DNA of 37,752 nucleotides, taken from a virus. The stretch spans positions 1-37,752 of IMG/VR virus record IMGVR_UViG_3300047548_000442; one strand, 5' to 3'. The stretch's first letter is position 1; each line of letters starts with the position of its first letter. Under the pieces are notes generated by a model, which saw nothing but the letters and a program-made list of their open reading frames with translations, did not search any database and was not told where the DNA came from. Below are positions 1 through 37,752 of this stretch, one piece after another. A program made the position numbers and the translations under genes.

Positions 1-176
1 GCCATCTGGCGCTGAGCCACCGTTTGCGGTTACTGTTGAGTTTGCCCCAGAAGCCCAGTTCGCTCCAAATCCCGTGCTGTTAGTCAGCAAGTTCGTCCGT
101 GCTTCCTCAATCAGCAAGCCCTTGGGTGCAAGCGTTACAGGGTCGTAATCAAAGCGGGGGGTCGTTGTGCCTACGG
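1..176. repeat. Direct repeat, copy A (pairs with 35729-35904)
   Basis: Bases 1-176 match 35729-35904 at 175 of 176 positions by reading. The only mismatch is at 112 (c here, g at 35840), and it is silent. Beyond 176 the copies diverge quickly although the encoded protein stays similar. Both copies are in the same orientation and lie inside spike fibre genes. The window begins exactly inside this repeat. Confidence 0.9.
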
Positions 177-324
177 TCTCAATAAAACCAGAGGCATTTA
201 CCCGCGTGGCCGATGTGCCCCTGCTGAACGTAATGCGGGGGTCGAGAAACGGCGATAAGAAGTTTAGCGACATGGCAGGGCCGCCATCATTGCGCGATAT
301 ACCCAAGCCAAGTCCTAAACGCAT
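1..324 (-). CDS. Head-spike fibre protein, N-terminal part (cut by left edge)
   Basis: This is an open frame of 108 codons running off the left edge, so only the N-terminus is visible. Its residues from about 20 on match the N-terminus of the complete gene at 34823-36067, including the shared DPRITFSRGT block. It is therefore a paralogue of that predicted head-spike or receptor-binding fibre. Of two in-frame ATGs (330 and 324), the one at 324 is preferred because AGGAG lies 8 bases upstream of it but only 2 bases from the other. The gene lies downstream of the terminator that ends the replication operon. The first 176 bases differ from the second copy at one silent position only, which suggests recent duplication or gene conversion. 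Confidence 0.75.
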   Translation of the reverse strand, partial: MRLGLGLGISRNDGGPAMSLNFLSPFLDPRITFSRGTSATRVNASGFIETVGTTTPRFDYDPVTLAPKGLLIEEARTNLLTNSTGFGANWASGANSTVTANGGSAPDG

Positions 325-430
325 AGACATGACTCCTGATTTTACCCGCTCTCGCAGTGCCATACGCTCGGTTGCACGTTAGCTGTCGGAGACTACGCTG
401 GATGGAGGCGGGATGGCCCTAAAGCCAATA

Positions 431-459
431 CGAAAAAGGGCCGACGCGATGCCGACCCT
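431..459 (-). terminator. Rho-independent terminator of the replication operon
   Basis: On the minus strand GGGTCGGC, loop ATCGC and GTCGGCCC form an 8-pair stem that includes G-T pairs, followed by TTTTTCG. A second small hairpin (GGAGAA, TTGT, TTCTCC on the minus strand, at 463-478) lies just before it. The position, 59 bases after the stop of the last operon gene, fits a terminator. The rest of the 325-517 gap holds only the ribosome binding site of the spike fibre gene. Confidence 0.75.
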
Positions 460-517
460 GTGGGAGAAACAATTCTCCATAATTCTTTTCGTGCATTCGC
501 ATATTTTGCAACAAATG

Positions 518-1024
518 TCAAGCCGCTAATTCCCTAAGCACCTCAATCGCCATGTCCAGCTTGTACTTGTCATGTTCCATTCCCTGCTTGGCAATGATTG
601 CGTCTAGCCAATTCGGGCCGGTGTCTGGATTAATGTCGATAGCCAGCTCGTCAAATGCCCGGCGCTTGTCGCGTCCCATTGCATCGATCCGCCGCAGCGT
701 TGCTGTCAGCCATTGTTCGCGCTCTAGGTTGCCATCACCCCCTGCGCCTGTCTTTGTGCCTAACGTGCAGCTTATGCGGCCTGTGCCTAGCATTGGCCAG
801 TAAGCCCGCGCAATGGCCCTGCCTGTGTCTCTGAGCGCGATTCCGTCCTCGCCTAGCAGCCCGTGCACGAATGCCCGCCCTAGCGCGTCGGAGCCGTCTG
901 TGCCGTATAGCGCAAACTTATCCGCTGCCTTGTCGCTGCCTTTGTCGAAGCGTGGTTGCCCTGCCCGTGATAGCTGCCCGCTCTTTGTCCGCTTTCCAGC
1001 CTTCCTGTTTCGTCCCCGTGCCAT
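518..1024 (-). CDS. Conserved phage hypothetical protein, 168 aa
   Basis: This is the last gene of the replication operon. The N-terminus is very basic (ARGRNRK, GKRTKSGQLSR), followed by a region rich in Gly, Asp and Ala and a helical C-terminus. I recall similar proteins (basic start, a YGTDGxDA-type motif, a central AYW) in sphingomonad phages and prophages, but none with a known function. The frame stays open further upstream. ATG 1024 is chosen because the previous gene stops at 1030 and AAGGGG lies about 10 bases upstream. The basic tail and the position suggest nucleic-acid binding, possibly a regulator, but that is inference. Confidence 0.7.
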   Translation of the reverse strand: MARGRNRKAGKRTKSGQLSRAGQPRFDKGSDKAADKFALYGTDGSDALGRAFVHGLLGEDGIALRDTGRAIARAYWPMLGTGRISCTLGTKTGAGGDGNLEREQWLTATLRRIDAMGRDKRRAFDELAIDINPDTGPNWLDAIIAKQGMEHDKYKLDMAIEVLRELAA

Positions 1025-1029
1025 GCCCG

Positions 1030-1236
1030 TTACCCCTTTGGAAAATCCGTTGTCGTTGTCCGGCGCAACATCTCTGCCCCGATCCGGTCTCTGGCCTCGC
1101 CCATCGAACAGCCATGCCATTGCGCCACGCGTTCTATTGCACCCATGCTGGTGAGTTCGTCGCTTGAGCAAAAGCGCAGATCGCGTCCGTCAGCTTGCAG
1201 CGCAGCCCCCCAGTTGCCTTCGCCTGTGTCAATCAT
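1030..1236 (-). CDS. Small hypothetical protein, 68 aa
   Basis: This is a short acidic-to-neutral protein that begins MIDTGEGN. It has a helical segment around residues 35-55 (GAIERVAQWHGCSMGEARDR) that could be a small HTH-like unit, but no family is recognised. ATG 1236 overlaps the previous stop as ATGA, with GGGG five bases upstream. An upstream TTG at 1269 would add 11 residues but overlaps the preceding gene. It sits between a 49-residue gene and the 168-residue gene in an unbroken operon. Confidence 0.6.
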   Translation of the reverse strand: MIDTGEGNWGAALQADGRDLRFCSSDELTSMGAIERVAQWHGCSMGEARDRIGAEMLRRTTTTDFPKG

Positions 1237-1382
1237 CTCAACCCCGCTTTCCACGCTTCCCGTGCCCAAAGTTTCATGCCCTCACTTGACCAAATATGCC
1301 CTGCCCAACGCTTCCTTGCCTCTGCCAGCAATGCCGTCCGCTTTGTGCCTGACGATTGCTGGATTCGGGCGAGGTCAATCAT
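1233..1382 (-). CDS. Small basic hypothetical protein, 49 aa
   Basis: The frame starts with ATG 1382, four bases after the helicase stop, and ends in an ATGA overlap with the next gene. The product is basic and tryptophan-rich (ARKRWAGHIW, LWAREAWKAG) and looks mostly helical. No family is recognised. Both junctions fit translational coupling, which is the main support. Similar tiny proteins often follow phage helicases and may bind DNA or a replisome partner, but nothing here proves that. Confidence 0.55.
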   Translation of the reverse strand: MIDLARIQQSSGTKRTALLAEARKRWAGHIWSSEGMKLWAREAWKAGLR

Positions 1383-1386
1383 CAAA

Positions 1387-2805
1387 TCACTCGCACTCAA
1401 CAAATTCACTGGTCCTGAAGTCGAACGAGACGTTGACGATGCCTTTCTTGCCGGGCAGTCCCATGCGAACCTTGGTAACCAGAATGTTAGCGCGGTTTTC
1501 GTTTGGATCGGGGCGATGGTAGGTCAGGCCGTAGTCAGCCTTGTTCGCCCAGTTTGCGCTGCCTGAAATATCGTAAAGGCCCGGAATCTTCTTGTGGCCC
1601 TCTTGCGGCTTTGTCGGGTGAGCAATGATCCAGAACGCAACGTCATATTGCTTGGCGAACCGCTTCACCATGCGAAGGCAACGGCTGATGTAATCCGTTT
1701 CGGTCTCGTCGCGGTTGCGCTTGTGTTCGACTTCATTCCACGGGTCGAGGACAATCATTTTCACCCCGTCGCGGGTTACGGCAATGCGGCAATATTCCAG
1801 AAACGCCTCAAGCGTCATCTCTGCATCTTCGTCCACAGACTGCGTGATAATCCGAAGGCGGTTGCGCAAAATGTCGTCAGCGTCGGTTAAATCCACCGTC
1901 CGAAGGTCTTGCTTGCCGCAACGCATAATCGCCATGCGCAGCCCGTCGATCAGGATTGGCTTAACGTCCGTTTCAAAGCTGGCAACGCATACGGGGAAGT
2001 TATACCGAAGGCAGTTGCCGACGATGCTGTTCATCAACGTGGACTTGCCCATGTTTGCAAAGCCAGTGACAACCGTGAGAGTGCCGGGGACAATGCTAAT
2101 CATGTCCGACAATGCCGTGACGCCTACCGGATAGCTGCGAACCTCGCCGCGCTCTGGGAAGTCATCAATCGTGTAAAGCCCCTTGATTGGATAGGGCTTG
2201 GCTGTGGTAATCATATCCACGACGCGCTGTGGCCCGTATTCGGTCAGGACTTCGTTCAAGTCTTTGCACGGGAACGGGTAATCCAGAAACTTGCAACGCT
2301 CTGCGCCAAGCAATGCCGCAAGGTCGCTGGCTAGGTTATAACCTGCTTGGTCAGCATCGACTGCCAGCACAAACTGGCCGACGTTCTTCAGCAGCTCTGC
2401 GTGACGGTCAACCCAATCATACCGCTTCGCCGTGTTCAAATCTTCAGTTTGCGATGCGGGCGCACCGTTGGGGACTGACACCACGAATTGAAAACCCGCT
2501 GTTATCGCCGCCAGTGCATCCCACTCCCCTTCCGTGATAATCACGGGCGCTTGGCCGGACTGCACTTTCGGGTCGAGCAAGCAATCCGCGTTCCACAACA
2601 ACAGAGGCGCTCCGGGGTCCATCATGTGCTTCTTTTCGGAAGTCAGGCGATGCTTGCGGTTCACAACCTCGCCGCGCTCCCAATACGGGACCGTGAGCCA
2701 TTGCGCCCCGAACTGTGGAGTTGTCGTTAGCCCAAACTTTTCGGCAAGCATTGGATCGATCCCGCGAGCCTGTATCCAATCCCTGTGGCGTTCGTGCATT
2801 GTCAT
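1387..2805 (-). CDS. T7 gp4-like primase-helicase (TOPRIM plus DnaB-type helicase)
   Basis: The 472-residue protein unwinds DNA at the phage fork and may make primers. The TOPRIM part shows EGEWD (92-96) and DADQAG (150-155). The RecA-like helicase shows Walker A GFANMGKST (248-256), a Walker B with IVLD (351-354) and IIAHPTK (393-399) near motif H3. The overall layout matches T7 gp4 or Twinkle. T7 gp4 is 566 residues and carries an N-terminal zinc ribbon. Here that ribbon is encoded just upstream in another frame (see 2444-2962). ATG 2805 has AGGAG nine to ten bases upstream, inside the zinc-ribbon reading frame. The gene is therefore expressed like the zinc-less 4B form unless a frameshift joins the two. 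No phage DNA polymerase is seen, so host polymerase is probably used. Confidence 0.93.
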   Translation of the reverse strand: MTMHERHRDWIQARGIDPMLAEKFGLTTTPQFGAQWLTVPYWERGEVVNRKHRLTSEKKHMMDPGAPLLLWNADCLLDPKVQSGQAPVIITEGEWDALAAITAGFQFVVSVPNGAPASQTEDLNTAKRYDWVDRHAELLKNVGQFVLAVDADQAGYNLASDLAALLGAERCKFLDYPFPCKDLNEVLTEYGPQRVVDMITTAKPYPIKGLYTIDDFPERGEVRSYPVGVTALSDMISIVPGTLTVVTGFANMGKSTLMNSIVGNCLRYNFPVCVASFETDVKPILIDGLRMAIMRCGKQDLRTVDLTDADDILRNRLRIITQSVDEDAEMTLEAFLEYCRIAVTRDGVKMIVLDPWNEVEHKRNRDETETDYISRCLRMVKRFAKQYDVAFWIIAHPTKPQEGHKKIPGLYDISGSANWANKADYGLTYHRPDPNENRANILVTKVRMGLPGKKGIVNVSFDFRTSEFVECE

Positions 2806-2962
2806 TTCCCGTTGCTCCTTTGAAATTGCAGTTGTGGCAGAGCCAGATCAGGCCCCCGTCAGTTTTTGATACGCTTAGGCAGCGGTCACGCTTGTTGCGC
2901 CGTGTCTGGCTGCACTGGGGGCAAAGCTGCTTGCCCGCTTTTGTGGGTTTCCAGTTCAGCAT
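2444..2962 (-). CDS. Primase zinc-ribbon ORF, out of frame with the helicase
   Basis: The first 50 residues carry two CxxC pairs (C14/C17 and C42/C45), spaced like the primase zinc ribbon of T7 gp4, which reads the priming site. The remaining 120 residues come from the frame overlapping the helicase gene and look like non-coding composition. The start ATG overlaps the previous stop as ATGCTGA. Either this is a separate zinc-ribbon protein with a meaningless tail, or a +1 shift near 2806-2830 joins it to the TOPRIM-helicase to give a full primase of about 520 residues, or one base is missing in the sequence. The domain call is strong, but the ORF end is doubtful. Confidence 0.7.
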   Translation of the reverse strand: MLNWKPTKAGKQLCPQCSQTRRNKRDRCLSVSKTDGGLIWLCHNCNFKGATGNDNARTPQGLDTGSRDRSNACRKVWANDNSTVRGAMAHGPVLGARRGCEPQASPDFRKEAHDGPRSASVVVERGLLARPESAVRPSARDYHGRGVGCTGGDNSGFSIRGVSPQRCARIAN

Positions 2963-3552
2963 GTTGGCATTTCCACTACGTTCGTATTTTTCATGCAGCG
3001 TTCAATGAACGCCACTGGGTCAACAGCCCGCTCAAGTTGAGCCGCCGTGATTGCCTTCGCTACGGTTGTTTGCTTCCCGCCCTTGCACCACTTGCCAATG
3101 AGTGCGCCGGGGTTGTTGGAATGGGGTTTCAAATACGCCTTTGCGTTTGACCAAAAATCACTGTCCGAATTGCTTTTATCTTTAGATAAAAGAACCTCTG
3201 TATCTGTCTCTGTATCTGGGGGCGTTACTGTAACGTTTCGTTTTGCACGATGCTTCGCTACACGTTCGCTCGAAGTGTCTGATTTATATTGGAATTTACT
3301 CCAGTTATGGGGTTCATAACCATCCGTTAAGCGGTCGATTAACCCCATGCTTATCAGTTGTTCAACGCCCGTTGATAGGTGGTCTAAGCGACGGTTAAGC
3401 ACATACCTAAGATCATCTAGGCATGGGATTGAACCATCATTTTCAGACGCCACGGCAAGCAATTCCACCCATAGGCGAAACTGTTTATCAGACAGGCGGG
3501 CGACCTTTGGATTACGCATCGCGTCGGCGTAAAAGCGGAACCAGCGGCTCAT
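2956..3552 (-). CDS. DnaT/replisome-organiser-like replication protein, 198 aa
   Basis: The N-terminus (MSRWFRFYADAMRNPKVARL) and the following DKQFRLWVELLAVASEN segment are typical of phage replisome-organiser proteins. These have an N-terminal winged helix, a variable charged linker (about residues 90-125, including a Ser/Thr/Asp-rich stretch) and a C-terminal segment that contacts the helicase. Such proteins open the origin or help load the helicase. The start at 3552 is fixed by an ATGA overlap with the preceding 56-residue gene, and a longer frame to 3588 is open but less likely. The position directly before the primase-helicase agrees with the role. Confidence 0.7.
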   Translation of the reverse strand: MSRWFRFYADAMRNPKVARLSDKQFRLWVELLAVASENDGSIPCLDDLRYVLNRRLDHLSTGVEQLISMGLIDRLTDGYEPHNWSKFQYKSDTSSERVAKHRAKRNVTVTPPDTETDTEVLLSKDKSNSDSDFWSNAKAYLKPHSNNPGALIGKWCKGGKQTTVAKAITAAQLERAVDPVAFIERCMKNTNVVEMPTC

Positions 3553-3719
3553 TTGTGTTGCAGTCCTTCGCGCTGGATAATCCACCAAGCTTCAAGGCTG
3601 GTGATTGCGCCATGCTCCCACGCAGCCACTACAGCGCGTTTAAGAATGGCTGGGACAAGCTCACCTATGGCGGCTGTTTCATCGTCATAGACGGGCCAGA
3701 TGGGGCTTAAATCGCTCAT
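3549..3719 (-). CDS. Small hypothetical protein, 56 aa
   Basis: This frame is flanked by ATGA overlaps on both sides, with RusA upstream and the DnaT-like gene downstream. It begins MSDLSPIWPVYDDE and has a C-terminal amphipathic helix ending in a basic tail (WWIIQREGLQHK). No domain is recognised. The perfect coupling and the lack of any other ORF in the interval support it as a real gene. Confidence 0.65.
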   Translation of the reverse strand: MSDLSPIWPVYDDETAAIGELVPAILKRAVVAAWEHGAITSLEAWWIIQREGLQHK

Positions 3720-4051
3720 AGGTAAACCACCACCTTTCCCGGCTTGATAGGCTCGTGGAAATGGTAGCTAGGCAAGAAGCGGCTATCGTTGATTGATAAT
3801 GCGTCAGCGATGCCGTCAAAAAACGGCTTCATGCGATTGGCAAAGTTCACCCTATCGCCGCGATTGTCAGGCGGGTAAAAGTCAATGCGTATCGGAATGT
3901 CACCTTTGGCTGGTGGGCGGTAGCCAAGTTCCACGGCAGCCTCACGCGCCATTTCACGATATTCTTTGACGGTTGTTGTTTTGCCGCGCCACGAACCATT
4001 GTTGTGGCCCGATAGCGTTGATGGTGGGAATGGCAATTGTAGCACGTTCAT
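3716..4051 (-). CDS. rusA: RusA-like Holliday junction resolvase
   Basis: The 111-residue protein matches the RusA family in length and pattern. It has an N-terminal strand with PFPPSTLSGHN, a central IRIDFYPPDNRGDRVNFANRMK (residues 54-75, shown here to its core) and FFDGIADAL (77-85), followed by a conserved acidic D89. RusA dimers cut four-way junctions and resolve recombination or replication intermediates before packaging. The family aspartates correspond to D62, D66 and D79 by position; this is my reading, not an alignment. The start at 4051 is set by an ATGA overlap. The gene sits in the replication operon, as in many lambdoid phages. Confidence 0.85.
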   Translation of the reverse strand: MNVLQLPFPPSTLSGHNNGSWRGKTTTVKEYREMAREAAVELGYRPPAKGDIPIRIDFYPPDNRGDRVNFANRMKPFFDGIADALSINDSRFLPSYHFHEPIKPGKVVVYL

Positions 4052-4380
4052 GCCGCCAGCCTTTCCCAATAAGCTTGCAGATCGCCTGTGGTGCGCTTTG
4101 CGTGATAGCTGGCAAGCGCCTTGACTAGCGGATCGATGCCGTTGTCATTGGTCGTTTTGAGCGGTGGCGAAGGCTTTAAAGCCTCACCAACGACAACCGT
4201 GACACCAGCCCGGCTGCGCGGAATGCTGTGGCGCGGGTCGATGCCCATGACGATCTTGTCAATGTCGCAAGCGAACCAGTTGGTTCCATGCACTTTGTTA
4301 ATGAAGTTAGCGACAGCGGCGCTGTCCTTAACCTGACGCGCCAGTTGCTTGGCTTCATACATGGCGAGTTTGCGGTTCAT
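4048..4380 (-). CDS. Hypothetical protein, 110 aa
   Basis: This is a mixed helical protein, basic at the N-terminus (MNRKLAMYEAKQLARQVK), with a hydrophobic core strand around residue 60 (AGVTVVVGEAL) and a C-terminal helix. No family is recognised. The start at 4380 is defined by an ATGA overlap with the previous gene, and the stop overlaps the RusA-like start. It lies early in the replication operon, so a role in replication or takeover is possible but unproven. Confidence 0.65.
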   Translation of the reverse strand: MNRKLAMYEAKQLARQVKDSAAVANFINKVHGTNWFACDIDKIVMGIDPRHSIPRSRAGVTVVVGEALKPSPPLKTTNDNGIDPLVKALASYHAKRTTGDLQAYWERLAA

Positions 4381-4592
4381 GCCTTGCCTCGATTCCGAAG
4401 CGACTGTGGCGTTCCAAAAACAGCGTCCAGATACCGCTGGCGGCGTTCCATTGACCAAGTGGCAAAGCGGCGGTCACGCAGATCGGGACGCGGCTTTAGC
4501 GTATCAGCCAAACGAGGCTTGCGTTGAGCGATCTCAATATCCGCTTCGCTAGGCCCCAGCGTTTTGATAAAGAGTTTTTGAAAGATATTCAT
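4377..4592 (-). CDS. Small basic hypothetical protein, 71 aa (first gene of operon)
   Basis: This is the first gene of the leftward replication operon. ATG 4592 is preceded by a strong ribosome binding site (AGGGGGG, nine bases upstream). A TTG at 4601 is in frame but lies inside the site. The protein is rich in Arg and Lys, starts with a hydrophobic helix (MNIFQKLFIKTLG) and has a basic middle (RRFATWSMERRQRYLDAVF). No family is recognised. It may be a small nucleic-acid-binding protein. Confidence 0.65.
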   Translation of the reverse strand: MNIFQKLFIKTLGPSEADIEIAQRKPRLADTLKPRPDLRDRRFATWSMERRQRYLDAVFGTPQSLRNRGKA

Positions 4593-4764
4593 AGCAAACA
4601 ACCCCCCTAAATTCTTGGTAAATGCCTGTTAATAAAGTGCTTTTGCCTTGCCCTGTTGCGGCGTTACGTATCTTTACCTATTGCGCTAATTTTGAATTTG
4701 CCGATGATTAAGGCATGGACAGATTGGAATATGCGGGACGCGCTATCACCCCCCAGCGCGCCCC

Positions 4765-4819
4765 TTCCCGTGACGGGAAACAGGTTGGGGCTAGTGCCGG
4801 AGAGGAGCGCACTAGCCCC
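4765..4819 (-). promoter_or_regulatory. Double hairpin in the leader of the replication operon (put-like?)
   Basis: Two perfect inverted repeats lie seven bases apart. GGGGCTAGTGC (4787-4797) and GCACTAGCCCC (4809-4819) form an 11-pair stem with an 11-base loop. TTCCCGT (4765-4771) and ACGGGAA (4773-4779) form a 7-pair arm around one base. They lie between the Cro-like gene and the first replication gene, so a leftward transcript from the Cro promoter would contain both. Neither is followed by a T run, so they are not ordinary terminators. The arrangement recalls HK022 put RNA, or alternatively an attenuator or an origin structure. The rest of 4593-4860 shows no convincing gene; a 65-codon frame (4664-4861) runs through the hairpins and is doubtful. 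Confidence 0.5.
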
Positions 4820-4860
4820 GCCGTGACGCGCAGTTTCGGAGAGCGCAGTCAGGCAACTCA

Positions 4861-5043
4861 TTATGAGGCCACCGTGAGCGAAACGCCCTTTTCATCGGCA
4901 AGCCGCTTGAGACTATCGATCCGCCACTTTGGAATGCTGCCGGAAGTCTTCCAGCTTGATACCGTGGACGGGGTGAGATCTAGGGACTTGGCAACAAAAC
5001 TTGTTCCGCCCAGTTGCTCAATAATTTGTGTTGCTGTCATCAT
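4861..5043 (-). CDS. Cro-like HTH regulator, 60 aa
   Basis: This is a small single-domain DNA-binding protein. The helix-turn-helix is visible in FVAKSLDLTPSTVSSWKTSG (residues about 16-35), followed by a helix IDSLKRLADEKGV. Size, orientation and position, divergent from the CI-like gene with operators between them, fit a Cro-type repressor that favours lytic growth by shutting off the repressor promoter. Two ATGs (5043 and 5040) are possible, and no strong ribosome binding site is seen. It is the first gene of the leftward early transcript. Confidence 0.8.
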   Translation of the reverse strand: MMTATQIIEQLGGTSFVAKSLDLTPSTVSSWKTSGSIPKWRIDSLKRLADEKGVSLTVAS

Positions 5044-5047
5044 GGGC

Positions 5048-5076
5048 TTGATTGTTACGATAAACGTAACTTAGAT
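5048..5076 (+). promoter_or_regulatory. Candidate promoter of the CI-like repressor
   Basis: A TTGATT hexamer (5048-5053) and TTAGAT (5071-5076) are 17 bases apart. The perfect operator at 5054-5070 fills the spacer exactly, so a bound repressor would block or control this promoter. The -10 match is weak. With this promoter, ATG 5075 cannot be the start codon, which would favour ATG 5138. Confidence 0.35.
5054..5070. promoter_or_regulatory. Operator O1 (perfect inverted repeat)
   Basis: GTTACG, five bases (ATAAA) and CGTAAC form a perfect palindrome with 6-base arms, between the divergent cro-like and ci-like genes. The same core TTACG-N5-CGTAA recurs at 5088, 5822 and 5857, which marks it as the binding site of the phage repressor and/or Cro. 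Confidence 0.75.
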
Positions 5077-5815
5077 GCAACATCTAATTACGCTATTCGT
5101 TAATGACAATTCCGAACAATGGTCGCAAACCCCACCAATGCTTACACATGATGAAATTCTCGATGAGCTTCGGCGACAAATCGACAAGCGCCTGATAAAA
5201 CAAGTTGCAATTGCAACTACCTTGGGTATTCCTGATTCAAGGGTCGCAGAAATGCGCAAAGGGACAAGACGCATCCAACCCAACGAAATGCCTGTGCTTG
5301 CCGGAATGCTAGGAATGGCATCGCAAGACCGGGTGATTGGTTCCACTCTGGGAGGAGTAAAGCGGATTCCTATTCTTGGTAAAGTTGCCGCCGGAGTGTG
5401 GCTAGAACAGTCCTTAACGCCTCACGATAACGACGACTACGTGGCTTATGACAACCTTGCGGGGGATGCAGACACAAGCAGTTTGTTTGCTGTTGTTACC
5501 GAAGGCGACAGCATGAATTTGGCATTCCCCGCGAACGCCGTGTTGATTTGCCGCCACATCCGCAACGGCTTCGTTACGATCCGCGATGGCGACTATGTTG
5601 TAGTCGAACGCGAGAACCACGACCTGCGCGAAATGACATGCAAGCGCATCCAGATCGATGCCAATGGCGACTTTTTGCTTGTCAGTGAGTCCACTAACGA
5701 AAAGCATAAAGAACCTATCCGCGTTCAGCGTTCAACCGATGACGATTACACCGACATAGGGGTAAACATCGTCGGCAAGCTGGTGCGGATCGTCGTGGAT
5801 TTTGAGCGCCACTAA
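5075..5815 (+). CDS. CI-like repressor with S24 (LexA-type) peptidase domain
   Basis: This is the master repressor of the lysogenic state. The N-terminal region (about residues 25-80) holds an HTH domain (IKQVAIATTLGIPDSRVAEM). The C-terminal half is an S24 self-cleavage and dimerisation domain. GDSM at 144-147 supplies the catalytic Ser146, K190 (MTCKRI) is the likely general base, and AAG at 105-107 is the likely cleavage site. RecA-stimulated self-cleavage would trigger induction, as known for the family. The frame opens at ATG 5075, overlapping an operator and a -10 candidate. ATG 5138 gives 225 residues and is a reasonable alternative, but neither has a clear ribosome binding site. Confidence 0.9.
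   Translation: MQHLITLFVNDNSEQWSQTPPMLTHDEILDELRRQIDKRLIKQVAIATTLGIPDSRVAEMRKGTRRIQPNEMPVLAGMLGMASQDRVIGSTLGGVKRIPILGKVAAGVWLEQSLTPHDNDDYVAYDNLAGDADTSSLFAVVTEGDSMNLAFPANAVLICRHIRNGFVTIRDGDYVVVERENHDLREMTCKRIQIDANGDFLLVSESTNEKHKEPIRVQRSTDDDYTDIGVNIVGKLVRIVVDFERH
5088..5102. promoter_or_regulatory. Operator O2 (one mismatch)
   Basis: TTACG-CTATT-CGTTA has one mismatch to the core TTACG-N5-CGTAA. Its centre is 33 bases from that of O1, about three helical turns, so dimers on O1 and O2 would face the same side of DNA. It overlaps the first codons of the longest CI reading frame, another hint that the real CI start may be further downstream. Confidence 0.55.
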
Positions 5816-5821
5816 AATAAA

Positions 5822-5836
5822 TTACGCTTATCGTAA
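5822..5836. promoter_or_regulatory. Operator O3 (perfect)
   Basis: TTACG-CTTAT-CGTAA is a perfect 5-base-arm palindrome, extended by A and T on its flanks, just after the CI-like stop. It lies upstream of the candidate early-right promoter and pairs with O4. The shared core with O1 links control of both early arms. Confidence 0.7.
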
Positions 5837-5844
5837 TAAAATGC

Positions 5845-5874
5845 TTGACGGGTAGCTTACGAATATCGTAACAG
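5845..5874 (+). promoter_or_regulatory. Candidate early-right promoter
   Basis: TTGACG (5845-5850) and TAACAG (5869-5874) are 18 bases apart, and the operator O4 overlaps the spacer and the -10. Transcription would begin about 20 bases before the first early-right gene (ATG 5902). Repressor on O3 and O4 would silence the whole rightward operon. The -35 is good and the -10 only fair. Confidence 0.45.
5857..5871. promoter_or_regulatory. Operator O4 (perfect)
   Basis: TTACG-AATAT-CGTAA is a perfect palindrome centred 35 bases from O3. It overlaps the candidate -10 region of the early-right promoter, the usual place for a repressor to block RNA polymerase. Confidence 0.7.
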
Positions 5875-5901
5875 TGTTTCCAACGAAACGGAGACACGGT
5901 T

Positions 5902-6054
5902 ATGGAAAACGCCCCTACCCTCGCTAGTCACGCTCAAGCCATGCTTTCGCTGGTTGAGTTCTTGCTCGCTAACCCAGACGATGTTCTGGATGCGGATGCT
6001 TACGATGCAATTGATGCGGCCCGCGAAGCTATTGCCAAGGCGGTGCAAGCATGA
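5902..6054 (+). CDS. Small acidic protein, 50 aa (first early-right gene)
   Basis: This is the first gene after the early-right promoter, with GGAG eight bases before the ATG. The protein is acidic, helical and rich in Ala and Asp (NPDDVLDADAYDAIDAAREA). No family is recognised. It ends in an ATGA overlap with the next gene. Acidic micro-proteins at this position in temperate phages are often inhibitors of host defence or host enzymes, but this is only positional inference. Confidence 0.65.
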   Translation: MENAPTLASHAQAMLSLVEFLLANPDDVLDADAYDAIDAAREAIAKAVQA

Positions 6055-6341
6055 GCGCCACCCCTACCCTCGACGAACTCGCCCAGACCGCGATTGACGC
6101 GCTGGCAGCAATCAACCTCATCCAGACAGCTTGGACAAGCAGCGTTAAGCGCGGTGGCTATGCTGCGAACTTCCGCGATGCCCCACGCATCAGCGATGAT
6201 CTGCTTGAGACGCTTTACGAAGAAATGGTTTTCTTCGACGCCGAAGCTGCCGAGACACTTTCCGAACTTCGCTTCCAGAAAGAGCCAACCGAGCGCGATT
6301 ATGCCGGTGTGTGGCCTAGCGCATCGGAGTTGGCAGCATGA
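6051..6341 (+). CDS. Hypothetical protein, 96 aa
   Basis: This is an acidic helical protein that begins MSATPTLDELAQTAIDALAA. Its central region (TAWTSSVKRGGYAANFRDAP) is the only basic patch, and the C-terminus is acidic. No family is recognised. ATGA overlaps join it to the genes on both sides. It belongs to the five-gene early block that precedes the recombination genes. Confidence 0.65.
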   Translation: MSATPTLDELAQTAIDALAAINLIQTAWTSSVKRGGYAANFRDAPRISDDLLETLYEEMVFFDAEAAETLSELRFQKEPTERDYAGVWPSASELAA

Positions 6342-6583
6342 GCATCACCCTTGCCCAATTCGAGCGCATCGACAGCCTGTTGACGCAACAGCTTCGCGCT
6401 GGCCGCTTCGAAACGTGCGCCGATCCACGCGGCTATATCCAGAACAGCAACCGCCTTCTTGACGCCTGTGCTGATGCGCTGGGTTGGGAATTTACCGAAC
6501 GCTACGCCAGCGCAGAGGATTGCGCCGCAGCAATTGTCACGCAGGCGCTGTTGTGCGCCGACTTTGTGGGAGAGAACGCATGA
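6338..6583 (+). CDS. Hypothetical protein, 81 aa
   Basis: This small protein has three Cys residues spread along it and a helical profile (SITLAQFERIDSLLTQQLRA). No domain is recognised. It is translationally coupled by ATGA overlaps to both neighbours. The function is unknown; it is part of the early small-gene block. Confidence 0.65.
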   Translation: MSITLAQFERIDSLLTQQLRAGRFETCADPRGYIQNSNRLLDACADALGWEFTERYASAEDCAAAIVTQALLCADFVGENA

Positions 6584-6744
6584 ACCCCGCTGAACTCCTG
6601 GCCGACCTCACCGACCTGTTTGATGTAGCCATCAGCGACAGCTTGGACATCGATTGGGGCACCATTGACGGAGCGCGGGCTTGCGCCGCTGCATTGCTTT
6701 CAGATTCGGCGGTTCTCGCTGCGCTTGCGAAGGTGGCCCCATGA
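6580..6744 (+). CDS. Small acidic protein, 54 aa
   Basis: This is a strongly acidic helical protein (DLTDLFDVAISDSLDIDWGT) with an Ala-rich C-terminus. No family is recognised. The charge could suggest DNA mimicry, a common strategy among phage inhibitors, but this is speculation from composition. The start and stop both lie in ATGA overlaps. Confidence 0.6.
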   Translation: MNPAELLADLTDLFDVAISDSLDIDWGTIDGARACAAALLSDSAVLAALAKVAP

Positions 6745-6842
6745 TCCGCCTCCTTGCCACCGAAGCCGCTTGTGGCGCGGCATTTATCGCATTTTTGAGC
6801 CTAGCCCTTTGGATGGCTGGCGGAATGGAGCAAGTAGTATGA
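6741..6842 (+). CDS. Single-span membrane peptide, 33 aa
   Basis: This frame carries one predicted membrane helix (about residues 8-27, ACGAAFIAFLSLALWMAGGM) with Arg at the N-terminal side. It starts with an ATGA overlap and ends in an ATGA overlap with the ERF gene. Tiny membrane peptides in early operons can act in exclusion or regulate host membrane proteins, but there is no direct evidence of function here. Confidence 0.55.
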   Translation: MIRLLATEAACGAAFIAFLSLALWMAGGMEQVV

Positions 6843-7435
6843 TTACCAGTGAAACAATCGACAAGATCGCCCCAGCCTTTGTGAAGGCGCAGGCCGCTTG
6901 CAATGGTGCAAAGAAGTCCAGCAACAACCCGCACTTCAAGTCGAAATATGCCGACCTTGGTGCCGTCTGGGATGCTTGCGAAGGCGCACTAGAAGCCAAC
7001 AAGCTTTCCGTCTTGCAAGGGCTTGGCGAAGTCATTGACGGCAAGATGCAGATCGAAACCATGTTGCTGCACGATAGCGGCCAGTGGATTAAATCGCTGG
7101 CGTCTATCCCCCTGCCCAAAGCCGACCCGCAGGGATACGGCAGCGCGTCCACATACGCCCGCCGTTATACGCTGGCTGCGCTTATGGGCATCGTTCAAGA
7201 GGACGACGACGGCAACGCTGCAAGCCGCCCTGTGCCGGAAAAGAAGGCCGAGCCACTAATCAGCACCGAACAGCGCCTAGACTTGCAAGGGCTTATCGAA
7301 GGCACTGGCAGCAACATCATTGCGTTCTGCCAATTCTATAAGATTGCATCGCTCCCCGATCTGCCAGCCAGCAAGTTCGACCATGCCAAGAAAAGCCTGA
7401 TGAACAAGCTGGGCAAAGCGGGAGAGGCAGCATGA
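6839..7435 (+). CDS. erf: ERF-family single-strand annealing protein
   Basis: The 198-residue protein resembles P22 Erf and related annealing proteins. The N-terminal core carries FVKAQAACNGAKKSSNNPHF, KSKYADLGAVWDAC and the GSASTYARRYTLAALMGI block (about residues 99-116), which is diagnostic for the family. Such proteins anneal complementary single strands and promote circularisation and recombination of phage DNA. The acidic DDDGNAA stretch after the core and a helical C-terminus follow the usual layout. The next two genes encode an exonuclease and SSB, so this is a complete recombination module. Confidence 0.9.
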   Translation: MITSETIDKIAPAFVKAQAACNGAKKSSNNPHFKSKYADLGAVWDACEGALEANKLSVLQGLGEVIDGKMQIETMLLHDSGQWIKSLASIPLPKADPQGYGSASTYARRYTLAALMGIVQEDDDGNAASRPVPEKKAEPLISTEQRLDLQGLIEGTGSNIIAFCQFYKIASLPDLPASKFDHAKKSLMNKLGKAGEAA

Positions 7436-8055
7436 CACCACAACGCACTCCCGAATGGTTCGCACAACGCGCCGGATGCCTCACCGCATCCCGTGTTGGC
7501 GACATGATGGCCAAGACTAAATCAGGCTATTCAGCAAGCCGCGCAAACTACGCAGCGCAACTGATAGCCGAGCGCCTCACAGGGACGCCAGCGCCATCGT
7601 TTAGCAACGCCGCTATGCAGCACGGCATCGATACCGAAGCAGAGGCCCGGAACGCTTATGAGTTCATTCACGGCGTTACCGTGATTGAAGCGCCGTTCGT
7701 GCGTCACCCAGTTATTGAATGGTCTGGCGCGTCACCCGACGGGCTTGTCGGCGTTGAAGGGCTTGTTGAGATCAAATGCCCCAATACGGCAACGCACATC
7801 GCCACGCTGCAAGGCTCCAGCATTGACCAAAAGTATATCTATCAGATGCAATGGCAGATGGCTTGCACCGATATGAACTGGTGCGACTTTGCCAGCTTTG
7901 ATCCGCGCCTGCCCGTTGAAATGCAGCTGCACGTTCGCCGCGTCCACCGTGACGATGCGCTGATAGCCGAGATCGAAGCGGAGGCAATCGCCTTCCTTGA
8001 TGAAATAGCCGCAACGGTTGCGGACTTAGAAAACACCTACAGGAAGGCAGCATAA
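7432..8055 (+). CDS. YqaJ-family phage exonuclease (lambda Exo-like)
   Basis: The 207-residue protein has the PD-(D/E)XK nuclease fold of the YqaJ/lambda exonuclease group. Visible motifs are TASRVGDMM near the N-terminus, HGIDTEAEARNAY (64-76), SPDGLV with D103, EIKCP with E113 and K115, and YQMQWQMA with the conserved Gln residues. It degrades one strand of duplex ends to produce single strands for the upstream ERF protein. Its ATGA start overlaps the ERF stop, and its TAATG end overlaps SSB. Confidence 0.92.
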   Translation: MTPQRTPEWFAQRAGCLTASRVGDMMAKTKSGYSASRANYAAQLIAERLTGTPAPSFSNAAMQHGIDTEAEARNAYEFIHGVTVIEAPFVRHPVIEWSGASPDGLVGVEGLVEIKCPNTATHIATLQGSSIDQKYIYQMQWQMACTDMNWCDFASFDPRLPVEMQLHVRRVHRDDALIAEIEAEAIAFLDEIAATVADLENTYRKAA

Positions 8056-8426
8056 TGCAAAGCATAACCATCACAGGCGGATTAGGCCGCGATGCCGAAC
8101 TTAAAAGCACACAAGGCGGCGACAACATCCTCTCGTTCAGCGTCGGCTCCAGCCAAGGCTATGGCGAGAAGAAAACGACCAACTGGTTCCGCTGCACCGT
8201 CTGGGGCAAGCGTGGCGTATCGATCGCGCAATACTTGACCAAGGGAACGAAAGTCACCGTTCAAGGCGAACTGTCCATAGGCGAGTATGACGGCAAGCCG
8301 CAGTTTGATATTCGCGTCAATGAAGTCGAATGGCAGCGCAACGATGCGCCGCGCCAAGCCGCAGAAACGCCAGCGCAGGGTTCGTCATGGGACGACACCG
8401 ACCTAGACGACAGTGTGCCTTTTTAA
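8055..8426 (+). CDS. ssb: Single-stranded DNA-binding protein
   Basis: The 123-residue protein has an OB-fold with the SSB pattern: SITITGGLGRDAELK, the NWFRCTVWGKRG strand and VTVQGELSIGEYDGK. It is followed by a short linker rich in Gln and Ala and the acidic tip DDSVPF, which in the family recruits partner proteins. It is shorter than most bacterial SSBs because the linker is short. It protects single strands made in replication and by the adjacent exonuclease. Confidence 0.95.
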   Translation: MQSITITGGLGRDAELKSTQGGDNILSFSVGSSQGYGEKKTTNWFRCTVWGKRGVSIAQYLTKGTKVTVQGELSIGEYDGKPQFDIRVNEVEWQRNDAPRQAAETPAQGSSWDDTDLDDSVPF

Positions 8427-8427
8427 G

Positions 8428-8757
8428 ATGCTGGCAAAGCTTCGCCCGTTCAGCCGCATGAAGGCCAAATACAATCCTACGCCCACGGCAAAGGAAAAGC
8501 GCCACCATATCCGCCTGATTAACTTGCCTTGCATCGCTTGCAAGGGAGCGGGCGGCGTCTTTCACCACCTATTGACGGAAGCAACTGGCAAGCGGTGGCG
8601 GCGAGATCATGAGTTTGGCCTGCCCATGTGCGACCATTGCCACCGGGCGCTTCATGCCCACGGCGACGAACGCACATGGTGTCAGGTGCAAGGCTTCGAT
8701 CCGTCCATTGAGGCTGGAATGTATCGCCTAGAGAGCATTCAAGCGGGGATATTATGA
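8428..8757 (+). CDS. Ref-like/DUF968-type HNH nuclease
   Basis: The protein (109 residues from ATG 8428) has a zinc-binding HNH-like core. It reads LPCIACKGAG, then FHHLL, then a basic GKRWRRDHE, then LPMCDHCHRALHAHGDE and a final Trp and Gly. This pattern is that of phage P1 Ref and related proteins, some of which are RecA-dependent nucleases. The start is uncertain: ATG 8428 lies one base after the SSB stop without a clear ribosome binding site, GTG 8413 is in frame upstream and ATG 8458 downstream. It follows ERF, Exo and SSB, so a recombination role fits. Confidence 0.75.
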   Translation: MLAKLRPFSRMKAKYNPTPTAKEKRHHIRLINLPCIACKGAGGVFHHLLTEATGKRWRRDHEFGLPMCDHCHRALHAHGDERTWCQVQGFDPSIEAGMYRLESIQAGIL

Positions 8758-9380
8758 CCGAGAAAAAACAACGCAAGCCAATGTCCGCTGAACAAAAAGC
8801 TAAAATTGCGGCTACTCATCGCGCAAAGTTTAATGATCCCGAATACAGGGCAATGCACAAAGCAAGGTCGGCTGCTGCAAATAAAAAGTGGCATTCCGAC
8901 CCTGAAAATGCGGCCAAATTTGCACAGCATTCAAGCGACCGCATGAAAAAGCGCCACGCCGAAGATAACTGGAAGGCTGAAGGTGGTAGGTCTGGAATTT
9001 CAAGCCGAGGCATAAAGAAAGCACTCGACACCCATAAGGAAATGTATCGGAAACTGGCCAAAGACCGATACGCCGATGGCCTTGGTCTAAACTCCGATGC
9101 AGCAAAAGCTGCAAAGGTAGCTGCCGGTAAATGGATAATGAAAGCGGCAAAAGACGCGCTACATTCTGAAACAAATTACAACGAAGTTTATCGGGAAGCA
9201 CATTTGAGGCTGCGCCGCGAAATGCCCTACGACGGCCCTAGCGATGGAGCCGACTATCACGAATACATAAAAAAGCTAGGAACCGCGACAGTCAATAGTC
9301 CTGAATGCAGGAAAGTTGCAGATGAATTTATGCGGGTTGCCATACCTAGATTTGCAAAAAAATGGCAGGCGCAAAAATGA
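8754..9380 (+). CDS. Lysine-rich NUMOD3-like protein, 208 aa
   Basis: The N-terminal third resembles NUMOD3-type DNA-binding motifs of homing endonucleases (MSAEQKAKIAATHRAKFNDP, then RSAAANKKWHSDPENAAKF). These are short helix repeats with conserved Lys and Ala. No HNH or GIY-YIG catalytic motif is seen. The remaining part is helical and very basic, and its codons look richer in A than those of its neighbours, which suggests separate ancestry. ATGA overlaps join it to the HNH gene before and NinB after. It could be a homing-endonuclease relic or a separate DNA-binding protein. Confidence 0.55.
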   Translation: MTEKKQRKPMSAEQKAKIAATHRAKFNDPEYRAMHKARSAAANKKWHSDPENAAKFAQHSSDRMKKRHAEDNWKAEGGRSGISSRGIKKALDTHKEMYRKLAKDRYADGLGLNSDAAKAAKVAAGKWIMKAAKDALHSETNYNEVYREAHLRLRREMPYDGPSDGADYHEYIKKLGTATVNSPECRKVADEFMRVAIPRFAKKWQAQK

Positions 9381-9757
9381 CCGGACAAACGCTTATCCTT
9401 AGCGGCCAGCACCAGCGCGACCTTGCCAAACGCTTGATCGACAAGGCCCCGCCTAACGCCGTTATGAACGTGCGGGAAGCAACGCGCAACGCCGACCAGA
9501 ACGCGAAACTGTGGGCGATGTTGTCCGATATATCACGCGCCAAGCCAGAAGGCCGCAGGATGACCGCAGAATTGTGGAAGGCCGTCTTTATGCAGGCTTG
9601 TGGCCATGAAGTGCAGTTTTTGAACGGGCTGGACGGATTGCCGTTCCCGTCAGGCTTTAGATCGTCGCGCCTCAATGTGGGGCAGATGGCAGACCTTATC
9701 AGTTTTATCGCGGCCTATGGCGACCAACACGGCGTCATTTGGTCAAAGGAAGTTTAA
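9377..9757 (+). CDS. ninB: NinB-like recombination protein
   Basis: The 126-residue protein matches the lambda NinB/Orf group. It shows the VREATRNADQNAKLWAML block, then ELWKAVFMQACGHEVQFLNG and the RSSRLNVGQMADLISFIAAYG end. NinB binds single-stranded DNA and SSB and helps RecA or annealing proteins load. The start at 9377 is set by an ATGA overlap; the open frame extends five codons upstream. It closes the recombination cluster. Confidence 0.85.
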   Translation: MTGQTLILSGQHQRDLAKRLIDKAPPNAVMNVREATRNADQNAKLWAMLSDISRAKPEGRRMTAELWKAVFMQACGHEVQFLNGLDGLPFPSGFRSSRLNVGQMADLISFIAAYGDQHGVIWSKEV

Positions 9758-9801
9758 CCCCCAAGGGAAAGGGTGCAGCCTAAGAAGCGGCCCTCAATAT
9801 T

Positions 9802-9936
9802 ATGACAATACGGACACAAGGCCAGAATAACTGGAACTATCGCCAAGGCTATCAGCGAGTGCAGCGCAACCCTGCGCCGATACAGGCGATTGAAACACCC
9901 CGCGTATCATGGCTGGCAAAGGTGCTGGGACGGTGA
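9802..9936 (+). CDS. Small basic protein, 44 aa
   Basis: This is a short basic protein beginning MTIRTQGQNNWNYRQGYQRV, rich in Gln, Asn and Arg. No family is recognised. Its stop overlaps the GTG start of the PP-loop gene (GTGA), so the two may be translated together. The 44 bases before it hold no other gene. Confidence 0.5.
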   Translation: MTIRTQGQNNWNYRQGYQRVQRNPAPIQAIETPRVSWLAKVLGR

Positions 9937-10682
9937 GCCGTGTTGTGTCTTGGTTTTCGTGTGGAGCCGCCAGTGCGGTTGCTACCAAACTAACTTTGCA
10001 AAAGTATCGCGGTAAGCGCGAAGTCGTCATTGCATACTGCGAAACAGGCGGAGAGCATCCTGACAACAAGCGATTTATGGCGGACTGCGCCCGATGGTTT
10101 AATCAGGACGTTGTGCGCGTCAAAAACACTAAATACGCCAGCGTTTGGGACTTATGGGAAAAGCGCCGCTTTCTGTCAGGTGTGAATGGCGCACTATGCA
10201 CAAGCGAAATGAAGGTTGCGCCGCGCATGGACTTTCAGTTGCCAAGCGATACCCATATATTCGGATATACAGCCGATGCCGCCGACATAAAACGCGCAAC
10301 CGACTTTCGCTCCCATTGGGACTTAATGAATGTTGAAACGCCGTTGATTGACGCCGGGCTGAATAAGTCGAACGTGCTGGCGATGATCGAAGGCGCAGGG
10401 ATTAAGCTGCCAGTGCTTTACGGCCTTGGCTTTCACAACAACAACTGCATCCCCTGCGTAAAGGCCACAAGCCCTGATTACTGGTCACTGGTGCGCCGTG
10501 AGTTTCCAGAGGAGTTTGACCGAATGGCGAAGCTATCTCGTGAACTAAACGTGCGCCTGACCCGCATAAAGGACGAACGCACGTTTATTGATGAGATACC
10601 CGCAAACTGGCCTTGCACTGATCCGATTGCGCCAGCTTGTGATTTTATGTGCCAATTTGCAGAAATGGACAAAGCCGCATGA
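9933..10682 (+). CDS. PP-loop ATPase of the phage PAPS-reductase-like family
   Basis: The N-terminus has a variant PP-loop, SWFSCGAASAV, in place of SGGxDS, which binds ATP and forms an adenylate in the family. Further features are ETGGEHPDN, LCTSEMK, and Cys pairs in NNNCIPCVKA and ACDFMC that could hold an iron-sulphur cluster. Phage members are annotated as PAPS reductase-like, but their substrate is unknown. They resemble DndC and tRNA-thiolation enzymes as much as sulphate assimilation enzymes. GTG 9933 (249 residues) overlaps the previous stop; ATG 9909 would add eight residues. A role in nucleic-acid modification or defence evasion is inference. Confidence 0.75.
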   Translation: MSRVVSWFSCGAASAVATKLTLQKYRGKREVVIAYCETGGEHPDNKRFMADCARWFNQDVVRVKNTKYASVWDLWEKRRFLSGVNGALCTSEMKVAPRMDFQLPSDTHIFGYTADAADIKRATDFRSHWDLMNVETPLIDAGLNKSNVLAMIEGAGIKLPVLYGLGFHNNNCIPCVKATSPDYWSLVRREFPEEFDRMAKLSRELNVRLTRIKDERTFIDEIPANWPCTDPIAPACDFMCQFAEMDKAA

Positions 10683-10717
10683 CCCGCCGGGCTGTCATAC
10701 GCGAATGGCCGCTATGA
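10679..10717 (+). CDS. 12-aa mini-ORF linking two genes
   Basis: A 12-codon frame (MTRRAVIREWPL) begins in an ATGA overlap with the PP-loop gene stop and ends in an ATGA overlap with ATG 10714 of the next gene. The Xis-like gene has no clear ribosome binding site, so this mini-ORF may serve to carry ribosomes across. It may also be chance. Confidence 0.3.
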   Translation: MTRRAVIREWPL

Positions 10718-10938
10718 ACGCTTGGCCTGCCATGATGCTGCGCAAGACAGCCGCTTCTTACTGCGAGCTGTCAGAGGCTGCGTTTGAGCGCGAGGTTAAT
10801 GCCGGACGCTTACCCGCACCCGTAATGTTTGGCGGCAAACAACATTGGCATCGCGTATCACTGGACAAAGACCTAGAACGGATCGCCGGGATGATGTCCG
10901 ACTGGCGCAGAGAAAGCCCCCTATATGGTAGCGCGTAA
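10714..10938 (+). CDS. Xis-like/MerR-type small DNA-binding protein
   Basis: The 74-residue protein contains MLRKTAASYCELSEAAFERE, a winged-HTH helix pair, followed by a wing-like GRLPAPVMFGGKQHWHRV and ERIAGMMSDWRRE. This pattern is common in small proteins that precede phage integrases and act as excisionases or directionality factors. It overlaps the integrase start by 14 bases. Possible starts are 10705, 10714 and 10732; 10714 is chosen from an ATGA overlap with the mini-ORF. Confidence 0.7.
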   Translation: MNAWPAMMLRKTAASYCELSEAAFEREVNAGRLPAPVMFGGKQHWHRVSLDKDLERIAGMMSDWRRESPLYGSA

Positions 10939-11941
10939 AACACTCCCCCATGTCAAATACGTTAAGGCGCGAGGCCGCGACTATTGGTATTTTGACACCG
11001 GAACATTCAAGGAAGGCAAGCCAATTTATAAGCGCCTGCCTAACATCAAAGACCCGTCTTTTGGCGCGTCCTATGCCTCATTCATGGCGGGCAGAACGCG
11101 GCGCAATAACGTGGCTGCGTTTATGACGGTTTCAAAGCTGGCAGAACTATTTGAGGCCAGCCCTAAGTTTGCAGCCCTGTCACCGGGAAGCCGAAAGAAC
11201 TATGCCATCCACCTTCGCAAGATCGACGCGCTTGTAGGCAAGGCTCCCGTCAATGAACTGGAACCCCGTGATGTCACGCGCATGATGGATGAACTTTCCA
11301 AAACCCCCGGCACTGCTAACATGATTTTATCGGTGACAGGCGCGTTGTATAAATGGGGAAGGCAGCGCCACCATGTCGCCCGCAACGTCAATCCTGTGCA
11401 GGACATTGAGCCATTCGAACTTGGTAGCCACCAGCCTTGGCCTGATAACGTGCTGCGCGATGCCTTAGCTTCGCCAGATGACCGCATAAGGCTGGCAACG
11501 CATTTGCTCTATTACACAGCGCAGCGCATCGGTGATGTGTGCCGGATGCGATGGAACGACATTCGCGGCAATTCAATATCAGTGATGCAGGACAAGACGG
11601 ACAAGCCGCTAGATATTGCGTTGCACTCCGCACTTGCCGCTGAACTGGCTAGGACGCCCCGCAAGGGCATGACGATCCTAACCAACTGGAAAGATGCCCC
11701 GATAAGCGACCAGCCTATCAGAAACGCCTTAAAAGCGCATTGTGCTGCATACGGTCTAGACCTTGTGCCGCACGGCCTCCGCAAGAACGCCGTTATCGCT
11801 TTGCTAGAGGCTGGCTGCACTGTTGCAGAGACTGCATCGGTGTCCGGGCAATCGTTCCAGATGGTCGAATATTATGCCAAGCTGCGTGACCAGAAACGCC
11901 TGTCTAGCGCAGCCATTTTGAAGTGGGAAAAGAAGGTTTAA
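10925..11941 (+). CDS. int: Tyrosine-family integrase
   Basis: The 338-residue protein shows an N-terminal arm-binding region, a core-binding domain (about residues 68-150) and a catalytic domain. Catalytic residues read R201 (TAQRIGDVCRMRW), a Lys at 224 or 227 in the beta hairpin, H283 and R286 (PHGLRK), and nucleophile Y317 (VEYYAKL). The second histidine, usually in SGH, is Gln309 here, a known variation. It inserts and, with the Xis-like protein, excises the phage at an att site. The attP core cannot be identified from this sequence, but the 258 bases downstream are the likely place. Confidence 0.93.
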   Translation: MVARKTLPHVKYVKARGRDYWYFDTGTFKEGKPIYKRLPNIKDPSFGASYASFMAGRTRRNNVAAFMTVSKLAELFEASPKFAALSPGSRKNYAIHLRKIDALVGKAPVNELEPRDVTRMMDELSKTPGTANMILSVTGALYKWGRQRHHVARNVNPVQDIEPFELGSHQPWPDNVLRDALASPDDRIRLATHLLYYTAQRIGDVCRMRWNDIRGNSISVMQDKTDKPLDIALHSALAAELARTPRKGMTILTNWKDAPISDQPIRNALKAHCAAYGLDLVPHGLRKNAVIALLEAGCTVAETASVSGQSFQMVEYYAKLRDQKRLSSAAILKWEKKV

Positions 11942-11960
11942 GGGTTATGGAACAAACCCT
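11941..11960. repeat. Hairpin directly after integrase
   Basis: AGGGTT (11941-11946) and AACCCT (11955-11960) are perfect 6-base arms around eight bases, starting at the last base of the integrase stop. There is no T run, so it is not a classical terminator. The position next to int would suit an att-related or RNA-stabilising element. Confidence 0.35.
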
Positions 11961-12010
11961 AAACAGGAAAACATCTGGAAACACCGCCCGCAAACCAAGC
12001 ATTTCCGCCG

Positions 12011-12038
12011 TTGACAGTAACGTGTCGATTAATGTAAG
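12011..12038 (+). promoter_or_regulatory. Candidate promoter for the 12200-12708 genes
   Basis: A perfect TTGACA (12011-12016) and TGTAAG (12033-12038) are 16 bases apart in the int downstream gap. It would allow the next two genes to be expressed independently of the early operon, perhaps in the lysogen. The gap 11942-12199 otherwise holds two inverted repeats and no convincing gene. Confidence 0.4.
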
Positions 12039-12080
12039 TTGGCATCAATCCAGTATTTTTTGGGCTTCACCACTGAAAAC

Positions 12081-12103
12081 AGTGCTTAATGACCTCAAGC
12101 ACT
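12081..12103. repeat. Inverted repeat downstream of integrase
   Basis: AGTGCTT (12081-12087) and AAGCACT (12097-12103) are perfect 7-base arms separated by nine bases. It could be an integrase arm site, a regulator site or an RNA hairpin. Nothing in the sequence decides between these. Confidence 0.4.
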
Positions 12104-12199
12104 TAGCAGATTGCGGAAAACATTTTCGGCCCGGATCACGCGCGCCCGCTGCGTATTTCAATCGAGGGCTATTGAGGCAATTTTGAAGGGAGAAAGCAA

Positions 12200-12646
12200 A
12201 TGACAGACGATAGATACGGAAAAATCCACACAGACGGGAGCCGCTCCGGTGGTCAGCCGTTAAACGATAGCATTGAAGCAAAAGCCTTGGCGCTGGTGAA
12301 TGAGGTGCAAGCTGATTGGAATTACCAACTTGGTTCGCTGGTGTTTAAGCGTGACCGAGACATATTTTCCGAAGCACTATGCCGCGCCATTGAACAACTC
12401 GAAGCCTTCCGGCAAGAGGTGAGCGATGTGGTGGAGGGCTACCTAGACGGTCCGCCAATAGAGCGTCACCTTATTATTGACACTTTACGCAGCCTCATCA
12501 CCCCCAAGCCCAAGCCTGACCCGCTGGTTGCTGTGGTGTATGAGGTTGACAATGGCCCTGCGTGGGACAGCCCCGAAGATTACTCCAACAAAATCCGCGC
12601 CGCACTGGAAGCGCGTGGGCTGGAGATACGGAGCAAGGGGCAATGA
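12200..12646 (+). CDS. Hypothetical protein, 148 aa
   Basis: The protein is acidic and helical, with a flexible N-terminus (MTDDRYGKIHTDGSRSGG). It has a predicted helical middle (EAKALALVNEVQADWNYQLG and RAIEQLEAFRQEVSDVVEGY) and a proline-lysine linker (PKPKPDP). No family is recognised. A good ribosome binding site (AAGGGAG) precedes ATG 12200. A promoter candidate lies 160 bases upstream, so it may be expressed separately from int, possibly as a lysogenic conversion or accessory gene. Confidence 0.7.
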   Translation: MTDDRYGKIHTDGSRSGGQPLNDSIEAKALALVNEVQADWNYQLGSLVFKRDRDIFSEALCRAIEQLEAFRQEVSDVVEGYLDGPPIERHLIIDTLRSLITPKPKPDPLVAVVYEVDNGPAWDSPEDYSNKIRAALEARGLEIRSKGQ

Positions 12647-12708
12647 CCATGTTCCTATGGATGCTCTACATCATAGGCACGGCATACATCTTTGGTGAGG
12701 ATCAGTAA
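12643..12708 (+). CDS. 21-aa membrane peptide
   Basis: A 21-codon frame starts in an ATGA overlap with the preceding gene and encodes one hydrophobic helix (TMFLWMLYIIGTAYIFG) ending in acidic residues. It overlaps by seven bases, tail to tail, with the minus-strand gene at 12702. It may be real because of the overlap, but it is too short to be sure. Confidence 0.4.
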   Translation: MTMFLWMLYIIGTAYIFGEDQ

Positions 12709-13292
12709 CCCTTATCTTCAGCACCAATGGGACGCCACTTTTCCAACTTAGACCAGTGGCGTCGTACATAATCCTCAGCCGCAGGGGCTTTCTCACCAAG
12801 GCGGATAAGCATTGCATCGATGCTTGGTTCAGCAACCCCTGCAATCGCCATTTCGTTTGTATACGACACCGGATTGATTGCTGGAATATCTGGCCAGTAG
12901 CCCTTCAGCTTGTAAGGGCTGTCAGAGCGGATCAGCGAACGCGCTTGCAGTCGATACTCCCCAGCCATGTCAGAACGCCCATAAAACAGTTTGATAGCGG
13001 CAATCTCGATAGCCTGACCCATCAACTCGCGCTCATGTAGATTGAACGGCAGAACCTTGAGGCCCACCAGCATCATGACGGCGAGGCCAATTAGAGCAAA
13101 GGGAAGGCCAATGGCGAACGCAGCAATGGCTCCGACCAATGGTGGCACAAGCCAGAACCAGAACGCATAGCGCCAGAACTCATAATATTCTTGCAGCAAT
13201 ACGGCAGCAAAGTAGCGCGTCCCTGTGTGAATCACGATGCCTGTTGCGCCGTTCTGTGCAAAGTCGCGTTCGCTTTTAACTATGCGGATCAT
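12702..13292 (-). CDS. Membrane protein of the lysis region, 196 aa
   Basis: This is the last gene of the long minus-strand late operon. A short cytoplasmic N-terminus (MIRIVKSERDFAQNG) is followed by two closely spaced membrane helices between about residues 38 and 82 (WFWLVPPLVGAIAAFAIGLP and ALIGLAVMMLVGLKVL). A soluble basic C-terminal half of about 110 residues follows. No family is recognised. The start overlaps the Rz stop as ATGA. The topology could suit superinfection exclusion or an accessory lysis function, but that is inference. No clear terminator separates it from the convergent genes. Confidence 0.65.
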   Translation of the reverse strand: MIRIVKSERDFAQNGATGIVIHTGTRYFAAVLLQEYYEFWRYAFWFWLVPPLVGAIAAFAIGLPFALIGLAVMMLVGLKVLPFNLHERELMGQAIEIAAIKLFYGRSDMAGEYRLQARSLIRSDSPYKLKGYWPDIPAINPVSYTNEMAIAGVAEPSIDAMLIRLGEKAPAAEDYVRRHWSKLEKWRPIGAEDKGY

Positions 13293-13804
13293 TGCGCCAA
13301 GCCCTCTGCAATTAGTTTGTCGCCCCATGCTTTTACATCCATCAGTCGGGCTGTGTTTTCGGTGAGGATGTCGAAGTCGGCACGGCTAACCACGACGGCA
13401 TCGGCACTGGGGCTGTCACCGCCTTGGGCAGAATCACTTTCGGGGGTGGCACTGGCTTCCCGGCAATAACTTTTGGCTGACATGCGGCCAGCATACAGGC
13501 CAGAGCGGTCAGCAACATTACGGCGGTTTGTTTCGTTTGCATCGGTCAATCTCGCTATTTCGGTTTGCTTGTCGGTAACTTGCTTGTTCAGCGCAATCTG
13601 CGCCGCCCGCGCTTCCTCGCTGGCCTTCGTCATTGCCACGATGGTAGCATCCCGCTTGGCAATGGTGGCTATGGCGTCCTGTTTGCCCATCCACAGCCAC
13701 GCAGAGAGGCACAGGAGCGCAATGATTGCCGCTTGTAAGGGATAACGTGCAGCAAGGCCGAACAGACGCTTAACGCCGCCCCACGCGGTCAGCAGCCAGA
13801 TCAT
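13289..13804 (-). CDS. Rz: Rz-like inner-membrane spanin
   Basis: The 171-residue protein has one N-terminal membrane helix (about residues 22-40, AAIIALLCLSAWLWMG). A long helical periplasmic part rich in Ala, Gln, Thr and Lys follows (about 42-95, IATIAKRDATIVAMTKASEE). This is the layout of the inner-membrane spanin, which fuses the inner and outer membranes in the last step of Gram-negative lysis. The outer-membrane partner Rz1 is encoded inside it in another frame, which strongly supports the call. It is coupled by ATGA overlaps on both sides. Confidence 0.85.
   Translation of the reverse strand: MIWLLTAWGGVKRLFGLAARYPLQAAIIALLCLSAWLWMGKQDAIATIAKRDATIVAMTKASEEARAAQIALNKQVTDKQTEIARLTDANETNRRNVADRSGLYAGRMSAKSYCREASATPESDSAQGGDSPSADAVVVSRADFDILTENTARLMDVKAWGDKLIAEGLAQ
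13342..13542 (-). CDS. Rz1: Rz1-like outer-membrane spanin lipoprotein, embedded in Rz
   Basis: A 66-residue frame lies wholly inside the Rz gene. It has a signal peptide (MQTKQTAVMLLTALACMLAAC) shortened here to its key parts: basic start, hydrophobic core and a lipobox LAAC with the acylated C21. The mature 46 residues are rich in proline (KPVPPPKVILPKAV), as in Rz1 proteins. Lipidation would anchor it in the outer membrane, where it meets the Rz C-terminus. Its presence shows that the host is Gram-negative. Confidence 0.85.
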   Translation of the reverse strand: MQTKQTAVMLLTALACMLAACQPKVIAGKPVPPPKVILPKAVTAPVPMPSWLAVPTSTSSPKTQPD

Positions 13805-14046
13805 TCCGCTGGCCCTACCGCAAGCCGCGCAGACGCCATCGGCAACACGCCAAGGCAGTGAAAGTCATTCGTATCCCCGAAACCATAAACCTCTATGTCG
13901 CCCGATTCCGACACTGCAATGGCTATCATGGCAACCGTGCGGTCATCTTCGTCCGTTTCAGCCTCAATCGCATCTGCCCGTCTCCGCAGCATGTCGGGAA
14001 TGTGGTTCGCGTTCGTTTCGTATAGCGTGATAACTTCAGCTACCAT
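13801..14046 (-). CDS. Hypothetical protein of the lysis cluster, 81 aa
   Basis: This is a small acidic soluble protein beginning MVAEVITLYETNANHIPDML. It has a predicted alpha-beta profile, including AMIAIAVSESGDIEVYGFGD, that reads like a small beta-sheet domain. No family is recognised with certainty; similar small proteins occur next to spanin genes of alphaproteobacterial phages as far as I recall. It overlaps the holin candidate by 11 bases, with GGAGGCGAG as ribosome binding site, and Rz by ATGA. Confidence 0.6.
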   Translation of the reverse strand: MVAEVITLYETNANHIPDMLRRRADAIEAETDEDDRTVAMIAIAVSESGDIEVYGFGDTNDFHCLGVLPMASARLAVGPAE

Positions 14047-14302
14047 TCTCGCCTCCTGTGTCAGTTATCTCAATGCCGTCTTTGCCAGCCTTGATCGTGC
14101 GTTTAATCAGTTGCGCCGAAAACGCGGTTAGGCCGATAAGCACCTGCACATGAGCGGCTAGGGCAAGGTAAAAGCTATATTTCGGATTACCGGAAACAAG
14201 CCAAACGCCCACAGCTGCAAAGACAGTCATTGCTATGCAGCCGCCCAAGATTGCCGCAAATGCAGCGGCGCGGCGTCCGTCTGGTGTGAATAGGTTAATC
14301 AT
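14036..14302 (-). CDS. Holin candidate, two membrane helices, 88 aa
   Basis: The protein has two predicted membrane helices, about residues 12-37 (AAFAAILGGCIAMTVFAAVG) and 44-66 (YLALAAHVQVLIGLTAFSAQ), with a basic then acidic C-terminal tail. Size and position directly after the amidase and before the spanins fit a class II holin, which opens the inner membrane for the endolysin. The start at 14302 is an ATGA overlap with the amidase stop. The assignment is by topology and context, not by sequence family. Confidence 0.65.
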   Translation of the reverse strand: MINLFTPDGRRAAAFAAILGGCIAMTVFAAVGVWLVSGNPKYSFYLALAAHVQVLIGLTAFSAQLIKRTIKAGKDGIEITDTGGENGS

Positions 14303-14721
14303 ACCGGCATGTCCTGTGCCAGCCACCAGCTTACATCAAAGCTAGGGCAAGCCTTGGCAACACCGGGCCATTCATTGTGACCACGAATAACGATGCCGGG
14401 GTAACGATCCATGTAGGTATTAACGAGCGTCCGCAGTGCCTTCTTTTGCATCACTGTGCGGGTGTCTTTCGGCACTTTCATGTTTTTATCCATGCCACCG
14501 ATGTAGCAAATGCCGATGTTGCCCGTGTTCGCCTTGCCAACATGAGCGCCGCGCTTCGTATCAGGCAAAGTGCGGTGCATTGTGCCGTCCAGTTCAATCA
14601 CCCAATGGTAGCTGATCTGCCCAAACTTGGCGATGTCCCACTCGCTTATTTGCTGGTGCGTTACGGCGCGGCCTTCCGGCGTTGCGGCGCAATGAATTGT
14701 CAGGAATTTAATAGGTGTCAT
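14299..14721 (-). CDS. Endolysin: N-acetylmuramoyl-L-alanine amidase (T7 lysozyme type)
   Basis: The 140-residue protein matches the PGRP/amidase-2 fold of T7 lysozyme in length and motifs. Zinc ligands are H10 (TIHCAAT), H115 (GHNEWPG) and C125 (KACPSFDV). The catalytic residues are Y38 (ISYHWVI) and K123. It cuts the bond between muramic acid and L-alanine in peptidoglycan. There is no signal peptide, so it needs the holin candidate encoded next to it. T7 lysozyme also inhibits its own RNA polymerase, but no such polymerase is seen here. Confidence 0.92.
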   Translation of the reverse strand: MTPIKFLTIHCAATPEGRAVTHQQISEWDIAKFGQISYHWVIELDGTMHRTLPDTKRGAHVGKANTGNIGICYIGGMDKNMKVPKDTRTVMQKKALRTLVNTYMDRYPGIVIRGHNEWPGVAKACPSFDVSWWLAQDMPV

Positions 14722-15959
14722 GCTGCAAATGCCCTCCGAGGTTCTGGCACATAGTGCGTTGGATATGTCTTGCGGATGTTGTCCCAGACGCGCTCAATGG
14801 GCATCTTGTAGCGACCTAAATCGCCATAGGTGCGGGAGCGCAGCACAAGCGTCATCGCCTGCTTTGAACGCCAGCCACCGTCGTGCGCGTGTTTGTCCAT
14901 AGGTGCGAGGTTGTTAAAGCTGCACCACTCTGCCCCGCCCAATTCCTTGGCGCTGAAATGGTGGATGTGCCCGCCGTCGATATAGCGGAACTCACTTTCG
15001 CCCCAGTCAATCTTAAAGTCGGTGGACATGATCTGGCGCAGCGTTTCGGGCTTCACCTTGTGGCCGTGGTGAACAAGCACAAACGTCTTGCCCATGCGGT
15101 AGGCAATGAACGGGCTTTCATTGGCAAGGACGTTGACGCGGTTAGTGCCAAGGCGCGAATACAGCCGCCGGAAATGCCGTGCAGCCCAATAGTCGTTGGT
15201 CTCGCTGTGGTTGCCTTGGTTGATGATAACGTCAACCGTCCGAGCCTTGTGCAGCGCCTTTTCGATAATCGCTTCCATAATGTCTAGGTAAGCGTCAATC
15301 ATCTTTGGAAAGCGGCTGTCGAAGTCTAGCTGGTGGCCGCTGCGCTCCGTCATGCCCTTCATGTTTTCGTAGTGTGTGCCATCGCCCAGATCGTTTATAA
15401 CCATGCGGTCACAGTCAGGGGCCATGTCGATCAGGTCGAACGCCGCTTGCAGAATTTCCGCCTTGGCAATCTTAAGGTCGAAGTTCTGGCCGACCTCATC
15501 CTTGTGCGCGAGCATCCCGATATGCGCGTCACCGATGTTCAGCCACGGGATTATGTCGTGGCCTTCAAAAGTGTTTATGCGCGGTGGCGGAATGTTGATC
15601 TCGCGGGTGGCGCTATTCTCTATTGCGTCAGTGACCGCTTGTTCCCAGCGTTCGCGGATAACTTCGGCCTTCAGCCAGATGTTTTCGCCAGTAGCTGTTT
15701 TGGTCAGATGACTATAGGCTTTTAGACTAAAGCCCTGTGCGACGGGATGCTCGATCCCTGCCTCCGGTGCATAACCTTGTTTCGCCGCCTTAGCTTTAAC
15801 AAGGTTGTAAGTCTTGGCTGGAAGCGTCTTGTCGCAGCCTAGATGTTTGGCCGCTGCCGTAGCGCCGCCGTGTGTTTCAATTGCCTCTAGAACTTCCTTT
15901 TGCCGAGGGGTGCAGTAATCATAAAGGCCAACGTCCACTTTGAGTGCGTATCCTGCCAT
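14718..15959 (-). CDS. Metallophosphoesterase with N-terminal HTH-like region, 413 aa
   Basis: The C-terminal two thirds show the metallophosphatase motifs in order: GDAHIG (D144, H146), NDLGDG (191-194), NQGNHSE (248-253), VHHGHK (297-301) and GGHIHH (329-334). These bind two metals and hydrolyse phosphodiesters or phosphomonoesters. The first 60 residues (TPRQKEVLEAIETHGGATAA, then HLGC) look like a winged HTH. Similar proteins occur near late genes in several podophages; the substrate is unknown. ATG 15959 is used, because the longer frame begins with a TTG. It overlaps the amidase start as ATGA. Confidence 0.82.
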   Translation of the reverse strand: MAGYALKVDVGLYDYCTPRQKEVLEAIETHGGATAAAKHLGCDKTLPAKTYNLVKAKAAKQGYAPEAGIEHPVAQGFSLKAYSHLTKTATGENIWLKAEVIRERWEQAVTDAIENSATREINIPPPRINTFEGHDIIPWLNIGDAHIGMLAHKDEVGQNFDLKIAKAEILQAAFDLIDMAPDCDRMVINDLGDGTHYENMKGMTERSGHQLDFDSRFPKMIDAYLDIMEAIIEKALHKARTVDVIINQGNHSETNDYWAARHFRRLYSRLGTNRVNVLANESPFIAYRMGKTFVLVHHGHKVKPETLRQIMSTDFKIDWGESEFRYIDGGHIHHFSAKELGGAEWCSFNNLAPMDKHAHDGGWRSKQAMTLVLRSRTYGDLGRYKMPIERVWDNIRKTYPTHYVPEPRRAFAA

Positions 15960-15962
15960 CAA

Positions 15963-16109
15963 TCACCTATGTCTGGAGAGCCGACCGCACAAAAACGCGG
16001 CCAAGATAAACGGCACTAAGGCCGTGCTTGCGATGAATATTATTGCGGCGAATGTTGCCCAGGCGGTGAACCACAGCAGCGATGCCATGAAGTCCAACGC
16101 CCGGCGCAT
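15963..16109 (-). CDS. Small membrane protein, 48 aa
   Basis: A short frame starts in a TAATG overlap with the XhlA-like gene and ends just before the metallophosphoesterase. It encodes a basic N-terminus (MRRALDF), one or two hydrophobic stretches (SLLWFTAWATFAAIIFIAST and VPFILAAFLC) and a basic C-terminus. It may be a second holin or an antiholin, given the place in the lysis region. Overlap and composition support it as a gene. Confidence 0.55.
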   Translation of the reverse strand: MRRALDFMASLLWFTAWATFAAIIFIASTALVPFILAAFLCGRLSRHR

Positions 16110-16372
16110 TAGGTTAGCCAAGTCATCAGGGCTTTAGTAATGCCAGCACCAACCCCGCCACCAACAAGGCCAACGCCTATCAACAGGCCGCTCCCCTTGT
16201 TTTTAAGCGCGGCGAGTTCAGCTTTGTCCGCATCAAGGTCGTTGCGGATTGCCTTGAGATCGACTTTGATCTCATCGACAGCTTTAAGCATGGCTTTGTC
16301 GTGAACGTCGTCTGCTTCGGCCTTAGCCTGCAAAAGCGTTTCAATCCGCATGAGGCGCTCCCCTTGGGTCAT
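16109..16372 (-). CDS. XhlA/holin-like protein: coiled coil plus one membrane helix
   Basis: The 87-residue protein begins MTQGERLMRIETLLQ and has a charged amphipathic helix likely to form a coiled coil (about residues 5-58, with EIKVDLKAIRNDLDADKAEL). A C-terminal membrane segment rich in Gly follows (LLIGVGLVGGGVGAGITKAL). This layout matches XhlA-type proteins, which help holins. The start overlaps the tailspike stop as ATGA. It opens the lysis part of the late operon. Confidence 0.65.
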   Translation of the reverse strand: MTQGERLMRIETLLQAKAEADDVHDKAMLKAVDEIKVDLKAIRNDLDADKAELAALKNKGSGLLIGVGLVGGGVGAGITKALMTWLT

Positions 16373-18108
16373 GTTGCAATCAACCCATGATCGCGGCAAC
16401 GGGTAAGCAGCGCATTAAACTGCGTAACAAGAGCGTTAAATTCAGCTTGCGTAGGTGCGGCTGCTGCGTTCACTCCATTTGCTACAGCAGCCCCTTGCGT
16501 TCCCAATATCTTAACGCCTTGGCGATAAACATCAGTTGCGTATACAACGCGACGTTGAGCGATAACGTCACCATCGCTAGTAATCGCGCCACACTCCGTC
16601 ATGGCGTTGAGTTTTCCGTCAAAGCCATATCGGTAAACAGTGAAAGCATTTAGCCCACCGCCTGAATCATACATCAAAGCAAACGGTGAGGACACGTTTG
16701 TTCCGACGATATTGCCAAAACCACAATAGGGGTTTTCGGGGCTGTCCGTCACTTGAAGGCCAGCAACGCAACTCGCAGTGCCGCGATAGTTAAAGCTACC
16801 GGTGTTGCTAAAATTAGGTGTGCCGTCTGCGCCGCGATAGTGGCCATCCAACACCTGATAGGTTGGCGCGTGCGTTACGCCATTAGCATTGCTGTTTGCC
16901 AAGCTTGGCAGTGTGACGTAGCCGTAGAGCAGGAAGAAAGTGCCTGCGGACATGACTATACCCGATCCGCCAGAGCCAATCGTTTGTTCGCCACGTATTG
17001 ATCCAAAACAGCGCGCAAATGACGCTGTGTCTTGCAGCTTCATAACCGTGCCGCTGCTTTCAACGTTGCATATTACGGACACATCGCAGTTATAAAAATA
17101 GGTGTTGCTGTCCAACTGCCACCCAATTTGGCCTGCATATGCGTTGAGGTTCAAGCTAAGGTAATGGGAATAGCCAAAGCTGTTTGTGCCCGGCCCGCCC
17201 AAGGCAAGCCCACCTGTAATGCGGTGGTTAATTTTGTTGTTGCCGCAGTAGACTTGGTCAATGAACGTGCGTTCAGTCCAGTAATTAAAGTTGCGGCCCC
17301 AAAGACCTACGCTACCTGTTCCGGTTGCGTTTAAACACTGAAGGTCAAACAGGTGAAGGCCAATAACATCGCCGTATTCTATCAGCGTTTGACCCGCAGT
17401 TGCCGTGCCTTTGATTGTAAACCCACCTAAACGGCCTGCAAAATCAACACTGAATTTTGCAATATCAAGGCGGTAATGGATACCACGCCCTGCGTTAAAG
17501 CCATTGAGAACGGTAGCATTCGAACCCGCGCCAACCAAAGAAATACGGTGGTCGTTAATCAGCGTTTCGGTGGCTAGATTTAAAGCAACAGAACCCGCAG
17601 GCATAACAATGGTTTGATTTTGCGTCGTCCCTGCCGCCAAACGAACAAGCGCCAATGCAACCGCCTGCCGGATAAAAACACCTACGTCAGCTGCGGCAAG
17701 CCAAGCGGCATGACTGCCAGCAAACTGCAAAACGTCAATGGGCTGGGCATCTAGGTGCTGCTGCACTGTCAGGCCGCTTGAAGATCCAACAAGCGCAGCG
17801 CCACCAGATGTCGCGAGAGCCGCAAACGTGCTGCCGCTAATCGGATCGATGTCGTGCAGCGTGACGCTTTCATCCGCATTCTTGAGAACGCCGCGATAGA
17901 CAAGCGCAGGATCAAAGAAGATGTTGGCAAACTTGCCTGAACTATCCGCCACAACTGGGTTCGCGTGAGCCGTGCCCATTGCAAAGGTCGTGTAAACGCT
18001 CTGCGGTGTGGTCGTGCCTGTCGCGTAGAAAAACCACTTAGCACCCGCATATGGATTAGCGTTTGCGTCCAGTGCTTTGGATGGTGGAATGAACAACTCT
18101 GCTGCCAT
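16369..18108 (-). CDS. Tailspike with head-binding domain and beta-helix
   Basis: The N-terminal 110 residues resemble the particle-binding domain of P22-type tailspikes (NANPYAGAKWFFYATGTTTP, then SSGKFANIFFDPAL and YRGVL). The central part (about 140-470) has the repeated short strands and Gly/Asn turns of a parallel beta-helix as in pectate-lyase folds. Such spikes bind and often cleave host surface polysaccharide. The C-terminal 60 residues (APTQAEFNALVTQFNALLTR) form a likely trimerisation helix. A strong terminator lies upstream at 18121-18148, so the gene may have its own control. No exact enzymatic residues can be named. Confidence 0.8.
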   Translation of the reverse strand: MAAELFIPPSKALDANANPYAGAKWFFYATGTTTPQSVYTTFAMGTAHANPVVADSSGKFANIFFDPALVYRGVLKNADESVTLHDIDPISGSTFAALATSGGAALVGSSSGLTVQQHLDAQPIDVLQFAGSHAAWLAAADVGVFIRQAVALALVRLAAGTTQNQTIVMPAGSVALNLATETLINDHRISLVGAGSNATVLNGFNAGRGIHYRLDIAKFSVDFAGRLGGFTIKGTATAGQTLIEYGDVIGLHLFDLQCLNATGTGSVGLWGRNFNYWTERTFIDQVYCGNNKINHRITGGLALGGPGTNSFGYSHYLSLNLNAYAGQIGWQLDSNTYFYNCDVSVICNVESSGTVMKLQDTASFARCFGSIRGEQTIGSGGSGIVMSAGTFFLLYGYVTLPSLANSNANGVTHAPTYQVLDGHYRGADGTPNFSNTGSFNYRGTASCVAGLQVTDSPENPYCGFGNIVGTNVSSPFALMYDSGGGLNAFTVYRYGFDGKLNAMTECGAITSDGDVIAQRRVVYATDVYRQGVKILGTQGAAVANGVNAAAAPTQAEFNALVTQFNALLTRCRDHGLIAT

Positions 18109-18120
18109 GTGGATGCCCCA

Positions 18121-18148
18121 TAAAAAAAGCCCACGACTAAGGTGGGCT
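18121..18148 (-). terminator. Terminator between the ejection genes and the tailspike
   Basis: On the minus strand AGCCCAC and GTGGGCT form a 7-pair stem around a 7-base loop, followed by seven T. It lies 60 bases downstream of the 941-residue ejection gene and 13 bases before the tailspike ATG. A second weaker hairpin (CCCC, six bases, GGGG) lies at about 18185-18198. Confidence 0.85.
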
Positions 18149-18207
18149 GGTTGTGCTATTGCTGTGGAATGAAAGACTTGATGAAACCCCGATTTTGGGG
18201 CTGGTCG

Positions 18208-21033
18208 TTATTGCTGTGGTGGTATTGGCCGTCCGTCGCCTTCGTTCTCACTGGCGGCAAGCTTGCCGGGTGATTGCGTTGCGACTTGGCGCAGATAGTC
18301 CTTGAATATCACAACATTTGACGCAACCGCTGGCGCTTTGATGTTGTCCAGCTTCTTCAAATAGGCATCAATGGCGCGTGGGTTGTTGGTGTTTGGCATG
18401 TTGGAAAGCCATTTGCTGAATTCTGTATTCAGCAGCATATCAACTGTGCGCTTCGTGCCGATCCGTTCTGCAAGGTTAGGGCCAGCAACAGCAACCGCTG
18501 CGCCTACCGCGTCACCCATCTGGAAGCCCAAAGCACCCCGAACAAAGCCACCAAAGCCCGTTGGAGCATTGTTTGCAGCGCGGGCAGTGTTGCTGAAGTT
18601 CTTGCCGCCCATTGCATCGACCTTGGCGCGGGCAAGTGTCCGCAAATTCATCAATGATTGGAACTCGTCAGCGTCGAAAACTTCGCGCAATGATTTAAGG
18701 TTTGCCTTCTTATCGGTGAGGTTCTTCGCCAGAAACGCAAGGCTAAACTCGCCGTTGGTATTCTTGCCAAGGTTTTCAGCCACTAACGCCTTAAAGTTGG
18801 CTTTTTCATCCGTTGGCAGTGCCTTGTAAATCTTTGCAAACTTATCGCTTGGCCCGTTGGTCGATACCATCGACAACAACCGCTGCGCCGCTTGTTCTGG
18901 TGTCACTTGCTGGTTTTTCGTTCCAACGATTGTTTTGACAACATCCTTCTTGAACTCGCTATATTTCTGCCATTCAGCGTTTGCGCGTTTCAGTGTCTGC
19001 AATGCCGCCGCGTTGCCGGAATCCTGCAAGCCCTGTTCAAGATCGCGGGAAGCCGCATTGATAACATCCAGCAAGTCTGTTTCCGCCTTGGTGAATGACA
19101 GGTTGTCTTGCTTCATTTTCGACCGGATAAGTTCGCGGTTAGCTTGCAAGCTTTCAACGGAAACGCCTGTGCTGGTGAGGTTGTTCTCTAGCTTTTGCAG
19201 GAACGCAATTTGCGCTTCATTGCCTTCTGGCGTCAGTCGCTTAATGCCGTCGATCTTCTCGCCCACAATGCGCGAGGCTTCAACAGCTTGCGTCTTGAAG
19301 TTAGGGGCTTGCAGATCAGCGCGGCGGTATAGTGCGCCAGCCTGTCCTTTTATTGCGGCCTTTTCAGCGTTTACCGCATCCTGCGCTGCCGAACCAAGGC
19401 TGTAGCCCTTGTTAGGTGTTCCGCTGCCACCGATCTCTGCCAGACGGTTTGCAATGGCCTGTGCATCTTCGCTTGCCGCCTTTTGGATTTTAGCTCCGCC
19501 ATATTGCGAAGCCTCCGCGCCGCCGTATTGATCGCGCAATGATGGGCGAACGTCTGGCTGGCGAACTGGTATATTCTCCGCCTGCCCTGCCGCAATCACA
19601 TCGGCATTTTGCGCGACTTCCTGCCGTGCAATGGCACGACCTTCCGCACCCGGCAAACGGTTAGCAATCGAAGTCAAAGCGTTGCGCGTTCCCTGCACTG
19701 CGGGCTGCGCGAACTGTGTTAGCGCATTCACCGCTTGAGGCCCGTATTTGTTGGCCGCACCGCCTGTCAGCGCACCAAGGCCAGCGCCAAGCAATCGGTT
19801 GTCGTTGGTATCCAAAGCGCCGTAAATGCCGCCGAGGGTCGCACCGCCCCGAATTGTTGCGAGTGGCGCAGTAACACCGGGGATGGCAGTCGCACCAGCA
19901 AAGCCAGCTACCTCACCAATCATTGATGCAACTGGGCTGTTCTCGCGGCTGTATTCTTTGGCAAACTGCGCCCGTTGCCCTGCGCTCTCGCCGCCTACAG
20001 CGCCCGCAATCTCATCAAGGCCACCGAGGGTCAGGGCATTAGCCGCACCTATCCCATAGGCTCCTACGGGGCTGTCAGCGACTGTTGAAATGGCGCTTTC
20101 GATCATGCCTTGCTTGCCGGATGCGAACGGACGGATTGATACTTGTTCGCCCCGTTGCCGTGCTTCCATAAGAACGCGCATATCTTCCGCAGGGAAAGGC
20201 TGCGAACCTAATTCTTGTGCAAGTCGGTTTAGTTCCGCAGGGCCAGCGCCTTTGTTGTAAGCGTCCTGCAAACGATCCGTGCGGGCGCGGTCAGCGTCGG
20301 TCACATAGCTTTCAACGGGGCCAGCCTTGTAGTTAGCGCCGCCACCTGTAACTGGTGCGTTAGGATCGATGATGCTGGTGGATTGATCTGCGCCACCGAC
20401 TGCCGCCATGTTGCTAGGTTCAGCCGGTTGACCCGCAGATTGCTCAAGCGCCTTGAGCGTTGCACCGTATTTCTCGCGGGCAGTCTGGATAGCCGCAAGG
20501 AATGCCTCTTGGCTCATGCTTGGGTCAAGGTTCGAAATAGAAGCCGCAGCCAGCGCAATTTCAGCGTTTGAAATAGGCGTTAGCTTGATGCCTTGTTCCG
20601 CAAGTCCTGACAAAGCTGTGAAGGCGTTGCTTGCCTTAATAGGCTCAAGCTTGCCCGCTAAATCCTTGCCCGCGTTCGACACGATGGGAACAGCCCGCAT
20701 AATGTTGCCGGTTGTTCCAGTTTCGCCCCAACCGCTGTTGTCGCGGGCGTCTGCCTCAAGATCGTCAAGTTGCTTCAAAAGCACCCGAACGCTGTCAGCA
20801 GCATAGGTTTTCGCGTTTACTATCTTGTCAGCGTCCGCTTGCTTTGCAGCCTCCTTGTCGGCGCGGTCTTCCAGTTTCATTTGGAAGTCAGCTTCTTGAA
20901 TTTGCTGGTCACGCGCCTTGTATGGATCGACAGCCTTCGGCGTTCCCGGAATAAAGCCGGGCACTGCGGGTTGCGCCGGAGCGGGGCCACCGTTGAGCAT
21001 TGCGAGTAAGTTAGGATCAGTGACTTCAGGCAT
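18208..21033 (-). CDS. Large DNA ejection (internal virion) protein, 941 aa
   Basis: This is the largest gene of the window, in the position of P22 gp16. It begins with a Pro-rich stretch, then long helical regions rich in Ala, Lys and Glu. A Gly/Ala-rich hydrophobic middle follows around residues 320-440 (GAYGIGAANALTLGGLDEIA, TLGGIYGALDTNDNRLLGAG) that could insert in membranes. Long helices make up the C-terminus. Such proteins are packed in the head and leave with the DNA to form a channel across the host envelope. Sequence identity to P22 gp16 is not claimed; the call rests on size, order and composition. It overlaps the transglycosylase stop as TAATG. Confidence 0.65.
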   Translation of the reverse strand: MPEVTDPNLLAMLNGGPAPAQPAVPGFIPGTPKAVDPYKARDQQIQEADFQMKLEDRADKEAAKQADADKIVNAKTYAADSVRVLLKQLDDLEADARDNSGWGETGTTGNIMRAVPIVSNAGKDLAGKLEPIKASNAFTALSGLAEQGIKLTPISNAEIALAAASISNLDPSMSQEAFLAAIQTAREKYGATLKALEQSAGQPAEPSNMAAVGGADQSTSIIDPNAPVTGGGANYKAGPVESYVTDADRARTDRLQDAYNKGAGPAELNRLAQELGSQPFPAEDMRVLMEARQRGEQVSIRPFASGKQGMIESAISTVADSPVGAYGIGAANALTLGGLDEIAGAVGGESAGQRAQFAKEYSRENSPVASMIGEVAGFAGATAIPGVTAPLATIRGGATLGGIYGALDTNDNRLLGAGLGALTGGAANKYGPQAVNALTQFAQPAVQGTRNALTSIANRLPGAEGRAIARQEVAQNADVIAAGQAENIPVRQPDVRPSLRDQYGGAEASQYGGAKIQKAASEDAQAIANRLAEIGGSGTPNKGYSLGSAAQDAVNAEKAAIKGQAGALYRRADLQAPNFKTQAVEASRIVGEKIDGIKRLTPEGNEAQIAFLQKLENNLTSTGVSVESLQANRELIRSKMKQDNLSFTKAETDLLDVINAASRDLEQGLQDSGNAAALQTLKRANAEWQKYSEFKKDVVKTIVGTKNQQVTPEQAAQRLLSMVSTNGPSDKFAKIYKALPTDEKANFKALVAENLGKNTNGEFSLAFLAKNLTDKKANLKSLREVFDADEFQSLMNLRTLARAKVDAMGGKNFSNTARAANNAPTGFGGFVRGALGFQMGDAVGAAVAVAGPNLAERIGTKRTVDMLLNTEFSKWLSNMPNTNNPRAIDAYLKKLDNIKAPAVASNVVIFKDYLRQVATQSPGKLAASENEGDGRPIPPQQ

Positions 21034-21440
21034 TATATACTCCCCATTCGGCGCAGTATGTCGCGCCCGTATTGGTCTGTCTTTGGGCCATGCCCACTCT
21101 TGTCAGGGCCAGCAAAATAGTAACGCGCCGCTTGTTCAGCGTCGCCGCCGCCAGCCCGCCAAGCCTCTTGCAGGGCCGCATCGGTCAATCTGTCCTGATA
21201 TTGCATCGCCTGCGGGCTTGTGCCGCGCAGTAAGTTGGGCTGATAAGGGATACCAAGCCGTGCGCTTAATGCCTTCGCCGTATCTGGCATAATCTGGCCT
21301 ATGCCCAGCGCGCCAGAACCTTGAGCGTTTGCAACGCCATAACGCCCACCGGATTCTTGCCCGATTATTGCGCTTTTGAACGAACCAAAATCATTTTTGA
21401 AACCCGCCAGTGCCGTTGCCGACACTGCCTCCCGGTGCAT
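21033..21440 (-). CDS. Lytic transglycosylase (SLT), virion-associated
   Basis: The 135-residue protein has the SLT fold motifs: IIGQESGGRYGVANAQGSGA with the catalytic E29, GALGIGQIMPDTA and a final AARYYFAGP. It cleaves the glycan strands of peptidoglycan, letting the ejection channel pass through the wall during infection. It overlaps the previous gene by 50 bases in another frame. The start at 21440 lacks a clear ribosome binding site, so the link to the 260-residue protein is unusual. In related phages a similar domain may be fused to an ejection protein. Confidence 0.85.
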   Translation of the reverse strand: MHREAVSATALAGFKNDFGSFKSAIIGQESGGRYGVANAQGSGALGIGQIMPDTAKALSARLGIPYQPNLLRGTSPQAMQYQDRLTDAALQEAWRAGGGDAEQAARYYFAGPDKSGHGPKTDQYGRDILRRMGSI

Positions 21441-22173
21441 CTGTCGTCCATTTGCCGCCCGGCAGTGGATAATATGTTGTGCCGTTCACGACTTTAGGCG
21501 CAGCCGCTGGTGCTGTTGATTGTGGTGGAATCGCTCCATTTGCAATGGGCACACCGTATTGGAAGCCTTGCAAGCCATTTTCGCCAACAGCCGAGTAATT
21601 GGGCTGCTGGAAGTTCTGAAACTCTTTCATCTGGCCCGCTTTGGCCACAATCGCGTTAAGGCTCTGGTCGCTATATTTGCCTTGGTACTGCCCAAGACCA
21701 TCAAAGCCCATTTGAATGCCTTGCTGGAGATATTGCTCCCACGCTTGCGGGCGCTGTTCTCGTGGAAGTTTGATGATTTGGAATGCCGCATTAGAAACAA
21801 AATCTAGACCTTCTGCTGTCTTTTCGACTTGGAACTTATCCAACCGCATCGCCAACTCTGGATCAACGCCCCACATTTCCAGTTTAGCAAGAGGATCACC
21901 TTTTGCGGCACGGCGGATTGTGTCCGTTTTCTTGTCGCCTAACTGCATTTCGTAAACGGCTTTGGGGTCGTAAGCTGCCATCGCGCTTGTTGCGGCTTTA
22001 ATCTGGCCAGCGTCACCGCCTAGCTTGGCTTGATAGAAGGCAGTGGTCGCTTGCTTACGGGCTTCAGCATCTTTGCGCTGGCGCATGGCGTCACCGACTT
22101 GCAAGCCCTGTAGGAGCGCGTTTTGGGCTGTTCCCGCAAGATTGACGGGCTGTAAATTTGCTAGGGGGTTCAT
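21391..22173 (-). CDS. Ejection/internal virion protein, 260 aa
   Basis: This is a helical protein rich in Ala, Gln and Lys, with an N-terminal LQPVNLAGTAQNALLQGLQV motif and long alpha segments through residue 190. The C-terminus is rich in Pro, Gly and Thr (PPQSTAPAAAPKVVNGTTYY). It sits where P22 encodes gp20, between other ejection proteins. It has GGAG eight bases before ATG 22173, which overlaps the previous stop. Family membership is inferred from order and composition. The disordered C-terminus runs into the transglycosylase frame. Confidence 0.6.
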   Translation of the reverse strand: MNPLANLQPVNLAGTAQNALLQGLQVGDAMRQRKDAEARKQATTAFYQAKLGGDAGQIKAATSAMAAYDPKAVYEMQLGDKKTDTIRRAAKGDPLAKLEMWGVDPELAMRLDKFQVEKTAEGLDFVSNAAFQIIKLPREQRPQAWEQYLQQGIQMGFDGLGQYQGKYSDQSLNAIVAKAGQMKEFQNFQQPNYSAVGENGLQGFQYGVPIANGAIPPQSTAPAAAPKVVNGTTYYPLPGGKWTTDAPGGSVGNGTGGFQK

Positions 22174-22280
22174 GCTTCTAACTCCGCAATGCGTTGCTTG
22201 ATTGCCTCAACCGAGTCTTTCCAACCGGGCTTGTCTTGGCGCTTTTTCAGCTTGGCTTTCAGTTCTTCTAGTTCAGTCAT
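22170..22280 (-). CDS. Small coiled-coil protein, 36 aa
   Basis: This is a 36-codon frame between two ejection genes, starting directly after one stop and ending in an ATGA overlap. It reads MTELEELKAKLKKRQDKPGW and then a second helix ending in AELEA, a helical hairpin or coiled coil. Similar very short proteins occur at this place in other podophages as far as I recall. Function unknown; it may be a chaperone or a minor virion part. Confidence 0.65.
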   Translation of the reverse strand: MTELEELKAKLKKRQDKPGWKDSVEAIKQRIAELEA

Positions 22281-23222
22281 TTAGAAGATCCCCGGATTGC
22301 TCTTGAACATGTTGTTGATGGAGCCGTTAATGCCGCCTCCAAAACCACCCATGCCCGCGTAATTGCCCAAGGCGTTACCAAAGGACGATGTAATCCCGCT
22401 TATCATTTGGTTCGTGTTGTTGGCCTTCGCCACCGCGCTGTTGGCTAGGTTCTGGCCTTGCTGCTGTGCAATGTTGCTGGCCGCGTTGGCATAGTTGGAA
22501 TTGACGCCCGACAATGCGTTTGCCGCGCCTGTGCCGACTTGTTGCTGTCCCGTCAGTGCGCCCAAGTAATTATAGAACTCTTGGCTTCCGATGTTCTGGC
22601 CATATTTCGCCAACGCCTTTTGCGCTGCACCTGAATTGCGAACGCCGCTTGCCGAAGCCCCTGCATCAAGTGCGCGGACGCCTTCATTAAAGCGGAACTG
22701 ATAACCACTGTTATCGCGCCAATCGCCGAACCCCTGTTGCGCGTCTGCTAGTTCGTTGTTCTGTGGCTGAACCTGTTGTGCAAAGCCATATTCACCCTGC
22801 CCACCATACATGCCGTCAGTGCCCATGTTGAACCGTGGCATCCCGCCGCCGATGTCACCATAATCCTGATATTGGCGCTCGATCATGCCGTCACCGATAC
22901 CCGAACCACCCTGATAGCCATATGGTGCGCCTTGTTGTCCGAAGCGCATTTGATCCATTTGCTGCTGCACAGGCTGCGGGGTGGATAGGCCAAGCAATGC
23001 GTTGATGCGGTTGTTGGCGGACAGCCCCGTTTGGTAAAACGGATTCTGATATTGCACGTTCTGGTCGCGGGCTTCGCGCTGCAATGCAACCGCTTGGTCA
23101 TTAGCCGCCGTCTGCGCTGCTGTGGCCTTGTTGATTGCCTTGCTGTTCTTCGACGCGCCGATTGCCGAAGCCCCAGCACCAATAACCGCCGAGCCAATGA
23201 TAGCCGCCGTTAATCCAACCAT
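22281..23222 (-). CDS. DNA-transfer/ejection protein (gp7-like position), 313 aa
   Basis: The N-terminus has a hydrophobic Gly/Ala helix (GLTAAIIGSAVIGAGASAIG), then a helical stretch (NKATAAQTAANDQAVALQRE). A long Gln/Gly/Tyr-rich part and a Gly/Asn-rich C-terminus follow. This pattern is common to phage DNA-transfer proteins with a small membrane-active segment. The longer open frame to 23456 is rejected. ATG 23222 overlaps the GNAT stop as TAATG and has AAGGAG upstream. By position it matches P22 gp7. Confidence 0.65.
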   Translation of the reverse strand: MVGLTAAIIGSAVIGAGASAIGASKNSKAINKATAAQTAANDQAVALQREARDQNVQYQNPFYQTGLSANNRINALLGLSTPQPVQQQMDQMRFGQQGAPYGYQGGSGIGDGMIERQYQDYGDIGGGMPRFNMGTDGMYGGQGEYGFAQQVQPQNNELADAQQGFGDWRDNSGYQFRFNEGVRALDAGASASGVRNSGAAQKALAKYGQNIGSQEFYNYLGALTGQQQVGTGAANALSGVNSNYANAASNIAQQQGQNLANSAVAKANNTNQMISGITSSFGNALGNYAGMGGFGGGINGSINNMFKSNPGIF

Positions 23223-23659
23223 TAGCCTAACTCCTTGATAAATATGTTCTCGCTGGGGACGTAACCATCCATGCGATAAAGCCGCGAAAGCGCAGGGCTT
23301 CGCATATGTTCTTGGTTTGCCATGTTCATTGTTGCAGCGCCCAAGGCTCTCGCCATGTCCTCGCCGCGCAGCTTCATTGCCCGTGCATCTGTGCAGCCAT
23401 CTTCGCGCCACCAGAACAATTCGGTCGCCGTCTTGATCTTCGTGTTGAAGTGCCAACCGTGAACCAGTGCCCCGAACATTGCGGTGCAGTCGTCATTGGT
23501 CAGCAATATGCCGTCTTCGTTCTCTAAAAGCCGCCACAACAGCTCCTCGCAGCTCTCACGGTCAAACGGCACATCGATGCGGGCATATGCCTTCGTGATA
23601 AAGCGTTCCGCCATTTCCAACAGTGCCGCAAAGTCGCCTTCGTCTGCGTTGCGTATCAT
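23222..23659 (-). CDS. GNAT-like acetyltransferase in the virion gene cluster
   Basis: The 145-residue protein begins MIRNADEGDFAALLEMAERF, the usual first strand and helix of GNAT enzymes, followed by DGILLTNDDCTAMFGALVHG and a helix with RGEDMARALG. The acetyl-CoA loop is not classical. Related proteins occur among podovirus internal proteins such as T7 gp13, so this may be a virion assembly factor that reuses the fold and not an enzyme. ATGA and TAATG overlaps join it to its neighbours. Confidence 0.6.
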   Translation of the reverse strand: MIRNADEGDFAALLEMAERFITKAYARIDVPFDRESCEELLWRLLENEDGILLTNDDCTAMFGALVHGWHFNTKIKTATELFWWREDGCTDARAMKLRGEDMARALGAATMNMANQEHMRSPALSRLYRMDGYVPSENIFIKELG

Positions 23660-24249
23660 GGCTCAACTACTCCGGGGGGAAGGTTGTTATTGCCGTTTAT
23701 AGGCCCACCAAGCGCAGCGGGCGTAGATACAGCGCCCAGTGCGTGTCTATCGCCCGTCTGTGCGCCTGTGGCTTGGTTTGTGGTCGCTGCATACGTTACA
23801 GCACCGCCAGCGCGTGAAGGCTGGTCGTAATAGACATAATAGGTCGTTGAATAGAGCAAGCCCGTCACTGAACCGCCCGTCACCGAAACGCTTGTGCCAT
23901 CGCCATAAACCCGCGTGTGGCCTGATATTGTGATTGTAGCATTCGCGCCCGCATCGGTTGCCGTCATGGTCAGGCCCGAAACGCCGCTAGACGTTAGCTG
24001 GCTGACCGAAGCCGCATCATCCGCCGCACCTTGTGCAACTACTGCCGCCGCGTTTGCAGCCGTGGCCGCTGCGTTAGCCGCATCCGCCGCCGCTTGTGCC
24101 GCGTTGATTAGGTCGATCTGTTCTTGCAGGCTTAAAAACGCCGCCTCAATTTGCTCAATCTTGCGCTGTTCCGCCGCTTGAAATTGCAGCGTTGGCCGTC
24201 CGTTGCTTTCTGTAATCGCTACATTACGTTGCAAGCGGTCAAGTCTCAT
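23656..24249 (-). CDS. Coiled-coil protein, tail-needle candidate, 197 aa
   Basis: The protein starts with a basic segment, then a long amphipathic helix (about 27-55) and an Ala-rich heptad-like region (50-80, AAADAANAAATAANAAAVVA). A compact beta domain of Gly, Thr and Tyr (TYYVYYDQP) and a Pro/Asn tail follow. It lies directly after the gp10-like gene, where P22 encodes the trimeric needle gp26. Coiled coil plus C-terminal knob fits a needle, but sequence similarity cannot be shown here. Confidence 0.5.
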   Translation of the reverse strand: MRLDRLQRNVAITESNGRPTLQFQAAEQRKIEQIEAAFLSLQEQIDLINAAQAAADAANAAATAANAAAVVAQGAADDAASVSQLTSSGVSGLTMTATDAGANATITISGHTRVYGDGTSVSVTGGSVTGLLYSTTYYVYYDQPSRAGGAVTYAATTNQATGAQTGDRHALGAVSTPAALGGPINGNNNLPPGVVEP

Positions 24250-25574
24250 CGTGAACGCCCGCCTGTTGCTTCATTGAGACCAACGCCCGAAACCCGAAAG
24301 CTTACAGGGTCAGTAATGCGGAACCGGAACAAGACGCCGGGATCGTCAAACATGCCCAAGGCCCGCCATTCGACGCGCTGGCGGTATTGCCCCTGCTGTC
24401 CAATGCTTTCCGCTTCATATTCCGACCAAGTGTTGCCCGCGTCATCGGAATAACCCATTTCGATAACAGGCTCTGCATAATCGCCCGTCAGGTTTGGCGT
24501 TGTGCCAACCTCGCAGACCATCCGCAGATTATCGATCTGCACGGCTTGCTCTAATACGCTGCCCGCCATGAATAGCCGCTCCATCGGGCCTTCGTCATAG
24601 CCGGAGAAAGACCAAATCTTGCCCGTTGTATCGTCGCCAAAGTTAGCGCCAGCGCGGAAGTTATCGCGGCCATAGCTTCGAAGCTCGCACCATTGCTGCG
24701 TCGTTACGTCATAGGCCATCGTGTTCGCATCATGGCGCTGACACAGGAACTTGTGGCGCTCATCCTCCAGCACATAGAGCCGGAATGTGTCGCTTGCCGC
24801 TGCCTTTTCAACAATGCCGTCATCTGCAACCGCTTGGGGCACATCGCCGTTGCGGTAGGTTATCTTGTCGCGGCCTACCCAAAAGAAGGTATTGTCCACC
24901 ACTTGAATGCAGCCCGTGGCGATAATGCCCTGTTCAAAGACGCGTTGCTGAATAGGCGAATAGGGCAAGTCAGCGTCACCCGTCGCGCCCCAGAACTCAA
25001 TGCTGTTGGTTCCGGCAAGGATTAGCACCCCGTCCAGAAACACAAGGTCAAGCAACTGGTCAGGCTCATTCTCTGCCGTGGCAAAGTCCAAAGCATCCCA
25101 AGTGCGGCCATCTTCGACTGCGCTGAAATACCACTGCCCCGTGCCGGAACGTAGCGCGAAGAAATAGCCAGCGTTGTAAGCAATGGCCCGAACGTCGGCG
25201 CTATCTGGAAACGCCACCGCCGCGAAGTCTGTGCCGTTATAGCTGTAAATGCTTGTTCCAGCGCAAATCAGCACTTCAGTCTCATTGGCGGCAATCGATG
25301 CAACGCCGTCGCCCGGTACCGTGCCAAGCAATGTGCTGCCACGATAGAAGCTTGTGCCCGAAAGCGTGAACCTGTCGCCGCCAAAGACGCCATCTTCTTG
25401 CAGTGTCGCACGAATAGGCCCGCTGCCGACCTCTGCCACTTCGACAAGTGCCTTGCGGCTCTGCAATATCACGCCTTGGCTGTTGGATTGCTCCACGAAC
25501 ATGTTGACCAGTTCAAGGCTAGGCAGATTGCCCCTGGTGCGCTGATAGGCGCTAGTCCCATACGGCAACTTCAT
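24246..25574 (-). CDS. P22 gp10-like packaged-DNA stabilisation (tail hub) protein
   Basis: The 442-residue protein matches the P22 gp10 family in size and order. It has MKLPYGTSAYQR at the start and LPSLELVNMFVEQS, repeated beta-propeller-like strands (VFGGDRFTLSGTSFYRGSTL, GYFFALRSGTGQWYFSAVED). It ends in VIEMGYSDDAGNTWSEYE and FRFRITDPVSFRVSGV. Gp10 closes the portal after packaging and forms the tail hub with gp4. Overlaps TAATG and ATGA tie it to its neighbours. Confidence 0.82.
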   Translation of the reverse strand: MKLPYGTSAYQRTRGNLPSLELVNMFVEQSNSQGVILQSRKALVEVAEVGSGPIRATLQEDGVFGGDRFTLSGTSFYRGSTLLGTVPGDGVASIAANETEVLICAGTSIYSYNGTDFAAVAFPDSADVRAIAYNAGYFFALRSGTGQWYFSAVEDGRTWDALDFATAENEPDQLLDLVFLDGVLILAGTNSIEFWGATGDADLPYSPIQQRVFEQGIIATGCIQVVDNTFFWVGRDKITYRNGDVPQAVADDGIVEKAAASDTFRLYVLEDERHKFLCQRHDANTMAYDVTTQQWCELRSYGRDNFRAGANFGDDTTGKIWSFSGYDEGPMERLFMAGSVLEQAVQIDNLRMVCEVGTTPNLTGDYAEPVIEMGYSDDAGNTWSEYEAESIGQQGQYRQRVEWRALGMFDDPGVLFRFRITDPVSFRVSGVGLNEATGGRSR

Positions 25575-26131
25575 TAGTAATACTCGCCCACTGGAATATC
25601 GCGTGTGCTGCCAATCTTATAGGCCAGCGAACCGCGAAACTGGTTAGCGCGGCGTGTCCACATCGGCCCAAGCTGCGTTCCAAAGGCTTCCGCAAAATAC
25701 AGGGCCAGCAATGCAGCCAAGCCATCCTTGCCGCGTGTTGCCAATGGCGCATCGCTGTCCAGCGTCAGGCCGTGGCATATCTCCCAGCGTCCACCCGAAA
25801 ACACATAATGCAATTCGGCAACGTCGGTTATCACAACGATGGCGCTTAGATCGCGGGGTGTCCGTGCCGTGTCCGCTTCGACTTCAATCGTATCAGGAAT
25901 GCTGATTGTCGCACTATCTGCGATAATCCGCTCATTCTCTTTCGCCGTGTAGTCTGAGGTAGCGTAAACGTCCGTCAGTGCGCTGAATTGCCCATCGGCG
26001 AACATGCTGTCGTAAAGCCCTTGCAGAATCGTCAAGCCAGCTTCAGATTCGTTCGCCTTGGGATCGCGGCCCAATGGAATAACCCGTGCCAGTTGAAGCC
26101 CCAGCGTTATCACTTCGCGGACAGTCGTCAT
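25574..26131 (-). CDS. P22 gp4-like head-tail adaptor
   Basis: The 185-residue protein precedes the gp10-like gene, as in P22. Features are MTTVREVITLGLQLARVIPL, SEAGLTILQGLYDSMFADGQ and TLDSDAPLATRGKDGLAALL. These are typical of the helical adaptors that bind the portal and build the short tail. P22 gp4 is 166 residues, so the length fits. The frame extends to 26185, but ATG 26131 overlaps the previous stop as ATGA. Confidence 0.78.
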   Translation of the reverse strand: MTTVREVITLGLQLARVIPLGRDPKANESEAGLTILQGLYDSMFADGQFSALTDVYATSDYTAKENERIIADSATISIPDTIEVEADTARTPRDLSAIVVITDVAELHYVFSGGRWEICHGLTLDSDAPLATRGKDGLAALLALYFAEAFGTQLGPMWTRRANQFRGSLAYKIGSTRDIPVGEYY

Positions 26132-26961
26132 GTCGTTATCCCCTGCCCATAAGCCCCGCCTGTGACTGTCGAACTTTCCGACCAATCACCGCCCGTTGCC
26201 GTTGTCTGTTCATTCCAATTGCCGCTGCCGACAATTAACTGCCGATCCCAATCGCCGCCCGTCGCGCTTTGTGCCTCTGCCCAATCGCCGCTGATAACCA
26301 CCCGCCGCGCTGTGCCTGTAGCCGATGCCACAAACGTGAAAGCCGTTTGGCCCGATATGCTGGCGAATGAAGTAAGATTGCCGCTTGTCGTCACCGTGAC
26401 AGCAATGCTGCCTGCCAACGCTCCCGCTGGTGCGCTGCCCGTCAAAGTGCCTTGCGTTGTAAATGCCGTAGAAACCGCGCCTAATAATCGCGCTGTGCCT
26501 TTGAGTGTGCCTGCCGTAGTAAATGCCGGGCTTGCACTACCGCTTGCCGCTGCCCTGCCGCTTAATATCGCTGTGGTCGTAAATGCGGGCGCTGTGGCCC
26601 CTGTTAAAGCCCCGCGCCCTGATACCGTGCCGCTTGTGCTAAATGCTACTGTAGCGGCCCCAGACGCGCTTGCTGTAGCCCGCCCCGTTGCCGTTGTTGT
26701 AAATGCTACCGCTACACTGCCCGACGCAGGAACAAGCCCGCGCAATACACCCGCTGTGGTAAACGCTGGGGCCGTTGCCCCTGATAGCGTCCCCGTCGCC
26801 TTTAATATGCCCGCTGTTGTGAATGCCACCGTTGATACAGCAGACATGGCACCCGGTGCGGCGGGCGTGTTGACTAAATCATCATCGAACCAGCCAACGG
26901 CCTGCGCGTCAGGATCGAACCACGCAACCGCTATCAGTTGCGGGTCAAATATTCCGCTCAT
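26128..26961 (-). CDS. Structural protein with 20-residue tandem repeats, 277 aa
   Basis: The N-terminus contains two to three FDP/WFD motifs (IAVAWFDPDAQAVGWFDDDL) seen in structural proteins of alphaproteobacterial phages. Residues 41-180 are seven repeats of exactly 20 residues, with AFTT or AFST at 46, 66, 86, 106, 126, 146 and 166. Two irregular copies follow. The C-terminus (222-270) has four short GDW or GNW units. The repeats look like beta hairpins, suggesting a fibrous or decoration protein. It is coupled to both neighbours. The opposite strand is also open over most of the gene, which follows from the repeat composition. Confidence 0.7.
   Translation of the reverse strand: MSGIFDPQLIAVAWFDPDAQAVGWFDDDLVNTPAAPGAMSAVSTVAFTTAGILKATGTLSGATAPAFTTAGVLRGLVPASGSVAVAFTTTATGRATASASGAATVAFSTSGTVSGRGALTGATAPAFTTTAILSGRAAASGSASPAFTTAGTLKGTARLLGAVSTAFTTQGTLTGSAPAGALAGSIAVTVTTSGNLTSFASISGQTAFTFVASATGTARRVVISGDWAEAQSATGGDWDRQLIVGSGNWNEQTTATGGDWSESSTVTGGAYGQGITT
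26421..26841. repeat. 60-bp degenerate tandem repeat, about seven units
   Basis: On the plus strand the words gtaaatgc or close variants recur every 60 bases within the 277-residue gene. They encode the AFTT core of the 20-residue repeat on the minus strand. Units differ by substitutions but keep length, so repeat number could change by recombination. Confidence 0.75.
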
Positions 26962-27863
26962 TAGCTTACCGAGGCGTAGAGACTAGAAGTGCTTCCCGTA
27001 ATTGCAGCGGCAGGGTTCGGCAACGCGGTGGTGAGACCAGTCGAGCTTGTGCCGTAGATGATTGGCGCAGTGTTAGCCAACTGACCACCCGTTCTCGCCG
27101 TACCGCCTTTGAGCGTTGCGACGGTGGTGGCTGTCATGAAATAGCCAATATAGTACAAGCCACTTGTCTGAACGCGGTATGGCGTTGTCATCGCCAGCGT
27201 CTTGACGGTGTTGGCAGGCCATGCAGTTGTGGTCTGGTTGGCGGACTGCGCAAGCAAGTTACGGTTGCCGTCATATAGCGCGAAGAAATAGTTTGTCGGA
27301 GTGCCTGCCGCAGTCGTTGCGCTTGACAAGGTGATGTTAGAGATAAGTTGGCCAGCAGTTAGATAGATGGCCTGCATCCCCAACGTGCCGGATGCCGGAG
27401 CCGTGGTGTTGACTTCTGGGCAAATCTCGCGGGGCATGCTTTCGGCAAGCGTCCCACTGATGCCCAAGTTGGCGGCTGCTGGTGGCTGATAGGTATACTC
27501 CGCCAGCGTAGCAGTGCGGTGAACCCAAGAGCCGTTCTCATTCATGTTAAGATGCTCATCAGGCAGCAAGACGCAGTTCACCAAGTCAACGCTGACCGTG
27601 CCATCGAAGTGCTGGACAGTTACCGTTGTCGATACAGTCGCGCTGGCGTTGTGGATGTAGATTGCTTTGATGTTACGTTGTGTTGCCGCAGCAGGAGATC
27701 CAGCAATAGTAGTCGTTGTAGCAGTTGTGATTGGTGGCGTGTTCGTACGACCAGGAGTTACAGTCGATCCACTAATATCAACATAGGAGACATGCGCGTC
27801 AACGTCAGCCGCGCTGCCTGTGACAAGGCGGATAATGTCAGAGGTTGAAGTGAGTAACAGCAT
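26961..27863 (-). CDS. Phage structural protein, 300 aa
   Basis: The N-terminal 110 residues (MLLLTSTSDIIRLVTGSAAD, HVSYVDISGSTVTPGRTNT, then QRNIKAIYIHNASATVSTTV) match a domain I know from many phage virion proteins. The rest is rich in Thr, Gly, Ala and Ser with beta-strand character and a likely carbohydrate-binding or jelly-roll fold. It lies between the coat and the tail adaptor genes, so it may be a decoration or minor tail protein. No exact function is known. TAATG overlap with the next gene. Confidence 0.65.
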   Translation of the reverse strand: MLLLTSTSDIIRLVTGSAADVDAHVSYVDISGSTVTPGRTNTPPITTATTTTIAGSPAAATQRNIKAIYIHNASATVSTTVTVQHFDGTVSVDLVNCVLLPDEHLNMNENGSWVHRTATLAEYTYQPPAAANLGISGTLAESMPREICPEVNTTAPASGTLGMQAIYLTAGQLISNITLSSATTAAGTPTNYFFALYDGNRNLLAQSANQTTTAWPANTVKTLAMTTPYRVQTSGLYYIGYFMTATTVATLKGGTARTGGQLANTAPIIYGTSSTGLTTALPNPAAAITGSTSSLYASVS

Positions 27864-27879
27864 GGATTTAGTGCCTCAC

Positions 27880-28320
27880 TTAATCAATGTTAATGTCTAG
27901 TTCGCCAATGGCAAAGCTAGGCGTAATGCCCGACGACACCGCAAGCGATGCCGACAACGCACCCTTGAAGAACAAGTTGCCCGCGCCAGATACATCCGAA
28001 CCGATGCCAAAGTGCGTGATGGTGTTTGTGCCACCCGTTGCCGCTGGAAAGTTTACAGCAGCCGTGTTCGATGCGTTAGCCGCCGATACCGTCCAGCCAG
28101 CGCCGGAACGTGCCACGGCTACCCGCGCATAACTGGTATAGGTCGCCTCGCTGGTTGTCTGTGTGCCAGCCTCACCCGGATCAGCCGTGTGCAGCGAGAT
28201 ATAAAAGCTTCCGGCTGTGGCGCTATTCTGCAAGCCAGCAGCATCACCCACGTTCGCCCAATCGGTGTTCGTGAAAATAAGGTTTAGCAGAGCCGTTTCT
28301 GCTGCGTTCGTCAGTGACAT
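27880..28320 (-). CDS. Phage structural protein, 146 aa
   Basis: The protein (MSLTNAAETALLNLIFTNTD, then GSFYISLHTADPGEAGTQTT and RVAVARSGAGWTVSAANAS) matches a widespread phage virion family of small beta-sandwich proteins. These are often annotated as tail or head-decoration proteins. AAGGAG lies nine bases before ATG 28320. It directly follows the homing endonuclease insertion downstream of the coat gene and was probably once adjacent to the coat gene. Confidence 0.7.
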   Translation of the reverse strand: MSLTNAAETALLNLIFTNTDWANVGDAAGLQNSATAGSFYISLHTADPGEAGTQTTSEATYTSYARVAVARSGAGWTVSAANASNTAAVNFPAATGGTNTITHFGIGSDVSGAGNLFFKGALSASLAVSSGITPSFAIGELDINID

Positions 28321-28333
28321 AAGAAACGTCTCC

Positions 28334-28361
28334 TTGCAAATGCGTTGATTTATATTATATA
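28334..28361 (+). promoter_or_regulatory. Candidate promoter of the homing endonuclease gene
   Basis: TTGCAA (28334-28339) and TATATA (28356-28361) are 16 bases apart. A transcript would start at or within a base or two of ATG 28368, so the mRNA would be leaderless. No ribosome binding site is seen before this ATG. The -35 lies next to the ribosome binding site of the divergent 146-residue gene. Confidence 0.4.
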
Positions 28362-28367
28362 TCGGCT

Positions 28368-28892
28368 ATGTTCACCGAAGAAAACTGGAAGCCGGTCAGG
28401 GAGTTTCCCGACCATTACGAAATTAGCAATTTGGGACGCTTGCGCCGAACCAAACCCTACCGAGGGGTAGAGGCTGGCCGCATTCGAAAACCCCAGATGA
28501 TTGGTAAATATCCCGGCTATATGATTAGCATTTCTCAAGCTGCGTTTGCGCGGATGTCTCACCGTCTTGTCGCTGATGCATTCCTTGGGCCCATCCCTGA
28601 AGGTATGCAGGTCAATCATATAGATGGTGACAAAATGAACTGCCATGTCAGCAATCTTGAGATTGTGACCAATAGCGAAAACCGTATCCATTCTTATCGA
28701 GTATTAGGCATCAAGCCCAATGGCGGGCATGGCGTCCGTAATGCGAACGCTAAACTTACACCCGAAAAAGCCGCCGATATTAGGAAGCGACATTCGGAAG
28801 GTGAGAGTTACCGCCTGCTGGCTTTGCACTATGGCGTAACCAAACAGGCGGTAGCTTCAATTATTAAAGGAAAGACTTGGAAACAAGATTAG
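28368..28892 (+). CDS. NUMOD4-HNH homing endonuclease, free-standing
   Basis: The 174-residue protein has three parts. NUMOD4 (about 5-28) reads NWKPVREFPDHYEISNLGRL. The HNH core (66-112) includes HRLVADAFLG, VNHIDGDKMNCHVSNLEIVT and N104. A C-terminal HTH (125-172) includes YRLLALHYGVTKQAVASIIK. It cleaves DNA at a specific site and spreads by recombination. It is the only plus-strand gene in the 25-kb late region and is wedged between the coat stop (overlapping by four bases) and the next gene. This shows that it arrived by insertion. Confidence 0.92.
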   Translation: MFTEENWKPVREFPDHYEISNLGRLRRTKPYRGVEAGRIRKPQMIGKYPGYMISISQAAFARMSHRLVADAFLGPIPEGMQVNHIDGDKMNCHVSNLEIVTNSENRIHSYRVLGIKPNGGHGVRNANAKLTPEKAADIRKRHSEGESYRLLALHYGVTKQAVASIIKGKTWKQD

Positions 28893-29947
28893 AGGGCAGT
28901 TGCGCCTACGAATCCTGTAAAAATTCCATGATCTTTTCCGTTATAGACAAGCTTCTCAATGCCGCGCATTTCGTGAATGCCAACGCCCTTGACGAAGCCA
29001 TAGTCACGCGTGTCGGTGGTCGATCCGGTCATCTTGGCCCATGCAACGCCCAATGCCTGCGCACCGCACAGGTAGTAAGGCGAGATAACAGCCGATGCCG
29101 CACCAACCGCGCCAAGCGTAGCAATTTCCTGAATCTTGCGGATGACAACGCCATCCCACATCAGGTCGCCATCACGCCACAACGGGTTCGTGTCGCCACG
29201 CTCTTGAGCGTTTTGCAGCGAAGTGGAAAGGTCAGCCTTCAGATCGCGGAATGCACGGGCATCGCAGAACAGAACGAAGTTTTCGCTGTCCTCGCCAACG
29301 GTGACAGGACGAAGCTTCGGCGTTGCTGCCTCTGCACGAGCCTTGGCACGGCTTACGGTTTCCTTGGTCAGCTTCATTGCGGCTGTAACGGCTGCAATAT
29401 CAGTTGCCAAAGTGGTGTACGCACCAACGGTGCCATCACCGAACAAGATGCGGTCAGAGTTAGCAACCAACCAAGCGTTGCGCTGTGCAGCCGAAGCAGC
29501 AGCATACGACAAGCTTGTGCCAGTGCCGGTGCTGATCGAACCCAAGGCAGTGATAATGTCAGTGCGCATTTTGGACATTGCCCAAAGCTTCAACATTTCC
29601 TTGCCTGCATCACGAAGCTGAATGCCTGTGAATTGCTGGTCGTTGTCGGTGACAGCAACAGCGTGACGGATTGTGCCGACTTCGATCTTGTGACCGTAGT
29701 TGCCCAAAGCTTCTTCGTTGCCTTCAAGCAAACCGTTTCCGGTTACGCCTGCGCCTGTCAATTCGGTGACAAGCGGAATCGTGATCCCGTCGCCAGCCTT
29801 TTTGGTCAGGTCAGAACGTGTCTGAATGATGCTGTTTTCGGTTGTGCCCATATACCGCTTGAAGCGGTTTGCACGGACGTAAGCTTTAAAGAAGTCTGCA
29901 TCCCATACTTCTTCGACGTTAGCAGTCGTTACAGTTGTAAAAGCCAT
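28889..29947 (-). CDS. Major capsid protein (N4 gp56-like)
   Basis: The 352-residue protein shows the pattern of the N4 gp56-like coat family. It reads ANVEEVWDADFFKAYVRANR, MGTTENSIIQTRSDLTKKAG, DGITIPLVTELTGAGVTGNG, LLEGNEEAL and IEVGTIRHAVAV. It ends in VKGVGIHEMRGIEKLVYNGK. It forms the icosahedral shell. It lies after the scaffold gene, as expected. AGGGG and a short AT-rich spacer precede ATG 29947. The long opposite-strand frame here is a shadow. Confidence 0.88.
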   Translation of the reverse strand: MAFTTVTTANVEEVWDADFFKAYVRANRFKRYMGTTENSIIQTRSDLTKKAGDGITIPLVTELTGAGVTGNGLLEGNEEALGNYGHKIEVGTIRHAVAVTDNDQQFTGIQLRDAGKEMLKLWAMSKMRTDIITALGSISTGTGTSLSYAAASAAQRNAWLVANSDRILFGDGTVGAYTTLATDIAAVTAAMKLTKETVSRAKARAEAATPKLRPVTVGEDSENFVLFCDARAFRDLKADLSTSLQNAQERGDTNPLWRDGDLMWDGVVIRKIQEIATLGAVGAASAVISPYYLCGAQALGVAWAKMTGSTTDTRDYGFVKGVGIHEMRGIEKLVYNGKDHGIFTGFVGATAL

Positions 29948-29967
29948 AATTTAATTCCCCTGCGGAA

Positions 29968-30684
29968 CTAGCCGCCTAATATTTCTTCCAGTGTAGGCGG
30001 TCGAAAAGCTTGCCCGGCACTTGTCCGGCTGCTTTGTGCGTCCGCCAGCGATTGAGGAATTTGAACAGGTGGCTGCTGTGTTAGCTTGGCCCGTTCTTCC
30101 TCACGAATTGCTGCTCGCAGGCTTTCGATGTCAGTCGCCCCGACTTCCGCCATTGTCTTGCGCGTTTGGGCTATTTGATAAGCCTTCGCCCAAGGGTGCG
30201 GATCGTTTGCGACCTGTTCATTCAATTCGGGATGGTCGTTCAGCATCTGAACCAGATCGTCCCGCACTTGGGCAAAATCAGGGAATGCTTGCGATGCCAT
30301 CATTTCGGACATGATTAACCGCGACTGTTGAGCCGATTGGCTAACTGCCGTGGTAACTACCTGTCCGCCGAACTGCTGTTGCCATTGCTGCTCATCCTCC
30401 CATAAAGAGACGGGCGGTGCAGCAGGCTGCTCGAGTGCCTGTAGCCTTTCTTCGAGTTCTCTAGCGCGTTGCTCTGCCTTCTGGCGGCGTTCGCGCTCCC
30501 CTTTTACGGCGGCATGGTCAAAAGCTGGTTCTTCAACTGGCGCAGGCGACGCGCTCTCTGTTTCGCCCTTGGGTGCAAACTTGCCATCAGGTGCGCGTGG
30601 TTGCGCTTCTGGCTCTGTAGGGGCTTCTTCAACCGCTACTTCGTTTACAAAATCTTCGTCTAGAATTCCGTCTAATGCGTCCAT
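29968..30684 (-). CDS. Scaffolding protein
   Basis: The 238-residue protein is highly charged and helical. It has an acidic Pro-rich N-terminal part (DEDFVNEVAVEEAPTEPEAQ), the APDGKFAPKGE motif common in phage scaffolds and a coiled coil (KGERERRQKAEQRARELEER). A C-terminal tail with RPPTLEEILGG may contact the coat. It guides coat assembly and then leaves. ATG 30684 is preferred over the longer frame to 30780, which would cross a terminator. It precedes the coat gene. Confidence 0.85.
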   Translation of the reverse strand: MDALDGILDEDFVNEVAVEEAPTEPEAQPRAPDGKFAPKGETESASPAPVEEPAFDHAAVKGERERRQKAEQRARELEERLQALEQPAAPPVSLWEDEQQWQQQFGGQVVTTAVSQSAQQSRLIMSEMMASQAFPDFAQVRDDLVQMLNDHPELNEQVANDPHPWAKAYQIAQTRKTMAEVGATDIESLRAAIREEERAKLTQQPPVQIPQSLADAQSSRTSAGQAFRPPTLEEILGG

Positions 30685-30753
30685 GTGAGTTTCCCGAAAA
30701 CGCCCGTTACAGCGGCGACCTGTGAACGCCCGCAAAGCCCCGGCGACGGGCAT

Positions 30754-30777
30754 TAAAAAACCCCACCGAAGCAGGGC
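30754..30777 (-). terminator. Terminator between portal and scaffold genes
   Basis: On the minus strand GCCCTGC, loop TTCG and GTGGGGT can pair, followed by TTTTTT. The UUCG tetraloop makes it stable. It lies 25 bases after the portal stop and 70 bases before the scaffold ATG. Confidence 0.75.
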
Positions 30778-30801
30778 CATTCAATCTCATTAAAACTGTT
30801 G

Positions 30802-32616
30802 TTAAGCGGCCATTCCCATCTTCATAGCATCCAACTGGACGCCCGCTGTGGTGGCCTCTGCTTGCGCCATGTTCTTGGCGGCTTCGCTTTGTGTCTTTTC
30901 CACTTCAGCCTGTGCGCCTGCCATCTGCAATTGCTGCATAGACTCTGCCATCGGGTCTTGCTGTGGCTCTGAAAGCTTCTTGGTGATCTCGCGCAGCTTA
31001 TCCTTGTTGCGAAGGTTCGACGCCTCAATCATCAATTCAAACATGGTGGGCAGATATTGCGGCGGAGCCATTGGCGCGAGTTTCGCCAGTTGCTCGAATT
31101 GCTCAATCTGCAAGCTTGGGCTTTCGGTGATTTCATCGATCTGAATATCAACGTCCATCTGTGCCACCGCATTAGCTGGCTGCATCATCATGGGATCCAT
31201 TTGGATTTGCTGTGCGTATGCCTGCGCCGTTGGTTGGTCGATCTCGCCAGCCTTCAATGCGTCGGTCAGCTTAATCATCGCCATCTGGCCCTTGGTGACG
31301 TTCAAGCCAACAAAGCGGATGTTCTTTTCGTCGTCAGTCACCCGCACCCAGCGTTCTTCGTTCCAGAACTGGCGAATGCGATTCCAGATTGCGCGGAATA
31401 CGCGGATGTTGAAGTGTCGCAAGTTATCCAGCAGCGGGGCCATCTCTGTCATGCCGCCTTGCTGTAGTGCAAGAATGGCGCGGCCTGATTGGTCTTGCCC
31501 GGACTTGCCTTGCATCGTGGCGTTAGGGCCAGACATTTGAATGGCCTGTTTCGCTTCTGCCAACAGGTTGAAGTGCCCCGCAGCCATGTCACCAGTGCCG
31601 ATGATCTCAACTTCACCCGCCTCTGCCACTACCATGCCGTCAGGCCGTGATAGCTCGTTGCGTAGTGATTGCCCGTCAATGGTAGCAGCAGCGGGGGACA
31701 CACGAATCTGGCGGCTGTTGGAAAGATGCAGGAACTTAGAGCGCCGCTTGTTTACTTCGTCCTGTAGGCTCATCAGGTTGCGCGTGATGCCATAGCGGTC
31801 ATTGTCGCGGTCAACATAAGCCGACTGAAGGATAAGGCCGCACTCTGGCTTGCCTTCGTCATCCAACCAAGGCGAAGGCGCGTAAGGCTCCAATTCACCG
31901 GCAAGCGTAAAGACAACGCGATACCAGCCCTCTGCCTTCTTGCAGTACATGGTGACAATGCGAACGCGGTTGCGGCTTGTGTCCGCCCAATGCGTGAACT
32001 TAGGCTTGTCGTCATACGTTTCCGATATGCTCGACGTGCCCTTGGTGATTGTCAGGTCAATGATGGCTTCTTGGCCTGCGTAAAGCGCCTTGGCTTCGCT
32101 GGCGTCCATCCATGTGACAAAGCCCAGATAGAGAGCATCGCTATAGTCATGCTGGCAGCTATGCGGGTCAACAAAGATACGATCCCAAGCCACATGCACG
32201 ATCTTGGGGTCGATGCCTTCCTTGACGCGGTGCGCGATAACCTCAACGCCGCCAAAGCCTTCAATCAGCATGTTCTGGAATACAGCCGAACGCTTAACGT
32301 CTAGGTTCTGGTCGTCCGCTACATAGCGCAGCGCATCGGTTGCTGCCGTTGCATCATCCTCATGCTGCGATGTGCGCGGATATGCCTTCGGGTCAGTGCG
32401 TGTTTGGCGCTCCAGCCCGCAAAGATAGTCGATCTTAGGCTGAATGAGGTTCTCAATAACAATCGGCTGCTTGCGTTTCTTCAGCGCCTTTATTTCTTCG
32501 TCGGTAAGCTGGCGTCCATCGTAATAATCACGGGCGCGTTCTGCTTCTTCGCGGCTGTCTTGCGACGAAGTTTCTGCTTCTTCGAACTTGCGAATGAGAT
32601 CTGCTAAAATGTCCAT
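30802..32616 (-). CDS. Portal protein (P22 gp1-like)
   Basis: The 604-residue protein has the features of P22-type portals. These are ARDYYDGRQLTDEEIKALKK, then RKQPIVIENLIQPKIDYLCG, WDRIFVDPHS, and YVDRDNDRYGITRNLMSLQD, followed by LSNSRQIRV. A long helical C-terminal barrel (QIDEITESPSLQIEQFEQLA and many Gln/Ala/Met) follows. It forms the dodecameric ring at one vertex, docks the terminase and lets DNA in and out. AGGAGG lies four bases before ATG 32616. The upstream frame to 32676 overlaps the terminase gene and is not used. Confidence 0.9.
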   Translation of the reverse strand: MDILADLIRKFEEAETSSQDSREEAERARDYYDGRQLTDEEIKALKKRKQPIVIENLIQPKIDYLCGLERQTRTDPKAYPRTSQHEDDATAATDALRYVADDQNLDVKRSAVFQNMLIEGFGGVEVIAHRVKEGIDPKIVHVAWDRIFVDPHSCQHDYSDALYLGFVTWMDASEAKALYAGQEAIIDLTITKGTSSISETYDDKPKFTHWADTSRNRVRIVTMYCKKAEGWYRVVFTLAGELEPYAPSPWLDDEGKPECGLILQSAYVDRDNDRYGITRNLMSLQDEVNKRRSKFLHLSNSRQIRVSPAAATIDGQSLRNELSRPDGMVVAEAGEVEIIGTGDMAAGHFNLLAEAKQAIQMSGPNATMQGKSGQDQSGRAILALQQGGMTEMAPLLDNLRHFNIRVFRAIWNRIRQFWNEERWVRVTDDEKNIRFVGLNVTKGQMAMIKLTDALKAGEIDQPTAQAYAQQIQMDPMMMQPANAVAQMDVDIQIDEITESPSLQIEQFEQLAKLAPMAPPQYLPTMFELMIEASNLRNKDKLREITKKLSEPQQDPMAESMQQLQMAGAQAEVEKTQSEAAKNMAQAEATTAGVQLDAMKMGMAA

Positions 32617-32626
32617 CAGACCTCCT

Positions 32627-33886
32627 TCACACCGTTTTCCAATCGCCATCGTCACGGGCTTGCGGCCAGTAACCATCGCGGGTTGTTTTCTTCTGTTCTT
32701 GTTGTGGCTTGTAACCGGAGCGCCGCAGCTCCTCTAAGGCATACCGCAGCGCGTCAATCGTGTGGTTGTTCTTGTCGCCCAGCACTGGCAGAATGTCGCC
32801 TGTGTGCTGGTCAACCTTGTAAGCGAACAGCGTAAGTTCTTCGATAACCTTGACGCAGCGCGGATGCACCACAATGTCAAAGCTGCGAAGGAACTCAACG
32901 CCGTCTTCGATTGATCCCTGCCCCTTGATGGCAGAAACAATCCTGAACCCTTGGCGGCGCATGTAGCTAACCGTCTCCGGCCTTGCGCTGTCCGCCCTTA
33001 TGATAAACTTTCGTGCGCCTTCGATTGCGTCAAACATCCTTGGCAGATGGTCAATCTCGCAACCGATCTCATACGCCTCATAATCAACAAACAATTTGCG
33101 CCCGTCGATATGACACCGAACCAAGACGGTAGGGTCAACCGCAAAACCCCAGTCAGCGCCGAAGCGGTGAACAGCATCGTGCGGCGTATCAAACGCCTCA
33201 ACCTTCCAGTTGCGAAAGACGCGTGCTTCGCTGTTGAGTGAGTAAGCCCCACCCCACACATGCGCCCACTTGTCAGGATCGCGCCGCTTGTCATCCTCTT
33301 GCTCTTGCCGCAGTTCATCAGGCAACCAAGGATTGCCATCCCAATTCACTTCGATCACAATTGCATCGCTTGGCGGGTTCTCACCGCGTAGTAATACATC
33401 AACCGGATCATCAGGCTTGCCGGGGTTCCAGCTAAACCACAATTCGCTGCCGGGCTTTCGTATCGTTGGCCGTAGCAAGTCTAGGCTGCGTTGGCTTAAA
33501 CTCTGCGCTTCCTCAATCCATGCAATGTCGAAACCCTCAAGCGACTTGATACTGTCCGCCGTGTGGTTCTGCATTCCCTGAAAGATGATAACACCACCAC
33601 CAGGCGTTCTAATCTCTGTGTCCAGAATTACGAAATGTTCTGTCACGCCCAGCTTGCGGATTTTGTCTTCCACCAGCAACTTGACTGAATGCTTTAAACT
33701 CTTTTGCACTTCGCGGACACACACTGCGCGGGTGGTCGGCTCTAACATACATTGTTCAATTAACGCCTCTGCGAAGAAATGCGACTTGCCCGAACCGCGT
33801 CCACCATAAGCGCCCTTGTAACGCGCCGGCTTTAGTAGCGGCGCAAACTTACGCGGGGTCTCTATGTTCAGGGTCAACAATGACAC
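32627..33886 (-). CDS. terL: Terminase large subunit (PBSX/Terminase_3 type)
   Basis: The 419-residue motor and nuclease packs DNA into the head. Walker A is GGRGSGKSH (28-36) and Walker B with the catalytic Glu is GFDIAWIEEA (118-127). The RNase H-like nuclease shows GADWGFAVDPT with D245, RADSARPETV with D299, and GDKNNHTIDALRYAL with D378. GTG 33886 is the start, with GGAG seven bases upstream. It overlaps the small subunit by 38 bases. It is placed directly before the portal gene. Confidence 0.94.
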   Translation of the reverse strand: MSLLTLNIETPRKFAPLLKPARYKGAYGGRGSGKSHFFAEALIEQCMLEPTTRAVCVREVQKSLKHSVKLLVEDKIRKLGVTEHFVILDTEIRTPGGGVIIFQGMQNHTADSIKSLEGFDIAWIEEAQSLSQRSLDLLRPTIRKPGSELWFSWNPGKPDDPVDVLLRGENPPSDAIVIEVNWDGNPWLPDELRQEQEDDKRRDPDKWAHVWGGAYSLNSEARVFRNWKVEAFDTPHDAVHRFGADWGFAVDPTVLVRCHIDGRKLFVDYEAYEIGCEIDHLPRMFDAIEGARKFIIRADSARPETVSYMRRQGFRIVSAIKGQGSIEDGVEFLRSFDIVVHPRCVKVIEELTLFAYKVDQHTGDILPVLGDKNNHTIDALRYALEELRRSGYKPQQEQKKTTRDGYWPQARDDGDWKTV

Positions 33887-34238
33887 GCCGAGACTCCACA
33901 GCAGTTACTACAGGCCCACCGTCTTGCCCGGTTAATTCTTTGCGGCTTACTTCGCGCCAATCATCAGGGAACCTAGCGGCCATTGAACGCGACCAAACAG
34001 AAGCGTTGAACTTGTCCGCCTCCATCCCGATCTGCCCCGCATCTTCCCACCAACGCTGTGCCCAATTCCTTGCGCGTGTTAAGGCGTCGGAAAACTCTGG
34101 ATGCACTTTCGCCCATTCGTAAACCGTGTCTTTGCAAACATCTAATTCCGTGGCGATGTAAGTGACTGACTTACCGGCCTTGCCCAAGGCTATAACCGTG
34201 TCGCAATAGGCAGGATCATATCCTGTTGGCCTGCCCAT
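33849..34238 (-). CDS. terS: Terminase small subunit (HTH type)
   Basis: The 129-residue protein has an N-terminal HTH (YCDTVIALGKAGKSVTYIAT, then ELDVCKDTVYEWAKVHPEF), a central helical part likely for oligomer formation (ALTRARNWAQRWWEDAGQIG) and a charged tail. It recognises phage DNA and hands it to the large subunit encoded next, with which it overlaps. A second packaging-related protein of the Nu1 type is encoded at 36395-36811, so which one recognises the pac site is open. Confidence 0.85.
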   Translation of the reverse strand: MGRPTGYDPAYCDTVIALGKAGKSVTYIATELDVCKDTVYEWAKVHPEFSDALTRARNWAQRWWEDAGQIGMEADKFNASVWSRSMAARFPDDWREVSRKELTGQDGGPVVTAVESRRVIVDPEHRDPA

Positions 34239-34243
34239 AATAC

Positions 34244-34525
34244 TTAGCCCGTAATCGCTTTGATGGGGCTGCTTGGGTAGACCTCAATATCGATAACATT
34301 GCCCGGAGCCAGATAGATGCCGTTGGTCGATGATGCAGCGCCCGCGTTGTTTGTCACATAGCAAGCCTCGCCAGCAGATAGCCGTGCGACGTTAGCGTTT
34401 ACAGGTGGCGTTCCAACAGATGCGCTGGAGCCGGTAACTGTGTAAGATACAGACGAAAGCAACTGACCATAGACCAAGTTTGTCGTTTGATCGGTGTCGT
34501 TGAAATATGAAACATTCAATGGCAT
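34244..34525 (-). CDS. Small structural protein candidate, 93 aa
   Basis: This is a small protein with strand-rich Ser, Thr, Ala and Val composition (MPLNVSYFNDTDQTTNLVYG, then VTGSSASVGTPPVNANVARL and GEACYVTNNAGA). A strong AAGGAG lies eight bases before the ATG. No family is recognised; it reads like a beta-sandwich decoration protein. It lies between the head-spike genes and the terminase small subunit. Confidence 0.65.
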   Translation of the reverse strand: MPLNVSYFNDTDQTTNLVYGQLLSSVSYTVTGSSASVGTPPVNANVARLSAGEACYVTNNAGAASSTNGIYLAPGNVIDIEVYPSSPIKAITG

Positions 34526-34538
34526 GTCTTAAACTCCT

Positions 34539-34826
34539 TTATGCCCACACACGATAAGGAACGGCAGGCGGAATAATAACTACCGGCTCAACCGCAGCCA
34601 GTTGCTCATCAGTAAGCACAGCGCGCACATTAACGTGCCACTCTGGGTGTACGATTTTGACCGGAGGCTCGACGCTGGTGTCCCACTTTGTAATGGGGCC
34701 GATGATGTCGATCAGAATGTCGGGTGCTGCCCACAGACTGTTGTCAACTTCGTAAACCAGTTCGGCAGCTAGCAGTGCTGCGTCCATGTCGGCTTTGGTT
34801 GGTGCTTTTAGGTATAGGTCTATCAT
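34539..34826 (-). CDS. Hypothetical protein, 95 aa
   Basis: This acidic protein (MIDLYLKAPTKADMDAALLA, then WHVNVRAVLTDEQLAAVEPV and a Pro-rich end) resembles small proteins that follow tail-fibre or spike genes in many phages. Some of those assist fibre assembly. ATG 34826 overlaps the spike fibre stop as ATGA, supporting a joint role. No domain is known to me. Confidence 0.65.
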   Translation of the reverse strand: MIDLYLKAPTKADMDAALLAAELVYEVDNSLWAAPDILIDIIGPITKWDTSVEPPVKIVHPEWHVNVRAVLTDEQLAAVEPVVIIPPAVPYRVWA

Positions 34827-36067
34827 GCTGTTAAACTCTGCAACTGGGCGTCTGGTAGCCGTGTGTTGTAGTATGCGATGGAGCGGATGTGGCCGTTGAG
34901 GAACAATGTGCTCGCGCCTGAGCTGCCAAGAGCAATGCTTGTCAAAGAAGCGAAAACGCCATTATAAAGGCCTGTAGCCACCGCCGCTCCGTTTAGACAC
35001 GTATTGAGCGCACCGCTTTCGTATGTAGTAGCCAGCTTAAACGCAGCTTCAGTTATTACGTTGGGCGATGCCACCACGTTGGCCGTGTCAAATACCGCGC
35101 CAGTTTGTATGGTCCGTATATAACTTGGGTAGCCGAGTGAGCCGCCGCCGCCGCCGACAATAACGCGGTTTACGCCTGTAGCTATAGCGTCCGCGTTAAC
35201 CACAAAACTACCCTGCGTCTGGTTATACCAGCTAGAGAAGTTCGTGCCTGTCATGGTTGCTACGTCGGCGCTGCGGGTTACTGTTGAGGCAACCGTGGGG
35301 ATGTAGCTGGTGGCGAAGGATGCTTGCTCTAACTGGGCACCCCAGAACAAATAGCTATCACCAACCGCAGAGTTATAGTTGCCTGACGCGGATGCTTGGT
35401 CGGTCTCAACTTGTACAACAGTATCAGTCACCACAGTCGCGGTCAGCGCAACGCGCCACCATCCGTTACCAAAATTGGTGGCTACCATCGACACGCCTGT
35501 GTAGTTTGTAGACGTAACCCCGCTGATAGCGCCGGTTGAGGTGTTTAACCATCCCCGCGCTGAACCAGTGGCCCCAACCAGTATGACGGCTTGAAATAGC
35601 GCGCCGGATACCGTCTTGAGGAAAACAGAGAAAGTATACGCCGACCCCGGAGTTACAGTTACGGGGGTGTTGAGGTAACGGTTGTTTGTCACACCGGATG
35701 CTAGAGTGATCCGTGTTGCGGCGGTAGTGCCATCTGGCGCTGAGCCACCGTTTGCGGTTACTGTTGAGTTTGCCCCAGAAGCCCAGTTCGCTCCAAATCC
35801 CGTGCTGTTAGTCAGCAAGTTCGTCCGTGCTTCCTCAATGAGCAAGCCCTTGGGTGCAAGCGTTACAGGGTCGTAATCAAAGCGGGGGGTCGTTGTGCCT
35901 ACGGCCTCAATAAAGCCCGAAGCGTTCACCCGCGTGGCTGCCGTGCCGCGTGAGAACGTAATGCGGGGGTCTAGTGCGCCAGACAAAAAGTCAAGCGCCA
36001 TTACAGGCGCAGATGCAAGCGCACTGCCACTCAGTAAGCTGATCTTGAGATCAGACAGCCGCAGCAC
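34823..36067 (-). CDS. Head-spike fibre protein, complete copy, 414 aa
   Basis: The N-terminal part (LDPRITFSRGTAATRVNASG, then FDYDPVTLAPKGLLIEEART and NLL) and the LEQASFATSYIPT block are typical of phage head-spike fibre proteins. The last 150 residues look like a LamG or concanavalin-like domain (QGSFVVNADA, GHIRSIAYYNTRLPDAQL). Such domains bind sugars, so a role in host capsule or surface recognition is likely. It follows the spike base gene by two bases and probably uses GTG 36067. A paralogue begins at 324. Its N-terminal half carries repeat copy B. Confidence 0.8.
   Translation of the reverse strand: MLRLSDLKISLLSGSALASAPVMALDFLSGALDPRITFSRGTAATRVNASGFIEAVGTTTPRFDYDPVTLAPKGLLIEEARTNLLTNSTGFGANWASGANSTVTANGGSAPDGTTAATRITLASGVTNNRYLNTPVTVTPGSAYTFSVFLKTVSGALFQAVILVGATGSARGWLNTSTGAISGVTSTNYTGVSMVATNFGNGWWRVALTATVVTDTVVQVETDQASASGNYNSAVGDSYLFWGAQLEQASFATSYIPTVASTVTRSADVATMTGTNFSSWYNQTQGSFVVNADAIATGVNRVIVGGGGGSLGYPSYIRTIQTGAVFDTANVVASPNVITEAAFKLATTYESGALNTCLNGAAVATGLYNGVFASLTSIALGSSGASTLFLNGHIRSIAYYNTRLPDAQLQSLTA
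35729..35904. repeat. Direct repeat, copy B (pairs with 1-176)
   Basis: This 176-base block within the complete spike fibre gene matches 1-176 with one silent difference (35840). Sequence on its right side diverges from copy A although the protein sequence remains similar. What lies to the left of copy A is outside the window, so the true repeat may be longer than seen. Confidence 0.9.
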
Positions 36068-36069
36068 TA

Positions 36070-36342
36070 TTAGCGACCGATAATGGTTGCGAGAGTGGCC
36101 GTTGTGCCTGTTTTACGAATTGCCAAGCAGTGCCAAGGCAAAATGAACCCAGTGGGAGCAGATGTGACCGTAATGTCCGCCGTGCCATCGCGTGTGCGAA
36201 GAACAACCGTACCAGTGTTCACCACGATAATACCCTTTACGGTATTGGGTACAGTGTAATCGGTTGATGCTAAACTAATTACATCTCCGCCGAAGCCGAA
36301 AGTATCAGCGCCAGAGGTGAACTCGTTACGATCATACGCCAT
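36070..36342 (-). CDS. Head-spike base protein, RCAP_Rcc01079-like
   Basis: The 90-residue protein begins MAYDRNEFTSGADTFGFGGD and shows TVPNTVKGIIVVNTGTVVLR, then PTGFILPWHCLAIRKTGTTA and a final ATIIGR. This is the pattern I associate with the spike base protein family first seen in the Rhodobacter capsulatus gene transfer agent. There the base carries a fibre that binds the capsule. CAGGAG lies six bases before ATG 36342. The longer open frame to 36513 overlaps the upstream gene and is rejected. It is followed at once by the fibre gene. Confidence 0.6.
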   Translation of the reverse strand: MAYDRNEFTSGADTFGFGGDVISLASTDYTVPNTVKGIIVVNTGTVVLRTRDGTADITVTSAPTGFILPWHCLAIRKTGTTATLATIIGR

Positions 36343-36394
36343 AAAAATCTCCTGATGGCCACCTTTACCCCAAGCGGCGATGATTTGCAATACA

Positions 36395-36811
36395 TCATAC
36401 GATGATAGTGCGACCCTTCTTTGGCCTGCCGACCTTGCGCTTGGGCTTAGGCGCTTCACCCTCAGCAGCAGGCTCACTCTCAACAGCGCCGCCACCTGTT
36501 CGAACCGGGTCAATCTCCGGCTGGTAGTTCGCCAGTTCGGTCAGAGCCTCGCGGATAGCCTGCTCAATGACGTTCTTCACCTTCGACGTATCGCTTTCGT
36601 TCGCCACGACAGGAGCGACCTTGGTGGGCAGCGACAGGAACTTGGCCTTGCACGCATGAAGCACACTTTCCCATGCCTTGACGACATCTTCCGTCATGCA
36701 CAGCGTGCCGCGTATCTTCGCCAGTTCGAGTTCGGCGATCTCAGCTTCGGCACTTAGTTTGCGGGTGCGGGCTTCTTCGTATGTCTGAATAGACACCTCC
36801 GGCCTAAGCAT
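36395..36811 (-). CDS. Nu1-like packaging protein lacking its N-terminal HTH, with AT-hook
   Basis: The 138-residue protein starts with a helix (YEEARTRKLSAEAEIAELEL) and the AWESVLHACKAKFLSLPTKV block, then IEQAIREALTELANYQPEID. This is the second half of Nu1-type terminase small subunits, which normally begin with a winged HTH. Here that domain is absent. The C-terminus has KPKRKVGRPKKGR, an AT-hook-like motif that may supply DNA binding. The start is uncertain: ATG 36811 without a clear ribosome binding site, or TTG 36850. The stop of the HNH gene lies just upstream at 36840. Confidence 0.65.
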   Translation of the reverse strand: MLRPEVSIQTYEEARTRKLSAEAEIAELELAKIRGTLCMTEDVVKAWESVLHACKAKFLSLPTKVAPVVANESDTSKVKNVIEQAIREALTELANYQPEIDPVRTGGGAVESEPAAEGEAPKPKRKVGRPKKGRTIIV

Positions 36812-36839
36812 ACTTTCACTACCAGCTTTTTTTCTACCC

Positions 36840-37752
36840 TCATGTGTCAAAGTTCAAGCCCATCTTGCTATAATGTATTCTCATTCTATCTGCCGCTTCA
36901 GGTCTCAACATTTTAAGCCATTTGGACGGGTGATGTGCATGTTTAGCTGAATTACAGGTCCAGCACAATACCGTCACATTTGTGGCACTGTGCACCCCAC
37001 CCAACTTGAGTGGGATAATATGGTCAAGCACCTTATCATCGCGCTCCATCCAGCCATCGCAGCATGGACATACTTTGACCGAAAACAACTTGTTAATTAG
37101 TTCGCTTGTGATGGTTCCGTCTGTTCTTTCGTTAATCAGGGATTGCCTTCGAGTGTTTCCGTTCCATTCGCCAGAATGAACCTTTGCGGATCGACATGGT
37201 TTGCATGTTGCCTGCCGCCCATCCTTTAAAGACGTATGCGGCGAGTAATCGCTAAAAGGTTTGCGGATGTTGCAAGATTTGCAGATCTTTGTTTGCGTTG
37301 CAATGTCACTTTCAATATCTTCTTTTGAACGCGCTTTGTGTGAGCAACAATATTTCAAAATCTTACCACCCCCCATTCGCGGCCATTCAGAGCGTGGCTT
37401 GGAATGTCCGCATCTTTCGCATTTGAGCAACTGGCTTTGACGCTCCGCCATTCTTTCAGCCTTTCTTTCTGCTACCTCAGCAGCCCGTATGTGCCGCTTA
37501 GGATCTGCAGCGCGCCAATTGACATTAGCCTCAGAAATACACGACTTGCAGTGGCTTGGCGGCGTGCCATGTTTTGATTTAATTTTATAGTATTGGGCCA
37601 CCGTCTTTGCAACGCCACACTTAGTGCAAGCCCAAAGGTCACCTTTTTTGCGATTAGACTGGGCAAGCTCTTTTGACTTTTGACCTGTGCCGGCATATCC
37701 ATTTTTGACATATCCATCGCGAGCACATTTTCTATTACAGTCAATACAACGG
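36840..37752 (-). CDS. HNH endonuclease with zinc-finger repeats (N-terminus cut by right edge)
   Basis: The frame is open to the last base of the window, so the visible 303 residues lack the true start; an internal GTG at 37601 is not the start. At least three, possibly four, units of the form CxxC, a K-rich loop and CxxC are seen. Examples are CTKCGVAKTVAQYY with HCKSC, CERCGHSKPRSEW with YCC, and CKSCNIRKPFSDYS with CKPC. The HNH core follows (CPCCDGWMERDDKVLDHIIP, then NVTVLCWTCNSAKH). Such proteins are mobile nucleases or packaging-linked HNH enzymes. The A-rich codons differ from neighbouring genes. It directly precedes the Nu1-like gene. Confidence 0.85.
   Translation of the reverse strand, partial: RCIDCNRKCARDGYVKNGYAGTGQKSKELAQSNRKKGDLWACTKCGVAKTVAQYYKIKSKHGTPPSHCKSCISEANVNWRAADPKRHIRAAEVAERKAERMAERQSQLLKCERCGHSKPRSEWPRMGGGKILKYCCSHKARSKEDIESDIATQTKICKSCNIRKPFSDYSPHTSLKDGRQATCKPCRSAKVHSGEWNGNTRRQSLINERTDGTITSELINKLFSVKVCPCCDGWMERDDKVLDHIIPLKLGGVHSATNVTVLCWTCNSAKHAHHPSKWLKMLRPEAADRMRIHYSKMGLNFDT

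Follow-up and report, generated by a model that had tools for sequence, protein, structure and literature searches.

Genomic setting of the leader

The window, that is, the whole stretch of 37,752 nucleotides of phage DNA analysed here, has no DNA similarity to named phages, and we regard the phage as temperate and of the Sphingomonadales type. Its cro-replication early operon lies on the minus strand, where a Cro-like gene is followed by a gap of 268 bases (cro at 4861 to the ATG at 4592), a small gene, a replication initiator and a primase/helicase (Table 1). No coding signal was detected in the gap behind cro on either strand, and an open reading frame running through the hairpins (4664-4861) was rejected as coding because its coding score was negative. 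Four near-palindromes of the form TTACG-N5-CGTAA flank the CI-like gene on both sides (5055-5069, 5088-5102, 5822-5836 and 5857-5871); they are probably the CI/Cro operators of both early promoters.

Table 1 Features of the early region of the window
Feature	Position	Strand	Description
SL1	4820..4854	-	GCCUGACUGCGC-UCUCCGAAACU-GCGCGUCACGGC; 10-11 pairs, small bulges; UCUCC in loop
SL2	4787..4819	-	GGGGCUAGUGC-GCUCCUCUCCG-GCACUAGCCCC; perfect 11-bp hairpin
Single-stranded tail after SL2	4778..4786	-	AACCUGUUU
15-bp perfect dyad	4765..4779	unspecified (.)	TTCCCGTGACGGGAA; 7-pair stem of the preliminary description; no counterpart recognised in relatives
Further hairpin	4735..4764	-	GGGGCGCGCUG-GGGGGUGA-UAGCGCGUCCC; 11 pairs, 2 G-U; G-rich loop
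Cro-like HTH gene (P22_Cro/YdaS type)	4861..5043	-	just upstream of SL1, common transcript
CI-like repressor with S24 peptidase domain	5075..5815	+	divergent from the operon
First gene 3' of the element	4377..4592	-	no known family; SD AGGGGGG
Replication initiation protein	2956..3588	-	phrog_3926 / Phage_rep_org_N
DNA primase/helicase	1387..2805	-	served to gather relatives

Two abutting hairpins behind cro

Two GC-rich hairpins with loops of the UCC(C/U)C type stand in the pR-type leader 3' of cro, with SL1 upstream on the operon strand and abutting SL2 with zero spacer. The SL2 interval reads GGGGCTAGTGC, an 11-nt loop and GCACTAGCCCC, exactly the 11-pair stem with an 11-base loop reported in the preliminary description of this DNA. 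It is the sole perfect inverted repeat of at least 10 bp with a loop of at most 16 in the window, and among the 86 hairpins above a strict score in a symmetric scan of the window and its relatives (900 kb) it was the only one from the window. Folding of the 70 nt of SL1 and SL2 on the operon strand gave -39.1 kcal/mol (z = -6.07; none of 200 shuffles equalled it), and z = -4.9 on the opposite strand. The sequence UCUCCG is common to both loops and was also found as a direct repeat. Behind the 11-bp hairpin the operon-strand tail is AACCUGUUUCCC, which confirms the lack of a T run noted earlier; a terminator scan called no intrinsic terminator at the element, whose GC-rich hairpins are not followed by a U run. 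The gaps of the window's other early operon held no second C-loop hairpin.

The preliminary description had paired the 11-bp stem with a 7-pair stem, listing the 11-pair stem first, which is indeed the order of the minus strand and hence of the operon. Its seven-base distance between the two repeats and its length for the gap were both correct, and the 7-pair stem exists as an exact inverted repeat, TTCCCGT-G-ACGGGAA, although as RNA it has only 6 pairs and a 3-nt loop. The pair as named is not the conserved one, which consists of SL1 and SL2. The 15-bp dyad is possibly within chance (by estimate, about 0.1 expected in the gap); it has the length of an operator, with a core different from that of the operators, and is possibly a protein site or the site of a third regulator. 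The further hairpin starts 22 nt after SL2, and its G-rich loop could in principle kiss the C-rich loops.

Recurrence of the design in related phages

Relatives were gathered via primase/helicase homology (80 viral and 28 genome loci) and their genes were called with a simple, purpose-written scorer; the closest named hosts are Sphingopyxis, Novosphingobium, Sphingomonas and Sphingobium. In the interval from cro to the following genes, many of these relatives have a GC-rich C-loop hairpin on the sense strand, often with a second hairpin 0-6 nt before it, and the downstream gene is often a CII-like HTH protein. The recurring design comprises two adjacent GC-rich hairpins with UCC/CCC-rich sense-strand loops, often followed by AACC or a short U tail. 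Tandem hairpins at the same position in many phages bear out the earlier proposal that the post-cro leader holds an RNA element made of two neighbouring stem-loops. Temperate phages of the Sphingomonadales type share the architecture, the position and the loop motif; their stem sequences turn over and the pairing is kept.

Examples include L054 (TCACGGGC-GCCCCCCT-GCTCGTGA and GCCCGCGCGGGGAG-CCTCCA-CTACCCGCGCGGGT), L028 (TCCCGCA-TCCTACCC-TGCGGGA and GCTGGCGGAGC-ATCCCCCC-GCTCCGCCAGC) and L074, which has CCTCCTCCC in both loops. L086 contains two near-identical tandem elements (576-645 and 1440-1520) that flank a methyltransferase-like gene and precede two different genes, and L061/L062 carry a copy of the element in the other operon. 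Each L086 element is followed by AATGTGGAGGGGCGGTAGGTGG and a GTG start. In L049, L054 and L064 the hairpins overlap small open reading frames and may have a dual use as RNA and coding sequence. The element is missing in many relatives, including close ones such as L033.

The design is also present in the isolate Sphingopyxis phage VSN-002, where the gap from Cro to the annotated CII gene reads CCGCGCG-TCCCGCCTCATCTC-CGCGCGG, a single A and GGGGAGCGAGGTA-ATCAACCC-TGCCTCGCTCCCC. On a contig whose CII shares 90% identity with the VSN-002 protein, both hairpins are swapped for others of the same design. The same design occurs in Ssp-JY40/Yong-M3-232. These two belong to a group (L171-L174: Pan3, Pam1, Ssp-JY40 and Yong-M3-232) deposited as cyanobacterial, yet carrying a CII-like protein; two of the four have the tandem C-loop element of alphaproteobacterial phages, and the host labels may deserve a second look.

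A search with the exact hairpin returned zero matches, and the CII-like family yielded few additional loci beyond the leaders studied. With a fixed outer stem and tail (GGGGCT...AGCCCCAACC), 106 stretches were reported, and the C-loop pair was present in 0 of the 82 matches examined; because these 82 lack the pair, the outer stem common to the window and Ssp-JY40 is not evidence of descent. The GGGGCT...AGCCCCAACC hairpins that occur without the C-loop pair in other phage contigs (L200, L204, L210, L216, L224, L230, L244) are a different recurring hairpin.

Position and pairing

The stem sequences vary too much to be aligned usefully, so the design was scored with a structural descriptor rather than a covariance model. 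Once the descriptor existed, further loci were fetched by Cro homology alone, together with one isolate, also by Cro; parts of the relatives set had been seen before the tests were defined. Among the loci with Cro homology (n = 27, window excluded), tandem hairpins with at least one C-rich loop were found downstream of cro in 9 of 27 on the sense strand, in none on the antisense strand and in 2 of 324 control windows (p = 1e-9), a criterion looser than the original one, which asked for C-rich loops in both hairpins and gave 6 of 27 loci against 1 of 324 control windows. For the 13 loci fetched after the descriptor, the design was present in five (p = 7e-7). The window was left out of these counts since it fails the automatic descriptor owing to the bulge in SL1.

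Pairing was assessed in the alignable homologous leaders L049/L121/L054/L051, where 95% of cells are paired and 9 of 22 pairs are changed on both sides; none of 500 shuffles did as well, and slid registers gave 34-41%. The preliminary description had rightly named conservation in relatives as the test, and in these leaders the structure is kept with compensating changes. Across the stems, G-U combinations (63) outnumber A-C (32), favouring the operon strand, a count that is supporting only, since part of the starting set came from searches that permitted G-U. Taken with the recurrence, these data indicate that the element is almost certainly a real RNA element.

Loops and tails

In 29 elements the loops are 55% C, a composition biased upward because pyrimidine richness of the loops was one of the grounds on which some of the elements had been chosen. 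Conditional on composition, the shuffle test found UCC in 45 of 53 loops where composition-matched shuffles gave 30.5, with z scores of 3.7 for UCCUC and 3.2 for CCUCCC. Equally strong host hairpins, taken from 400 kb of a Sphingopyxis chromosome, show a loop C content of 0.33 and UCC/CCC in 20% of loops, compared with 21 of 27 sense leader hairpins chosen by stem score alone (p = 2.6e-9).

Pairing of the loops with Shine-Dalgarno (SD) regions is better than their pairing with random sites and, by a small margin (mean z -0.9 +/- 0.3), better than that of shuffled loops, with no specific target found. About half of the loops are poly-C rather than CUCC, and these do no better than shuffled loops in SD pairing. 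No phage-specific preference of loops for the SDs of their own phage was seen, and for 19 elements no cis complement to the loops above chance was present within 150 nt on either side. In the other operon of the window, the genes starting at 6580 and 7432 have GGGAGAG(G) ribosome sites (6558-6582 and 7410-7434, plus strand) complementary to the loop sequence CUCUCC.

Tails are of the AAC type in 10 of the 29 elements and are enriched in U at positions 4-8 (45%, p = 1e-10); at 9-15 the U content is back at background level. U-rich runs follow the hairpin in L003, L045, L074 and L017, and Pan3 and Pam1 have canonical U-run terminators in the same gap; tails with no U run include those of VSN-002 (GAACCAAA), JY40 (AACCCUAC) and L156 (AACCUCAU).

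Comparison with known systems

In lambda, the nutR/tR1 region lies between cro and cII, the same place as the element, and U-run terminators stand there in some relatives. The leader described here differs in having two C-loop hairpins, with no U run in the window, and no boxA/boxB pair or N-like gene was identified. The phage c4 and P4 CI antisense RNAs are likewise structured RNAs of the immunity or early leader with active loops, and c4 RNA probably has an Rfam family. The element resembles them as a structured early-leader RNA whose loops would be the active part, but has no complementary cis target that we could find and no match in Rfam at the gathering threshold (window and 11 relatives), lax thresholds giving nothing relevant.

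The preliminary description had compared the hairpins to HK022 put, which consists of two adjacent stem-loops of about 70 nt with bulged stems in the early pR leader (PMC9378689). Its factor-free antitermination involves binding to the beta' zinc-binding domain of polymerase. The likeness is one of layout only, with a pair of stem-loops spanning about 70 nt behind pR. It does not extend to sequence, the best blastn match to the HK022 early region having E = 0.79 (the exact put coordinates were not located in that record), nor to copy number, since this phage has no left-operon copy, nor to the stems, which are long and nearly perfect in most members. The conserved UCC-rich loop has nothing similar suggested in the put literature consulted.

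A parallel in design is offered by the alpha-r14 (NfeR1, SmelA075/SmelA099) and cuckoo/CcsR sRNAs of Alphaproteobacteria, in which 2-4 hairpins in a row present C-rich anti-SD loops on stems that vary; RNase E releases the CcsR RNAs from transcripts in which they follow a small-protein gene (PMC10746234, PMC3927594, PMC10253847). SL1, SL2 and their relatives likewise have at least two hairpins in a row with variable stems, and L074 carries the exact motif CCUCCUCCC (PMC10746234, PMC3927594) in both loops. It is, however, the only one to do so: the motif is not in every loop, those of the window being GCUCCUCUCCG and UCUCCGAAACU, and the loops vary (UCCCC, CUCC, CUCCUCUCC). The element also differs in being phage-borne, within the pR leader after cro, with no DUF1127 gene recognised alongside.

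Discussion

The twin hairpins are apparently a regulatory RNA not described before; a literature search for tandem C-loop hairpins in phages found nothing. By analogy with the host sRNAs, a plausible, if still tentative, reading is that the leader carries an RNA that binds GGA-type ribosome sites in trans through its loops; we place this reading slightly ahead of a tR1-like attenuator. The loops would be the working part and would serve as anti-Shine-Dalgarno seeds, like those of the multi-hairpin alpha-r14/cuckoo RNAs. With pR active, the 3' region of cro could work in place or be released by processing in the single-stranded tail, and its loops would pair with GGA/GGGGA-type ribosome sites on mRNAs of the phage or the host and lower their translation; in this phage, the GGGAGAG ribosome sites before the 6580 and 7432 genes would fit the loops well. 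Pairing with ribosome sites is supported by a UCC motif beyond composition, by SD complementarity and by the alpha-r14/cuckoo-like design. It is weakened by the want of a specific target, by the poly-C loops and by the absence of the element from many relatives, and also because a terminator would account no less well for the position and the U-enriched tails.

Such a terminator, in which the second hairpin and a short U-rich tail, or Rho loading on stem-held C-rich loops, would stop some pR transcripts before the cII/replication genes and leave cro in excess, is a serious candidate, though short of probable. The lambda-like order cro-[hairpins]-cII, the U enrichment at tail positions 4-8, the U-run terminators of Pan3/Pam1 in the same gap and the U-rich runs in L003, L045, L074 and L017 all suit it. 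The tail of the window (AACCUGUUU) and those of VSN-002, JY40 and L156, which have no U run, do not; the scan found no terminator here, terminator-like host hairpins (few examples) have loops of about 4 nt, none of them C-rich, and attenuation leaves the two similar loops unexplained. An antitermination site of the put or nut kind, where the RNA would bind polymerase, alone or with a phage protein, and make it resist terminators further down the replication operon, appears unlikely. Beyond the put-like layout of neighbouring stem-loops in about 70 nt behind pR (PMC9378689), this idea gains from the near-identical tandem copies in L086 and the other-operon copy in L061/L062, but this phage has one copy only and no sequence similarity to the HK022 early region, most stems lack the bulges and odd pairs seen in put, and polymerase would be expected to constrain stem sequence, yet the stems vary freely.

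It is very improbable that the hairpins are a DNA-level element, such as an operator or origin hairpin, or a product of chance. A dyad can bind protein, and some perfect 11-bp inverted repeat is expected about once per phage genome (an estimate of roughly 25 in 850 kb). The 11-bp hairpin is nevertheless not an operator, because the probable repressor sites stand elsewhere (5055, 5088, 5822, 5857); moreover, the recurrence of the position, the tandem layout and the loop bias is far above chance level, the stems have more G-U than A-C, and compensating changes are present.

Returning to pairing with ribosome sites, we consider it possible, with less assurance, that the element represents a new class of phage leader RNA, recurring in temperate phages of Sphingomonadales-type hosts, a host-style riboregulator of ribosome sites whose stems are exchanged freely while the loops are kept. 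If true, the twin UCC-loop hairpins would add an RNA layer to the lysis-lysogeny switch. Early-operon control in temperate phages of GC-rich Alphaproteobacteria with no evident N-like gene is apparently little known, and here a conserved RNA occupies the lambda nutR/tR1 position; in the literature searched, UCC loops on exchangeable stems have so far been reported for host sRNAs and not for phages. The presence of the element in the isolated phage VSN-002 makes these ideas directly testable. VSN-002 (L170, MZ127829.1) may be a linear plasmid prophage, given its annotated telomere resolvase, and its Cro is annotated as a YdaS-type antitoxin.
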